Below, piece by piece: positions 1-64,000 of a stretch of DNA of 64,000 nt. Origin of the DNA: a candidate division SR1 bacterium Aalborg_AAW-1. GTDB taxonomy: Bacteria; Patescibacteriota; Gracilibacteria; Absconditabacterales; Absconditicoccaceae. The notes beneath the pieces were generated by a model. That model saw only the letters and a list, made by a program, of their open reading frames with translations, was not told the origin of the DNA and did no database searches. The stretch is taken from NCBI GenBank assembly GCA_001007975.1, contig CP011268.1:682001-746000 (forward strand), given 5' to 3'. Both the position numbers and the translations under genes were made by a program. Position 1 is the stretch's first letter. Every line of letters starts with the position of its first letter.

Positions 1-409
1 TCGTATAAAGTCCTTCTATAATAATAATATCATATGCCTCATTGATAGTAATATGGTGAGTTGTTCTTTTTTCGCTAAATGAATAGACAGGTAACTGAAA
101 TTTTCCTGTTTGAAAATATGTCATAATATCTTGTTGTAAGATGTCATAGTTAATGAGTTTGGGATGATCAAATGTTCCATACAGTAAATATTTCATTTGT
201 GACTCATTGCTATAATAACTATCTGAACTGATGAGTAATACTTTTTTACCTGATTCAGTCAGTTGTTTGACGAGTTCTTCTCAGATATAACTTTTGCCAG
301 ACGCAGAAGCACCAGCTAGATAAATGAGTTTGTGATCTTGTTGTATAATAGTATCGATAAGTGTTGTGAGATTATCGAAACTAATAGACAGTTGAGATGA
401 TGATGCCAT
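1..409 (-). CDS. uridine kinase-like P-loop protein (3' end outside window)
   Basis: About 136 N-terminal residues are visible. A Walker A loop GASASGKS lies near residues 36-43, followed by a strand ending in SSDSYY, a segment with FDHPKLINYD, a basic stretch PVYSFSEKRT and a hydrophobic strand ending in IIIEGLY. This order matches the uridine kinase/phosphoribulokinase family, which phosphorylates uridine and cytidine. One in-frame TGA follows the P-loop (SYI-G-EE). The start is the first ATG after a non-coding AT-rich stretch shared with the divergent gene at 484. The fragment could also be another small nucleoside or pantothenate kinase of the fold, since the C-terminal half is missing. 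Confidence 0.75.
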
Positions 410-483
410 GAAAATATATGTTGCATATAAAAGACTGATATCTATACTAAGGGTAATGATATTTATATTTTTGTAAAAAAATC

Positions 484-1368
484 ATGAAAAAAAATATATT
501 CTGACTTGTCTTTTGAGTCATTCTTGGTGTAGTGGTTGTTATGACTCCATCAGTATGTGCTGCGTCATTGACAGCTACAGAATTGACTACTAAAATCATC
601 CAAACAGCTGATGCAAATACTTCGCCAAGAGAATCATTAGTCCAATGGTATTATAGTGTTGAAGATCTCTATAATAGAGTAAAAAAGATTTCAGAAACTC
701 ATCCACAACTGGCAAGGCTAGAAATTGTAAAAACTAATCTAAGAAAAGAAATAGATACAAGGAAAAATGCTCTTACGAAAACGACGATCAATACATTTTA
801 TGAAAATAATCAATTATATTTATCAGGAACTACAGGGCTTTCAAGTCTGTGTAAAAATAACTATCAAATAGCTGATGATTGGTCATATGCATTTGATCTG
901 CCAACTCCTTTGGTTCTTGCTACACGAGATATTGAATCATCATGTGGACGATATCATCCTTCTAATGGAGATGGGATCTTTCAACTTGTTGCTAAAGAGT
1001 ATGGTTCGAGTGATAACTTTACAATGTGAAACTGGATTGTGATGATGTATGATTATGTTGCATTGGTTCAAAGTAAGATTGCATGGTATCACACTTCTAA
1101 TTCTCTATCCAAAGATACCTGTAGTTCAAAAGATACCACTACTTTAGGTCAGACCGCACCAATTTGTTTATCGTATACTTCACTTGATCTTGATAGTCTT
1201 GTAAAGTATGGAGCATTATATAACGGACTGTCTGGTTGAGTCATTAAGTGAAATATCCAACCAGCAAATCCAAATTACGTTTTCGGAAAATTTGGATCAG
1301 CATATCAGTCTGCCTCTAAAGATTGAATTATTATGAGAGTGTTGAAGGTATTGCAGTATAAACAATAA
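484..1368 (+). CDS. secreted lysozyme/lytic transglycosylase-like protein
   Basis: 294 residues with a signal peptide (MKKN, then a hydrophobic core with two TGA glycines, ending near VCAA). A helical, probably coiled-coil segment fills about residues 25-115. The block TRDIESSCGRYHPSNGDGIFQ (about 143-163) looks like the catalytic glutamate and the NGDGxFQ loop of lysozyme-like transglycosylase domains, which cleave peptidoglycan glycan strands. Five TGA codons are read through; the gene ends at TAA and is followed by a hairpin terminator. A second lysozyme-type domain occurs in the 25010-27196 gene. The family assignment is by motif only. Confidence 0.65.
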
Positions 1369-1389
1369 TTTATTATCATCTCTTGATGT

Positions 1390-1412
1390 GTCGCCATTAT
1401 GGCGATTTTTCT
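1390..1412 (+). terminator. rho-independent terminator
   Basis: Perfect stem TCGCC/GGCGA with a short ATTAT loop, followed by TTTTTCTTT, 22 bases after the stop of the lysozyme-like gene. Confidence 0.8.
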
Positions 1413-1448
1413 TTATGAAAAAAGGAACATTGATCCTTCTTATTGTAG

Positions 1449-4385
1449 TTATTCAATGACGATTTTTGTGGTAGCTGTAGTACTGTTTAAGTCTTTATAT
1501 GTTATCGTTGCGTTAACAGTATATGTTCCAGGAGTAGTAAAGAACATAGGAACAGATGCACATGATCTATCAAAACATTCAATATCTTCACTTGTTCAGA
1601 AATCCCATATAATCTTCGTAGGAGTACCATCAGTATGAAGTGAAAAATCTACTTTATCCCCTACAGAAGCAATTTGAGCAGGGTGAGAATCAATATCTAT
1701 TCTCGCAGTAATGGTAGGTTTTTTGACAAGAATTGGTTGTGGTATGCCAAATTTTGCAACTTTTCATTTCTTAGTTGTGACGGTAACAGTTGGATTATAA
1801 CTTCCATTTTGAGTGTTTTCATCATAGACATAGGTATGCGTTGTTCTTGATTGAGAAGAATTCGTAATAATTTCTCCATCTCCATAATCCCAGGTAAAAT
1901 AAATGATTTCATCATCTTTATCTGTAAGGGTAGTAGTGGATGCGTCAAGAGTAACTTCAAATGGCGATGTTCAGACACTGCTTGGGAATGTGTTGAGTTT
2001 TCCAATAATGTCTTCTTGCGTAATATGGATAGGATATTCTAAGAGTGTTACAGCTTTTGTGATAGGATCACTGATGTGTATTGTTATGAGTTCATGAGTT
2101 GAATTTGTTAAAGTGATTTCATACGATTTTCCATTCGGTGTTTGAATAATTTGATTATCAAGTTTTACTACAGTTTTTGTGGTTGAGGATTGAGGAGATA
2201 TACTATTTATAGTAAGTAATAGTTTTATAGGAAGTACGGTTGATGATATTTTTTTGTCATTGAGGCTTACGATACCTGTAGTAGTAAGAGGAGTTCGTGA
2301 TGTATCATTTGGTCATTTGTATTGAAGAGTAGATTTCACATCAAAAGTACTAGCTCCGACTTCAATCGTGTCAGATTCACAACTTCACTGTTTTCCATCT
2401 TCAGTTACATAATCCAAGTAGACAACATAATTACCCTGTGCTCAGAAATCATAATCAAATGACTCTTTTTTGTTTGTAAGTGCATTTCAGAATCTATTAT
2501 TACTCAGATTTTTAATCCTATACATGTAACTATTGATAATGACCTGATCAGTATCAAATGTTGTACTAATAGTATATGTTGTATTACTTGCTGTACTTGG
2601 AGTTGTGGTAATAGTACAGATTGGTACATCATTTTGTAATACTCTCAGATCTATTTGATACACAAGATTGCTGTATTGACCTATGTTTGGTAAGGTATAA
2701 TATATACTTTGAACTTGTGGTTTACGAAACTGATAGGAAAAATTTGTGAGATCTGACTTGTCCCATTGTCCGTCTCCATCAAGATCTCGTTGTATCTTGT
2801 ATTCACTGAGTTTGAGATCAGTAAATATACTAGTACTATCAAAATTAATTTTTGTTGGAGCTTTCCCAATAATAATTTCGTCATTGGCATCATTAGAGCT
2901 TAGAGTTCAACTACTTGGAACCAAACTGACCTCGGTTGTGATACTCAGAGGTCAAAGATCACTAGTGATGTCTTCAGTTACGCCAGTAGCTTTATCAGTA
3001 ATGTTGGTTATGAATTTGATAGGATAGTCTCATTTTTTGAGATACAGACATTGTCCATTAAACTGTTTCTGTGATTGATTGTAATTGAGAATTTGTGTTC
3101 CATTTCCACAGTCTAACTTCAGAGAATTAATTTGTTTGTTGACAAAATTTGTTGTTAAAAATCTTGTAAGAAGTGTTTCGTTTGTTCCATAGAGTACTTT
3201 TGTAGGAGCAATAATAGGAAATCATTCACTAATAAGTCTTGCTTTGTCTTTGAACTGAATATAGGGTAGTAAAATACTGTTGTTTGCTCCAGTTGTTTCT
3301 ATAATTTCGTTGATTCTATTGAAACTTACAATACCGCCAAATACTGTTCATCCCAAAACGAGAGCGCTGAATATCAGTCAGATAACATATTTTATTTTGC
3401 TGCCTGTTTTTTGGGTGATGAGTTTATAGAGGTTGAAAATAATAGTGACAAAACTTCACAAGAAGAGCATTCCAAAGAATAGTCCCGCAAAAAGCTTGAG
3501 ACCTGTTTTGATACCCTCAATCCCGATAATACCTTGAAACTGTGTTGGATTTTGTAATGCAAAATAGAGGATAAATCAAACAGCACCAATGAGGAGGAAT
3601 CCAAATACACCACATCCAATAATAAATTTTAGTGGTGATATTTTTGATCATTTTTTAACTACAATTTTTGGTGGTATGACACCAACAGGAGCAGATATGG
3701 GTGCTGAATTTTGTGGTATTGGTGCTACAGTTCCTGCTTGTGTGAGTGTTTGGGTGTTTTGAGTTACTACAGGTCAGGTGCTTGTTGTAGGTTGTGGAGC
3801 TGGTGCTACTGGTGGAGTGGTAGGTGCAGGAGAAGACATGCTAACAGTTCCTGCTTGTGTCATAGTATATTCAGGATGAGGTATTGGTGCAGGAGCAGAA
3901 GTATTAATAGGAGTGGTGATCTGTGTTGGAACTGGAATTTGTGGTGAAGGTGGAGTTACCGTAGTGATTGTTTCTCTTTGTTGTTGTGTTGGTGAAGTAA
4001 TGACGGTAGTGGGAGAAGTTATGATAGGTGTTTGTACAGTATCTGTTTCTGTTGGAGCTATGACAGGTGTGGTAATTTGAGATGTTTGTAAAACTGTGGT
4101 ATCAGAAATAGGAACTATTTGTGGGATTTGGTTGGTTACTTCAGTAGTGAGTGGCGATTGAGTAACTGCAACTTGTGTATTTGTTTCTAGTGCAGTTTCT
4201 GGTATTGGGGTTGTGGTCTGTAGAGTGCTCTTTGTTGTTACAATCTCATCAGGACCAAAAATATCTCCTAGAGAAGGAGTTGTAACAGATCAGATAGTGC
4301 TGTTTTTGTTCTGATTGTTTGGTGATTGTAGATTGTTTGTTGGGACGGTTGGATTTTGTATTGGCTGTCCAGTATTTGGATTCAT
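1449..4385 (-). CDS. membrane-anchored PKD-domain surface protein
   Basis: 978 residues. The first about 235 residues are a Pro/Thr/Gln-rich low-complexity region. Three transmembrane segments follow at roughly 250-350 (for example IIGCGVFGFLLIGAVGFILYF). The large C-terminal part holds beta-rich domains. One carries the PKD signature FTWDYGDGE (about residue 833), and a second near the C terminus has KIIWDFGTSEDIECF followed by PGTYTVNATI. An aspartate-rich DLDGDGQWD stretch (about residue 545) resembles a calcium-binding loop. PKD domains usually mediate adhesion or protein-protein contacts outside the cell. At least ten TGA codons are read as Gly. It is divergent from the M23 peptidase gene. 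The topology (disordered N terminus, three membrane spans, beta C terminus) is unusual, and the partner is unknown. Confidence 0.75.
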
Positions 4386-4481
4386 TGTGTGTGTGAATCA
4401 AAGAGTAAATAAGAATTATGATAATACTATTTATTTATAAGATAAATACAAAAATATTCTTATTTTATAATCAGAGTTTCG

Positions 4482-4511
4482 TTGACAAATTTCAAATCAA
4501 GGGTTTATAAA
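4482..4511 (+). promoter_or_regulatory. sigma70-type promoter P1 of M23 peptidase gene
   Basis: TTGACA at 4482-4487 and TATAAA at 4506-4511 with an 18-base spacer, in the divergent intergenic region. Predicted leader is about 100 bases. Confidence 0.6.
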
Positions 4512-4549
4512 TTATTTTCATGGTCGCAATGTAAAAAGTCTTGTTTTTT

Positions 4550-4577
4550 TTGACAATTTTTTGGAAAGAGATATTAT
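4550..4577 (+). promoter_or_regulatory. sigma70-type promoter P2 of M23 peptidase gene
   Basis: Second TTGACA at 4550-4555 with TATTAT at 4572-4577 (16-base spacer). Predicted start of transcription is about 30 bases before the ATG at 4615. Confidence 0.6.
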
Positions 4578-4614
4578 TGGGTTAGAAAAATTTATATTTC
4601 TGACTTTTGATCTC

Positions 4615-5988
4615 ATGTCTCTACCACTCCACGAACGTCTGATTTGAAGTGTGAATACTACTCATCATGCAGTTCGCCATCATGTAAAGAAAAAAATTCA
4701 TAAGAGATTTCATAAAGATATCCATCATGTAACGCATGCACTTGCTTATCATTTGGATACGTTGTATGTTGCAGCTTTTGCATTGGTTATGTCAGTAGCT
4801 TTTTTGGGAAACTCTATGTTTGCTGATACTGCTAGTAAATTGAAAACCAACGATTCACTGATCTATCCTCTCAAAAAAGTATCAACATTCGAATGTAGAC
4901 AACTTATGAAACCATGGGAGGAACTTGAAGAATCTTGTAAAATCAATTTACCAATTATCAAAAATGCAAATTATACAGCATATAAAGATAATGGAGATTA
5001 TAAAAATATCTATACTGTCTTATGGTGAGCTACCTACCCTGGACAGCGAGATATGGATAAAGGAGATCATGCAGGAGTAGATATTGCATCTGCCAATGGT
5101 ACACCATTATATGCAGTAGCGCATGGAGTAGTAACATTTGCTGGAACACAAGCATGATATGGTAATGTTGTGAAACTCATGTTTACGTATCAGTGAATAA
5201 CATATCATGCAGTGTACGGACATATGAAATCTATTAGTGTGAGTAAAGGAGATACGGTCGCTCAAGGACAGAAAATAGGAGAATTAGGAAATAGTGGTAG
5301 TACATTCTGAGCGTTATGATGAAATCATGTGCATTTTGAAATCAATAAAGATAATGCAGGAAGACCAGCATATTACTATCAATGATGTCCAGCTTTAGCA
5401 ACGAATTCATTAACTCAAATTACCAATGGATGATTGTGTAGAGAATATCGTGAAAAATATTCCTTTGATCCTATCTTATTTATTGAAAATTCTCAAAAAA
5501 ATAAACCTGTAGTCATTGCAGATGGTCATGGTACAGCTCCTACGAAGCCTACAGTTTCTTCTGGTACTACGACAACGCCTACACAACCTACTGTACCAAA
5601 TGATCCGACTATTCTTACTAACCAGTTTTTGACTTTGAGATCTATCCCTGCTGCAAAACTTACACAAGAGGCAATTGCATTCTTACGTGACTGGGATGTT
5701 CAGATTGTTGCCAAAACAAGCGATACGATGAAAATTGGTCAGGAAGGAACACTTACTTTCTTAATTACCAAGAAAGGTGATAACAAGCAGCCATTTGATG
5801 GAGTATTACCGGCAGGATTTACTCTGGTATCAGCGAATGGAAGTATAGATGTATCTGCTTCTTCTCTCCAATATATCAGCAAAGGAGAACACATCATCAC
5901 CTATAAGCCAATAACATCAGGAAGAGCTATGCTAGCAATCTCTATCGGAGGACAAACCTTAGCTGTGTTGTCAACAACGGTACAATAA
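4615..5988 (+). CDS. M23-family metallopeptidase (LytM-type murein endopeptidase)
   Basis: 457 residues. A His-rich basic N terminus precedes one transmembrane/signal segment (VAAFALVMSVAFLGNSMFA, about 55-73). The LytM domain (about 140-255) has all expected zinc ligands: DHAGVDIA (His and Asp), the conserved YGHM and GNHVHFEI (His-x-His). A Pro/Thr linker (TKPTVSSGTTTTPTQPTVP) leads to an Ig-like C-terminal domain of about 115 residues that may bind the wall or a partner. M23 enzymes cut peptide cross-links in peptidoglycan. About nine TGA codons are read through, including the Gly of the GNHVHF motif region. A strong terminator follows. Confidence 0.9.
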
Positions 5989-6020
5989 AAACAACTATTT
6001 TTCTGACACGAAAAAAAAAG

Positions 6021-6046
6021 AACTGCTCACGCTGGGGCAGTTTTTT
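6021..6046 (+). terminator. rho-independent terminator
   Basis: AACTGC/GCAGTT stem with a loop and a run of six T, directly after the M23 peptidase gene. Confidence 0.85.
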
Positions 6047-6056
6047 ATTGTTATTT

Positions 6057-6485
6057 TTAGTATAAAGTTCATTTTAATGTTGGATCGAGAGTTATAAGAA
6101 TCTCTTTCGCATGTCATTGAATATTTGTATCAGAAATTCGAGGTATTGTATTAAGATTGTATTCTTGAATTAATTTATTAAGTTTGAGTATTTCAGTTTC
6201 GTCTGTAATTTCTTCTGGTATTCACCTTTTCGCAAGATCTAATCTGTTTTGAATATAGTTTCTTACTAAGATACCTCTTGTTGTGTCATTAATAGATGTG
6301 TTTTGTAATATAGAAAGTTCTTGTATGACAAATTTTAAAATATTTTCGACCTTCTGTTGAAATATCATTATTCCATAAGGACTGTCATCTAAACTTGATG
6401 GAAAAAAAGACTTTTGTTGATGTTCATTAAATGGTTTTTTATAATATTTTTCATATAGTTTTCAATGTAGAGACGTATTGTTCAT
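6057..6485 (-). CDS. small hypothetical protein
   Basis: 142 residues, mostly charged and helical, no signal peptide or membrane segment and no motif I recognise. Four TGA codons are read as Gly and it ends at TAA. It starts 26 bases after the end of glyS and probably shares its transcript. Confidence 0.6.
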
Positions 6486-6511
6486 AGTTGATTTGTTGTT
6501 AATAAATATAA

Positions 6512-7957
6512 CTATCTATCACTTCCAATATCTTCCCACTTTACTCTGACTTGTTCCATGGTATCACGATCACGGATAGTCACTGTACCGTCTTCAAGAG
6601 ATTGATGATCAACACAAATACAATAAGGAGTACCAATTTCGTCTTGTCTACGATACCTTTTCCCAATTGCTCCTCAGAGATCAAATTCACAATTAAATTG
6701 TTTCTTGAGTTTGTGGAATATTTTCTCTCCAAGTTCTACCATATCAATATTTTTTTCTATAAGTGGTAATATAGCATATTTGACTGGAGCTATCTGGAAT
6801 GGGAATCTAATGACCGTTCTCGTATCTGTACTTACACTTCCGTCAGAATTTTGTTTTGTAAGAGTTTCTTCTTCATAACAATCCATCATTACTGCCATGA
6901 CTGTACGTGATAGGCCAAATGACGGTTCGATAACATAGGGAATATATCTCGCTCATGTTTTTGGATCATGGTATTGAAGATCTTGTTTAGAAACTGTCTG
7001 GTGTTGAGTAAGATCATAGTCAGTCCTGTTTGCAATACCTTGCAATTCTCCCCATCATCGTGGATAGTTGTACTCTACATCAAAAGTTCCTGCACTATAA
7101 AATGAAAGCTCATCTTTTTCATGCTCACGGAATCTGAGATTCTCTGCTTTGAGTTGAATTTGTTCTTGCCAGAATTTCATGGATAATTCTTTCCACATTT
7201 CAAAATATTCTTTGGATTTTTCAAGATCATTTTCTACAAAGTATTCGATCTCCATCTGTTCAAATTCACGAGTTCTATAGAGGAATTGTCCGGGAGTAAT
7301 TTCGTTTCTAAACGCTTTTCCCACTTGTGCCATTCCGAAAGGAACTCTCATACGAGTCGTATTGGTAAGATTTTTAAAATTCGTAAAGAGACTCTGACAG
7401 GTTTCAGGTCTGAGATAGGCTTTCGCAGTTGCGTCCTCGATCACTCCCAGTTGCGTCTGAAGCATGAGATTAAATTGTCTAGCATCAGTCCATTCTGCTG
7501 GCTTCCCTGTATCAGGATTGTTTGGAATCTCTGCTCTGATTACTTCCGCCATTTTTTCATTTCCCCATGATTCTGGTATCAGATTATCTACTTCATACTT
7601 ACTCAAGAATTCTACTGTAATATTTTTTTTGCTAATCCAGTCTTCCAAAATTTTATCAGCTCTAAATCTTTGATTTGTCTTCTTATCATCAATCAGTGCA
7701 TCACCAAAAGCTCCAGCATGGCCACTCGCTACCCAGGTCTGAGGATTGGCAATGATCGCAGTATCCATGAGTACCATATCATCTCTCTGTGTCACAAAAT
7801 AATTAATCCAAAGATCAGCAATGTTTTTTTTGAGTTGAGAACCATATGGTCCGTAATCCCAGGCGTTTGCCAAACCTCCATATATCTCAGAGTTTGGATA
7901 GACAAATCATTTTCTTTTCGCCCAAGCGACAATGGTTTCTAGTGGAAATTGTGACAT
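6512..7957 (-). CDS. glyQS: glycyl-tRNA synthetase (dimeric, single-chain type)
   Basis: 481 residues, the usual length for the alpha2-type class II GlyRS. The start has [12 protein letters not shown], then [27 protein letters not shown] with the family's insertion, [16 protein letters not shown] (motif 2 region), [35 protein letters not shown], and near the end [17 protein letters not shown] (motif 3). It charges tRNA-Gly. In a TGA=Gly organism this enzyme must also charge the tRNA-Gly(UCA) that reads UGA. Four TGA codons occur in its own gene, so its synthesis depends on the reassigned codon. It is the first gene of a minus-strand pair with the 142-residue protein. Confidence 0.95.
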
Positions 7958-7993
7958 TCAATGAACAATATAATGAATATAAAATTATCGTCT

Positions 7994-8323
7994 TTATTTT
8001 ACTCTATCCTTGAGTTTTTCAATTCTATTAGTAAGAAGTTGATTGATATTAATGTCTAAATATCTTGCAAGACGACAAGTTGAAATAATAACATCAGCAA
8101 GTTCACTTTCCAGTGTTTCTTGAGAATAGTTATCTTGTTTTTCTTTTCTCACCAAATGAAGATATCAGAGTACTTCAGAAGATAATTCTCAAACCTCTTC
8201 ACTTATTTTTAATGCTTGAGATAATACTCCTACTTTATGATCATCATCTCTTTGATAACTTCATTGTCCAGATTTGCTATATAAAGTCCAATCTATAAAC
8301 TCTGTTAGTTGTTCTATAGTCAT
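7994..8323 (-). CDS. MazG-like nucleotide pyrophosphohydrolase
   Basis: 109 residues, all-alpha. SEEVGELSSEVLG near residues 37-49 and ESELADVIISTCRLA near 73-87 give the paired EExxE and ExxD metal-binding motifs of the MazG/all-alpha NTP pyrophosphatase fold. These enzymes hydrolyse non-canonical or excess NTPs to NMP and pyrophosphate. Three TGA codons are read through, one inside the first motif. It lies between glyS and the HAD gene on the same strand with 14-36-base gaps, so a shared transcript is likely. Confidence 0.75.
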
Positions 8324-8337
8324 TGTTTAATATGTAG

Positions 8338-8730
8338 TTATAAAGATTTCAAAACTTCTATCGCTTGTGCATTGTTGACAAACAATTCTCCTTCAATCTC
8401 TAATTCTGCAGCTGCATCAAGGTTTTCTTCACTATGATCGAGGTAAAAACATTCTTCAGGTTGAAGACCATAATACATGAGGAGGTGCGCCCAGTATTCT
8501 GGATCAGTTTTGGGTACAATATTATCCATAGAATGATACTCAAAAGAATAGGCAGAGATAAGTTCTCTAATCTTTTGTCATCTATCTCATCGAGCATTTG
8601 TTGCTACAATGATTTGGTCTGGTATGGTTGCAAGATAGTTAGCAAGTTCTGTGTTGAGTGTTCGAGATTCCAGGGTACCATCTTTATCTGAAGAGATAAG
8701 ACATCATATTGCATCGATAAGAAGAGCCAT
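8338..8730 (-). CDS. HAD-like phosphatase fold protein
   Basis: 130 residues. An N-terminal LIDAIGCLI strand, then IIVATNARGDRG (motif II threonine), KTDPEYW (motif III lysine) and CFYLDHSEENLDAA (motif IV acidic residue) follow the HAD order. Motif I lacks the usual DxDGT; the first Asp is in LIDAIG and the second acidic residue is absent, so catalysis is uncertain. The cap domain is missing. Three TGA codons are read as Gly. A recurrent motif lies 7 bases upstream of the ATG (see the repeat at 8737). Confidence 0.65.
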
Positions 8731-8736
8731 AATAAA

Positions 8737-8753
8737 GTTAAGAGTGTAAAGTG
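8737..8753 (-). repeat. recurrent start-proximal motif, copy 1
   Basis: Minus strand CACTTTACACTCTTAAC, 7 bases before the HAD gene ATG. The same 17-mer occurs before the DUF1294 gene, and degenerate forms occur before gatA and nusA. Confidence 0.6.
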
Positions 8754-8825
8754 AACGTTGGTATCTTTCTATATATACAAAATACCATATCAAAATCAAT
8801 CAGAAACTATGATTTGTATTAGAGC

Positions 8826-8854
8826 TTGAATTTGAGAGAAGATGTGAGTATAGT
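8826..8854 (+). promoter_or_regulatory. sigma70-type promoter
   Basis: TTGAAT at 8826-8831 and TATAGT at 8849-8854 (17-base spacer), about 30 bases before the ATG at 8885. Confidence 0.5.
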
Positions 8855-8884
8855 CAGATAACTTTTTATTGTATCAATATTACT

Positions 8885-9424
8885 ATGGTTCGTCGTATTT
8901 TGGTATTTCTCGCTCTTTTGTTTCTTGCATTTTTTGCATGGCGTTGGTATGATAAAGCAGCAGCAGATAATTTTCTTCAAAAGATTAAGAATTTTTCTTT
9001 TAAGAGAAGTGATAATTATACTACCACTATTACGAATTCAGATGGTAGTACCACGATTGTTGATGATGCATCTTCAGGAAGTACTATTTGATCATCAGGA
9101 TTGATCGATTTGATAGAAGATACGATGAGCGACAAAAGCACATCTGGAAGCACCGAAAATGATTCATTAATCAAACAAATATTGACTTCTGAAACCTTAG
9201 AGACATCGGTACAACAACCTGTCCTACAAGTACAGTGATTGTCTGGTGGTGTTGTCATCAATACTGGTACAATTGAAACTATTTCAGCACAGCCAACAAC
9301 TCCTGTATCGACTCCTAAAGTAGTAAATACGTCTTCTTCTGCCTCTTCGCAGACCTCATCTTCAACACAGCTTTCTGAACAAGATAAGAATGAAATGCAA
9401 AAGTTTTTGGAGTTGTTTCATTAA
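8885..9424 (+). CDS. single-pass membrane protein with Ser/Thr-rich tail
   Basis: 179 residues. A basic MVRR start and one membrane segment (ILVFLALLFLAFFAWRW, residues 5-21) precede a low-complexity Ser/Thr/Gln-rich extracytoplasmic region (for example SSSASSQTSSSTQ). No enzymatic motif is visible. Two TGA codons are read through. The tail resembles a wall-spanning linker. It is followed 27 bases later by another plus-strand gene, so the two are probably co-transcribed. Confidence 0.65.
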
Positions 9425-9451
9425 TATTTTATTTTGTACTGAAAATATGAC

Positions 9452-9877
9452 ATGATAGGACAAGAACATATACCGAGTTTGGGGCAGTTATTCGATTTGT
9501 ATGGTGATCTCAATGGAATTGATCTCTGATGAACTGGAGAAGAGATTAAACAGCTTCTTATTACTCAAGAATATACACATGTTATTACATTTCATAGATA
9601 TGGATTTGTTTTTTATTATTTTGATCAATTGGTGAAAGGAGATATATCTCATGAACAATTTATCACTATGGGAGATATACAGGGACAAGATCCAGATCAA
9701 ATCAATCCGCATGTTTATCGTGAAGAGCATCCTGTCTCTTTAACGAGCTTGACTCCAGAGGTAGTGAGTCAGTGGAAAGATACTGACTTGGTTATTCTTG
9801 ATAAAGTAGTCTACGATTATTATGTTGCGCAGTATGGAGCAGTTAAGAGTGATGCGAAGATCATGGTGATGCAATAA
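9452..9877 (+). CDS. hypothetical soluble protein
   Basis: 141 residues, no signal peptide or membrane segment, and a family I do not recognise. It has two adjacent TGA codons (DL-GG-TGEEIK). The ATG at 9452 is chosen because the ATG three codons' distance upstream (9447) runs at once into TAG. It converges with the PLD-like gene, leaving only 8 bases between the two stops. Confidence 0.65.
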
Positions 9878-9885
9878 CCCTATTA

Positions 9886-10908
9886 TTATTTTTGAAATAA
9901 TCATTTCACTTGCTCGATATAACTCGGATCAATGAGTAAGATCCCGATTTCTCTGTTGTTGTCCAAAGCATTGTCAGAAAAATTCATACTTCCTATCATT
10001 AGGGTATTATCTACAATAAGGAGTTTGTCATGATTATAAATTTTGTCTTCAAAAATAATTCTCTCCTGACCTAGTGCGCGTATGAGATCCCTATTGCTAT
10101 CAGAATTGTTCGTACGGATACGGATATCGAGATTTTTTTTCTGTTTGAGAAGGTTGATAATGCGTTTGTCGATCACGTACTGAGCAGAGATTCGGATGCG
10201 AGAGTGTGCATTACGGATGAGGTTTTCAATATGTTCACGACAGTTTAGTGGACAGACGAGGAGGTTTACGCTACTTTCATCGAGAAACTGTTGGTAGTCG
10301 GATGCAGATACGCTGTCAGGATCTGCTATCTTTTTGCTATCAAGCTTAAATAATGCTATCAGATCATCTCTAATAACTGGATTATTTGATAAGAAAAAAT
10401 GCTCTCTATTCTCCACAAAAGACGTACGATTAAGATTTGCTGTCTGGATAGCTCGTCGCGTATCACCTACGAAGGCCTTGGCATGGGTATAGGTGATTCC
10501 AAGGTTTTCATCTTTCAGGAGTGTGATATGGTCGTCAGAGAGTTTAGTATCGAGTTCTGTAAAATCATCAGCATGTTGTTCGTATTTATCATTTTCCACA
10601 ATGATACGAAGAGGAAATGATTGATTATTCATTCGTTTGATAGCACTATTATAACTGATATCATAGATCCAACCATACAAAAAATCGTTATTCTGATCCA
10701 GTGTCTGTGATCGTTTGTTTCGATTGTTCGTATTCGGTCACAAGAGAAGTATTCCTGTGATATTCATGAATTCATCTCAAGATCTTCATTGTGTTCCAGT
10801 GTTCTGTGGTGATGATGGGAGAGAGGGTCCTTGTATATGGAGTTGTCCAAACACAAACAACATGATAACAAGACCTGCTATGATGATCAATCGATAACGG
10901 TGTTTCAT
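9886..10908 (-). CDS. phospholipase D-like protein with two HKD motifs
   Basis: 340 residues with an N-terminal membrane/signal segment (LIIIAGLVIMLFVFG). The first catalytic half has YTHAKAFVGD followed by QTANLNRTSF. The second has the full motif YNHDKLLIVDNTLMIGSMNFS with HxKxxxxD. This is the phospholipase D superfamily, covering cardiolipin synthases, PLD-type nucleases and lipases. The N-terminal anchor and the spacing suggest a surface or periplasmic phosphodiesterase; cardiolipin synthase is possible but the second transmembrane helix typical of Cls is absent. Four TGA codons are read as Gly. Confidence 0.8.
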
Positions 10909-11094
10909 ACACAAAAGAGGAATAAATGAGAGATTTGATAAGATAATGTTATTTTTATAGCAAGAAATATAGTGATGTCAATCGAAAATAGCGAACTCTT
11001 GCTTTACAAAACTTGCTTTTATAGTTCTAATTATCTAGACTCAAGAGCAGTAGTACACAATGATACTATTCTTTATTGTTAATATTGATTATAG

Positions 11095-11424
11095 ATGGTG
11101 GTTGAAAAAAACAAATTATTTGTTGGTAATCTTGATAATCGTGTCAAATGGTTTCATCTCAAAGAGTTTTTTGCTCAATATGGAGAGGTTACGTATACAA
11201 AGGTAGTAGTTGATAGAGAAACAAAGAGAAGTAGAGGATTTGGATTTGTTGTCTTCGCGACAGATGATGATGCAGCCAATGCACTTGAAAAAGCAAATAA
11301 TGTTGCTATTGAACTTCCAGAAGCTTCTTTCCCAGAAAGACCTATTAGACTTATGTATGCTGAAGCACCAGCGGAAAGACCAGAAGGGTCAGATCATTCA
11401 CAAGAAGAACATACTGAAGAATAA
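11095..11424 (+). CDS. RRM-domain RNA-binding protein
   Basis: 109 residues. One RNA recognition motif fills residues 4-90: RNP2 is LFVGNL (about 5-10) and RNP1 is RSRGFGFVVF (about 42-51), with the aromatic residues that stack on RNA. A short acidic tail follows. Similar single-RRM proteins in bacteria are thought to act as RNA chaperones or cold-shock factors. The gene contains no TGA at all despite about seven glycines, which suggests high expression. A clear terminator follows. Confidence 0.9.
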   Translation: MVVEKNKLFVGNLDNRVKWFHLKEFFAQYGEVTYTKVVVDRETKRSRGFGFVVFATDDDAANALEKANNVAIELPEASFPERPIRLMYAEAPAERPEGSDHSQEEHTEE

Positions 11425-11438
11425 TACATAAAAAAGAG

Positions 11439-11461
11439 ATCCCGATTATTCGGGATTTTTA
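11439..11461 (+). terminator. rho-independent terminator
   Basis: ATCCCGA/TCGGGAT stem with a five-T run, 15 bases after the RRM gene stop. Confidence 0.85.
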
Positions 11462-11495
11462 AAAAAGCTAAATTTATAGATTAAAGTATATATTG

Positions 11496-11762
11496 TTACT
11501 GTTGTGTAAGAATCAATAGTATAACTACTACCCATATCGCTACTATTCCACAGAACTTCCAGAGAAAGGGTCACTTGATGGTTTTGTGGCGAAAAAATTC
11601 CATCCCAGCTAAAGCTCCTAGTCCACCACCTAATGCAACAAGTTGGAGAAGTTGTTTTTCACTAATTCTTCGCTGATTCTTTTTGGCTTTGTATTTATCT
11701 ACTCCAAAAATAATAAAGGTAATCAATGAAATAAGAACAAGATAGATAAGTAGATAGATCAA
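11496..11762 (-). CDS. DUF1294-like small membrane protein
   Basis: 88 residues. Transmembrane segment 1 (LIYLVLISLITFIIFGVDKYKAK), then RRISEKQLLQLVALGGGLGALAGMEFFRHKTIK, then a second membrane segment. The pattern FGxDKxxAKxxxxRISExxLLxLALxGGxxGxxxGMxxFRHKT is the DUF1294 family signature; function unknown. No ATG is available, so the start is a TTG, a low-confidence choice. One TGA follows HKTIK, where the family has Lys/Gly. Confidence 0.75.
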
Positions 11763-11771
11763 AAGTTGAGG

Positions 11772-11788
11772 GTTAAGAGTGTAAAGTG
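11772..11788 (-). repeat. recurrent start-proximal motif, copy 2
   Basis: Exact copy of the 8737 element, 10 bases before the DUF1294 gene start. Confidence 0.6.
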
Positions 11789-11870
11789 TAGAGTTGATTA
11801 TTGTTGCGGGATTGCTTTGTTAAGGTTCTGAAACAATGTGCACCACTTCGGGTGTTAAAGCATAATAAAA

Positions 11871-13259
11871 CTACTGTTGAGCTTTCAAAAATTGGTCAGC
11901 GATAAAGAATAAGTCATACTCACTGGCGTGGTTTCCCATGAGTTGGAGTCAGACAGGCAACTTTTTATTATCAGTTTCTACATATCAAGCTGGAATTGAA
12001 AGTGCAGGCATTCCTGTAATGTTCGCAATCACAGTATAGGCATCAGCAAGATAATTAGCTACAGGATCATCATTGGTTTTGCCAAGTTGCCAAGGTAAAA
12101 ATGGAGTTGTCGGACCCATAATGACGTCCACATCGTTAGTGAAGTGTTGTATAAATTGCTTAGTGACGGCTGTTCTGATATTCATCGCTTTGACATATAG
12201 TCATTCGTATTCACTTGCACTGAGAATGTGAGCACCTAAGAGAATTCTTCTCTTAACCTCATCACCAAATCCTTGTCCTCTTATGGTAGCTAGATAATCC
12301 ATATGACTAGAACTTTCACGTGTATCATGTTGTAATCCAAACTTTAGTCCATCAAATCTTGCAAGATTACTACTTACTTCAGAATTTACGAGAGTATAAT
12401 ACACAGAAACTCCTGCATCGATCAGAGGAATATCAAGATCTATAATTACTGCTCCTTGTTCCTTATATCGTGTAATTGCTGATTCGATACTTGATTTGAT
12501 GGCTGGATCAAGACCCTCAGCGAAGTACTGTTGTGGAAGACCGATACGAACTCATTGTAAGTCAGAAATTGTTTGTTTGTATTGAAAATCTTTCGTAGTT
12601 GCATCATAATCATCTTTACCTTTGATGATATCAAAAACAGTTTTCGTATCTTCGATAGTGGTTGCAAAAACTCAGACTTGATCAAAACTTGACCCCATTG
12701 CTTGTACTCCATATCTGGAGACTGATCCATAGGTTGGCTTGAGTCAGATAATACCATTGAATGCTGCAGGAAGACGCACAGAACCACCTGTATCAGTTCA
12801 TAATGCTACTGGTACCATATGTTCAGCAACTGCAACTGCAGATCCACTTGATGATCATCAGGCGACAAGATTATCGTCTATAGCATTGTGTGGAATAGGG
12901 TAAGGTGAATTTTCTCCTGTAGTTCCCATAGCAAACTCGTCCATCGTTGTCTTTCCAAGAATCAGAAAACCAGCATTTTCAAGTTTACGTGAGACTGTTG
13001 CTGAGTAGGGAGCTCTATAATCTATTCCTATCTGTGATCCAAAGGTGGATACTGTTCCTTCGAGGAGAATATTATCTTTGATGACAATAGGACATCCTTG
13101 TACTGTTTTGGAAAACTGCAGATCCTGACAAGATTGAATATAGTCATCATCTCGTCTGAGTACGGCTGGATTGTGTTCATTTTTCTTTTTCGCTTGGGTG
13201 AGGAGTTCAGAAAGAAGGTATGGTTTGTCAGTGTGAGAAAGAAAATCAGTAATTGTCAT
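11871..13259 (-). CDS. gatA: Asp/Glu-tRNA amidotransferase subunit A
   Basis: 462 residues, normal for GatA. The catalytic Lys is in GCPIVIKDNIL (about 79). The Ser-rich loop AGGSSSGSAVAVAE contains the two consecutive glycines encoded by TGA-TGA, and VALGTDTGGSVRLPAAFNG carries the second catalytic serine. GatA releases ammonia from glutamine for GatB, which converts mischarged Glu-tRNA-Gln or Asp-tRNA-Asn. GatB and GatC are not in the window. Five or more TGA codons are read through. The C-terminal PVGLQLMG is standard. The start ATG is preceded by a degenerate form of the recurrent motif. Confidence 0.95.
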
Positions 13260-13355
13260 AAGGAAGAACAGAGAGTAAAGTATGGTTTTACTATAGTCAT
13301 TTATAATCTAAAATCAAATAATTATGAATTGTCATACTAAATATTTCACAAGATA

Positions 13356-13384
13356 TTGTATTGATCGTTCTTGTTGTGTATAGT
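13356..13384 (+). promoter_or_regulatory. sigma70-type promoter
   Basis: TTGTAT at 13356-13361 and TATAGT at 13379-13384 with a 17-base spacer, 44 bases before the ATG at 13428. Confidence 0.45.
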
Positions 13385-13427
13385 GCATGTATCACTTACC
13401 CTTTATCTCTTTATACTACCACCTTTA

Positions 13428-14495
13428 ATGAATAAACATCTTCTTCTTCCTGTCGTAACATGAGTTCTTATGATGAGCTTTGTTTCAGCAACAACTACTG
13501 TTGATACGACACCTATTGAAAAAATTATGCCACCTGTTTACGGTTCTGATAAAACGTATGTCTATGATAAAGAAGCCGTCAAAAAAATAATGAATGAAGA
13601 AAGTAATTTGGTCGAGGTATCTTGTCAATCAGACGATGTGTTACGTGCGTTATGACTTCAAAAAAATACATTAGCATTGACTACAATTGGGTTTACAAAA
13701 GAGAATATGGATATGAATATTGATTTTAAAAACTGTATGCTGTATGCAGGAAGATCGGTATGAATTGCCCCATCGCAATGAATCAGTGATCAAAAAGCAC
13801 TTTCATCTGCTAAAACATTTGTAACGACGACATTGGGTGCCAATGGTATAGTGAAAGTACCCCAACTTGATAAACCATATATTGCTTACAGAGATAATGG
13901 TGGTATGATGTATCCTCTTGCTGCTGCGAAAGAAAAAGGCTCATCTGTAGAACATCTTGAGACAGTTTATAATTCAGTGACTATTGTTTATCCCTACGTA
14001 GTGAATGGAAAAGCTCTCTATAGTAATTATGGTGGATGAAAAATGTGAGTATCTATTACTGTAGATAGTAACGGAATATCTTCTGTACATGTCCCACTGC
14101 TGGCTTTTACATCTGTACCAAAAACAGCAGAACAAGTATCTGATCAAGCTGCATTGAAACTTATCGATAATGGAGGTAATAACCCTTATTATGGAGCAGA
14201 ACAAACAGTGACGTTAGAAAAACCAGAACGTGTACTAGTTTACTTTAATTACTATGTACCTAATGCTCCTCAAAGAACGTTGATTTCTGATGGTATTAGA
14301 CTAGGATCTCAAATGAAACAAGATCAATGGAATCCTTTACCATATGAGATGATTCTTTCAGATTTTGTGATAGGTAATACGAACAACGCTGTTATGCTGC
14401 CTTATATGAAATCATCAGATATGACAGTTACTGAGAAAAAAGTAGTGAAAAGACCATTACCAAAAATTCGTCTTAAAACATCACAAGCAAATTAA
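13428..14495 (+). CDS. secreted protein of unknown family
   Basis: 355 residues with a signal peptide (MNKHLLLPVVTGVLMMSFVSA). The mature part is beta-rich with an ExxNLVEVSCQSDD segment, a MLYAGRSVGIAPSQG turn and a C-terminal basic tail. Seven TGA codons are read as Gly. No catalytic motif is recognised. The plus-strand gene stands alone between gatA and the rRNA methyltransferase, with its own promoter and a bidirectional terminator. Confidence 0.65.
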
Positions 14496-14515
14496 TACAT
14501 ATGACTATGTACATT

Positions 14516-14555
14516 AAAAACCACCACTATCTCATGATAGGTATGGTGGTTTTTA
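14516..14555. terminator. bidirectional terminator
   Basis: AAAAACCACCA/TGGTGGTTTTT stem with A and T flanks; serves the plus-strand secreted protein gene and the convergent minus-strand methyltransferase gene ending at 14563. Confidence 0.85.
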
Positions 14556-14562
14556 ATTATGT

Positions 14563-16128
14563 TTATGATAATACCGATATCATCTCTACATGATGAGTGT
14601 GGGGGAACATATCCACGGGCTGGAGATTCTCTAGTTTTCGTCATCACTGTACAAGAAGATCAAGATCTCTAGCGAGTGTTACAGGATTACAGGAGATATA
14701 GATCAGTTGGAAGTTATATTTCGCTTTCAGTTCATTGAGGAAGACGCAGACGTCTTTATGGAGACCTTCTCTCGGAGGGTCAACGAGAACGAGTCAGACC
14801 TGTTCTATTTTTTCTTGAATAACTGGATCAGTACTGATGAGAGCTTCCGTCTTCCCAGCTACAAAATAAGATTGGTCTGACAGACTATTGAGTTCGGCAT
14901 TGTATTTGGCGTCACGGATCGCGTCTTCAACGATCTCGATACCGATGAGATCTTTACCGATACCTTGGCTGAGAAGACTTAGGCCGATCGTTCCAGCGCC
15001 ACAATACAGATCCATAATCGTCTGTTTATCTTCAGGGAGTTGGATAAAACTTGCTGCTTTGCTAAAGAGTTCTTGAGCTCCGAAGGTGTTGGTTTGGAAA
15101 AACGAGAAGGGAGAGATACGGAAACGGACTGGTCTTTCTGCTTGATTGAGTTTTAGTTCTTCGAAAATATAACCTTCTCCTCGTAGTATTCTTGTTTCTG
15201 CTTCGGACCGTCTTACAGCATCGGAGACGGTGTTATTGTGAGTCAGGATGAATGTTGTACAAGCTGAACGTAATACCTCGTCAGAAAGTAAAGTTTTGTA
15301 AAATGTATCCCAAACAATATCGAGTTCTTTGGAATTGATTTTTTCGTTAGCAACAACAAGATTGATGAGAATTTGATCCGTGTTGAATCCTTGTCTCATA
15401 ACGATATGACGCAGCACTCCCGTATGACGTTTCTGATCATAGACAGGCAGTCCAGAATTTTTACAAAGATTTTTCATGTGATTGTAGACTTCGTGTAGCT
15501 TATCAGAGATAAGATAACATTGATCAACATCAACGACATGATTATATGAACCTTGCTTATGGAATCCAAGTTGTCGTTCATGATAATGTGAAAAGTCTTG
15601 TTCATCTCCTTGAGTACTACGATCTCCTTTTGCTTTGCGATCATTACTAGCTTTCGTGATATATTTACCGAAACTGAATTCTATCTTGTTACGATACTGA
15701 TAGGTGAGTGGTGATGGGATGATATCTTGTAGTGGAGCAAGATCCAGAAGATATGATACTCATCTAAAACTATCGTTTACCAGATGTGTCTTGAGTTCGA
15801 GCTGTTTGGGATATGAAAGCAGTTGTCGTTTACATCATCCACAGCCATTTTTGTGAACGTAATTTTCTGGCACGGAGATGAGCGGATTGCTATAGTGTGG
15901 ACAGCGAGGAGTCTGGTCTGCTCGTTCTGGTTCGATAGAAACGACACGGAGTGGCAGTGCCATGATATAATCTTTTTTGACTTTAAAAATCGAGCAATCG
16001 ATGGTACTGTGAGGAAGTACAGATCATTTTACGAGTACTTTGCGTCCATCTTCAGCTAATCCCACTCAGACTCCTCAGAATCCAACAGTAGTGATGACGA
16101 TATTATGAAGTATTTGTCCTTTTTTCAT
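14563..16128 (-). CDS. 23S rRNA (uracil-5)-methyltransferase, RumA/TrmA family
   Basis: 521 residues. A short N-terminal part precedes a cysteine cluster (CPHYSN...NGCGGCKRQ) that fits the iron-sulfur site of RumA/RlmD enzymes. The Rossmann part has IMDLYCGAGTIGLSLL for SAM binding, then VLVDPPREGLH and LIYISCNPVTLARDL, which includes the catalytic cysteine. It would methylate uracil C5 in rRNA or tRNA; RlmD-like is likelier than TrmA because of the Cys cluster. The middle insertion with a charged KASNDRKAKGDRSTQGDEQD loop makes it longer than E. coli RlmD. About eight TGA codons are read through, one in the cysteine cluster. Confidence 0.88.
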
Positions 16129-16169
16129 GGAGTATTGTAGTGATAAAGAGAAATCAACATTATAGCTGT

Positions 16170-17243
16170 CTATGGCTTAAGAGTAATTATGACCATTTCG
16201 CTTTGAGTTCCCATTCTCAGTGGAGCTCACCATAGTCCTAACCCTTGTGATACAAAGGCAGTTTTGTCATCTTTATCGTATCTTCCATAGGCATAATCAT
16301 TGAACCATCATACGATCCATGAAAGTGGTACAAACTGTCATCTATGAGTATGACCTGCAAGTTGGAGATTGATCGGATAGTCTTTCAGTTTGTTGAGTTT
16401 TTGAGGTTGATGAGTGAGAAAAATAGTATAGTCAGCTCCTGTATTTATATTACTTTGGATAAGAAGATTGTCGAGTGTTTTTCCATGTCGTGAATTTTTA
16501 TCTTCAATACCTACTATTTGTAATCCGCTGAGTAGTACGCTCTCATTTACGAGTGGAATAATTTTGGTAGTATCAAAAATAGCTTGAGCTGCCTGACTAT
16601 CTCACATATGGTCGTGGTTTCAGAGTACGGCATAGATGGGCATGCTCAGAGTATTGAAAGAAAGAAAGGCTTTTGCGTACTCATTTTTTGCACGATTCAG
16701 TAAATCTCCACCAATGAGCACCATATCAGGTTGTTGTTGTTCTAGCTTTTTTACTATGCTTGTTATATAACGAGTGCTACGAATGTTGTCGACATGGAGA
16801 TCGCTGATAAAAATAATTTTATATTCTTTATCTAATCAGGTATCTGTTATGACAAGGTCAGTTGTTTTCGTCTGTGTTCATAAATAGAGCCCAACACCTA
16901 GCCAAGTGAGGCAACTTATGATAAATAGTGCAGGAGGAAATTTATACCATAGTCCAACTACAGATAAGACTATCAATAGTGGTGCTAGAAACCATAAGGT
17001 ATATATGATATAACTTATAATAGTACCTATGTAATCAGCAAAAGGGAAAGATGATGAACTGATCATCATACTTGCTATCATAGCACCAAGAACTCATAAT
17101 GATATCATGATAATCGTCTTGAAATTATAATTTATACGTAAAAAAACTGCTCATTTCCATAGTACAAAAGCTATAATGCTAAGCATAACAATAACCATCA
17201 TGATAAGTGCTAGAACGCGTAAGAACATATTGTCTGAGAACAT
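16170..17243 (-). CDS. membrane-anchored metallophosphoesterase
   Basis: 357 residues. Four N-terminal transmembrane segments occupy about residues 1-125. The calcineurin-like domain has IIFISDLHVDN, LIGGDLLNR, VLGNHDHMGDS and LAGHTHRGQ, which gives the full set of metal ligands. This architecture is like YkuE/YaeI-type phosphodiesterases; the substrate (UDP-diacylglucosamine-like lipids, cyclic nucleotides or other phosphodiesters) is not determinable. Nine TGA codons are read through, including the glycines of GNHDH and HTHRG. It ends 41 bases upstream of the methyltransferase start on the same strand. Confidence 0.85.
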
Positions 17244-17289
17244 AGTAATGATTCGACGTGAAATAAAAAAAATAGTAGTATAGCAAAAA

Positions 17290-17330
17290 GACTCTTTTTA
17301 ATCATAAGTATGGTATGAATAATAAGAGTC
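17290..17330 (-). terminator. terminator after efp
   Basis: GACTCTT and AAGAGTC arms, 27-base loop, then TTTTT on the minus strand; 32 bases after the efp stop. Confidence 0.6.
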
Positions 17331-17361
17331 ACTCATGGGTATTATACAATTATTATAAATC

Positions 17362-17913
17362 TTAACTTGCTTCTCCAGTAATCGTATTTACGACAACCGT
17401 CTGTCCAGCTTCTTTATGAAGAGGAATTTGTACTTCAAGCCCAGTTTCAAGAGTTGCTGGCTTTTTACCAGCAGATGATCTATCTCCTTTGATACCAGGT
17501 ACAGTAGATTCAATCGTATAGGTAATCGTTTGAGGTAGAATAATGTTTATGACGTTTCCTTCATGTTTCATAAGGAATACATCAAGTCCATCTTTAAGAT
17601 AAAGAGCAATATCTTCTATCATATCTTCTTCTAAATCATGCATTTCTCCACTATCATTTTCCATAAAACTATAACTTGTTCCTGCTTTGTAGAGGAAGAC
17701 AGAGTTGATAGTTTGAACTTCAGCTTGTTCAAGAGTTACGGTTGATTGGTATGTAAAGGTATTTGTTTTACCTGTAATAACATCTTTCGCTTTGAACGTA
17801 TAGGTAGCTCATCCACGAGCCATATGTGTATGGCTAATGTCAGTAATTCTAAATAATTTTCCTTCTATTTGAAGAATAGTACCTTTTTTTACTTCACCTG
17901 GATTGATTTTCAT
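17362..17913 (-). CDS. efp: elongation factor P
   Basis: 183 residues with the three-domain EF-P layout: KOW-like domain I, OB domain II (VFLYKAGTSYSFMEND), and domain III with PGIKGDRSSAGKKPATLETGLEVQIPLHKEAGQTVVVNT, the family signature. EF-P helps the ribosome through polyproline stretches, and this window encodes several Pro/Thr-rich proteins. At the tip loop, where most bacteria have a modified lysine (PGKG), this protein has MARGGA, so Arg is at the modification position. One of the loop glycines is a TGA codon. Alone on its transcript, with a terminator. Confidence 0.95.
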
Positions 17914-18008
17914 AAGATTGTTGATATAAAAAATAAAAGAGGACTATTATTGTTTTATTACAAAACAAAAAGTATATCAATATGCTCATTGTACAAATTA
18001 TTACCTCA

Positions 18009-20237
18009 TTAATCAAGAGAAGAATAGGGCGTGAGACCAGTTTCATTGAGTTTATCGTTCATACGCTCGACCATCGCTTGTGTATGTGGTCAGATCGCTA
18101 GTCACAAGATCAAAGATCCCACGACAAATCAAAACAATACATACCAGTTTGCCCAATAAACATCTCGTACTACACCTCATACCGATTCTCTCAGCATACC
18201 AATCGCATAGGTAAAAGGAAGAAAAGGATGGATAACCTGGAAGAAGGTCGGAGAAAGTTCTACAGGAAACGATCAACCTGCTCCTGTGAGTTGGAGTACG
18301 AGTAGGAGAACACACAATACTTTCCCAATATTTCCAAAGACTTTCACAAGGGTAAAGGTGATTGCACTTCGCGTGATCGAGATACATATCGTACTAAAGA
18401 TAAACAATGCAGGCTCTGCGACATAGGCTTTGAGAATAAAGATGTTTCCTAGCGCGAGTATGGTCGCTTGTATAATCACGATGATGAAGAAAAACAACAT
18501 CTTTCCTACAAATTGTTCTCTAAAGGTATATCTATTACGGTAGGAGAGGTTAGTAGAAAACATGGTAGTTAAGAGAAGCGAACCAGTCCACAAGGCAAGA
18601 GCAGTGAAAAAGGGTGCCATACCAGACCCATAGTTTGGTATATTGAAAAGATCAGTTTGTTCTATATCGATCATATCCGTCACAAAGTTTGAGTGACTTT
18701 CTGGGTCTGCTGCTAAGAGATCGGTGAGTTTTTCGAGGCTGTCTCCATTGTGGATTTTATTAATCTCTCTGGTAATCGTATTGATACTGTTTTTAAATTT
18801 TGGAAGATTCGTTTGTAAGATAGTGAGATTGTGTTGTATAGTATCTAATGCCTCTAATCATAGAGACAGTCCAGTATTGACAGTTGGTATTTGATCTTTG
18901 AGAGATTGGAGAAGTGCGTTAGTCGTCGTATGCGTGTCACTGAGGAGTGGCGATATGTCATCAATAAAAGGGAGAAGTGTAGATGAAATATTATTGTCTA
19001 AGCTATGGAGTGATGGTATAAGATCATCATTGATAGCATTGATATCATTGCTAATCGTTTGTAGTGCATTGAGGTCATATTTTACATTGGAGAGAGATGT
19101 GCTGATGAGGCCTTTTGTCCTGAGTACATTACTTTGTATTTTGATGAGTTTATTGATAGTTGGTTGGAGTGGTTTTGTTTGGAAGTATTGATAAAAGACA
19201 TTGTTAATATAAGTGGCTCATGAGATCACCGTTGTTAATTTATTATATGTTCCACTCAAATCCGCAGATAAGTCCTGTAAAACAGGAACAGCAGTATTGA
19301 ACGTATTGCTTGCACCGTCGGCAAGGTGTTCTGTCGCATCGCTGGTGTGATTGAGAAGTGAGGTGATTTGAGGTATCTGGTTTTGTATACCATGCAGTTG
19401 GTCGACCAAAAAGTCAGATTGAGTATCTGAAAAATCAGCAATAAGATCGAGTATCTCTTGATTAGTTCACAATGATTGGTCGACTAAAGGGAGGTTGGTT
19501 TGACCATGAGTGACAAGACTTTCTAATACATTCACTTGCTCAATCAAATTACCCATATTGCTATCCATTTGCTGGATTGTACTATTAGATTGATTGATGA
19601 GGTTGACGCTTTCATTGAGCATTGATTCTTGTTCTTTGATAGTTTTTCCAGCACTATTCATATGCTCAAAGATCGTTTGATTGAGTGTCGAGATAAAGTT
19701 CTTTTGGATATTGCCTACGACATTGTTCATCCCTTGAAAGGATATTTTTGCTGCTATTGAATTGGTTTTTTGGTTGATAATATACTCGACTTTGGGATGT
19801 ATAGGCTCTTTGCTAGTAAAAGAAGCAATATGTTCTGAAAAACCTGTTTCAATAATGATTGCTGAAGAATATGCTCAGCGTTCAACCCCCTGGCGAGCGA
19901 CAGTATCATCTACAAATACCCATCAGATCTGTGTATTGTTGCGAAGATTTTCTATTGTCTTTTGTCAGAGATTGATATATTCTCCACTCATCAGCGTACC
20001 TTGATCATTTGATGCTACAGCAATCTTGATTCACTGGGTGTTTCCGTATGGATCCCAAGCTGATTTGAGATAAAACCAAGCATAGAGTGATGGTATGATA
20101 CATAGTGCAATGATTGCACTTCGTGCAGTAAAGTTATATCATATCGACTGAAGATCCGTTTTGAGTATCTTCAAGACATTTGCAAAAAATGCGCCCAGGG
20201 CTTTTAATCATTTTTTTGGTGAAGAAACTTGTTTCAT
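18009..20237 (-). CDS. YhgE/Pip-like ABC-2 type membrane protein
   Basis: 742 residues. An N-terminal membrane helix ([20 protein letters not shown]) is followed by a WDPYGNT segment typical of YhgE/Pip, then a long Gln/Asn-rich coiled coil (about 190-530), then five to six membrane segments in the last 200 residues with [32 protein letters not shown]. This family includes the phage-infection protein Pip and type VII-secretion-associated EsaA/YueB proteins. About twelve TGA codons are read through, several in the membrane segments. The ATG is followed by a Lys-rich start. No ATPase is adjacent, and the window contains no WXG100 or EssC gene. Confidence 0.82.
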
Positions 20238-20295
20238 AGGAATAGACCTGCTAGAAAAATAGAAGAGTGCTATGGTTGATCCCTTTAATTACTAT

Positions 20296-20763
20296 CTATA
20301 TCAAGAACGTTCTTGTTAAGAGCCTCATAATAGCATAAGAGAAGATGATGACAAGAATACCTATGATAGCATTAGTGATAAGATCTTTGGACGGTTCTGA
20401 ACCTCCAATAATAGACATAATATACTTATATCCTGTATAAATAAACATAATTCATCATACAGCTATACCTGCTTGCGATAAGAATTGTAGTATCTTAACT
20501 CCATAATCTAGGATCGTATCCCACGTCATGATTCCACTTACAATTTGTTCATCTGTAGATAATGTTTCTGCTTGCTCATTAAGTCTGTCTCGTACGCTTC
20601 ACTCATTACTATCAATAATGTAATCTTGAGATTGTCCAACAACCTCTGTATCCACTGCTGGTATGATTTCGAGTTGTTGGTTTTGAGCAAAAACAGACAT
20701 GGTCTGACTGAAGAGTCATAGTAAGAAGAGACTAGAAGTGAGTCAGAAGAGTATTTTTTTCAT
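20296..20763 (-). CDS. TrbC/VirB2-like small membrane protein
   Basis: 155 residues. A signal peptide (MKKILFGLTSSLFLLGLFSQTMSVFA) precedes a short linker and two membrane helices (ILQFLSQAGIAVGGIMFIYTGYKYI, and LITNAIIGILVIIFSYAIMRLL) separated by GGSEPSKD. This matches the TrbC/VirB2 pilin-like proteins common in Patescibacteria. No VirB4 or other type IV secretion genes are near, so the role is open. Six TGA codons, two of them adjacent inside the first helix. It ends 58 bases before the YhgE/Pip start, on the same strand. Confidence 0.7.
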
Positions 20764-20848
20764 CACTACGTTTGAAGAAAGGTAAAATCTTCAATAAGTA
20801 TACTTGATTTTATTATTTATGCAAATAATTACTCACTTTGTACTGTAG

Positions 20849-21877
20849 TTAGATGATTTCGATTTGAGTTCCACATAATCTTCCTGCAAGTTTGATATTT
20901 GATGCTCCTTTTCCGATTGCCATTGCTTTTTGGTTTTCTGGTATAGTAACTCTTACTTTATTACCATTCATTTCAAAATATTGAACATCAGCTGGTCTAA
21001 GACAAGCTCTGACCATGGTTTCTAAATCATCTGAGTATTCGATATAATCGACTTTTTCACCATCAAGTAACGAAAGAAGAATGTTAATACGATCTCCTTT
21101 ATGTCCAATCATTACCCCTACTGGATCTACATTTGCATCAGAACTACTTACTACTACTTTTGTTTTGATACCAGGAGCTCTTGCAATTTTTTCAAGACGA
21201 ACGATTCCTTCTTCTACTTCTGGTACGATCTTATAGATAATAGCTTCAATATATTCTTCTGATGATTGAGTAATATCGAGGGTGATACCAGTACTATCTT
21301 TAGAGATTTGTTTAAGGAAGACAAAAATATCTTCACCGACTTCATAAATTCTTTTAGGAATCTGACCATCCGAAGGTAATACAACAGGTACACCTTCAAT
21401 ATCCAGGACGACCGTATTAGAATGAGATTTGATAACTTTTGCTCTGAGAAGTTCTCCTTGTTTGTGTTGAAATTTTTCAAAAAATCTTTCTCTTTCTATA
21501 CCTTTGAGGTATTGTTTGATGGTTTGTGCTGCTGCTTGTACACCAATACGTGTGAAATTGAGTTCATCAGGAGTAATATCGATAAGCATTTGTTCTCCGA
21601 TTTCAGCATCGTCTCTGAGTTCTTGAGCTTGCTCAAGATCGATTTGCAATTGATCATCTTCAACTTCTTCAACGACATCGTATTGTCTATAGACGAGAAT
21701 TTTACCTTCTTCATCAATATCAACTACGATTTCAGCTTTTTTATAATCTGCATAGTCTTTACGAAAAGCTGATCTAATACCCATTTTTACAATATCAATC
21801 ACTTGATAGGGGTCAAATTTATAATCATCAACAAGTTGTAAAATAGCTTCTTGTATGACTTTACCATCTAATTGCAT
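20849..21877 (-). CDS. nusA: transcription termination/antitermination factor NusA
   Basis: 342 residues: N-terminal NusA domain, S1 domain (LLRAKVIKSHSNTVVLDIEG), and two KH domains with VGVMIGHKGDRINILL and MAIGKGASNIKLAGRLCGTQIEII. It binds RNA polymerase and nascent RNA to control pausing and termination. The C-terminal acidic repeats of E. coli NusA are absent, as in most bacteria. Strikingly, no TGA codon occurs among about 25 glycines, unlike nearly all neighbours. The gene stands before the VirB2-like gene and after a terminator. Confidence 0.95.
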   Translation of the reverse strand: MQLDGKVIQEAILQLVDDYKFDPYQVIDIVKMGIRSAFRKDYADYKKAEIVVDIDEEGKILVYRQYDVVEEVEDDQLQIDLEQAQELRDDAEIGEQMLIDITPDELNFTRIGVQAAAQTIKQYLKGIERERFFEKFQHKQGELLRAKVIKSHSNTVVLDIEGVPVVLPSDGQIPKRIYEVGEDIFVFLKQISKDSTGITLDITQSSEEYIEAIIYKIVPEVEEGIVRLEKIARAPGIKTKVVVSSSDANVDPVGVMIGHKGDRINILLSLLDGEKVDYIEYSDDLETMVRACLRPADVQYFEMNGNKVRVTIPENQKAMAIGKGASNIKLAGRLCGTQIEII

Positions 21878-21880
21878 GTG

Positions 21881-21917
21881 TAGAAAGTGTAAGAGTTAAA
21901 AGTGTATAGTTAATAGA
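21881..21917 (-). repeat. degenerate recurrent start-proximal motif, copy 4
   Basis: Contains AGAAAGTGTAAGAGTTAAAA and AAAAGTGTATAGTTAATA on the plus strand, 4 bases before the nusA ATG; a rearranged form of the 8737 element. Confidence 0.4.
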
Positions 21918-21947
21918 GGTTAATGATTTTCTCCTTATAAAGCAAAA

Positions 21948-21966
21948 CGAACCCGACTCGGGCTCG
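21948..21966 (-). terminator. terminator upstream of nusA
   Basis: On the minus strand, CGAGCCC/GGGTTCG stem with a GAGTC loop, then TTTTGCTTT; ends the histidine phosphatase transcript. Confidence 0.7.
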
Positions 21967-22021
21967 CTTCAACTCTTGTATAGTATCTATTTTGTTAACA
22001 ATTTCAAGAGAAAATGATATA

Positions 22022-22444
22022 TTACAGTATAGTATGAATAATTTTTCACTTTTTCATAGTAATGAGCTCTCTTTGAAGGTGAGAAGCAAGAGATGATATA
22101 CTATCATTGTGTCAGATAAGGCAGATATGTTGTTTATTTCAAGGAACTGACTGCAGTACTTCAAGGAGTGTATCATAACTATTTTCAAATGTATATATGC
22201 GATTATCATAGACTATCCAATCGGGATCAATATTTATAACAGAAGCAAGAATCGAACAAGTCTGACGACAACGTATAGCTGGACTACATATGATCATATC
22301 AATAGTATATAGCTGTTCTTCATCTTTATGTATATGTCATAAGAATTTTTTACGTCATTGATGGGTTAGAGCGCGATCAAAGTCAGCTTGTCCTATTTTT
22401 TTATCTTCAGCAATGCCATGGCGGATAAGAGTAATATGAGGCAT
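22022..22444 (-). CDS. SixA-like histidine phosphatase
   Basis: 140 residues. HITLIRHGIAED at the start gives the RHG catalytic motif, MIICSPAIRCRQT the second arginine, and HICLIGHNDSISSL the second catalytic histidine. Short length matches SixA-type phosphohistidine phosphatases. Five TGA codons are read through, one being the Gly of the GHN motif. The start overlaps closely with the end of the NUDIX gene (3 bases apart), so translation is likely coupled. Confidence 0.82.
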
Positions 22445-22447
22445 TTG

Positions 22448-23014
22448 TTATTCTCAAAATAAAAGTTTTTTGAGTTTGTTTTGTTGGTGTGTGATAATAT
22501 AGGTGGTAATGATATAATAGGAAAAATAAGAATGATGTTCTGGGTTACAAATATAGTCGATAAATTCATCAAAGCCATAGGATAGGAGAGTAATTCTTTC
22601 AGATCATCTATCAGGATTCGCTGTGTCAGTTTTCATAAGTCATGAAGCAATATAATAGTGCGTTTCTCCTACAACTCTATGCGTATAAGGAAGTGAAATA
22701 ATATGTTCTATATGGGTGTAATGGTATCATGTTTCCTCTTCCACTTCTCTTGCTGCAGCTTGTAAAAGGTTTTCTCCCTGTTCGACAAGTCAACCAGCAA
22801 AGGTTAACCTGGTGAGTCCTGGTTGTTCATCTTGTACCATGATGATCTTTTGTTCTTGTATATCGATAAGGAGTACTTTTACAGCATCTGCCATACGAGC
22901 AAGTTCAAATGTTTTATAACTTCCATCAAAAAGTTCTTGCTCTCGTTGATAGATGTCAAATGTAGGTCAACTATGTACTTGAGTTGCATTACTTGGTATA
23001 GTCTGTCTTCACAT
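22448..23014 (-). CDS. NUDIX hydrolase
   Basis: 188 residues. The NUDIX box is FAGGLVEQGENLLQAAAREVEEETGY (about 78-103), a full Gx5Ex7REUxEExGU pattern with two of its glycines encoded by TGA. Flanking beta strands (VKVLLIDIQEQKIIMVQDEQPG and ISLPYTHRVVGETHYYIAS) match ADP-ribose/ADP-sugar pyrophosphatases. It ends in FGE just before the histidine phosphatase start. The second codon is TGA (M-G-R), so the start is at the first available ATG. Confidence 0.85.
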
Positions 23015-23022
23015 AAATAGAA

Positions 23023-23238
23023 TTATTTTACAATTTCAAAAGGTTTTTCACATATCTCATGTGAAACAGGTTTTTGTGGAAATCTATTATTATAATTTTT
23101 TAGTGACTGATTAGCTTCCTCAAATATATCATTGATTTGTTTTTCAGATAAATTTTTTAATTTTTCAAGTTTTTCTTTACTAATATTAAATGGATTAGTA
23201 GGATTTTCAACTGTAATACTTAGTCTTTCTTGTCCCAT
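23023..23238 (-). CDS. small hypothetical helical protein
   Basis: 71 residues, charged and helical with a heptad-like centre (ISKEKLEKLKNLSEKQINDIFEE written in two parts: residues 19-41). No TGA and no recognised family. It sits 8 bases before the NUDIX gene on the same strand, in a likely operon. Confidence 0.5.
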   Translation of the reverse strand: MGQERLSITVENPTNPFNISKEKLEKLKNLSEKQINDIFEEANQSLKNYNNRFPQKPVSHEICEKPFEIVK

Positions 23239-23314
23239 ACATGTTATGATTATGAATTAAAAGTTATTATTATATCTTTTATATGACTATTGTTTCTTAA
23301 AATCAACTATAATG

Positions 23315-24118
23315 TTAATCTAAAATATGTGGATTGTTGGCAAAAGCTATGTTAGTAGCTAATCGAGATTCGGGATTTCCTGAGGCATCTCGCATAGGAT
23401 GAGTGGAAATATATGGTACGACTCCATCAGTTTTCATAATATGCTTTACAGCATCTCGTGGATAAACTTCACCAGATTTCTCATCAGCTTGAGCTTGTTC
23501 GAGGAGGTCGAAGAGTTTACGTGGGAAAATGAACGGAGTAAAGAGAGCATAGTTACTCGGAGCTTGTGCTGGTTCTGGTTTTTCGATGATATCGGTGATA
23601 AAGTTGTTTTCTATCTGTAGTATCCCATACTTTGATACATCGTCAAAAGCTACTTCTTTTCATAAAATAACTGATTTTCCTGACTGGTGATGAAGGTCGA
23701 GCATTTCGGTGTAGATTTTGGGATGATGGATCTCGTCAGCATAGACGACCATAAAAAATTCGTCCTGAATCCATGGTTTAGCTTGTAGTATAGCATGTCC
23801 TGTACCTTTTTGTTCGGTTTGTTTTACAAAGGTGAAATTTCAGAGATCTTTGGGTTCATTGATCGCTTGAAGAGCATCTGTTTTTCATTTTTTGTTGAGA
23901 AGGTCTTCAAGCTCATAGTTTTTGTCAAAATAGTCTTCAAGGGCTTTTTTGCTTTGAGAAGTGATGATGAGCATATCGTTAATTCCAGCTTTCGATAATC
24001 CTTCGACGATATAGTGGATTACGGGTTTATTACCCACAGGGAGAAGTTCTTTAGGGATAGTTTTGGTGATAGGGAGCATACGAGTTCCGTGTCCAGCAGC
24101 GAGGATGATGGCTTTCAT
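23315..24118 (-). CDS. galU: UTP-glucose-1-phosphate uridylyltransferase-like
   Basis: 267 residues. The start MKAIILAAGHGTRMLPITKTIPKELLP is the nucleotide-binding signature of sugar-1-phosphate nucleotidyltransferases, followed by NKPVIHYIVEGL, QTEQKGTGHAILQA, VVYADEIHH (metal-binding Asp) and IIEKPEP. GalU makes UDP-glucose for surface polysaccharides or glycolipids; the related glucose-1-phosphate thymidylyltransferase is less likely given the KTIPKELLPV form. It is somewhat shorter than E. coli GalU (302). Three TGA codons are read through. Confidence 0.88.
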
Positions 24119-24137
24119 GAGTTATGTCTGAAATAAA

Positions 24138-24160
24138 AAACTACTCATTATAGTAGTTTT
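24138..24160. terminator. bidirectional hairpin terminator
   Basis: AAACTACT/AGTAGTTT stem with A and T tracts on both sides; lies just after the 248-residue gene on the minus strand and before galU. Confidence 0.75.
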
Positions 24161-24182
24161 TTTTATAGTATCTTGCAAGAAA

Positions 24183-24929
24183 TTATTTTCTTTCTCTTAT
24201 GGTAAATAAGTTTTTATTATCGCTTTCTTGTTCAAGAATTTTTTTATTTACCAATTCTTTGATCTTCTTCTTTTTTTGAAAGGGTGTATTATGAATGATG
24301 TCATTACTATATCATATATGATGCAGAACTTTATCTACTTGAAAATTATTATATGGTTTTGGTCTATCTGATGGAATAAACTCAAAATTTTTATAAATAT
24401 CTAATACAATGGTATCAATAATTATTTTTAACTCAGGTACTTTTTGTCTTAATTCTTCTGAGATCATAACGATCCTTGCTCTGTCTTTTTCAAAATGTTT
24501 ATAAATTTCTGGAATAGAAATATGATAAATCCTATCTAGAACATATTCTGATATGATGTCTTCAACAGATTTATCTATGAGATGAAGATCTGGTTCTAGT
24601 TTATATTTTATCAAAATTTTATCACGCCAATCTGTAATGGGTTGTGATTGAATAGCATTAATTTGGTCTTGAATAAGTGTGCGAAGTTTGCTCTGATGTT
24701 CACTATATGATATATTAAATGTATCAATAAGAACTTGAGGGATATAATAAAGTCTTTTATCGAATCCATTGATCTTGGTGGTTTTTTTTATTCTATCATA
24801 ATTAAATTCAGATATAATTTCATGTTTTAAGACTTGTATACATAATTCACTTTGTAATCCATTTTCAAAATTTCATTTATATTCTCCTGTCTGTATCTGA
24901 TGTAGTAAATTATTATCTATTTTTTTCAT
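24183..24929 (-). CDS. hypothetical protein
   Basis: 248 residues, no signal peptide or membrane segment, mostly helical with many Ile, Lys and Asp. Parts (DINGFDKRLYYIPQVLIDTFNISYSEHQ, split here: about residues 50-75) look like a DNA- or RNA-associated fold, but I recognise no family. Only two TGA codons. Own terminator downstream. Confidence 0.55.
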
Positions 24930-25009
24930 AGTAATATTGTTATGAAGTAAATAGTTTAGATATAATGTGTGTAAGTAATTTCATATAAAATGTCAAGAGA
25001 AGAGTGAAT

Positions 25010-27196
25010 TTATGTGATAAAAAAAAGATCCCGAAGGACCTCAATTCTTTTTTATTTTTATTTGTTTTATAAGTTAGGGTTTGGCGCTATTCTTACAGGG
25101 AATTCATCAGGAATATAATATCCTTTAATCATGGTAAGACATTTGGTTACATTGTTTTGCCAGTTATATTTGGAAGTAGCATAGTTTTTACCATCAGGAT
25201 TTCCATATCCGTTGTAGTCGAGAAGAATATGATATTGTCATAGCCATCTATTATTAAGAGTGTTATAGATAAGCTTTGCACCTGCCATTGGACTTTGATA
25301 AGCAACTCTATCTCATCTGTCATTATTACCAACGTTACCAATATTATTGTCAGTACTGAGATGTCTACCGAGTGTAGATTCTGCAAATGCAATACAGATA
25401 CCTACATCGACATCGATATTCGTTCCTTCTGAAGCGTCTTGCCAGAATTCTGCTTGTTTATACACGCCTACTGCATAACTATTAAGGAAGCTTTGTCTTC
25501 TTTCTTCTACGCTATTTCCTTGCAATGTTTTGACTGCATAGAGATCTCTTGGAAGATTATATTTGTCTTTTAGATATCTAAATTTATAACCTGTTGGAAT
25601 GCTTGATTTGTCTTGTAGGGTAGAAAGATCAAGGTAGTCGATAGGATTAACGAATTCACCTTTTTCGATGACCATAAAGGTAAGGTTCGGTCATCCAGCC
25701 ACAAATCCAGCTCATTTTGTTCCCGGTTCTCATCAACTATATCAGATGATTTGACCTCTTCTTACAATATCTCCTTCTTGAACAATCACTTGATTTGGAT
25801 ACAAATATACCGTCATACGTCCACTTTTATGTATCAGTAACATCCAGTTGAGTCAGATACTATCTTTGTTTGCAATTTTGTAGACCAGTCATTCATCAAC
25901 GGCATAGAGTGGTGTATTTTGTTCTGCAGGAATTTCTATACCTTTGAATGGTACTTTATATTGTTGTTCATAAGCTGTATCTCAGAAATATCTTGATATT
26001 GTAACCACTGGATAGAGTGGCCAAGATAATGGAGCGGCGTTTTCATCTCTTTTTGCAAATGCTTCTGTTTTGGCGAGTTCTGCAATTTTTGCTTCTACAT
26101 TGAATGATGCTTGTGCAAAATCCAAATTATTAATCTGAGCTATGGTTGCTTCAATATCACCGTACACATCAGATTGAGTACTGAAGAGATATGCTAATTC
26201 TTTATTCATTTTTACTTTATTGCTTTCATACAAGGTAAGATAGTCTGACAGGAATTTACGTTGTTCCTGGAGGTCTTTAAGACGCTCTTGGTATTCTTGT
26301 ATGATCGCTTTCACTTCAGTTTTGTTTTTATTAGATGCTTTGATTTGTGTTATGGTTGCTTTTTCTTGAAGAGTGAGAACATTCATAAGATCATTCATCT
26401 GTCCCATAACAGTTTCGATCAGGGCAGTATTAGAAAGTTGATTGCTCACTTCTCCATCAGCTTTGATAAAGAGTTTGAGTTCATCAATACTTCCATCAGG
26501 TTTGTAATATTCGTTTTGGATTTTGTACATAAATTGTGCAAATTGTTCGACATATCATTTTGTTTCATTTAAGCTTTTACGAATTTGTTTGACTTGATCT
26601 ACAGATGATACAATATTTTTTTGATAGAAATATATTTTTTTGATAGCAGCAGCAAGTGTATCTTTTGTTGTTTCAATATCGTTGATGATTTTGACTACTT
26701 CTGTTCTTGTTTCAATATATTGTTTATCATCTGTCCCATACTTTCTATCGAGTTGAACAATTTGTTCTCTTAGTTCTTCTACTCATTTATCAAGTTCAGT
26801 CAGTGCAGACTGTGCATTATCTTGTGAAAAACTTGTCTCTACTTCTGAGTAGTAGGTCGTATCAGCAGAGTCAGCAATTTTCTTCGCTTCTTCTGGATCT
26901 GCAAAGAAGACTGTTGTTTGTGATGGCTCTTGTAGTTTAACATCACCACTTTCAGTTTTGGTAAAAGTCGTGTCTGCGCGTTCGAGAGTCTCTTTTGCTT
27001 GCTCTACAACTTGAGTATTGTATGATTCTGTGGCTTGATCAATGACGGTAGGTTCAACGACTGGGGCGCTTGAATGGATTGGTTGTCTTGATGAGACCCA
27101 TCCAGCAATATTCTCAAAATAATATACAGCAGCAACTGTTCCGATAGAGACGAGTATTCCTATGCTGAGGATAAGAATTCTTTTAGAGCTTTTCAT
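25010..27196 (-). CDS. peptidoglycan hydrolase: coiled coil, degenerate LytM and lysozyme-like domain
   Basis: 728 residues with a signal anchor (RILILSIGILVSIGTVAAVYYF). Coiled-coil segments fill about residues 130-390. A LytM/M23-like domain (about 400-500) has lost every zinc ligand: the usual HxGxD reads FKGIE, the YGH position reads YLYPN, and the final HxH reads NLTF. The C-terminal domain (about 560-705) has GICIAFAESTLGRHLSTDNN, NIGNVGNNDRG and a SKYNWQNNV segment, like lysozyme/glucosaminidase-type wall hydrolases. The layout recalls EnvC/NlpD activators with an added lytic domain. About fourteen TGA codons. The reading frame runs through the downstream hairpin to TAA at 25010, so the last 20 residues may be artefactual. 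Next to the sortase gene. Confidence 0.8.
25027..25042 (-). terminator. terminator overlapping the 3' end of the hydrolase gene
   Basis: AGGTCC/GGATCT stem with TTCG loop and a run of seven or more T on the minus strand; lies inside the last codons of the open frame. Confidence 0.65.
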
Positions 27197-27225
27197 AATA
27201 AGCTAAGGTAGATAGGTAAAAGAGT

Positions 27226-28095
27226 TTATTTTGTTTGTTTGAGCTGTCCAATGATGAGGATTCTTTGTTTGTCTGATCCGATGGGATAACAACCTAACAG
27301 CGTCAGATAATTACCGTTTTGATATTTCATATATTCTTCGTTTACTTTGTCTGGATTGACGATAGATCTTCCAATGACTTCATATTCATACAGTTTCCCT
27401 TTATAGACTACTTGCATGACATCTCCATTCACAAGTTTGGCTATTTGGCTAAAGATAGTAGCATAAGGGTTTTTCTTCCATGATTCATAACTTGTATGTC
27501 AGAATATAAGGGTATTTCCCCCCATTCCTGGATATGGTGTTGTTGGATATTGAACCACCCCATGATAAAGGTCTTTATCGAAATCTTCTTTCGTAATACT
27601 ATCAATATGTTTGTTGAATGAAGATTGAAGAAATGGTGTATTGACGTTTATTTTTGGGATGATAACTCTATCTGTGGGAGGTAATGTATTGAAATCAAGA
27701 TTATAGCTACTAAGATTTTCTTGAAGAGCAGTAGTTGTACTATCTTTGCCGATAAAATCTTCTGTTTTATATTGTGATAACGCATCAACGGATTGTGTAA
27801 TCTTTTCCATTTCCATTTTCTTTCTAAGGAATTCTTCGTCAACAATACTATTCGAGTTTTTATTGGTTGTATAGGTAAATCATCCATTAAAGTTTTCTGA
27901 TGATCCACTCAGTTGACTAACGATATCGAGTACAGCATTCTGATAGAGTTGTGCATTTACTACAACATTACTCACGATAAATACTACTACAAAGAAAATA
28001 GAAAATGTTTTCATCTCTTTCAGGAAACTTTTCACAGGTGATTTCTTCTTGGAGGTATCAATATGATGTTCTAGGTGTTCAAGGGTTGTAAACAT
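27226..28095 (-). CDS. sortase
   Basis: 289 residues. A cytoplasmic N terminus is followed by one membrane segment (FSIFFVVVFIVSNVVVNA, about 30-47) and the catalytic domain (about 115-289). Catalytic histidine is in NTLIFGHTSY, cysteine in YLTLLGCYPIG and arginine in SDKQRILI, the His-Cys-Arg set in family order. The usual TLxTC is TLLGC here. Sortases join surface proteins to the wall or polymerise pilins. I found no LPxTG-like C terminus in the window, so its substrates lie elsewhere or use another motif. Two TGA codons, one in FGH. It is 29 bases upstream of the hydrolase start. Confidence 0.9.
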
Positions 28096-28296
28096 TACAA
28101 ATGAATGAGTAATTATAAATTAACAATTATCAGTATTTTGCTTCAATGTAATTATAGTTCTTTTGTAAGAGAGTACAAAAAAGTGACTCTCTGACAGAGA
28201 GTAGGTATTGACTATCTGATGAAAGTATGATATAGAGTGATTGTTTTGTCTGTTTGTGATAACTTCTAGTTAGCGGAAATTGTATTTTGTCGATAA
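28096..28296. other. intergenic region upstream of sortase gene
   Basis: AT-rich; contains an inverted repeat ACTCTCT/AGAGAGT at about 28181-28197 that could form a small hairpin in the sortase leader. A 66-codon minus frame here begins inside the pentapeptide terminator and is not credible. Confidence 0.4.
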
Positions 28297-28299
28297 AAA

Positions 28300-28326
28300 A
28301 AGCAGGAGAGTACATTCTTCCTGCTT
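28300..28326 (-). terminator. terminator of pentapeptide gene 1
   Basis: AAGCAGGA/TCCTGCTT stem; minus strand ends in TTTTTTT. Nearly identical to the element at 28917. Confidence 0.8.
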
Positions 28327-28341
28327 TCATCGGTTAAGGTC

Positions 28342-28809
28342 TTATATGATAAGACCCATTTTGTAATACAATAATTTCTTGGCTATGTGCTCATGTTGTT
28401 TACAATCACATCTTCCTAAGAACTTTGCATCATTTAGTTGAAAATTATTTTCATCTACCACTACTTGTTGTAAATATACATCTTTCTCAAATACACATTC
28501 GTTGCAATAAAAATGATTTATGTGGTGAGATTTGGAAAAATAAAAATTTTTCTTAAAGTATGCTCTACCACAATTTACATTATTTTTAAAGATAGAATTT
28601 TCTAAGTCAACAATCTCTTCAAACACAGAGTCATTAAACATAACAATTTGTTCAAATTGAATATTTCTTAAATAAATTGGATAGGTGTATTCTCCATGAA
28701 AGTAGACTTCATCTTTTATGGAGATAAGCTCTTGTAAATCTCTTAAATCTCCTTTTTTCTCTTTTAAAAGCTCAAAGAACTCTTTTACTGTAATTTTTTT
28801 TGTTTCCAT
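28342..28809 (-). CDS. pentapeptide-repeat-like protein, divergent copy
   Basis: 155 residues. N-terminal KEFFELLKEKKGDLRDLQ and DEVYFHGEYTYPIYLRNIQFEQ match the start of the neighbouring 199-residue gene, and both end with a KMGLII/KMSIIV tail. The middle has spaced Phe and Cys (FKNNVNCGRAYFKKNFYFSK) in a decayed right-handed beta-helix pattern. It carries CDC-type cysteines near the end (GRCDCKQHEH). No TGA codon. The two genes and their terminators look like a tandem duplication with divergence. Confidence 0.75.
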   Translation of the reverse strand: METKKITVKEFFELLKEKKGDLRDLQELISIKDEVYFHGEYTYPIYLRNIQFEQIVMFNDSVFEEIVDLENSIFKNNVNCGRAYFKKNFYFSKSHHINHFYCNECVFEKDVYLQQVVVDENNFQLNDAKFLGRCDCKQHEHIAKKLLYYKMGLII

Positions 28810-28842
28810 AATTTTATTTAATTTTTTGTTTTAATTATTAAC

Positions 28843-28871
28843 AATATACATATTAATTAATATAATGTCAA
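28843..28871 (-). promoter_or_regulatory. sigma70-type promoter of pentapeptide gene 1
   Basis: On the minus strand TTGACA (28871-28866), 17-base spacer and TATATT (28848-28843), 34 bases before the ATG. Confidence 0.65.
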
Positions 28872-28916
28872 GTGTATATTTTCTTGAGTTTTATTATTGA
28901 TTTTTGTGATATAAAA

Positions 28917-28945
28917 AAGCAGGAGAGTAAAATACTTTCCTGTTT
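28917..28945 (-). terminator. terminator of pentapeptide gene 2
   Basis: AAGCAGGA paired with TCCTGTTT around a loop, minus-strand T tract; sister of the 28300 element. Confidence 0.7.
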
Positions 28946-28960
28946 TAATTGGTTAAGATA

Positions 28961-29560
28961 TTATACGATAATACTCATTTTGTGATTTTTTATTTTTTCT
29001 TCAATCTCCTTGTATCTACTAATAGCCCGTATAGTATTTTTAAAGATTGCATTTCCACAATCAAAATCATTTTTGAATGTAGCATGTCCACAATTAAAAT
29101 AAGATGTAAAAACACTATTTTCACAGAAGAAGCCATTTTCAAAAGTAGCATCTCCACAGTAAAATGAATTCTTGAAAGTAGCATTTCCACAGAAGATACC
29201 ATTTTCAAAAGTCGCGTTTCCACAATTAAAAGGATATTTAAAAGTAGCATCTCCACAGTAAAATGAATTCTTGAAAGTAGCATTTCCACAGAAGAAGCTT
29301 TTTTCAAAGGTGGCTTTTTCACAGAAGAAGCCATTTTCAAAAGTTGCTTTTTTACAGAAGAAATATTCATTGAAAATAGTCTCTCCACAATACACATTTT
29401 TTTCAAAAATGGTATTACCTAATTCAATAGGATAGTCGTATATCCCGTCAAAATTAACTTCATCTATGACATGTACTCGATAGTCAAGAGAGTTTAAATT
29501 TCCTTGTGACTCCACTAAGAGTGAGAAGAACTCTAATGAGGTCTTTCTTATTGCTTTCAT
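28961..29560 (-). CDS. pentapeptide-repeat (PF13576-like) protein with a cysteine ladder
   Basis: 199 residues. About eleven tandem 11-residue units (consensus CGNATFKNSFY) form residues 50-175; each unit has A-T-F and a Phe/Tyr face and nearly every unit has one Cys, stacking Cys residues along one side of the predicted right-handed beta helix. At the DNA level the unit is 33 bases and some copies are near-identical (about 29150-29290). Pentapeptide proteins often mimic DNA or act as effectors or toxin inhibitors. N-terminal KTSLEFFSLLVESQGNLNSLDYR is shared with the neighbour. No TGA codon. Confidence 0.85.
   Translation of the reverse strand: MKAIRKTSLEFFSLLVESQGNLNSLDYRVHVIDEVNFDGIYDYPIELGNTIFEKNVYCGETIFNEYFFCKKATFENGFFCEKATFEKSFFCGNATFKNSFYCGDATFKYPFNCGNATFENGIFCGNATFKNSFYCGDATFENGFFCENSVFTSYFNCGHATFKNDFDCGNAIFKNTIRAISRYKEIEEKIKNHKMSIIV
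29150..29300 (-). repeat. 33-base tandem repeats inside pentapeptide gene 2
   Basis: Adjacent coding units of 33 bases, several nearly identical (for example the copies near 29150-29180 and 29250-29280), showing recent expansion or gene conversion. Confidence 0.7.
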
Positions 29561-29598
29561 ATATTATAAATTTAAGTTAATGATTTTATTTTCAATTT

Positions 29599-29627
29599 AT
29601 CATAATAATTTTTATGTTAAATGTCAA
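29599..29627 (-). promoter_or_regulatory. sigma70-type promoter of pentapeptide gene 2
   Basis: Minus strand TTGACA (29627-29622), 17-base spacer and TATGAT (29604-29599), 39 bases before the ATG; parallel to the promoter of the paralogue. Confidence 0.65.
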
Positions 29628-29652
29628 GTAAATGTTCTCTGAATTTTTATTG

Positions 29653-29680
29653 TTGATTTTGGAGCACAAAACCGTATAAA
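29653..29680 (+). promoter_or_regulatory. sigma70-type promoter of aspS
   Basis: TTGATT at 29653-29658 and TATAAA at 29675-29680 with a 16-base spacer, 33 bases before the aspS ATG. Confidence 0.6.
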
Positions 29681-29712
29681 GTTGCTGATTTTATTGATTG
29701 ATAGTATTTCTT

Positions 29713-31470
29713 ATGCATCGTACTCATACTTGTGGTGAACTGACTTCTGCTCATGCTTGACAAACGGTTACTCTTTGTGCTTGGATTTCATCTTTGAGAA
29801 ATATGGGAGGACTGGTTTTTGTGGATTTGAGAGATAGATATGGAGTGACACAAGTGACGCTGGATCCTGCGATTGTAGGACAAGAGCTTGTAGATAAAGC
29901 AGCGAGCTATAGCAATGAATACGTCCTAAAAGTAACAGGAGAAGTGATCCTTAGACCAGAGAGTATGAAAAATCCTGATATGGTGACCTGAGAGATCGAG
30001 ATTCGTGCAACCGATATACAACTTGTGTCAGAATCCAAGATTTTGCCGTTTGCAATCGATGAAGATCCGAAGACGAGCGAAGAAAATAGAATGAAATATC
30101 GTTATCTTGATCTTCGTAGAGGGCCGGTGAAGGATAATATTATCTTCCGTGCGAAGATGAATCAGTTTACGCGTAATTGGTTTAGTGATCATGATTTCTT
30201 AGAGGTACAGACACCGATCTTCAGTGTTTCATCTCCAGAAGGAGCGAGAGATTATCTGATTCCAAGTCGTGTGAATCCAGGTCAGTTTTATGCTCTTCCC
30301 CAAGCTCCTCAACAATACAAACAACTCCTCATGGTCGGTGGTATCGATAAGTATTTCCAGATTGCACCCTGTTTTCGTGATGAAGATCCAAGAGCAGATC
30401 GCCATAGTTGTGAATTCTATCAGATCGACTGTGAGATGTCATTTGTCGAACAAGAAGATGTGTATACGGTAGCAGAATCGTATATCCGTGACTTGATAGA
30501 GTATATCGTTCCCCATAAAGAAATCATCGTAGATTTTACGAGACTTTCGTATCATGATGCGTTAGAAAAATATGGATCAGATAAGCCTGATTTGAGGTTT
30601 GACTCTCAGATGATCGAGGTGACATCACTTTTTGCAAACAGTGAATTGGAGTTTCTCGCTTCAGCTCCAAGTGTGAAAGCTATAGTGCTTCACCAACTTC
30701 CTACCCGTAAAGAAATCGATGCTCTGATTGAAGTGGTCAAGATAGCAGGATTGGGAGGATTGGCGTATATCCAAATTAAGGAAGACGGAATTTCTGGTTC
30801 GATAGCTGGTAAACTGACGGAAGAAGAAAAACAATCTCTTCTGACTGAAACTCACGCTCAGGTCTGAGAGACCGTATTTTTCCTTGTAGGTAAGAAGACT
30901 ACTGTGTTGAAAGCTGGAGATAAACTCAGAAATGCCTGTAGGGATATGTTCTGACTGGTACATAATAATCATCTCTGATTTGTCTGGATTGAAGATTTTC
31001 CGTTCTTTGAAGAAGATGAAAGTAAACCGAATGGGCTTGAATTTGGACACAATCCGTTCTCATATATCAAAGGAGGACGTGATACGGTAGAAAACGTACA
31101 ACCTCTCGAGCGACAAACAACTCAATACGATCTGACTTGTAATGGTTATGAAATTCTTTCTGGTTCTATCCGTAATCACGATCCAGAGATTTTGGTGAAA
31201 GTGTTTGAAACAGCTTGATACACCATTGATGATATTAAGAAGAGATTTGGTACCATGTACGAAGCATTCCAATACGGATGTCCACCACATGGAGGATTTG
31301 CGTTCTGATTTGATCGTCTGATGATGATCCTCAGAGATGAACCAAATATCCGCGAATGTTATGCTTTCCCAAAATCTGGTCGTGCACAAGATCTTATGAT
31401 GAATGCACCAAGCACTATCGATCCTGAAGAATTGAAAGTCTTGTCTATTGCTACGACTATTACTGAATAG
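29713..31470 (+). CDS. aspS: aspartyl-tRNA synthetase
   Basis: 585 residues, the bacterial AspRS size with the GAD insertion. The N-terminal anticodon-binding OB fold has [17 protein letters not shown]; motif 2 is [16 protein letters not shown] followed by [11 protein letters not shown]; the C-terminal part has [12 protein letters not shown] and motif 3 [15 protein letters not shown]. The second Gly of motif 3 (TGA at 31306-31308) is an invariant residue, one of the best proofs of the code. Whether the enzyme is tRNA-Asp-specific or charges tRNA-Asn too (for GatCAB) is not visible. Seven TGA codons. Own promoter and terminator. Confidence 0.96.
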
Positions 31471-31494
31471 CTCTGCACCTGCAGAGTTTTTTTA
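31471..31494 (+). terminator. rho-independent terminator after aspS
   Basis: CTCTGCA/TGCAGAG stem starting right at the TAG stop, followed by seven or more T. Confidence 0.85.
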
Positions 31495-31507
31495 TTATTT
31501 TATTATA

Positions 31508-32518
31508 ATGATGAGTGTTCAGCCATCTACATCAGTACATCATGTTACTCCAGTATCTAATATGTTATTGTGAAATGAAGAATGTAATATATTGATGATG
31601 AATCATCAAGACCATATCAACTTACATAGAATTTGTGATACACAATCACATTATCAAAACACCATGAGTAAACTCTATGGTAAAATAAATAATGATCTCT
31701 TATTATCTTTAGGTAGTGTAGATGAGATCTATACACATTTGTGATATTTTTTTGAGAATTTTGAGAAACTTCCTTTATGAGTAAGAAAAGCGTTATGAGA
31801 AAAATGGAAACAGATTGTTATGTATCATTTAAATCAACGACCCCAAATTACGAATACAGATAATGATCAGTATCGAAAATTACATAGAAAACAGATCGAA
31901 CAGCGGGGAAATATTGTTTCTCATAATGATATCGAATATATTATGAATCAAGATAAATCTATTATGAAAGATTTGGTACTTCATATTATTCGTAGATTAA
32001 AAAAACATGGAATAACAGATGAACTCCTTACTTTGCCAACTAAAACATTATCTACAGAGAATTATATGATTCCTCTTATGATGCGTTGAAGGTCAGATTC
32101 GACGAATCAAATTACATGAGATAAAAAAATACATACTACTATTTTTAATAAGGCTATATCAGATGGTTGAACGCGTGTGAGATGACCAAGATTGGCTACT
32201 AATGGATCTTTTATTATGTGATCAGAAGATTGGAAGAGGTGGTATGATGTACAAGAGAGATACCTTCGTAAGGCTAAAAAAATTATTGATCATGATTATT
32301 GAGATTATATTTGGATCCTTTATAATAAAAAAATGCAACAACAACTCTGAACAACTATTGCACAATGGAATAAATTAGAAAAAATATTATCATGAGATAG
32401 TTTCTATAAACAATGAACTTATGATGTAGAGGGTATGCATCATGAAGCGCTATTGCTAAGATGAAAGATTTGAGATCGTCTCAAGAAACTTTTAGCTGAT
32501 GAGTATTGTTTTGTCTAA
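31508..32518 (+). CDS. hypothetical protein
   Basis: 336 residues with at least seventeen TGA codons, the densest in the window. No signal peptide; charged, Lys- and Tyr-rich, with KKIIDHDYGDYIWILYNKKMQQQ and other helical segments. No family recognised. It may be a fast-evolving accessory gene: the high TGA use and lack of any housekeeping motif differ from aspS next to it. Confidence 0.6.
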
Positions 32519-32549
32519 ATTTTTGTAGATTATTAATTGTACAATTCTC

Positions 32550-32578
32550 TTGCAAAGTTCCTATCATATATCTATAAT
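32550..32578 (+). promoter_or_regulatory. sigma70-type promoter
   Basis: TTGCAA at 32550-32555 and TATAAT at 32573-32578 (17-base spacer), giving a leader of about 17 bases before the ATG at 32602. Confidence 0.6.
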
Positions 32579-32601
32579 ATACTATACATATTTTATATAT
32601 T

Positions 32602-34746
32602 ATGTCATCTATCATGCTCAGTCGTATATCGTCACTTGTGGCAACCCTTTGAATAATGCTTTTTGCTTTTACTTTATGATTCTCTTCTACTTTTGCATGA
32701 ATTGCATTCAACGATAGTAGATCTCTGAGTTTTGATAGTGGAGTAATTACGCTTTATATGGGACAGAATGGCTCTTCTTTTTATCTTGATTCAGTTAATG
32801 TAGGTGGAAAGCCTCTCAGTTGTGAAATTAAAGCAGGAACTACGTTGTCAGTTAGAAATAATTGTGATGATGTATCATTTTCATATTCAGAATGAAGTGA
32901 AAATATTAGTATCTATGTCCAATATGATAATGATCAAGGTACATGGATATATAATAGTTCTTCAAAAACTTTTACTAGTGCAGTCAGAGGAACACAAAAT
33001 GTAACAGATCCAAATGACACTCCTTCAACAACGAATGGTTATATTTCACTCTCTTCAGATAATTCTTCAGTTGGACTGAATCAATATATTGATCTGTATG
33101 TAAGAACTTATACGAATAATGGTACCATAGACACTTCTAACCGTGACCAAATCAGATTTACTATCTTGAGACAATCAGGAAGTTCTTATTATACAGCTTC
33201 TTCTAGTGATTATTATCTCAGAAATGATAGATATACGATGACATCTTCTGATGCTGGATATGCAGTACTGAGTGATTATGTAAGGTTTTATACAAGTGGT
33301 ACGTATAAAATCCGTGTCGAAAATATGAGTACCTGACGTACTTCAGAGACAGTAGTATATGTAGGTAATAATTGATGATCAACGACAACTACTGCAACGT
33401 CTTTTGATATAGGTGTCAGTGAAACAAATCCTTCAATAGATGAATATATTGATACAACAGTAACAGCAAGAGATAGTAATGGTAATAGAGCATATAATTA
33501 TGTGGGTACGATAAAATATAGTGTTGAAAAAAGAGATACAAATTCAAGCTTCTGGTATAGTGCATCGAGTGATGAATATACACTTTCAACCACGAGTAGA
33601 TACTTAGGTTCAAGTCAGGAATGATATCTTTCATTATCGAATCATCTCCGTTTTACTAGTAATGGAAACTATAGACTAAGAGTAGTTGATAGTTCAAATT
33701 CTTCTGTGTATGGAATAAGAGAATTTTCAGTATGAGGAAGTAATTCTACTACGAGTTCAAGATTTGAATTATCGAGTAATCGTACTAATCTAACGACAAA
33801 TGAATATGCTGATCTTACTATAAGAGCACGTAATTCAAATTGATATACCAATACTTCATATGCCAATACGGTAAGATTTGAAGTGTATAGAAGAGCAAAT
33901 AGTTCAGACTCATGGTCTACTATTACAAGTTCTTCAACTGATAATACTCATTATCGTATTTCTCATATCAATTATTCATTTTCATCGAATCAAAACGGAG
34001 TAGCTACCTTAACGAATTTCATTAGATTTAAATCTAATAGTTATGATTATAAAGTGAGAGTAGTTGATAGTTCAAATTCTTCTGTATATGGAGAAATTAC
34101 ATACTATCTAAGAAATTCTGGTTCTTCAACAGATACAAGCGATATCTATCGTTATGCATGACAGATATCACCAGCATTACCTCAATTATATGATTATATA
34201 GATATCACATTATTGCCAACATCATCTTCTAATACTACTGTGAGTGCTTCGAATACTGTACAGTTGAGTTTAGAAAGAAAACTCCTACCTACATCGAGTG
34301 TGTGGACGAGTACTCCAAGTACTTCATGTAAATTATTAAAAACAAGCGCTATACTCAACTCTTCTACTGTTGTAGATGATGTAGTAAGATGTACAAAAAA
34401 ATGATTCTACAGATTAAAAATTACTAGCAATAATAATAGTAGAACAGTGTGATATGTCTATTTTACCATACTTGATAGTAATGATTTTGTAAAGACATTA
34501 GGATGATTTACCAATACACAAAGACAAGAAGTTCAAGAAGAATATAGAACATTTATGGATCAAGTGAATAGATGGGAATCACAATATCCAAGACTTACAT
34601 ATAATACATCATGGAATAATCTTTGGAAAAATTATTATATCAAACTTAATAGGCTTGCTTATAATAAACCTGGTAGAATAACTACCTATAGTGCATATGA
34701 GAGAGCAAGAGATGCGTTCAATGATTCTTTCAATAATATGAAATAA
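32602..34746 (+). CDS. secreted beta-repeat surface protein
   Basis: 714 residues with a signal peptide (LVATLGIMLFAFTLGFSSTFAG). The mature part is Ser/Thr/Asn/Tyr-rich and contains three repeats of roughly 110-130 residues, each opening with a YIDL/EYADLTIRARNSNG-type strand and closing with RLRVVDSSNSSVYG (about 355-370 and 475-490 are nearly identical). They resemble Ig-like adhesin or S-layer modules. The last about 80 residues are helical (RTFMDQVNRWESQYPRL), perhaps an anchor or coiled coil. About fifteen TGA codons. Own promoter and terminator. Confidence 0.75.
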
Positions 34747-34771
34747 GATATATTATCACTTCAATAATCTT

Positions 34772-34802
34772 TACTGTAGAGTATTACAGTAGGGATTTTT
34801 TA
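34772..34802 (+). terminator. rho-independent terminator
   Basis: TACTGTA/TACAGTA stem followed by GGGATTTTTTA, 25 bases after the surface-protein stop. Confidence 0.75.
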
Positions 34803-35507
34803 TTCCGCTCTAAGATTGACTTTGCTAAAATATGCTGAAAGTACAATACCCATAAAAATAAGTCCATAGAGCATTTGAATGGTGCTAATAATCATTCCAT
34901 TGGTATTGATAGCACCAATATCTCCATATCATACTGTTGTAAGTGTTGCTAATGTATAATAGATCGCTCATAATGCATGAACTGACTGTTCTGGTTGAGA
35001 AAGATATGCAAGGGCATTGTAATGCTGATAGAGTAGTGCAAATCAAAATATCATCTCTCATAAATTACACGCAAGAGATATAAATTGTTTTCTAATAGAA
35101 AGCTTTTTGACAAAAATATCTGATAATAAGAGGCTAGAAAGAATAGATATGAAAAGATCAACGAGTAGATAGGTCACCAGTATCATGATAATGATGCTAT
35201 TATCTCGATGATTGATGAGTATAATAAAAAATAAGAGAGGAATACAAAAATGATAAAGATCTAATGCCCAAGAATATGATTCTTTTTTTTCGGTATAATG
35301 ACGTACCCAAAATGAAGGCATCAATAACTTAGTAAAAATAAGTGATACTAGGAGAAGTTTTTCACTTCAGTACATCTTTTCATAGGGATGTCTATTATTC
35401 CATACAGACTTGATCGTATAAAGATAGGAGTCTTTGTGATGGATGTGAAGGTTGGAAAGTGTATCTTCTAACATTTCACTAAAACCATTTTTTTCGTTTG
35501 AAAACAT
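34800..35507 (-). CDS. two-helix-pore potassium channel protein
   Basis: 235 residues. Membrane segments: LLLVSLIFTKLLMPSFW, LYHFCIPLLFFIILI, IIIMILVTYLLVDLFISILSSLL, IFGFALLYQHY, then the pore TLATLTTVGYGDIG and a last helix IISTIQMLYGLIFMGIVLSAYF. The selectivity filter TVGYG is intact with its first Gly encoded by TGA (34929-34931). It would conduct K+ across the membrane. The gene begins inside the 3' end of the CorA-like gene (29-base overlap). Confidence 0.9.
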
Positions 35508-36348
35508 AGAATTGTACTAATCAAATAAAAATCATAACAGAAATAGTAATGATATAGATGGTCGTATTTTCTATAGGAAGATCGACAAAATTCATACCAA
35601 ACACTCACGTAATAAATGATAGTGGTATAAAAATACTAGATATCATCGTTAATGTTTTCATAATATTATTGGCTCTGATGTTTTGAATTGCATTTGATGT
35701 GTCAGCTATGACAGATATATTTTCATAGAGATAATGAGTTTGTGATGAGATTTGCTTGAGCATATAAGCAATATGTGTTGTTCTCATAGATTTTGTTTCC
35801 TCATCAGGATGGGTCACTATTTCGAAAAACTGTTCAATAATCTCTGCAAGAGGTCCAATAGTACTTTTAAACATTCCTATAGTGAGTTTGAATCTCATGA
35901 TGTCTTGAATGACATGCTCTGTATATCCATGAGTTGAGGTTGTTATAACTTTAAAGTGCTCAATAACATGTTCCAATTGTTGTATGGTATCAAGAATATG
36001 ATTGTTAAATGCTAGTATTAAACTATATATTGTAGAATCATATTCTATTCTTTTATGCTGGATCTTTTCGATAATGGTATCAATAAATGGTTCGGTATGG
36101 TTTGTAATAATATAGACGTCACGATCTGCTATTAAAATATTACATTCAATGAGATCAATAGCTTTTTGTTTTGTATTATAACTAGGTATAGTAAGTACAA
36201 AAAGATCATGCTTTTTATCATGTTCAATAAGGGGATAATTATTGTTTTGAGTAAGAAGAAGAAAAATTTTAGAGCTGACAATGTCTTTTAGCTTTTCTTT
36301 ACTGTTTTCATTAACAAGTATATCACTAATATAGTGAAAGTGTTTCAT
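35479..36348 (-). CDS. CorA-type divalent cation transporter
   Basis: 289 residues: a cytoplasmic alpha/beta N-terminal domain, a long helical stalk, then two membrane helices in the last 60 residues. The signature GMN motif appears as FGMNF, preceded by a TGA-encoded Gly (GVFGMNF). CorA proteins carry Mg2+ or Co2+. It ends in FKRKKWF and its last 29 bases overlap the start of the K+ channel gene, indicating translational coupling and possibly joint ion homeostasis. Confidence 0.88.
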
Positions 36349-36450
36349 AGGAAGTGGTGGTGATAGCTATAAAATAGAATTCTTATATGCAAAGTATATT
36401 CCTCTTATTCATCCTTGCAAAAAATGTTCTAACTCCCTATAATGAAGTTA

Positions 36451-36478
36451 TTGCGATTTTAGTTCTTGTGGATATAAT
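36451..36478 (+). promoter_or_regulatory. sigma70-type promoter, probably leaderless transcript
   Basis: TTGCGA at 36451-36456 and TATAAT at 36473-36478 (16-base spacer). Transcription would start near 36485, at the ATG at 36482 or 36488. Confidence 0.6.
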
Positions 36479-36481
36479 AGT

Positions 36482-37417
36482 ATGATAATGGTCAAACAAC
36501 CACAATTTACCTGGATTCATCTCAAGAATGCTACGAAGTGAGATATAGAAAATATACAAGCAGAATATGACTTCCATGAGCTTATTAGAGAAGATCTTTT
36601 AGAACTGAGTTGAGAGAATAAAGTTGATTATTATGAAGAAGACCAGGCAGTAACTATTCTTATGAATTTTCCTAAATATGATACCAAATTGGAAAGATAT
36701 CTCCATAATCCTTTTGTCATTATTGTTTCTCATCAGTATGTATTGTCAATATGTAAGCATAATTCACAGCATATTGATAGTCTTGCAAAAAAAGCTCAAG
36801 ATAAAACGTATTTAGAAGATGATGCATCAACACCAACGTTTGATCTGGTGTATGATATTATTGATACTATGTATGATAAGTCAGTTAAATGACTTGCCAA
36901 AGCATCTCAAGATGTTGTCAAACTTCAAGATAATATAGGAACCAATAAGGATATGGATAAAAATCTTTTAGAAGAGATTATGGATAGAAAAATTAATATG
37001 ATTACTTTACAACATATTTTTCGTCCACAAAGACAGACTTTGCATGAATTTAAATCTATCCTCAAAAAAATTCTTCGTACTGATGAAGATGAAGTGGCAG
37101 ATGCAAAACTCTATATTGAAGACCTGGATTCTAAACTTGATAAAATCTTAGATAATATTTCGCTGAATTATGAATCTTTAAAATCTCTTGCAGAAACGTA
37201 TGGTGATATGATTGACCTCCAGACGAATAAAAATATTTCTCGTCTGACTGTAGTGACAGTATGAACTGGGTTTATGTCAGGATTGGCTGGTTTATATGGT
37301 ATGAATGTCATACTTCCAGGAGCAGAGAAGAGTTATATGTTTTGGGTGATTATTGCTCTTGGATTGTGTACAATATCTCTTTGATATGCACTTTTGAAAA
37401 GAAAAAAAATGATATAA
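36482..37417 (+). CDS. CorA-type divalent cation transporter, second copy
   Basis: 311 residues with the same plan: N-terminal domain, helical stalk, two C-terminal helices. The signature is AGLYGMNV, the canonical GMN. Six TGA codons, one just before the first membrane helix (TV-G-TGFMSG). It is divergent from the other CorA gene across 133 bases. The third codon is also ATG (36488), and the promoter position suggests that this may be the real start. Terminator downstream. Confidence 0.88.
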
Positions 37418-37431
37418 GTTATTGATTTAAA

Positions 37432-37455
37432 AAATCCCCAATGGGGATTTTTTTA
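37432..37455. terminator. bidirectional terminator
   Basis: AAATCCCCA/TGGGGATTT stem with flanking A and T tracts, between the CorA gene and lysS (convergent). Confidence 0.85.
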
Positions 37456-39057
37456 TTATTCAGATTCTGAAGTATTCGTCTGTTCAGCTTTTACAAGAGG
37501 GAAGAGAATCACGTCACGAATATTGGCCTGTTCGGTGAGCATGGCTAAGATACGATCGATACCCATACCTCGTCCTGATTGAGGAGGCATACCATATTCC
37601 ATCGCGAGAACAAACTCATCATCTCCTTTCGTCGCTTCATCATCACCACGTTCGAGAGCTGCCCCTTGAGCATCGAAGTTAGCTTGCAGTTCTACAGGAT
37701 CAACCAATTCACTATAGGCTTTCAGGATTTCCCATCCATTCACGATAGCTTGGAATTGTTCTACTATCATCGGATTAGCATCAGATGTACGAGCAAGTGG
37801 CTGCATCGTTTTAGGATAATTGTAGATGAAGGCAGGTCCTACAATCTTAGGTCTAGTTACTTTCTTATACAGATAATCGATCATGGTAGCAGTACCTTGT
37901 TTTTCTATCCCTACTCGATGAAATCCTTTCGAGAGAATCAATGCACGAAGTTCATCTTCATTTTCTGGTCCATATTGTCCTACATCGATACCACTATCTT
38001 CTCTTATTCTCTTAACGTAATCGATACGCTCCCATGTCTGTCAGAAAGAAACCTCTTTTATCTCTCCATTCTTATCAGCAACTTGTATAGTTCTCTTGAG
38101 CTGTGGGATATTGTCAAACAGATAGTTAAAAAGTTGCTCAGTAAAGGCCATATTATGTTCATAATTTCGATAAGCAGCATAATGTTCTACCACCAGAAAC
38201 TCTTGAATATGACTTGGGCTTGATCATTCATTACGAAAATTCTTCCCAATTTCAAAAATTTTTTCTAATCCTCCTACCGTTGCCATCTTGAGAGCAATCT
38301 CTGGTGCTATACGAAGATACATATCCGTATCGAAGTCGTTATGATGCGTCACAAAGGGTGCAGCAGCAGCTCCCGATGCACTATTTCCAAGAATAGGAGT
38401 ATCTAACTCCATAAATCCTTGTGACCGATAAAATTCTCTCATTGTCTTGATAAATTGGCTCCTGAGTTTCATTCTTTCTAGGCTCTCATCATTGAAGATC
38501 ATATCCAAATATCTCTGTCTATACGCAGTTTCTGCATTATCTTCACCGATACCATGGAATTTATCACCTAGTGGTCTTATAGCTTTCGAAAGAAGTTGGT
38601 ATTCTGACACGAAGAGAGTCAGTTCTCCCTTATGCGTGACAAAGAGTTCTCCACGTACACCGATATAGTCTCCCACATCAAGCATCTTATCGACAAACCG
38701 ATAATCAAATGATTTGGTTGTTTCTCCCATAAGAGTTTTTTCTTGGCCATTTGGTAGAGTGAGGAGTTTTGTATGTTGATGTTCAAACATAAGTTGAAGT
38801 GTTCCTGTCTCATCTTTGAGCTGTGCAAATGATAGCTTCCCACTTACTCTCTTCAGCATAAGACGTCCAGCAAGAGAGACTTGTGGTCTAGGTCCTGAGA
38901 GAATATCTTCTATCGGACGAAGAGATGATTGATCGATTAATTTGAGAGTGTTGATATGACTATTTTGACTCCATTGTTGTGCAAATGGTATAATCCCTAG
39001 TTCGCGAAGCGTTTTTAGCTTAGCTTTACGAACATCATATTCTGTCAAACGATTCAT
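37456..39057 (-). CDS. lysS: lysyl-tRNA synthetase, class II
   Basis: 533 residues. N-terminal OB fold (QVSLAGRLMLKRVSGKLSFAQLKD), then motif 1 region (SQGFMELDTPILGNSASGAAAAPF), motif 2 FEIGKNFRNEG-SSPSHIQEF with the Gly encoded by TGA, and motif 3 GRGMGIDRILAMLT. It charges tRNA-Lys. The ATG at 39057 (MNRLTEYDVRKAKL) is chosen; an upstream in-frame ATG adds 24 uncharacteristic residues. Only two TGA codons. Not part of an operon. Confidence 0.95.
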
Positions 39058-39150
39058 AGATTCTATAGTACATAAGACTAAAATAATACATGTACCATAG
39101 TACGTATTCTTATACAAGAAACAAGTCATACTATAGCTAATACTATAAAA

Positions 39151-39172
39151 AAATCCCCACTATTGGGGGATT
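39151..39172 (-). terminator. terminator of the Cys-rich protein gene
   Basis: TCCCC/GGGGA stem with seven T on the minus strand, 13 bases after the stop at 39185. Confidence 0.8.
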
Positions 39173-39184
39173 TTAAGAATGATA

Positions 39185-42100
39185 TTACCAATTAGTAGAT
39201 CATGACATAACATATCAAGGACAAGAAAGTGTTTGTGTGCCATTAGAACAGTTCCATACATTAAGTACTCAAGCTAATCATAATGATGACATTCCAACTC
39301 ATCTTCCATTTGTTCAAGGATACGATGCTCTAATAAGATCTCATGATCAAGTTAATCATCTACACAGTTGTAATGCACTATTACTTACTCCAAATCAATA
39401 ATAATATGCATCACGATAGGAAGTAAATGAAGTGAATCCATCTTTTAATGACTGACTAAATGGATAATTACTATTAGAGAAGTAACTCGCTACTGCATTT
39501 GAAGGTGCACATTGAACACCGCTAGTTGCACAATAATAATTTCCTGCTTTCTCTGGTATATACCCATTACATTGTTTTGTTACTGTAGCAGGTTGTGAGG
39601 GATGATCTCCTGGTTTTAATACTCGTGATTGAAATCATGCCCAATTATTGTTTCACCATGAATATACATGTGCATTATATCTATATACGACATCATGTCT
39701 ATACCAATCATTACTTGTTACAGGTCCGATAAAGTATATAGCATCCCAAGAATTTGATGTAGCAGAGATAGCAGCTCAATTAATATTTCTACAAAGTTTT
39801 GTATAGTAGTAAGTATTTCAAGGTAACGTAGTACCTAAATTTTGATTATTAAAGAGATAGTATGAAGGCTCTCATATAGCATAGACAGCACTTCTTGGAT
39901 TATACCACCCATCTCAATCCCAACTTCCCATACCTTCAGCATTTAAGACACTATATGGCACTTTGCCACTATAGAAATCAAATACTTTTTTACTACAGAT
40001 ACCAATATATCATCAATTACTATTAAAGATTCTTACTTCATCTCATGATAATCCACTTGATCCATTAGCTGCGGTATATGCTGTCGAGAACCAACTTGGT
40101 ACTGCGAAATCAGGACATTGACTTGCATTGCTACACGATACAGATGTGTTTGTATTACATGTTCATAGTGTGGCTTGTGTATGGCCAATACAACTACCAC
40201 CATAACCTAATGTATCACCAGTTCCTGTACATGATTCACCATAATGAGATTCACATGTATTGACCGGAGGACAAGTGGCAGGTTGTGTAGTCGCAGGTTT
40301 AGGCTGAGGACAGAGGCTATCAGCAACAGTAGCGCCATTGTTATCCTTACAAACAACGGTACGAGTTTGTTGGTTATTAGCACATGCAGACCAAGTTGAA
40401 ATATCCCAAGAATAACTAAGTGGCTGATCAACAAAACATTCTACATCTTGACCACCATTTACTCCTAAACATTGCCATTCCCAACCATTTCCAGCCGTAT
40501 GGAAACCATTTGGAGTTCCAATAAGACAGAGTGGAGACGGAGGCGCAGAAGCAATTGTACCATAAGGAACAGCACAAATACCAGCAGTAGCATTTTGAAC
40601 ACAAGCGGAACCATTTCGGTTATAACCAGTTTCACAGACGAATCTACATTCAGAAGTAGAAGGAGTTGTATTATAAGTAAATATAGTCGAAGGGGACCAA
40701 GAGCCAGCGACATAGCTTTGCACAATAGTACTTGTAGTGTTCGCTATCGCGTGCGCTGGTAGATTTTCACAAGCTGATGATCTTGTTGTTACTGGAGTAG
40801 AGAGTGCACATACTTCACATCTTACTTCAAATCCTTTACCTGGTTTAAACCATGCTAAGAACCCTGATACACCATTGTCTTGTGTGATAGGATTTACAAA
40901 TCCCCAAAGTGGATCTCAAGCTGATGCTTGTATACCAACATTTGCAAGACTTTGATTGTATGGCCAAGATAGCGGATGTGAATAATTCCATTGTGAGGCA
41001 TTACATCCATAAAATGGTCAGGCTGTATTATTTTGTGTAGATCTTAATTGTACAAATTGTCCAACAGATGCAAGATTGTTGATAGTAACTTTAAGGTACT
41101 GACCACTCGTGATCGCTCCTGTAAAACTATAACTACCAGAAGTAGTATATATTACACCTCCAGAACTTGTAAGATTTGGAAATGAGTTATTATTCAGAGC
41201 AACTGCAATATCATTCGTATTAGTTGGAATAATATTCGTATTAAGTCCAGCATGAGTAGTAAGTGGAGCATATGGTACACAAGCCATTGCTACATAAGGA
41301 GCATTACAAGAAGCATTTGCCCCTCCATCAGATCCTAGACATGTCCATGTGAAGAAATTAGATCCATCAGGACTCACAGAAGTGATAAATGGAGTACCTA
41401 CGCTACATAGACCTGCAGTAGGAAATGCTGAAGTAGCTTGTCCATGAGATGTTCCACAGACAGCATTCACTGGTGTAGTTGATCTCGTTGCGCTACAAGA
41501 AGCATTTGCTCCTCCATTAGTACCTAGACACTGCCAAGACCAAGGTCCAGTCCCTGAAACGGCACTTGCTGTTCCTGAACTACAGAGATTTGCACTAGGT
41601 GCTGAAGGGAAAGAACCTCCATTTGCAGATCCACAGGTACCAGCTGTAGCAGTTCAACCACATGGTTGTGTAGTCGCGGGTTTTGGCTGTGAACATAAAC
41701 TATCTGATACTTGATTACCATTATTGTCTCTACACACAACAGTACGTGTTTGAACGGATGTTGTTGAAGTATTATTTCGAGAACATCATATTGCCCCACA
41801 TTGTGATTGTGTAGTTAGTGTACTACATTGTGTAGCTGTATATGTATTTTGACAAGAATGTTTCAACATAAGTGATGCGTAATATGTTTGACTTTCTGTA
41901 GCAATTTCACGAATTTGATCAGCAGAAACATTATAATAAAGATTTAATGGCAAATCTAATCGTCTATTATCATTTGTTATAAATGATCTTCCGTTTGATG
42001 ATGGTATATATGTAACTGGCACTTGAGACTGATAGCTTGGTTGATAAATATCAGCTACCCAAGAACTTCACATTCTATAAATAGCATGTAAACCAACACC

Positions 42101-42970
42101 ACTATCAGGACAAGCTAAGTCGTTTCTTGTTTGATATGCTTCAGTAGCGGTAATAGCATCAGTAGAAGATGAATTATCACCACACCACGCATTTGATCAA
42201 CAGTTAGGGGTATCAGGTGCTTTTACATAATTACTACCGTTACACTGAGCTTTATACCATTCACAATAGTAAGTTGATCCAGCAGTAGTACCATTGCTAC
42301 AATTGACAGCATAATGTACTTGACCTGCGCTTGCAGCAGTACAAGATCATCCGTTTGAAGTCGATGAATTAAAGCTGTTTGGGGAAAGTGATGATCATGC
42401 TACAGGTTGCATACTTGAATTATATGCTGTATTCGATTGCCATTCAAATGGAGTATTGTTAATCCATACTTTTCTAGGATTTGGTTCATTACTAGTTCCG
42501 CTACATGTCCCTCACCCTGTACTAGAACATGCTCACCATGAACCTATATCCCAAGAATAAGTACTGGTATTATTTACAGGAGCTGAACAACTTACAGAAC
42601 TTACTGAACTAGGTGAAGAAGATGTTTCACAAGTCCATGTTGCTATACCATTACTAACACTGACAATACCATTTTGATATCCCAAGTCAAAATAAGAACC
42701 ATCACACAGATATGCTGATGTATTCATTTCTTCTGTAACATACATGGAATTACTTCCATAATAATATGTCCCGCCAGATGGTCTTGGAATCTCATTGAGA
42801 TCTAGTCCATTAGTGAATGTTGTACATGCCGGTATATGACAATCATAAGAGGCAGGATTACCTGGATCTTCTATAGGACAGAGTGCATAGGTCTCTGATC
42901 CACTCATGAACCATCACATCCCTGCTAGTACAACCGTCGCATAGAACATCGTAAATAAAAGTTTTTTCAT
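39185..42970 (-). CDS. giant secreted Cys-rich protein with thrombospondin-1-like repeats
   Basis: 1261 residues, the largest secreted protein here, with a signal peptide (MKKLLFTMFYATVVLAGMGWFM). At least two modules match thrombospondin type-1 repeats of the ADAMTS type: WSACANNQQTRTVVC followed by DSLCPQPKPATTQPATC near residue 860, and a similar one near 400 (TRTVVCRDNNGNQVSDSLC). A second repeat family, three to four copies, has LCSSGT...WSWQCLGTNGGANASC near 460-545 and 820. Several C..C pairs and a lectin-like or fibrinogen-like C-terminal half (SWDGDGWYNPRSAVYAIGEPSYYLFNN) follow. About 35 TGA codons. The role is probably adhesion to a host cell. Adjacent to the S74 gene. Confidence 0.85.
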
Positions 42971-43017
42971 TATGTGTGTGGTGGAAGATAAAAGAAAGAA
43001 GAGAAAATAATAGGAAG

Positions 43018-43041
43018 GAGTAGTGTGTGGTAACCACTCCT
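43018..43041 (-). terminator. possible terminator after S74 gene
   Basis: GGAGT/ACTCC arms flank a GTGTGTGGTAACCAC core; T-poor tail, so weak. Confidence 0.4.
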
Positions 43042-43052
43042 ATATGATATAA

Positions 43053-45230
43053 CTATTTGTTATTTTCAAGAGCTTGGATTCTTGCTTCAAGAGCATCGAT
43101 TTGAGCTTGTTGATTAACATATTTGTCGAAGAGTTCATCAATCTTAGCAGAAAGTTCTTTCACCGCTTCGATAAGTGGAGCAACAAGATTTCCATAGGCT
43201 ACTGATTTGTATCCATCAGCATCAGTTTGAACAAGTGATGGGAATACTTTCTCTACTTCTTGTGCAATCACACCGATATCATTTTTTTCTGAGAGTTTGT
43301 TATAGTAACTATATCCATTCAGTTTAAGGATATTATCCAAAGAAGAAGTTAAAGGAGTGATATCTGACTTATATTTGGCGTCTGAATTGTAGTAGTATGC
43401 ATTGGCTCTTGCACTACCGTTTACATTTAGTCTATCACTACCTGGATCGAACGCTGCATCGTGTCAGATAATAAGGTTTTCAGTAATAGATGCGTTACCA
43501 CGGACATCAAGTTTCTTTTGTGGGGTAGCAAGATTAGTACCGATACCTACACGACCTCCAGAAGAGATGGTGAAGAGAGAACCAGCTCCCGCTTTTTCAA
43601 TATAGAATTGACTATCATTCATGCTAAGACCATTGTAACCTGTACCTCCTACTCCATATCTCCATCTTACTTGAGCACCATTTACGATATCGATCAGTGC
43701 AGTACTATCCCATGCTGTTGTAGGATAATCAGGTATCTTACGAATAAATTCAGCAAGCTGATATTGATTACCATTCACTTCAAGAGGTACGCTTGACCAC
43801 CATCATCTTCTTCTATCAGGTGTACCTACACGAAGTCCGTATTGAATTGTAGCAGTGCTAGTGTTGAATGTACTACGAGTATCACGAACATTCGTTCCTA
43901 CATTCATAATTCCACTATGCCAGTAACTACCAGCACTAATCATAGTTAACCAACTTGGTCTTACCAAATCCATAAAAGGAGGATATACTCCAGTAGGAAG
44001 TTGATAGTTATTATAGAAATCATCACTACCAGTATACCAGTTCATTCTAATGTTTCCTAACATGAATGTTTCATTACGATCTGTATTTACTGAAACAGTT
44101 GGGTATGATTCGTATGTGTTACATTCCATACGACCTTCTTCAACAGCACGTTCATCATATGGTGCTCGATTCCATGGGTCATCACCTGATTCTGTCCATC
44201 GACAATCATCTCTATCTATAGTGATCGCTCTACTACCAAACTGTACTGTACCTCATCTCTCTACGTGAAGAGTGGCTTCTGGATTAGTGGTGTTGATACC
44301 GAGACTGGTTTGTGCTCCTTCAGCAGTAAAGGTAAATTGTGTATTTTCACGATTTGTATTGTTCATTCTTGCTGATTTGAAATTTATTTTTCAAGTATCT
44401 ACAGTATTATCAAGACTTGTATAATTGTCTGTGTCATCCATATTTACTTTAAGATTTCCTCCTTCATTGGCTTTATCTCCATCTACTTTCCTGATGAAGT
44501 TACCTCCACGGGATTCGATAGAACCAGCAACTACCATTGCTGTATCAGGTTTAGCAGCAATAGCATTGTTGTTATCTGTTGCACCAACTCTTAGGAAGTT
44601 GTTATTATTTACTGTACTTTCTTCTCCACTTGCTGTCGCAAAAAAACTATCATTCGCATTCGAAGGATTACGCTTGAAGACATCACCATTTGTACTACCC
44701 ATTCGTTCGTTGAATTGGTCACGAGTTCGTATATGTACAGTACCATTAGTATCTGTCATCATAACACAGTAAATATCTTCAATATCTACTTGTGTATCGC
44801 CTCCTTCAATTGGAGGATCAATAATAGGATCATCAATACTTGGATCTATCTGTATTGCTTTAGATTGAGATTGGCTGAATCTTTGTCCTGCTGCTATAGC
44901 CTCAGAACATTTCAGTTTAGTAAAGGTAATATTACCATTTGAAGTAAGATTTCCTGCTACGTTAAGATTCCCATTTCAAGGGACACCATTTCCTTTTATG
45001 GTGACATTCCCATCTACTCAATCTAAAATAATAGTAGCAGCATCGTCTGTGACTTTCGTACCACTTGGTGATAGAAAGATTTGTCTAATGGCAATACGCA
45101 TATTCTCGATAGTCGATGGAATACTGAGCTGTGCATAAGCGATACTACCTACAAGAGCGCTAGCTCCTAGCATCAGTCCGAGAACCAGAGCAGAGTGCTT
45201 TGAACTAAAGAATGATGAAGATTGTTTCAT
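43053..45230 (-). CDS. surface fibre protein with C-terminal S74 intramolecular chaperone
   Basis: 725 residues with a signal segment (SALVLGLMLGASALVGSIAYA). The body is beta-rich with repeated GGxVGIGTxxPQKKLDVRGNASITENLI-type segments, as in trimeric phage tail fibres. The C-terminal domain (about 620-700) has SDAKYKSDITPLTSSLDNILKLNGYSYY and DIGVIAQEVEKVFPSLVQTDADGYKSVAYGNLVAPLIEAVKEL, the Peptidase_S74 signature, in which a Ser-Lys dyad (SDAKYKSDI) releases the domain after trimer folding. A coiled coil ends the protein. Four TGA codons. Confidence 0.92.
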
Positions 45231-45393
45231 GTGTGTGGTCTATAAAAAGATTAAAATAATAAGATCTAATAAGAAGAGAAGGAAATATCCTTTGCCTAAG
45301 TATAGGAGTATGAGATGAAAAGTACAAAAATAGATCTTTTCTGATAACTATTTGTGTTCCGTTTTGTTTTTTGTGTGATATAGTATGTTTTAT

Positions 45394-45441
45394 GTCATTG
45401 CGCCTCTTACCTGCGAAGCTGGGAGCGAAGCGTGGCAATCC
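45394..45441 (+). repeat. REP-like element, copy 1
   Basis: Begins GTCATTGCG and ends GAAGCGTGGCAATCC. The orientation is inverse to the copy at 45546, so the pair can form a long hairpin. Confidence 0.75.
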
Positions 45442-45545
45442 AAAGAGAGAAAAACAACTCAAAGCATGAAATAGAAAAAAAATAGCACTTATTGAACAAA
45501 AAAATCCTTATTGTAAGGATTTGTATGGTAGTATTACTGATTAGT

Positions 45546-45586
45546 GGATTGTCACATCCTCCTTCCAACCCGTCTTCGCAATGACA
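45546..45586 (-). repeat. REP-like element, copy 2
   Basis: Begins GGATTGTCAC and ends CGCAATGACAG, the inverse complement of the copy 1 termini. Confidence 0.75.
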
Positions 45587-45591
45587 GAAAA

Positions 45592-45616
45592 CAAAAAAAC
45601 CTCTCACGGATGAGAG
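45592..45616 (-). terminator. terminator after sorting-domain gene
   Basis: CTCTCA/TGAGAG stem and a run of seven T on the minus strand, 78 bases after the stop. Confidence 0.7.
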
Positions 45617-45650
45617 ATTCTCTATAGTAATCAGAATAAGAACGAGTAAT

Positions 45651-45678
45651 GGATTACTTCACTATCGTTCGCAATGAT
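45651..45678 (-). repeat. REP-like element, degenerate copy 3
   Basis: Begins GGATTACTTCAC and ends TTCGCAATGATG, matching the ends of copy 2. Confidence 0.55.
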
Positions 45679-45693
45679 GAGTATGGATTGTTA

Positions 45694-46656
45694 CTATTTT
45701 TTGATGATTTTATGAGTGATGAGTTGATCATCTACCTTAATCTGAAGGATATAGAGACCTGCAGGGAGTTTACTCACATCGATAAACTGTTCAGAGTTCA
45801 GATTTTTTCCAGTAATGAGTTGCTGTCCACTCGTTGCGTAGATACGATATTCATCAACTTTGTTGTTGTTCATGAGTTTTATTGCTATTTTCTCAGTTGT
45901 TGGGTTTGGGTAGACTGTTGTTTGTATCATATCAAGCTCTTCAGTTCCCATAGATCCATTTACCCAATCTACGATATTACGTTGAGGGTAACCTGTTGGT
46001 CCACCGAGACTATCTTCTCGTTGTCGATTAGTATTGAGCTTTTTATAAGAAAATTGTTTATCTAATAAAGTTGCACCTCATACATTGTTAACAATGATTG
46101 GAGTACTAAACATTGCTATATCTCCAATTTGAAATCCAGCAGTTTGAGCAGCAGCTCCTGTTGGGAGTTGGTCATGAATATTGATAAAAGCATCTTTCAA
46201 CCCATCATTATTGGTATCAGCAAGAGCTTTTTTCATATTCATAGAGAGATTGATACCCAGACTATTCGTGTTTGTCTGTACAGTCTTCTGAAGAGCTGTT
46301 GCTTGATCCCAGGTTATAGTAGTACTTCCTACTGTTTCAGAAGCAATAGTTGGTGCAGTAACTCAACCAACTGCAGAGGTATTAACGAAGGTTCCCCCCC
46401 CACTTCCATTTGATCTCCAGAAACTTGGTTGTGAAGCAAAAGAGTCTGATGTTCCTACATCAATATTTTTCGGTCCAGTAAAGTTATAGGATGGATTGTT
46501 AGTAGAACTACCATTTGCGAAGGTGATGGTCTTGTAAATTTGTCCATTCGTACCTGTGACTGTTTGGTCAAGAGCCATCTGTGCATCTACTTGTTCAGCA
46601 GCTAACATTCATCCAGCTATCATCATAGCTTTACCCATATTGGTGATTGTATTCAT
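45694..46656 (-). CDS. secreted protein with type IX secretion-like C-terminal sorting domain
   Basis: 320 residues. The N terminus is hydrophobic (MGKAMMIAGGMLAAEQVDAQ) and may be a signal peptide. A central beta-rich part contains NDGLKDAFINIHD. The last 75 residues run VYPNPTTEKIAIKL, YRIYATSGQQLITGKNL, FIDVSKLPAGLYILQIKVDDQLITHKIIKK, which reads like a Bacteroidetes T9SS type A sorting domain (YPNP...SGQ...LPAGLYI...K.IK). Nothing else of a type IX machine is in the window. The gene carries an in-frame run of eight C (46394-46401), a slippage-prone site. Only three TGA codons. Confidence 0.8.
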
Positions 46657-46807
46657 GTTGTGAATAGTACTATAAAAGATAAAATCTCTATTTCTCTAAT
46701 CTTATTATATCACTTTTTCTATAAAATGCAAGAGAAAGTGGAGAAAATGAATAGTGGTAATAGGAGTTTATTATCTGAGATAATGGTTGTGTTGTTGTAG
46801 AGAAAAA

Positions 46808-46830
46808 GGTAGCTCTAGAACAGAACTACC
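46808..46830 (-). terminator. hairpin 87 bases downstream of the 46917 stop
   Basis: GGTAG/CTACC arms with a short loop, minus-strand TTTTT; ends the 305-residue gene transcript. Confidence 0.65.
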
Positions 46831-46916
46831 TCATGTCAAATATTTAAATCCGCTTCTATGAAAAAGCTAATGAAAATATATATGAACATATATGAAAATG
46901 CAAGAGATTGTAGTCG

Positions 46917-47834
46917 TTATAAGGTTGCTTTCGTTACGAATGCGCCATCTTTACATCCGTTGGTCTGTCATAGTTCAACTGCTTTGGCTCTGTAGGCTGC
47001 TTGTGGAGCTCCTGTATAGGATACTTTCCATCATGCGGCGATTCCTTTGAGTACAAGATAGGTATTACATGACACTTTACTTGCTGGACTGATGTTTTCT
47101 CCTATCATAGCCTTACTAGCTGCAATATTGAATGGAGTATAGAGTACATTTGATTTGCTGACGTTGGTAAAGGTAAATGTTTTACCAGATGTGTTTTTGA
47201 GTTTATACTTGTCGACAAGGTAGGGTATGACTTGAGCGTAGTTAAGTGTTCATTGTGAAGGTAATACTGTCGTTACTGTTGGCTCAGTAGCTGGTTTCTG
47301 TTCAGGTTCCGTATCAAAGGTATCAGTTGTTGCTTCAGAAAGTGATGGTGTAAGTGTGTTTCCCGTATACTCAGGTGTTGTATCGCCACTCATAGTTTCT
47401 TCAGAAAGAGTATTGCCAGAGAGATTGGTTCCTGAAAGTGAGTTTCCTGACAAAAGATCTCATGTAAGGGTAGTGTCAGGTAGACTATCGTCAGTGGTTG
47501 TCTTGGTTTCAGGAGCAAGTACTTTGTTATAAAGCCAGTCAGAAGCACCTGATCAGAGATCGTAGAGTCCTCATACGACAACTCCGAGTAGAAGTAATCC
47601 ACCTACGACAGCTAGTCAGATGGATTTTTTTTGGAAACTCGCTTTGCTAAAAAGGAGTGCAAATAAGAGAAGCATGACAATATTGAAGACTCCAAAGATC
47701 AAAAACGGTTGTGTATCAGTCAATGATGAGCTTACTGCAAAGAGAATCGGTGATATACCGAGAAGATAGAGTAGTCCAAGGAAGTGTTGTTTATCCATAT
47801 AAGTATATACAATCAAATAAAATAACTCATTCAT
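46917..47834 (-). CDS. membrane protein with Ser/Thr/Gly linker and secreted C-terminal domain
   Basis: 305 residues. Three membrane segments (LGLLYLLGISPILFAVSSS, FLIFGVFNIVMLLLFALLF, LAVVGGLLLLGVVVGLYDL) precede a linker with SGNSLSGTNLSGNTLSEETMSG repeats, then a C-terminal domain (about 210-305) with two cysteines (VSCNTYLV and TNGCKDG) that could form a disulfide. No family is recognised. The start could be 12 codons later (MDKQHFLG at 47798). Six TGA codons. Confidence 0.65.
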
Positions 47835-47961
47835 TTCTGATTATATGAATTGACTACTATGAAAAAAGATGAAAATCATCATAAGCGATAACTGATGGTT
47901 AGCGAGGAGAAGTAATAATGAAAAATGAAATACAGAGTGGCTTTGTAAAAAAATATGAAAA

Positions 47962-47982
47962 AACTACTCGTTATGAGTAGTT
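47962..47982 (-). terminator. rho-independent terminator
   Basis: AACTACTC/GAGTAGTT stem with TTTTTT on the minus strand, 10 bases after the stop at 47992. Confidence 0.85.
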
Positions 47983-47991
47983 CTCTGTATG

Positions 47992-49068
47992 TTATGACCT
48001 ACCAAGCCATTGTTGTATTTCTCATAGTGTTGCTGTGACTGCATCCATATTGATAGTGATATCAGAAGATCATTCCTGAGTAGAAATGCTGGTATCATCA
48101 GATAAGGTAGTGCTCACATATTGTAATAATTGTTGTTTGAGTTCATTAGAGACATCTTTGGATACATCTTGAGTATATCATTCGAGTAAATTCGTCCCCA
48201 GAGATAGTGCTTGAGATCATAATGACGTGTTTTTCTTATCAGCAGTTGTAGGTGCTGGTGGTAGAGTGTCAGTGTCTTGAGCAGTATCAGTCCTGAAGAG
48301 TTTATACAAGATCGTGAGATATTCTACTCTTGTAACCTTAGTACCTACTGGTACAGCTGGTAGTGAAGAGATCTGATGATTTTTTTGGATTGCTCCTAAG
48401 AAACTCAAAAGTTGGCTGTTTGTGACAATTTCATTTGTCGCATATTCCATTTTGACTGTAAATCATGCACGCTCAGCAATAGTTCTCATCATCTTATGCG
48501 TAAGGTAATCGTTAGGATATACTTTATATGCAGAAGAGACGGTAATCAGACAATGATCCAAAGCCCATTGTATAATAGGTACTCATGGAGGATCTGCGTT
48601 GTCGATAGGTAATTCATACTTACATGTTTTTTCTTTGAGATTGTTTTGTAACATAGTGAATGGTACATAATCTCTTTGATTGTTACTTCCATCGGTTTGG
48701 TTGTTATGATCATGAGGGTCTTCAGGATGATAATCAAATCATGATGATCAATCATGAGAATCTCCTCCTCATAATTGTTTGACCTGTGTTTTGGTCCCAC
48801 CTCCAGATCCAAACATTTTCTTAATCCATTGATTGACTTGGTCTTTTTGTTTATTGACACTTGTGTTCATATCATTGGTAAGAGATGATGGAGATTCTGG
48901 TCAAGCGACTCCATGAACTTGTGGCTCGCGTGAGGCTTGTGCAGAATTTTGAGGATTGGGATTGATGGCTACGTTCAATGATTGTCAGACAATCGAGACG
49001 AGCACCGTACACATGATACTAACAACAAACACTTGAGAAGTTTTTTTTGTTTTGTTGTTGTTTTTCAT
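47992..49068 (-). CDS. secreted protein, possibly with S-layer-homology-like repeats
   Basis: 358 residues with a signal segment (QVFVVSIMCTVLVSIVGQ), a disordered HDHNNQTDGSNNQRD-rich stretch, then helical repeats. ITVSSAYKVYPNDYLTHKMMRTIAERAGF and PVGTKVTRVEYLTILYKLFRTD resemble the two helices of SLH units (RAEFxxxLxRAF), which bind wall polymers, but the match is weak. A Thr/Pro linker and a further helical C terminus follow. About nine TGA codons. Confidence 0.55.
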
Positions 49069-49222
49069 TGATGTCACCACACATCATTAGAGATATAAAA
49101 GTATGTTTTGTATATCACACAACATCATATTATATATTTTTTTATATTTGTCAAGTATTTGTAATAAAAAACATGGCCAAGATAATAAAGAGAAGTCTGG
49201 TAGTGATATTTTCATTATAAAA

Positions 49223-49244
49223 AATCCCGTAGTAGTAACGGGAT
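49223..49244 (-). terminator. terminator of mscL
   Basis: AATCCCGT/ACGGGATT stem, minus-strand TTTTTT, 32 bases after the mscL stop. Confidence 0.85.
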
Positions 49245-49275
49245 TCACGCATCTTACCATACAATAAGGTCAGAA

Positions 49276-49671
49276 TTATTTATTTTTTTTCAAAAGATCT
49301 CTAATATCAGCAAGAAGTTCTTCTGTTGTAGGTCCTTTTGGTGCTTCTGGAGCGGCTGGTTTCTTTTTAGTCATTTTATCTTTAGCATGATTGATAGCTT
49401 TTACCACTAAGAAGAGTACCGCAGCAACAATCAAGAAATCCACAACAGCTTGGATAAATGCACCATATTTGAGCTGAGCATCGCCTACACCTAGCGCAAG
49501 ATCAGCAAAGTTTTTACCTTGCATAAGGATTCCTACTATAGGCATGATCACGCTTTCAACCAGTGATGATACAATTTTACCAAATGCAGTACCGATAACC
49601 ACTCATACAGCAAGGTCCACTACATTTCCTTTCATAGCGAAATCTTTGAATTCATTAAGAAGTTTTGACAT
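49276..49671 (-). CDS. mscL: large-conductance mechanosensitive channel
   Basis: 131 residues with the MscL layout: [37 protein letters not shown] forms the first helix and pore, and AFIQAVVDFLIVAAVLFLVVKAINH the second, followed by a charged C-terminal helix. It opens under membrane tension to release solutes. The Gly of LAVG is a TGA codon (49603-49605), at a conserved position in the pore-lining helix. Own terminator. Confidence 0.95.
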
Positions 49672-49826
49672 GACAGAATAGAATACGATATAAAATCACA
49701 TAGTATATACAGGTACAATATAAATAAGCAATACTTTTTTATATTTTAACTTGAATTGACATTAGTGTTTATTATAATATAGATATTAATGTATAATGGT
49801 TTTTATTTTATATTACAAGACTTCTT

Positions 49827-50228
49827 ATGAACCACAAGAATAACCCTTCTCATGATTATGATCAAGAGATGAAATATCAACAAGAATTTCTCAATAAACA
49901 AGAGACAGAAATGGGCGTTGCAAAAAATGCATTAGAGAAATATCCTACAATGGGATGAATTCCTACTATAGTATTAGCATTGTCATCTCTATTGGGTTGA
50001 GCAGTAACGTTATATTATGTAGTTGATTCTGTAGTGAGTAATAAGAATACTGCTACCGAACATGTTCTTCCTCTTACTACTACTCCAGAATCGTTACAAG
50101 GAGTATTAAAGATTGATACGATGAAACTTATCGAGGACTATAAAGAAACGTTGGATAGTACTGAAAGAGAAAAGTTTGAGCAACTTTCTCCTCAGAAACA
50201 ATGGGATCATGTTCACAAGAACCATTAA
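49827..50228 (+). CDS. small single-pass membrane protein
   Basis: 133 residues: a charged cytoplasmic N terminus, one membrane segment (GIPTIVLALSSLLGGAVTLYYVVDSVV, about 49-75) with two TGA glycines, and a charged helical tail. Family not recognised. A TTGACA followed 16 bases later by TATAGA lies upstream at about 49755. Terminator follows. Confidence 0.6.
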
Positions 50229-50233
50229 ACAAA

Positions 50234-50270
50234 AACATCCTTCGTATATGAGGATGTTTTTTTTTTTTTT
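50234..50270 (+). terminator. rho-independent terminator
   Basis: AACATCCT/AGGATGTT stem followed by a run of fourteen T. Confidence 0.9.
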
Positions 50271-50273
50271 GAG

Positions 50274-53200
50274 TTATTTTTTTAGGCAGAGAGTGATGGT
50301 ATGATCTCCTAGTGTAAGATCTTTCGTGATATCATAATCTGCTCATCCATAGATTATAGTACTCAGCGTTTCTTCTTGAATAGTCGCACCGTGATGATTG
50401 ATGAGTTCTTCTGCATATAATCAGGTTATCTCGAGTTGGATACGATCAGCGATGTCATAATTAATTTCTTTACGAGCGTCTTGTATCGATCTAATAAGAT
50501 CACGAGCATATCATTCTCTCTTCAGTTCTGGAGTGATAATCCAATCGATTTTCATAACAATACCATTATCAACTTCAATATCTTCAGATTCATCTGTTTT
50601 GATGTAGGATATTTCATAGCTTCAAGCTGGTAAAAGCCATTCTCCTACAACTACTGTTCCATCACTTCCTTCTACAAATTGTCCTGATTTTGCAAGTGCA
50701 AAAATATCTTTCGTTGCTCATCAGAATAATTGTCCAATAACTTTCCCATCAGGTTTACAAATTTTCGTCACATGAGTATTCAGTGAGGGATCTGAATGTA
50801 CTGACTTCATATTCAGTTCTTCGGCAATAATATCCAAATAATACTGATCAAGTGATATTCACAAGATGAGGTTTGAAAGTGGTTGTCTTACTCTTATATT
50901 TTTCTTGCCTCTGGCTGCTAGTCCCATACGTACAATGTCTTGTGCTGCATTCATCTGGTCAGAAAGTTCTTTGTTTGCTGAGAGTTCTAGTGATGGGAAA
51001 TCTTGGAGATGAACGCTATTGAGTTCAGAGTGATCAGGTGAGAGTGTAGAGTTAGTCAATGTTCTCCATATATACTCGCTGATAATAGGCATAAATGGTG
51101 ATGCTACCACACAAAATTGAGTGAGAACAGTATAGAGGGTCGCATAAGCAAATGACTTGTCACTATCGCTATCAGATTTTCGAAATCTTCTTCTTGATCT
51201 ACGGATATACCAATTCGTAAGATTTTCTAGAAACTTGTTAATCTGACGAGAAGAGTGTGTGAGGTCATAGTTAGCCAAGTCCTCATCGATAGTTATGATA
51301 AAGGTTTGGAGTTCTCATAGAATCCATTGATCGAGACGATTATCAGAAGATTGTGCTTGATAAATAGCTTCTTTACTATTGCTTACTGACCAGTTATCGA
51401 TGTTCGCATACGTCACAAAAAATCAGAATGCATTCCAGAGGGGAAGAATATTTTGTTTGAGTGCTTCCAATATTAATTCTTCTGAAAATGACATATCTCC
51501 TCCATTAAATAGTGGAGTAGTGAGGATAGACATACGGACAGCATCTCATCAATATTGTTCGAACGTAGGTTTTGGATCTGGGAAATTACCAAGTGATTTG
51601 GACATTTTACGACCGTCATTACCAGCAATGACTCCATGACATACGACATTGGTAAAGGCAGGTTTATCAAAGAGAGCTACTCCCAAGACGTGCATAACAT
51701 AAAACCAGGCTCTGATCTGACCAGTATATTCGACGATATAATCAGCTGGGAACGATGCTTCGAATTTTTCTTTATTTTCAAAAGGATAGTGTACTTGAGC
51801 ATAGGGCATCGAAGCTGATTCCATCCAACTATCTAATACTTCAGGAGTTCTTGTATATTTCTTTCCATCTTTTTCAAACCATACATCATCGATATAGGGT
51901 ACGTGCATATCTAATTCTGCATCACGAGTCGTATTTCGATAGATGGTTGTTCCGTTTTCTTCTTTTTTGATAAGAGTGTTTGACCCGTTGAGTTGGAGTT
52001 GATAGAGTTCTTCACGCGAACCGATGGCAATGAGATCTTTACCATCTTCTGATCTATAAATAGGCATCGGAGTACCCCAAAATCTGGTACGGGATATACA
52101 TCGATCTGGAGCTGATTCAAGTGATTTTAAGAAACGACCATGTTTGTTGTGGGCAGGATATCGATTTATTTTTTCATTTTCTTCAATACATCTTTCTTTC
52201 AGTGATTTTCCTCAGAAGATATCTTGTGGACCATTAATGTCGATAAACCAACTATCTTGTGCTTTATAAACCAGAGGAGTCCCTGATCTTGGACAAAAGG
52301 CTACACGGTGAGTGATCGATGCTTTATGAAAGAGCTTACCCATATCATGGAGTTCTTGTATAATGATGGGGTTGGCATCACGATAGAATATTCATGCTTT
52401 ATCTCCCATAACTGATGTATAATGTCCACTACTATCCATTGCTTCGGTAATAGTCAGACCAACTTGTTTTGCTAGTTGAAAATCTACCTCTCCAAATTCT
52501 GGAGCTTGGTGGACGATCCCGGTTCCATCGGTGTCTGATACAAAATCAGCATGGTAAATTTTATGATCATTTGGATTATTGGTCTTACCATAGAGATACT
52601 CAAATGGTGGTTTATAAGAAAGTCCTACAAGCTGTGCTCCAAGAAATTCTTCAATAATTTCAACTTCTTTGTTTGCAAAAACTGCTTCAAGACGAGATTT
52701 CGCTACGATATAGTAAGCACTATTATACAACACTTTCACATAGGTAAGATCTTTATGTACTCCTGCTGCAATATTGGTAGGTATCGTCCAAGGTGTTGTC
52801 GTCCAGACGAGGATAGAGGTAGTAGTAAATGGAGATTGTCGCGGATTTTTTTTAGTAAGCCATATTACATCTATAGATTTAGATGGTGTAAATTCAAATT
52901 GATCAGCCATATCAGGATTGACGATAAATCCTAATGATTCATAAAATGATAAAGCATTCGTATTGTTTTTGGAAACTCCTAATCCTAAAGTATTATATTG
53001 TAGTCATTGTAGTGATATATCCATAAGATGTGCTCATAAACCTTTCCCTTGATGATTTTCTTCAATATAAATTCAACCAATACGATGAATGTTTCTATTT
53101 TCATCAAACCAAGGATTGTATTTTATTCAAACAATATCTCATTGATATTTGAGAACATAGTATTTTTTTCATTCTTGAATTCCTTTTGTAATTCTTTGAA

Positions 53201-54011
53201 TATTTTTTTCATCTGATTCATCAAATTTAGCATCAATTTCTTCAACGGATAATCAATCATCAATATAAGTTGTTTTCCAAGTTTCTCTCCTAACTTTTTC
53301 AATATCTTTTGCATCGGAAGCTTGCGCTAATTCAATACTATATCATTCTGGCAATCAATAACTATGAGTAACATCAAACGCTACGGTAATAGCCGGATCA
53401 TTGACGTCTTCGTAAGTATCATCCATAGCAACTTCGAAGTTTGAGATTGGAGTTTCAAGCTTGGTCGAATACATCGATACACGTTTCCCTTTGTAGATGA
53501 GTCATTTATCCCAAAGTGTCTTGAAGACTCGCCAAACCGACTCCATATAGTCGTTATCCATCGTTTTGTAACTCTTGTCAAAATCTACCCAACGAGCAAA
53601 TTGATCGATATATCGTTTTCGTTCAGAAGACATTCCACGTGTATAGTTGTAACACTCTTCAATAAATTTCTCTACTCCTACTTTGTGGATATCAAGATTA
53701 GACTCTAGTCCAAGTTTTGTTTGAACTTTTTGTTCAATAGGTATCCCATGACAATCCCATCCCCAAACACGATCGACTCTTTTCCCTTTCATGGTTTGAT
53801 ATCTTGGTATGACGTCTTTGGCTACAGAACTTGCTAAATGTCCATAGTGAGGGAGTCCAGTTACAAATGGAGGTCCATCGTAGAACCTAAACTGATTATG
53901 AGGATCTTTATTTTTAATAGATTGTTCAAAAATATGATTTTCTGACCAATAGGTATGTACGGTTTGAAAGATATCGTTAAAGTTTGGTTTGCTAGTCTGT
54001 GGTGTAAACAT
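50274..54011 (-). CDS. ileS: isoleucyl-tRNA synthetase with an inserted GNAT acetyltransferase domain
   Basis: 1245 residues. The N-terminal Rossmann half has GLPHYGHL (the HIGH motif, in the eukaryote-like IleS2 form, residues 55-58) and WGWDCHGIP; KMSKS is at about 802-806 after GVIAGNDGR; the editing domain motif WTTTPWTIPT is at 403-412. Between AFDVTHSYGLPEG and that motif sits about 165 extra residues (224-388). They form a complete GNAT domain: EKVRRETW, the acetyl-CoA loop IYIEENHQGKGLGAHLMD and the GFI-type strand NNTNALSFYESLGFI. All codons are open under code 25 (no TAA/TAG) with about 25 TGA glycines. Without the insert the size, about 1080, fits IleS2. Confidence 0.93.
52848..53342 (-). 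other. GNAT domain insertion inside ileS
   Basis: Encodes residues about 224-388 of the synthetase. The QGKGLG pattern (321-326) matches the Q/RxxGxG/A acetyl-CoA site, and SKNNTNALSFYESLGF (347-362) matches motif B. The insert lies in the connective peptide just before the editing-domain strand WTTTPWT. Base composition and TGA use look like the rest of the gene, so the insertion is not a recent foreign element. Confidence 0.88.
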
Positions 54012-54132
54012 TGCGTAGTAATGGATAATTTAAAATTACATAATGAAACATTATTATTCATTTTCTATTGGTGGATTCTTAGCTAATTTATAGTTAACTA
54101 GCCAAGATATGCAAGATTAAGATGATAAAAAA

Positions 54133-54150
54133 AGAGTCACTTTGGACTCT
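54133..54150 (-). terminator. terminator of the pilin-LRR gene
   Basis: AGAGTC/GACTCT stem with minus-strand TTTTTTT, 21 bases after the stop at 54172. Confidence 0.8.
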
Positions 54151-54171
54151 TGTTCTCTGTTTTTTATTGTA

Positions 54172-55425
54172 TTATTGTTTGACCCATGTTGTTCAGACAA
54201 GATTTCGAGTTCAATGTGCTTGAGGTAAAGCTGTTGTAATACTTAAACTATTTTTTGTTGGTCAATTGTTTTGGAATGCATCTTCAAGATGTGTTATAGA
54301 AGAAGGAATAGTTACAGATGTGAGATTGTTTCTTGAAAATACTCCATATCAAATAGTAGTTACGGAAGAAGGAATAGTAATAGTTGTGAGATTATTTCAA
54401 GCAAAAGTATTGCCCCACATAGTAGTAATAGAGTTTGGGATAGTTACAGAAGTTAGCAAGTTGTTTGAGAAAGAGTCATTATACAGAGTAGTAATAGAGT
54501 TTGGGATAGTTACAGAAGTTAATCTATTATTTGCAAAAACACTACTTCAAAATTCTATTACAGAGTTAGGTATATCAACACTAGTGATTTGATTATTTGC
54601 AAATGCAGCATATCTAATACGCATTACAGAAGAAGGAATGATCAGGGAGTTGTTTATTTGATTTAAAAAGAATGCTTGTGTATCAATTAAAACAATAGAG
54701 TTAGGTAATATAACAGAGGTTAGTCATTTATTATAAAAAGCATATGATCAAATTGTTGTTACAGATATTCCATTAATATTATTAGGTACAACAACATCTT
54801 TAGGACAAGAATTACTATATGCTGAAATAATACCATTTGCAAAAGTGAAACAATTGGGATCTGTAGAAGGTATATTAATATCTGTTGTAAGTCCTTGACC
54901 TACTTTTTGGAAATTACCATCATTGTTTTTGTCGACAGTGTTACCACACGCACTTGCATTACCTTTTTTGGATTCTTTGGTAGAAGTGATAGCATACAGA
55001 GAGCCAGAAGGATCGGTATAGTAGGCATAAGAACTACCAGCAGTGATACATTCACCTGCACTGGATGATGAGATTCCAGTTCCTTTAGGATCTTTGGGTA
55101 AAGAAGTCATATAGGATGATAGAGAAGAAGATATTGAATCTAAGGAACTTCAGGCAGTCTGTGCGAAGGTTGTAGGTAGGAGTAATGTACTCAGTGAAAC
55201 AGCAGGTTTAACAAATGCATAGATAGCAATAGGATAGGAATTGTTATCAAGTTTGTAGGATTCAAGTGCTGTAGAAACGTTACGCATATCAGCGGTACGA
55301 GCAGTATCACGAGCACGAGCTTGCATACCAGTAATTCTAGGAATGAGAGCGGCTGCGAGTATCCCGATAATCACGATGACAATAAGCATCTCTACAAGGG
55401 TGAATCCATAACGGTATTGTTTCAT
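54172..55425 (-). CDS. type IV pilin-like protein fused to BspA-like leucine-rich repeats
   Basis: 417 residues. The N terminus MKQYRYGFTLVEMLIVIVII is a classical prepilin signature (cleavage after Gly7, Glu at +5), followed by a pilin-like helix and KLDNNSYPIAIYAF. Cysteine-containing linkers (GECITAG, NASACGN, NCFTFANG, SNSCPK) lead to about nine 23-residue repeats (NNLTSVTIPNSITTIGYGAF), a BspA-type LRR_5 beta-solenoid. Two adjacent repeats are identical at the DNA level over about 35 bases (54421-54458 and 54490-54525). Start set at 55425 because the prepilin sequence begins there; an upstream in-frame ATG is unlikely. Seven or more TGA codons. Confidence 0.85.
54421..54525 (-). repeat. 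69-base tandem LRR repeat
   Basis: About 35 bases are identical at a 69-base period in the LRR part of the pilin gene, a sign of recent duplication or gene conversion. Confidence 0.75.
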
Positions 55426-55648
55426 CTGCTCTACATAGTGAATTAAAATTATTATTATCATGACCATATATAAAGTGTTCGCTTATTGCAAATCAATTAT
55501 TATACTAATATCTTGACTTACAGCTTTTATAGTAGATTTCTTTATAGAGTTGGAGATGGTTTTATAGAATAAAAAATTTTTCTATTTGCAAAACAAGGGT
55601 AAATAACTACATTCATAATATACTGTTTTACTTAATAGTTTAATAATA
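55426..55648. promoter_or_regulatory. divergent promoter region
   Basis: AT-rich spacer between the pilin-LRR gene and the lipoprotein gene. A TTGACT at about 55513 and several TATAAT-like blocks are present, but no unique promoter can be assigned. Confidence 0.35.
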
Positions 55649-56158
55649 ATGAGATATGTAATATTATGTATAGCATGATTCTCTGTTCTTATTATAGCAT
55701 GATGTGGTACAAGCTCTAAAGTAGATAAGTTTCTAACCAGTTATAGTGATGAAGACGTGATACAGAAACCAGTCTCTGGTTTAGAGCCTACAACAAATTC
55801 TGTGTCAGAACAGCTCTTGTTGGATGGTATTTCAACTGATACAGATATCGGATATGGGAGTTATACTGATTTTTCTGATGAACAGTTACAGACAGCATTG
55901 CAAAATAAAAAGAGAGTTGTTCTCATCTCATATGATGTCAGTTGTGATAACTGTGTACAGCTTGATGAAAGTGTTAATACATCACTATCTCGTTTACCAT
56001 CTGATGTGGTGGTGATGAAAATTTCTTTTGCTCAAGCGCAGTCATTATACAAGGCAAAGGAACAAAATAGTGTAATTTATCTCAATGCTGATGGTACCGT
56101 AAAATATCTTTCTGATGGTGGTATCATGTCCATTGATAATCTCGTCTATTATTTATAG
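55649..56158 (+). CDS. thioredoxin-like lipoprotein
   Basis: 169 residues. A lipobox LIIAGCGTSS at the end of the signal sequence (Gly from TGA, Cys about 20) predicts lipid anchoring. The mature part has a thioredoxin-like strand RVVLISYDVSCDNCVQLDESV with a CxxC motif (CDNC) and a C-terminal strand NSVIYLNADGTVKYLSDGG typical of the fold. It may reduce or shuffle disulfides outside the membrane, perhaps in the Cys-rich surface proteins encoded here. Two TGA codons, both in the signal region. Confidence 0.75.
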
Positions 56159-56208
56159 TATAACCTATCATAAAAAAGAAAAAGTATTTTAATTGCTGTA
56201 TTTAGAAT

Positions 56209-57045
56209 ATGAAATTATTGACCTATATCCAACAGAATTATGGATTACCAAGAAGAGTCATTACTGATGCTATTAAAGAAAAGAGGATTTTTTTAGATGG
56301 ACAGCCAGTAGAAGGATATGCAACGATTCTTAAATATGGACAAAAACTCGAAGCTAAGATTCGTGATAAGACAATTAATGATACGATTACACAAACTGAA
56401 CCTGAAACTGACATTGTATTTTTTCACAAACCAGTTGGATATGTATGTTCAAAACAAGACAAACATAACAAAACTATCTATCGCCTCCTTGGTGATCAAT
56501 ATAAAAATTATTATTATATCGGTAGATTAGATAAAGAAAGTAGAGGTTTAGTGATGCTCACCAATGACCCTAAAGTCGTTCATCAGTACGAACATCCTCG
56601 TCATAAAATAGAGAAAGAATATATTGTAACGGTGAAAGTTCGTGATCAAGATTTTGTAAAAAGACTCATCGAAGGTACAAAAGATATAAGACATAAACAG
56701 GATAGTCAAGAGGATTTTATTGCGCTGGTAAGTAAACTCTTTATGAAGTGACTTTTGGTCGACGAAGATGGAAAATTAGCCAAAAAAACTCATACCAGTG
56801 CTGATTTATTAAGAATTCAATCGATGGAATTAGTGAACGCTTTGGATTCTCAACTCAGATTTCTCAAAATTCAAGAGCCAGAACAGGGTAAGTACTTTGT
56901 GGTTCGTATGATACTCAACGAAGGTAAAAAGAGACATATCAGACGCTTGTGGAGTGCGATCTGAGGAGAAGTAGTTGATCTAGTTCGCGTGAGAATCGGA
57001 GAGTATAGTATTGACAAACTTCCAGAAGGAGAACAGAGAAAATAA
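56209..57045 (+). CDS. RsuA/RluB-family 16S/23S rRNA pseudouridine synthase
   Basis: 278 residues. An N-terminal S4-like domain (VITDAIKEKRIFLDGQPV) is followed by the catalytic domain with NYYYIGRLDKESRGLVMLTND, where the Asp in GRLD is the catalytic residue, and ILNEGKKRHIRRLW near the C terminus. The family converts uridine to pseudouridine in rRNA. Two TGA codons. It follows the lipoprotein gene by 50 bases on the plus strand. The basic residues at the end are typical. Confidence 0.9.
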
Positions 57046-57079
57046 GACTATAAAAAAGCATACAGATAATCCTGTACAC

Positions 57080-57346
57080 TTACCAATATTCATACCATAA
57101 TTCATAATATACATTATCGTGACATTGTCGTTTAATAATGCTTAGAAATTTAGTATGTTCATAAAATACTTGCACTTTATTGTATTGATATAGTACATCA
57201 TCTCGTGATATATCACTAGTGATGCATTTCACTTCTCCTGTTCCAGGAGGGAATTTTTTTCTCTGTATAAGTTTGTTTATAAAGAATATAATAACGATTA
57301 GTGTTATTATTCCTATACCAATAATTGTTTCCATAATTTTATTCAT
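57080..57346 (-). CDS. small membrane protein
   Basis: 88 residues with a single N-terminal membrane helix (TIIGIGIITLIVIIFFINKLI) and a charged tail with cysteines (KCITSDIS, RQCHDN). Function unknown. The second Met (57334) could be the start. It runs convergent to the pseudouridine synthase gene. Confidence 0.5.
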   Translation of the reverse strand: MNKIMETIIGIGIITLIVIIFFINKLIQRKKFPPGTGEVKCITSDISRDDVLYQYNKVQVFYEHTKFLSIIKRQCHDNVYYELWYEYW

Positions 57347-57458
57347 TTTTTTGTTATGATATTCACTATAAAGAATACGTTATTAAAAATCAAGATTATA
57401 TTGACTTATTGTTTGTCTATGTTTATAGTAATTATATTTACATCATATCCATGATAGT

Positions 57459-58523
57459 ATGACAATAGCTATACTTTGAGCGCAAGGATTGATTTCTGGT
57501 AAACATGAATATGATGAATTGATTCATAAGTGAGCAAAAAAAAAGATTGATTTTCATTTCCCTTATTGGCCTGAATTTACATCTAGTCATCATAGATGAC
57601 ATGTGGTACAAGATCTTGTACAAGGACTGAAATGATATCTAGACCAGAATATTAATCCTAGTGATAAACTAGTATTATATGGTAATTCTATGGGTACGCA
57701 CATTATCAATACGTTGTGGAATCAATATGAAGATGTAAGAGAAAGAACAATCTGATATGTTGATGTGTCTGGTTGCTCATTTGGAGTAGAACATGGTAAT
57801 GCATCTTTTAGAGAATTTACTTCTAAAATTGATGTTAATCCAGAGCGTCAAGGTTTGTATGCAATTAACGAAATATTTGCAAAGATTATGAAATGTACAA
57901 CTTTTGAAGATGTTTTACAACTTATTAAAGTTGTAGATGAAGAGTATACGCAAGAACATAATAAACAATTATTTACAAAAATTGGTGAAGTTATTCATAG
58001 AATGAAATCTGTTAATCATTTTATTATGAGCTGAAAATCGATATCAGAAAAATTATCCACAACAGGAGAATTGTTTACTACCTTTGTGCAATGAGATATG
58101 ATTGATTTTCTTCGTGGTGAAATATTAAAATTTGCTATAGCTCAGTCTATTGGTTTATCTCGTTGAGAATTGTCTCATACAATGGTTCAAGATACTAAGA
58201 ATGTTCTGTGATCACTAGATAATCATCATAATCGAATACCGAATAGTAGTATAGGAACACTTGCTTCACAACTTCCAAGAAAAAAATCCGATTATGAAAA
58301 ATCTGCTATTATACTACAAGATATATACAATCATGGTGTTACATCATTTATAGCATGATCTCCATTTGATCCAATGACGAAACGACAAAATCTTGAAAAA
58401 GTAAAAGATATTACATGATGAATATTAGTACCTTATAAGCAATGAGGTCATGCAGTACATATTTCAAAACAACGTGATGAGTTTTTTAAAGATTTGTTTT
58501 GATTTATTGATTGACTTTCTTAA
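57459..58523 (+). CDS. alpha/beta hydrolase
   Basis: 354 residues. The nucleophile elbow is LYGNSMGTH (GxSxG, about 90-98) after a strand LVLY; a later LVPYKQGGHAVHIS holds the catalytic histidine; an Asp lies in the expected strand (SPFDPMTK). The fold covers esterases, lipases and thioesterases; substrate unknown. About eighteen TGA codons are read through. No signal peptide, so probably cytoplasmic. It precedes rnpA by 9 bases, suggesting co-transcription. Confidence 0.75.
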
Positions 58524-58532
58524 ACTCATCGT

Positions 58533-58934
58533 ATGTTAGCACAAGAATATCGCCTTACTACGAAGGATGTACGTTATATCCAAAAACAAAAAAATATTGT
58601 CTGGACACAACATTTTGGATTTTTGTGGATACGCCAATATCCTAATAGAAAATTTCACCAATGTTCTCTGTATATTGCAGCTGATACGGTGAAAAAATCT
58701 GTGCGAAGACACCAACTCAAACGTAAACTTCTGGTTCAACTTGAACAGTGATTGAAATCTTCTGAGAAGTCAGTATCTCAGTTTTATAAAATTTTCATCT
58801 TTTTAAACAAAAAAAACGTTTCACCAACTCTTCTGTCATGACAACATAAACATCGTACACAGGCTATAGATATGATAACTCAATCATTTACACAAGAATG
58901 GTCGGTGGCTCGCAAAAAATTATGAATTCTGTAG
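58533..58934 (+). CDS. rnpA: ribonuclease P protein component
   Basis: 133 residues. The conserved core is YIAADTVKKSVRRHQLKRKLL with the RnpA RNR-type motif (here VRRHQLKR), plus an N-terminal aromatic strand HFGFLWIRQYP. RnpA supports the RNA subunit of RNase P in trimming tRNA 5' ends. In many bacteria it follows rpmH; here it follows an alpha/beta hydrolase. Three TGA codons, all in the variable C-terminal half. Confidence 0.85.
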
Positions 58935-58965
58935 TGAATCGTGATTTTATTCTTTGTTTCTCTCG

Positions 58966-59655
58966 ATGATGGAAGGAATTGGAATGCTCAGACATGCACA
59001 GACGTATGGCAATCTCAACAGGCAGTTGAGCCATTATGATACTCAAATTTCTCCTGAGTGAAAAGAAAAGTTAACCCAACGAGCCCAGAGTAATAAAGGA
59101 AAATTTGATGGTTTTGTTCTCATCTCTAATGGACAACCGAGATGTAGAGAAGTATATGATGTTCTTAGTGCGTACAATACGTTGAGTGCAGGAATTATTG
59201 ATACAAGATTTGATGAAAGAAATTTTTGAATATTTGCAGAACAAACGAAAGAAGATGTTATTGAATTTTTGCAGCTTGCATATCCGGAATTATATGAACT
59301 CTTGTGAGATAAATTTAGTCGTTGGATGGATCAAGAGTTGGTTGATGTTTTTTGAAAACTATTATATGAAAGTAATAACAGTGTAAGAAATCGTATAGAG
59401 ACTGCTTTGATTGATGTAATGGATAATCAATTCCCTTGAAAGAATCTGTTGATTATTACCAGTAGTGGTGTATTGAGGAACTTGCAAGCACTCTTGTTAT
59501 CTAAAACCACACAGGAGTTTGATGATTTTTTGGAAGAACAGACGGGATATAACAAAATACCGAATCTTGCCTACACGAATTTTATTCGAGATGAGAGCTC
59601 AGTGGAGTATCAGTTGCAATATTTTAATCGTTATGATGATAACGAGAGATTATAG
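58966..59655 (+). CDS. histidine phosphatase (phosphoglycerate mutase-like)
   Basis: 229 residues. The N terminus MLRHAQTYGNLNRQLSHYDTQISPEGKEKLTQRA is the RHG-type phosphohistidine motif with Ala for Gly (RHAQT), then GFVLISNGQPRCREV and a second-half LLIITSSGVLRNLQALL where the family usually has GH. Loss of the second histidine position (TSSG) makes phosphatase activity uncertain. Start is one of the ATGs at 58966, 58969 or 58984. Five TGA codons. It converges with the TrmH-like gene with 6 bases of overlap. Confidence 0.7.
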
Positions 59656-60114
59656 TCATTGTAGCTCTCGCATAAACAGAGCAGCAGCTTGTCCTACATT
59701 GAGGGATTCTTTGATACCTAACATAGGGATGTGACTGATGATGTCTGTTTTTTCTAATGTTTCAGATTCGACTCCTGTGACTTCGTTGCCCACGATGACA
59801 TAGAGTTCTGATCCAAGCGTGAAGTTTTTGATCTTATCATGAATATCTGTCAGAGGGATACTGTTTTCAGTTATCTCTGCAGCGATGATAAGTCCATGAG
59901 TTTGCATAAAACTGAGTGCATCTGACAGATGTTCAAAGTCCATGGTAGGGATTGTAAGTTCAGCTCAGAGAGCAGTTTTTTTTACTTCTTTGTGATCAGG
60001 ACGAGCAGTATATCCTACAAAAATTACTCCCCATCAGAGAGCATCAGCCGTACGGATAATGTTTCCTACATTGTAAGCGCTACGCAAATTCTCAACTACA
60101 ATTCGTTTGTTCAT
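59650..60114 (-). CDS. TrmH/SpoU-family RNA 2'-O-methyltransferase
   Basis: 154 residues. Motif 1 is NLRSAYNVGNIIRTADALG, motif 2 VIVGNEVTGVE and motif 3 HIPMLGIKESLNVGQAAALFM, all intact for SAM binding in the SPOUT trefoil knot. It methylates ribose 2'-OH of tRNA or rRNA. Three TGA codons, one in motif 1 (TADALG) and one three codons before the end. It overlaps the end of the plus-strand phosphatase gene. Confidence 0.88.
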
Positions 60115-60118
60115 CCTC

Positions 60119-60916
60119 TTATTCTGTCATAACAAAAGAGATTTTGCCTCGATTAGTGTATTTCGTTTCATTGAATTGAGTATAAACGAGAGTACAAGCA
60201 ATATCTTTCTGACCGATTTTCTCAAAGAGAGGAGAAATTCATACCTTGAGTTCAAGGACAAGATTGGTGATGGAGTTTTCTTTGAAGGTTTGTTGTATTT
60301 TCATAGGATACATATAGTCTTGGTCATTGATCGTACTAAAACAATAGATATCCTCTATGTTACTGATCTGATTAGGGGAGAAGTTTCTTACTGAAAGTTG
60401 GAGTATTGCTTTTGTATCATAATGTAGTGGTATGATATTATTAAAGAGATGTAGTGATGTAATTCATAGTCATGACTGATCTTGATTAAAATAGGTGGTT
60501 GTAAAAAAGTTTTTCACTAAATTTGGTTTATTGGTGTTTGTATTGAAATATTGCGTAAAGAGATTCGTTATATATTCTTCGTATTCTAGTAAAAAAAGTG
60601 ATGGTCATGATAGCTCTGCTTTTTTTTGTAGTTCCGATTCACTTCTCAATCATGCAATACTCGTATTGATGAAATCATACAGTGTTATTTGTCCTTTGAT
60701 CTCAGCATCAGTTCGTTGTTGAAACAGTTTGGTATTAAGATCACGAACTTGTGCTCGATACTCTGGACAGAAATCGATAGTTCCTGACTGAGTGAGGAGA
60801 CAGTTTTTTTGTACTGAGCTTGGTACAGTGATTTTATTTTCAGTTTGAGCAAAAAGTGTTGGACTGAACGAAATGAATCCAGCAAGAATAATTCAGAGAA
60901 ACTGTATATATTTCAT
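60119..60916 (-). CDS. secreted hypothetical protein
   Basis: 265 residues with a signal peptide (IQFLGIILAGFISFSPTLFA). Mature part has NKITVPSSVQKNCLLT and a FCPEYRAQVRDL segment; two Cys may pair. No family recognised. Six TGA codons. It starts 62 bases before the end of the next minus gene and is probably in the same direction as the following two secreted proteins. Confidence 0.65.
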
Positions 60917-60978
60917 AGGTGTGGTACAACAACTAAATAGTACTATGTTTGTACGAGAATATTCTCTAAAATCAAGAT

Positions 60979-61548
60979 CTAATAAATGCTATACTTAACT
61001 TTATAGTAATCAATTTTGGCTTGAAGGTAATATATTTTGTTCTCTAAAAATATGTTTAGGTCTCGTCGTGTGTTGAAAAGATCTTTTTTGATATTGTAAT
61101 ATGTGATATATCATTTTGTATTCCATAGTGGATTACTTATTGGAATGACAGGATATATAGTTGGTTTGATGAGAGTAGGTGGTTGGTATGAATAGTAAAA
61201 ATTTGGTTTTTCACTATTTTCTATCAAATAAAGAAGATATTTTCATCACTGTTCTAATCAGAAACTACATGATGAGTTTGATTCATCCTCTATGTAAAAA
61301 CCTGTAAGAGATATATCTCACTTAAAAGTTTCTTCTATGTTGAATGTATAGAGAATATCAGGATTATACCATAATACTCATTGATGAGATTGATCTTTCT
61401 GATATATATTTGTAAGTGTGGCAGTAACAATAAGGTCGCTCCTTATTCGTTCTTCTTCATCAGAAATAGCGATCCTGCTACAAGCTACACTATATCAAGT
61501 AAAGCAGAATAATCCTATCATGAGTGAAACAATAATTTTCTTGATCAT
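60979..61548 (-). CDS. secreted NTR/TIMP-like protein 1
   Basis: 189 residues with a signal peptide ending near VAC. The mature sequence has LIVTATLTNIYQ, a TFNIEETFKGDISL strand and CSFGLEQGGKYLLYLIEN, the order seen in bacterial NTR/TIMP-like OB-fold domains (FxVxxxxKG and CxFxFxxGxxYLVY). Seven TGA codons. The next gene is a diverged paralogue. No enzymatic residues; such domains bind proteases or other partners. Confidence 0.6.
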
Positions 61549-61571
61549 GATATTAGAAAAGATTGGTAAAG

Positions 61572-62060
61572 TTAGAAGAGATTAGTAAAGAAATTTAAGA
61601 CTTGAGTTCGTCGTGACGGTGCTCAGAGATCATATTTATTTATAGTATAAAGTTCGTTTTTTGCTTCTAGTTCAATTATATGCTGTGATGATGATTGATA
61701 GTAATGACTATTTTTGATGGGATCAACATAGAGAATATATTTCCCTCATAGTTCTAACCTTCATCCCTCACACCCCAAATAATCTATTTTTTTATCTATT
61801 ATTATATCGCCATATATATCATTCTTAAAAGATTGTTCTATAGAAAAAGTATAGCGGAAATGATGTATATCAGATCGTCTCTGATTTCAGTATAGGTTTT
61901 GTTTTTCATCTATTTCTTCAATTTCTGTGACTGTACCAGCAACTACATAGTCATAAACTTCTCGCACAGTTTCTTGGCTTAGAGGCGCTACTGTACAAGC
62001 AAAGCTCCATGATCATCGTAACAAGACCGTAAATAGGAGTCAGAATAGTGTTGTTTTCAT
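61572..62060 (-). CDS. secreted NTR/TIMP-like protein 2
   Basis: 162 residues: signal peptide with SWSFACTVAPLSQE, then VVAGTVTEIEEID, TFSIEQSFKNDIYGDIIID and YLGCEGGRLELGGKYILYVD. The cysteine after the signal and the CEGG...GGKYILYV motif line up with the neighbouring gene, so these are tandem paralogues. Six TGA codons. Proteins of this shape in other bacteria are often exported and anchored. Confidence 0.6.
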
Positions 62061-62085
62061 GATGTTATGATGTGGTAAAGAATAT

Positions 62086-62117
62086 GGATTGCCACGTCGT
62101 TCCTCCTCGCAATGACA
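62086..62117 (-). repeat. REP-like element, copy 4
   Basis: GGATTGCCAC...CGCAATGACAG; same termini as the copies at 45394-45586, 17 kb away, in the gap between two genes. Confidence 0.75.
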
Positions 62118-62121
62118 GAAC

Positions 62122-62763
62122 TTATATATTCCAAGGAGTAGATTCTGGTGAACCAGCGATGGTAGGAGATGGAGAGATGAAAAAATCATATCGCAATTTT
62201 ATCCTCGCTGCAAACTCACGGATATAGACTCTAGGTGCAATTCATACTGCTACATCTTCGCTTGCGCTTCATTGACACTTCAGATCAAAACGAAAACAGG
62301 CTACTAAACCTCTCTGAACTTGGAATTTCTGTGAAATCAACAAAAGATCTTCTGCTCAGAAAATGGTTTGAGCACGAGCAACACTATCCCAAGTACTGAG
62401 ACCAGCATAATCCAAGATAATATTTTCGGACGGTATTCCGCGTTTGATCAACGCATCACGCATGTCGCTAGGTTCGTCGTAATCTGATCTACGATTGTCA
62501 CCAGAGACTAGGATGTATTCGATTTTTCCTGCTTGATACAATCTCACGGCATGTTCTATTCTTTTGAGAAAAAAGAGATTCTGACCACCATTCACGGTTG
62601 ATTTACTGGTTCAGAAAATGAGTCACACTGTATGGAGAGAGATGTTTTCATCCTTATCGATCAAGGGATTAGCGAGAAAATTGATGAGAAAATAATTGAA
62701 AATAATCAGGACTATTCATCAGAGTATAGTATAGAGAGATCGTTTGAGGAATTGCTGAAACAT
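62122..62763 (-). CDS. YdcF/SanA-like DUF218 protein
   Basis: 213 residues with one N-terminal membrane helix (LYTILGGIVLIIFNYFLINFL). VGLIFGTSKSTVNGGQN starts the DUF218 domain, followed by RIEHAVRLYQAGKIEYILVSGDNRR and DALIKRGIPSENIILDYAGLSTWDSVARA, the family hallmark. SanA/YdcF proteins affect envelope barrier function and wall synthesis. Seven TGA codons. Its ATG overlaps the preceding gene's TAA by one base. Confidence 0.85.
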
Positions 62764-62981
62764 TATATAACAAAAATATCCATAAGCTGTTGTTCAGAGT
62801 CTCGAAATTTTCTTTGAGATTCTAGTCTATATTTCTCTAAAGAATTTTCAAGTTCCTCAAAAGCTTGTTCTAAATCTACCCCATCAAGTGCCACCATTAG
62901 ACTTTCTTGATTATCCGATATAGTTCCTTTTGTTATACCTTCTTCAATAGCTTTTTCAAAGTTGGTTTTGATCTTTTCCAT
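62763..62981 (-). CDS. small hypothetical helical protein
   Basis: 72 residues, charged and helical (AFEELENSLEKYRLESQRKF). No TGA, no family recognised. Its stop overlaps the ATG of the YdcF-like gene by one base, so the two are translationally coupled. Confidence 0.55.
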   Translation of the reverse strand: MEKIKTNFEKAIEEGITKGTISDNQESLMVALDGVDLEQAFEELENSLEKYRLESQRKFRDSEQQLMDIFVI

Positions 62982-63006
62982 AAGATTATCAAATTATATA
63001 AAATAT

Positions 63007-64000
63007 CTAATAACTTCTAGCAAAGAGTACTCTTTGTGAGCTTGGTTTACCTGTTTTGATACAAGTTCCTGGTTGGAAGATTTGGTCAGCATGATCATAG
63101 GTTTCTCCTTGGAGTGGGATACATCTGGTTACTGCTTTGCATTCTTCTTTGATGAGAGCCTCTGTTTCTGGTGTTCCATCTCGGTGAGCGAAAACGAATT
63201 TCCCATCATCAAGAGCTTGTTGGAATTCTTCATAGTTTTCTACAAAAACTGTTTTTTCTGACCTCATATTCTTGTTCTGTATAAGAAGATTGTTTTGGAT
63301 ATCATAGAGAGTATTCATGACTTTTTCTGCTACTTGTTCAAGTGGAATAAGTTCTTTCTTACCAGTATCTCTACGGAAGATTTCAACGAGACCTTGTTCC
63401 ATTTCTTTCTTACCTATCGTCAGTCTCACTGGCACACCTTGAAGTTCATATTCATTAAACTTCCAACCTGGGGTTTTAGCATCGTCATCATCAAATTTGA
63501 TAGTAATATCTCTTATAAATGGTTTGACTTCCATAAGAATCGTAAATTTTTCATTACTGAGTTTATCTTGCACTGGTCGAATATATTCTTGAATAGCAGT
63601 CAGATCTTCTTGTGTTTTGAAAAATGGCACAATCACGACATGAAGTGGTGCAACTGCTGGAGGAAGTACAAGACCTTTGTCATCACTATGTGACATAATT
63701 AATCCTCCCATAGAACGAGTACTGAGACCTCGAGAAGTCGCATAGGCGTATTCTTTTTCATTGTTTTTGTTCAAGAACTGTACATCGAATGCTTTCCCAA
63801 AACTTTGCCCAAGGTAGTGTGAAGTAGCAATTTGTAGCGCTTTACCATCTTGCATCATAGCTTCTACACAGTAAGTGTTTTCTGCTCCAGCAAAACGTTC
63901 TGATTCAGATTTTTCACCTTTTATACCAGATATAGCAAGCACTCTTTCGAAGAAATTATTATAGACATTCCACATTTTTTTTGTTTCTTCAAGTGCTTCT
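63007..64000 (-). CDS. proS: prolyl-tRNA synthetase, C-terminal part (5' end outside window)
   Basis: The 331 visible residues match the short eukaryote/archaea-like ProRS: GAENTYCVEAMMQDGKALQIATSHYLGQSFGKAFDVQFL (motif 2 region), STRSMGGLIMSHSDDKGLVLPPAVAPLHVVIVPFFK (motif 3, anticodon-binding domain start), GVPVRLTIGKKEMEQGLVEIFRRDTGKK, and a C-terminal zinc-binding-like tail with conserved RCIPL and SQRVLFARSY. No TGA occurs in the visible part, though glycines are common. Archaea-like ProRS is known in many bacteria. Confidence 0.93.
   Translation of the reverse strand, partial: EALEETKKMWNVYNNFFERVLAISGIKGEKSESERFAGAENTYCVEAMMQDGKALQIATSHYLGQSFGKAFDVQFLNKNNEKEYAYATSRGLSTRSMGGLIMSHSDDKGLVLPPAVAPLHVVIVPFFKTQEDLTAIQEYIRPVQDKLSNEKFTILMEVKPFIRDITIKFDDDDAKTPGWKFNEYELQGVPVRLTIGKKEMEQGLVEIFRRDTGKKELIPLEQVAEKVMNTLYDIQNNLLIQNKNMRSEKTVFVENYEEFQQALDDGKFVFAHRDGTPETEALIKEECKAVTRCIPLQGETYDHADQIFQPGTCIKTGKPSSQRVLFARSY

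What the first reader, a model, noticed from the sequence alone, without database searches (positions are those of the whole stretch)
45694..46656. Type IX secretion-like sorting domain in a code-25 bacterium
Seen: the last 75 residues follow the Bacteroidetes type A sorting domain pattern (YPNP, SGQ, LPAGLYI, K-rich end). Known: that domain targets cargo to the type IX system, described in Bacteroidota. Inference: either horizontal acquisition with the recoded TGA code retained, or a convergent Ig-like cap with another function.
Basis: partly seen in the sequence, partly recalled or inferred. Interest (0 to 1): 0.7.

Follow-up and report, generated by a model that had tools for sequence, protein, structure and literature searches.

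The report
Standard-code T9SS-tailed genes in SR1 bacteria
A surface-sorting tail known from Bacteroidota is really present in this tiny recoded (SR1-type) bacterium, and its relatives carry dozens of similarly tailed genes that strictly avoid their own cell's extra glycine codon and bear Bacteroidota-style translation and sorting signals, as if written to be read inside a Bacteroidota host cell.

Summary
In detail: window 45694-46656 (-) encodes a 320-aa, code-25 protein whose last 73 residues are a genuine T9SS type A sorting domain (62.6 bits, cut-off 23). It is the only copy in its 1.04-Mb genome. The cell has no machinery for it: Sov/SprA, PorU and Omp85/BamA are absent across the order, with positive controls. 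29 of 49 genomes of the order carry such tails.

The unexpected result lies in those relatives. 56 tailed genes contain 3064 glycine codons and no TGA glycine, where about 1006 are expected; out-of-frame TGA is normal. Three end on TGA as a stop. Syntenic orthologues saturated at silent sites stay TGA-free, so recent transfer alone fails; TGA-rich EF-Tu in several of these genomes argues against expression level. The set also has A-rich leaders matching Flavobacterium's initiation signals, Bacteroidota-like signal peptides and a shared TTGACTTT/TATA promoter that is not Bacteroidota-type.

Best reading: a host-directed gene set, transcribed in the SR1 cell and translated in a Bacteroidota host. 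The exclusion is shown; host translation is inferred. The window's gene is the exception: 3 TGA codons, native promoter and leader, so it is read by its own cell.

The parts
45694..46656 (-). Tailed protein P0001 (320 aa, code 25; 3 TGA = Gly, 27 GGN)
45697..45915 (-). T9SS type A C-terminal sorting domain (residues 248-320)
   Evidence: TIGR04183 62.6 bits, PF18962 51 bits, AF2 pLDDT > 90 and Foldseek to T9SS substrate CTDs
46582..46638 (-). Signal-peptide-like segment (residues 7-25) followed by A-Q, as in Bacteroidota secreted proteins; prediction by eye only
   Evidence: sequence; AF2 helix at residues 2-21
46609..46611 (-). in-frame TGA read as Gly16
46363..46365 (-). in-frame TGA read as Gly98
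46078..46080 (-). in-frame TGA read as Gly193
46704..46731 (-). sigma70-like promoter TTGCAT-N16-TATAAT upstream of P0001, followed by a leader that is not A-rich (unlike the TGA-free tailed genes of relatives)
   Evidence: sequence printed; comparison

Best explanation
SHOWN: the tail is a true T9SS type A sorting domain in a code-25, SR1/Absconditabacteria-type bacterium with no detectable T9SS translocon, sortase or Omp85. Relatives in the same order carry 1-6 tailed genes each. These belong to a larger set of Bacteroidota-like genes that excludes the recoded codon TGA in frame, has A-rich leaders with peaks at -14..-11, -6 and -3, has Bacteroidota-like signal peptides, and often shares a TTGACTTT...TATA promoter. 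Syntenic members stay TGA-free after silent sites have saturated, under purifying selection. INFERRED: the set consists of host-directed genes. They are transcribed in the SR1 cell (sigma70-type promoter, not the Bacteroidota -7 element TAnnTTTG), delivered (most simply as mRNA, possibly as DNA) to a Bacteroidota host, translated there by standard-code ribosomes and, for tailed products, exported by the host's Sec and T9SS to the host surface; cytosolic members (PurA, PyrF, PhoH-like) would alter host metabolism. The window's gene P0001 is a member or descendant of the tailed group that is translated by the SR1 cell itself: it has gained three TGA codons and has a native-type promoter and leader. 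Its tail is then either a leftover Ig-like cap or acts only after the Sec-exported protein reaches the host. I cannot choose between these two.
For: Domain. No T9SS or outer-membrane assembly, with controls. TGA exclusion: 56 genes, 3064 GGN, 0 TGA, about 1006 expected, log10 P about -573; per 1000 codons in frame 0.08 against 26.0 in other genes, other frames equal (20.9/38.5 against 22.0/39.9). Standard-code stops: three genes end on TGA exactly at the tail's canonical end. Not recency: syntenic orthologues at pS about 0.7, dN/dS roughly 0.15-0.2, half to two thirds of shared Gly codons changed, many Gly gained or lost, still 0 TGA, while the adjacent fam7 gene uses TGA for about 40% of Gly. 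Not expression level: EF-Tu has 24, 18, 20 and 13 TGA in G045, G046, G047 and G025. Leader: 60% A / 21% T against 35 / 44 in TGA-using secretory genes, P = 5e-16, peaks where F. johnsoniae needs A (PMC6847099). Signal peptides with [AGSCT]-Q after the hydrophobic core: 70% and 90% against 22%. Shared promoter: TTGACT in 21/54 forward against 1/54 reverse and 25/268 of other genes; TAnnTTTG not enriched; promoter and leader conserved in orthologues. PurA: Bacteroidota-type copies TGA-free with A-rich leaders in all six genomes read in full, 47-58% identical to each other; distantly related PurA-like copies in other genomes have 27-34 TGA. A PorP/SprF-family outer-membrane protein, TGA-free, in G042.
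Against: No transfer of mRNA or DNA to a host has been seen, and no host is known for these genomes. Known Absconditicoccaceae hosts are Gammaproteobacteria (PMC13059738, PMC8080830). The Bacteroidota-type promoter is missing, so expression from transferred DNA is doubtful and mRNA transfer is without precedent that I know of. Some housekeeping genes in G042 (EF-Tu, enolase) are also TGA-free, so a translation-level cause exists in that genome. Silent GC of tailed genes follows the genome only weakly (rho 0.36), as recent transfer would give. The window's own gene does not belong to the TGA-free set, and 44% of its genome shows no such set. Starts were assigned by a heuristic.
Confidence: 0.55

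Rival explanations
1. Plain horizontal transfer. SR1 bacteria pick up secreted-protein genes from Bacteroidota neighbours. The genes are TGA-free and carry A-rich leaders only because they arrived recently; the tail has no T9SS and is a harmless cap. P0001 is an older transfer that has begun to collect TGA codons.
For: Domain content is Bacteroidota-like; leaders and signal peptides are Bacteroidota-like; silent GC tracks the genome only weakly; copy number varies between genomes; P0001 has an intermediate TGA share (3 of 30, P 0.02 at the window's share).
Against: Syntenic orthologues at saturated silent divergence still have no TGA and are diverged in step with their neighbours. Promoters are a shared non-Bacteroidota type conserved between orthologues. 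In 296 Bacteroidota genomes the fam9 protein finds only Ig or tail segments, and PurA relatives are only 52-59% identical.
Confidence: 0.25
2. Bilingual shuttling genes: the set moves repeatedly as DNA between SR1 and Bacteroidota and is expressed in both, so TGA is purged whenever a copy passes through a standard-code cell.
For: Explains TGA exclusion, TGA stops and Bacteroidota-type leaders; similar tailed proteins occur at different places in different genera (fam37, fam64). Bicompatible phages of the same bacteria are reported in PMC10746230.
Against: Several members sit at fixed loci with conserved promoters; the Bacteroidota -7 element is absent; no Bacteroidota genome searched holds a close copy.
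Confidence: 0.1
3. Translation efficiency inside the SR1 cell: strongly expressed genes avoid TGA because the special glycine tRNA is slow; A-rich leaders are simply strong leaders.
For: In G042, EF-Tu and enolase are TGA-free.
Against: In G045, G046, G047, G025 and G018, EF-Tu carries 24, 18, 20, 13 and 7 TGA and GroEL of G025 26 of 48, while tailed genes of G045, G046, G025 and G018 have none. Does not explain the Bacteroidota-like signal peptides or the TGA stops.
Confidence: 0.06
4. Assembly or binning artefact: Bacteroidota contigs mixed into SR1 genomes.
For: Two contigs of G010 (C44, C55) look like standard-code contamination; short contigs elsewhere.
Against: Tailed genes lie between TGA-rich genes on the same contigs, including single-contig G042 and contigs over 200 kb, at the same places in different assemblies.
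Confidence: 0.02
5. The tail serves an unrecognised T9SS-like exporter of the SR1 cell itself.
For: The tail is conserved, and P0001 is made in the SR1 cell.
Against: SprA, PorU and Omp85 absent with positive controls; no Omp85 implies no outer membrane; Vampirococcus shows a single membrane (PMC8080830).
Confidence: 0.02

Closest known systems
T9SS type A sorting domain (TIGR04183 / PF18962), e.g. substrate CTDs 8glk, 8glj, 8qb1
   Same: Sequence motifs, length, C-terminal position and beta-sandwich fold; signal-peptide-like N-terminus.
   Different: Occurs in code-25 bacteria with no detectable T9SS or outer-membrane assembly; in relatives the genes exclude the cell's own recoded codon.
Standard-code-compatible phages of Gracilibacteria and Absconditabacteria (PMC10746230)
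   Same: Coding sequences without in-frame TGA inside or around code-25 bacteria, explained by the ability to be translated in standard-code cells.
   Different: Those are phages moving between hosts. Here they are scattered chromosomal genes of the bacterium, with Bacteroidota leaders and sorting signals and a shared promoter.
Viral auxiliary metabolic genes and bacterial injected effectors
   Same: A parasite's genes whose products would act in the host's cytosol, envelope or metabolism (PurA, PyrF, SprF-like).
   Different: The product would be made by the host's ribosomes from the parasite's message rather than injected as protein; no viral genome is involved.
Flavobacterium johnsoniae translation initiation region (PMC6847099)
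   Same: A at -14..-11, -6 and -3, no Shine-Dalgarno.
   Different: Found here upstream of genes in another phylum's chromosome; promoter is sigma70-like, not TAnnTTTG.

Membership tests
T9SS type A sorting domain (TIGR04183) | Score above curated cut-off at the protein's C-terminus | tested here: met
   62.6 bits against 23, residues 248-320 of 320
T9SS type A sorting domain (TIGR04183) | Beta-sandwich CTD fold | tested here: met
   AF2 pLDDT > 90; best Foldseek hit 8glk_D
T9SS cargo protein | N-terminal Sec signal peptide | tested here: inconclusive
   Hydrophobic segment then A-Q by eye; no dedicated predictor available
T9SS cargo protein | T9SS in the same cell (Sov/SprA, PorU) | tested here: not met
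   0/49 SprA, 0/37 PorU; Bacteroidota controls over 1300 bits
T9SS cargo protein | Outer membrane to cross | tested here: not met
   Omp85 0/37, control rings
Recently transferred gene | Recoded codon absent and no deep syntenic orthologues | tested here: not met
   P0001 has 3 TGA; relatives' TGA-free genes have saturated syntenic orthologues
Host-directed standard-code gene set (proposed here) | P0001 itself: no in-frame TGA, A-rich leader, TTGACTTT/TATA promoter | tested here: not met
   3 TGA, leader not A-rich, TTGCAT promoter
Host-directed standard-code gene set (proposed here) | Tailed genes of relatives: no in-frame TGA, A-rich leader, TTGACTTT/TATA promoter | tested here: met
   As a group (not every gene has the promoter):
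Host-directed standard-code gene set (proposed here) | Translation in a host cell | not testable with these tools
   Needs proteomics, RNA imaging or co-culture

The most novel reading that the evidence does not exclude
SR1-type bacteria keep a chromosomal regulon written in another phylum's genetic code and translation grammar: messages made by the parasite and translated on the ribosomes of a Bacteroidota host, whose own T9SS then displays the products on the host surface.
Probability: 0.4. Interest if true: 0.98.

Novelty: categorically new. Interest (0 to 1): 0.88.

Why it matters
If true, a bacterial parasite supplies another bacterium with messages written for that host's ribosomes, a route of host control distinct from injected proteins. 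It would explain why a monoderm without a T9SS keeps T9SS cargo, and would give a sequence-only way to find host-directed genes and predict the host phylum of uncultured recoded bacteria: look for genes that refuse the cell's own recoded codon. The exclusion itself is strong whatever the mechanism, and the host question becomes directly testable.

Tried and rejected
Convergent Ig-like cap: rejected by profile, sequence and fold hits. T9SS in the cell: rejected with controls. Contamination: rejected except for two G010 contigs. Expression level as the cause of TGA absence: rejected in high-TGA genomes. Base-composition cause: rejected by frame control. Bacteroidota promoter TAnnTTTG upstream of tailed genes: not found. 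Orthologues of P0001's N-terminal part: none convincing, matches are mainly to the tail; AF2 of that part is low confidence. The 313-aa secreted G042 protein first guessed to be GldN has no family match, and the G042 SprB-like protein's type B tail is below its cut-off (26.3 against 35). Library searches for CPR plus T9SS gave nothing relevant.

Full report
What was checked. Its last 73 residues are a T9SS type A sorting domain by TIGR04183 (62.6 bits, cut-off 23), PF18962, sequence similarity to solved T9SS substrate CTDs and fold. Residues before about 240 have no family match above cut-off and model poorly. The genome (1.04 Mb, one contig, 98% complete) has one such tail.

What the tail could serve. 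Sov/SprA is absent from all 49 genomes of the order; the same model gives 2815 and 2404 bits in two Bacteroidota genomes. PorU is absent from 37 genomes tested (only weak, below-cut-off matches to its C-terminal part), and Omp85/BamA is absent from the same 37, with controls ringing. A T9SS, and an outer membrane for it to span, are therefore very unlikely. A GTDB record that holds the same locus as G006 is titled 'candidate division SR1 bacterium', so the order is read as SR1/Absconditabacteria.

The relatives. 29 of 49 genomes carry tails, up to six each. I read 60 regions around them plus almost all of the single-contig genome G042. Everywhere the surrounding genes use TGA for 13-80% of glycines, but the tailed genes do not: 56 genes, 3064 GGN codons, no TGA glycine, about 1006 expected. 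TGA out of frame is as common as elsewhere, so the exclusion acts on codons. Three genes use TGA as the stop exactly where the tail should end; code 25 would read through. Two G010 contigs are probably contamination and were left out. A few tailed genes do use TGA: the window's own, one in G029, one in G035 and a weak one in G006; those I could examine have non-A-rich leaders.

Is it recency? In three species the fam9 tailed gene sits between the same neighbours, is as diverged as its upstream neighbour (53-66% identity), and shows the same nearest pair as the other neighbours. Silent sites are near saturation (pS 0.68), dN/dS is about 0.15-0.2, 10-14 of about 20 shared glycine codons have changed and 15-20 glycines were gained or lost per pair, yet none is TGA; the adjacent fam7 gene uses TGA for about 40% of glycines. 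The same holds for the rpsL-locus tails in genera g3 and g21 and for the fam70 pair. Long residence with TGA kept out is therefore shown for these loci. For other members recent transfer remains possible.

Is it expression? Highly expressed genes can be TGA-free in G042 (EF-Tu, enolase), but in G045, G046, G047 and G025 EF-Tu carries 24, 18, 20 and 13 TGA, while the tailed genes read in G045, G046 and G025 have none.

Other marks of the set. The 25 bases before the start are A-rich in tailed genes (60% A, 21% T) and in other TGA-free secreted genes (62/21), but not in TGA-using secreted genes of the same genomes (35/44; P = 5e-16). The peaks at -14..-11, -6 and -3 (69% A against 57% at other positions, P = 6e-4) are the positions reported as positive determinants in Flavobacterium johnsoniae (PMC6847099). 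Signal peptides followed by A/G/S/C/T-Q occur in 70% and 90% against 22%. Upstream, TTGACT occurs in 21 of 54 forward, 1 reverse, and 25 of 268 other genes, followed by TATA-type -10 elements; the Bacteroidota element TAnnTTTG is not enriched. fam9 promoters and G-poor leaders are conserved between species. In G042 the TGA-free genes also have A-rich leaders far more often than TGA-using ones (53% against 4% with at least 55% A). They include a PorP/SprF-family outer-membrane protein, an SprB-like repeat protein, PurA, PyrF and a PhoH-like protein. Bacteroidota-type PurA is found in at least eight genomes without TGA; in the six read in full leaders are A-rich, identities to each other are 47-58% and to Bacteroidota 52-59%; distant PurA-like copies in other genomes have 27-34 TGA.

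Reading. The parts fit one mechanism: genes kept readable for a standard-code, Bacteroidota-type translation and export system, but transcribed from promoters Bacteroidota should not use (PMC6847099 states that their promoter differs so much that E. coli genes are not expressed there). The simplest inference is that messages made in the SR1 cell are translated in a Bacteroidota host, and that tailed products are displayed by the host's T9SS. Transfer of RNA is not shown and is the weakest step. A T4SS-type pilin and a type II/IV secretion ATPase gene lie near one tailed cluster, which may be chance. Known hosts of Absconditicoccaceae are Gammaproteobacteria (PMC13059738, PMC8080830), so the prediction of Bacteroidota hosts for this family is new and testable.

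The window's gene. P0001 does not belong to the TGA-free set: it has three TGA, fewer than expected from the window's share (P = 0.02), a TTGCAT-N16-TATAAT promoter and a leader that is not A-rich. It is best read as a tailed gene now translated by its own cell. What its tail does there is open. 44% of its genome was examined and shows no TGA-free Bacteroidota-like genes.

Limits. Starts were set by a simple signal-peptide heuristic. The genomes are mostly metagenome-assembled. Local TGA shares were used as background, and the binomial figures ignore relatedness between genes. The Bacteroidota comparison covered 296 genomes of a much larger phylum.

Noticed in passing
window 50274-54011 (-): Isoleucyl-tRNA synthetase (1245 aa) carries an inserted GNAT acetyltransferase domain at about residues 227-364 (Pfam).
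   Followed up: partly
window 54172-55467 (-): Prepilin-type N-terminus fused to BspA-type leucine-rich repeats (LRR_5, 172 bits).
   Followed up: no
window 43053-45230 (-): Secreted-looking 725-aa protein next to P0001 ending in a Peptidase_S74 chaperone domain; low TGA share (6 of 64).
   Followed up: no
L032, L037 (G042, G044): Clusters of TGA-free genes lie near a T4SS_pilin (PF18895), a T2SSE ATPase gene and a prepilin-like gene, in conserved order.
   Followed up: partly
L151, L152, L153 (G042, G044, G007): Three-gene operon of SprB-like repeat protein, PorP/SprF-family protein and a third secreted protein in bacteria without Omp85; almost no TGA in the open frames.
   Followed up: partly
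L204-L209: Bacteroidota-type PurA without TGA in several genera, while distant PurA-like copies in other genomes are TGA-rich.
   Followed up: yes
L078, L080 (G010 contigs C44, C55): Almost no TGA glycines on whole contigs: probable standard-code contamination of this assembly.
   Followed up: partly
G042 28730-29905 and 139883-141136: EF-Tu and enolase are TGA-free in this genome, unlike EF-Tu in G045-G047, so TGA use in highly expressed genes varies between lineages.
   Followed up: no
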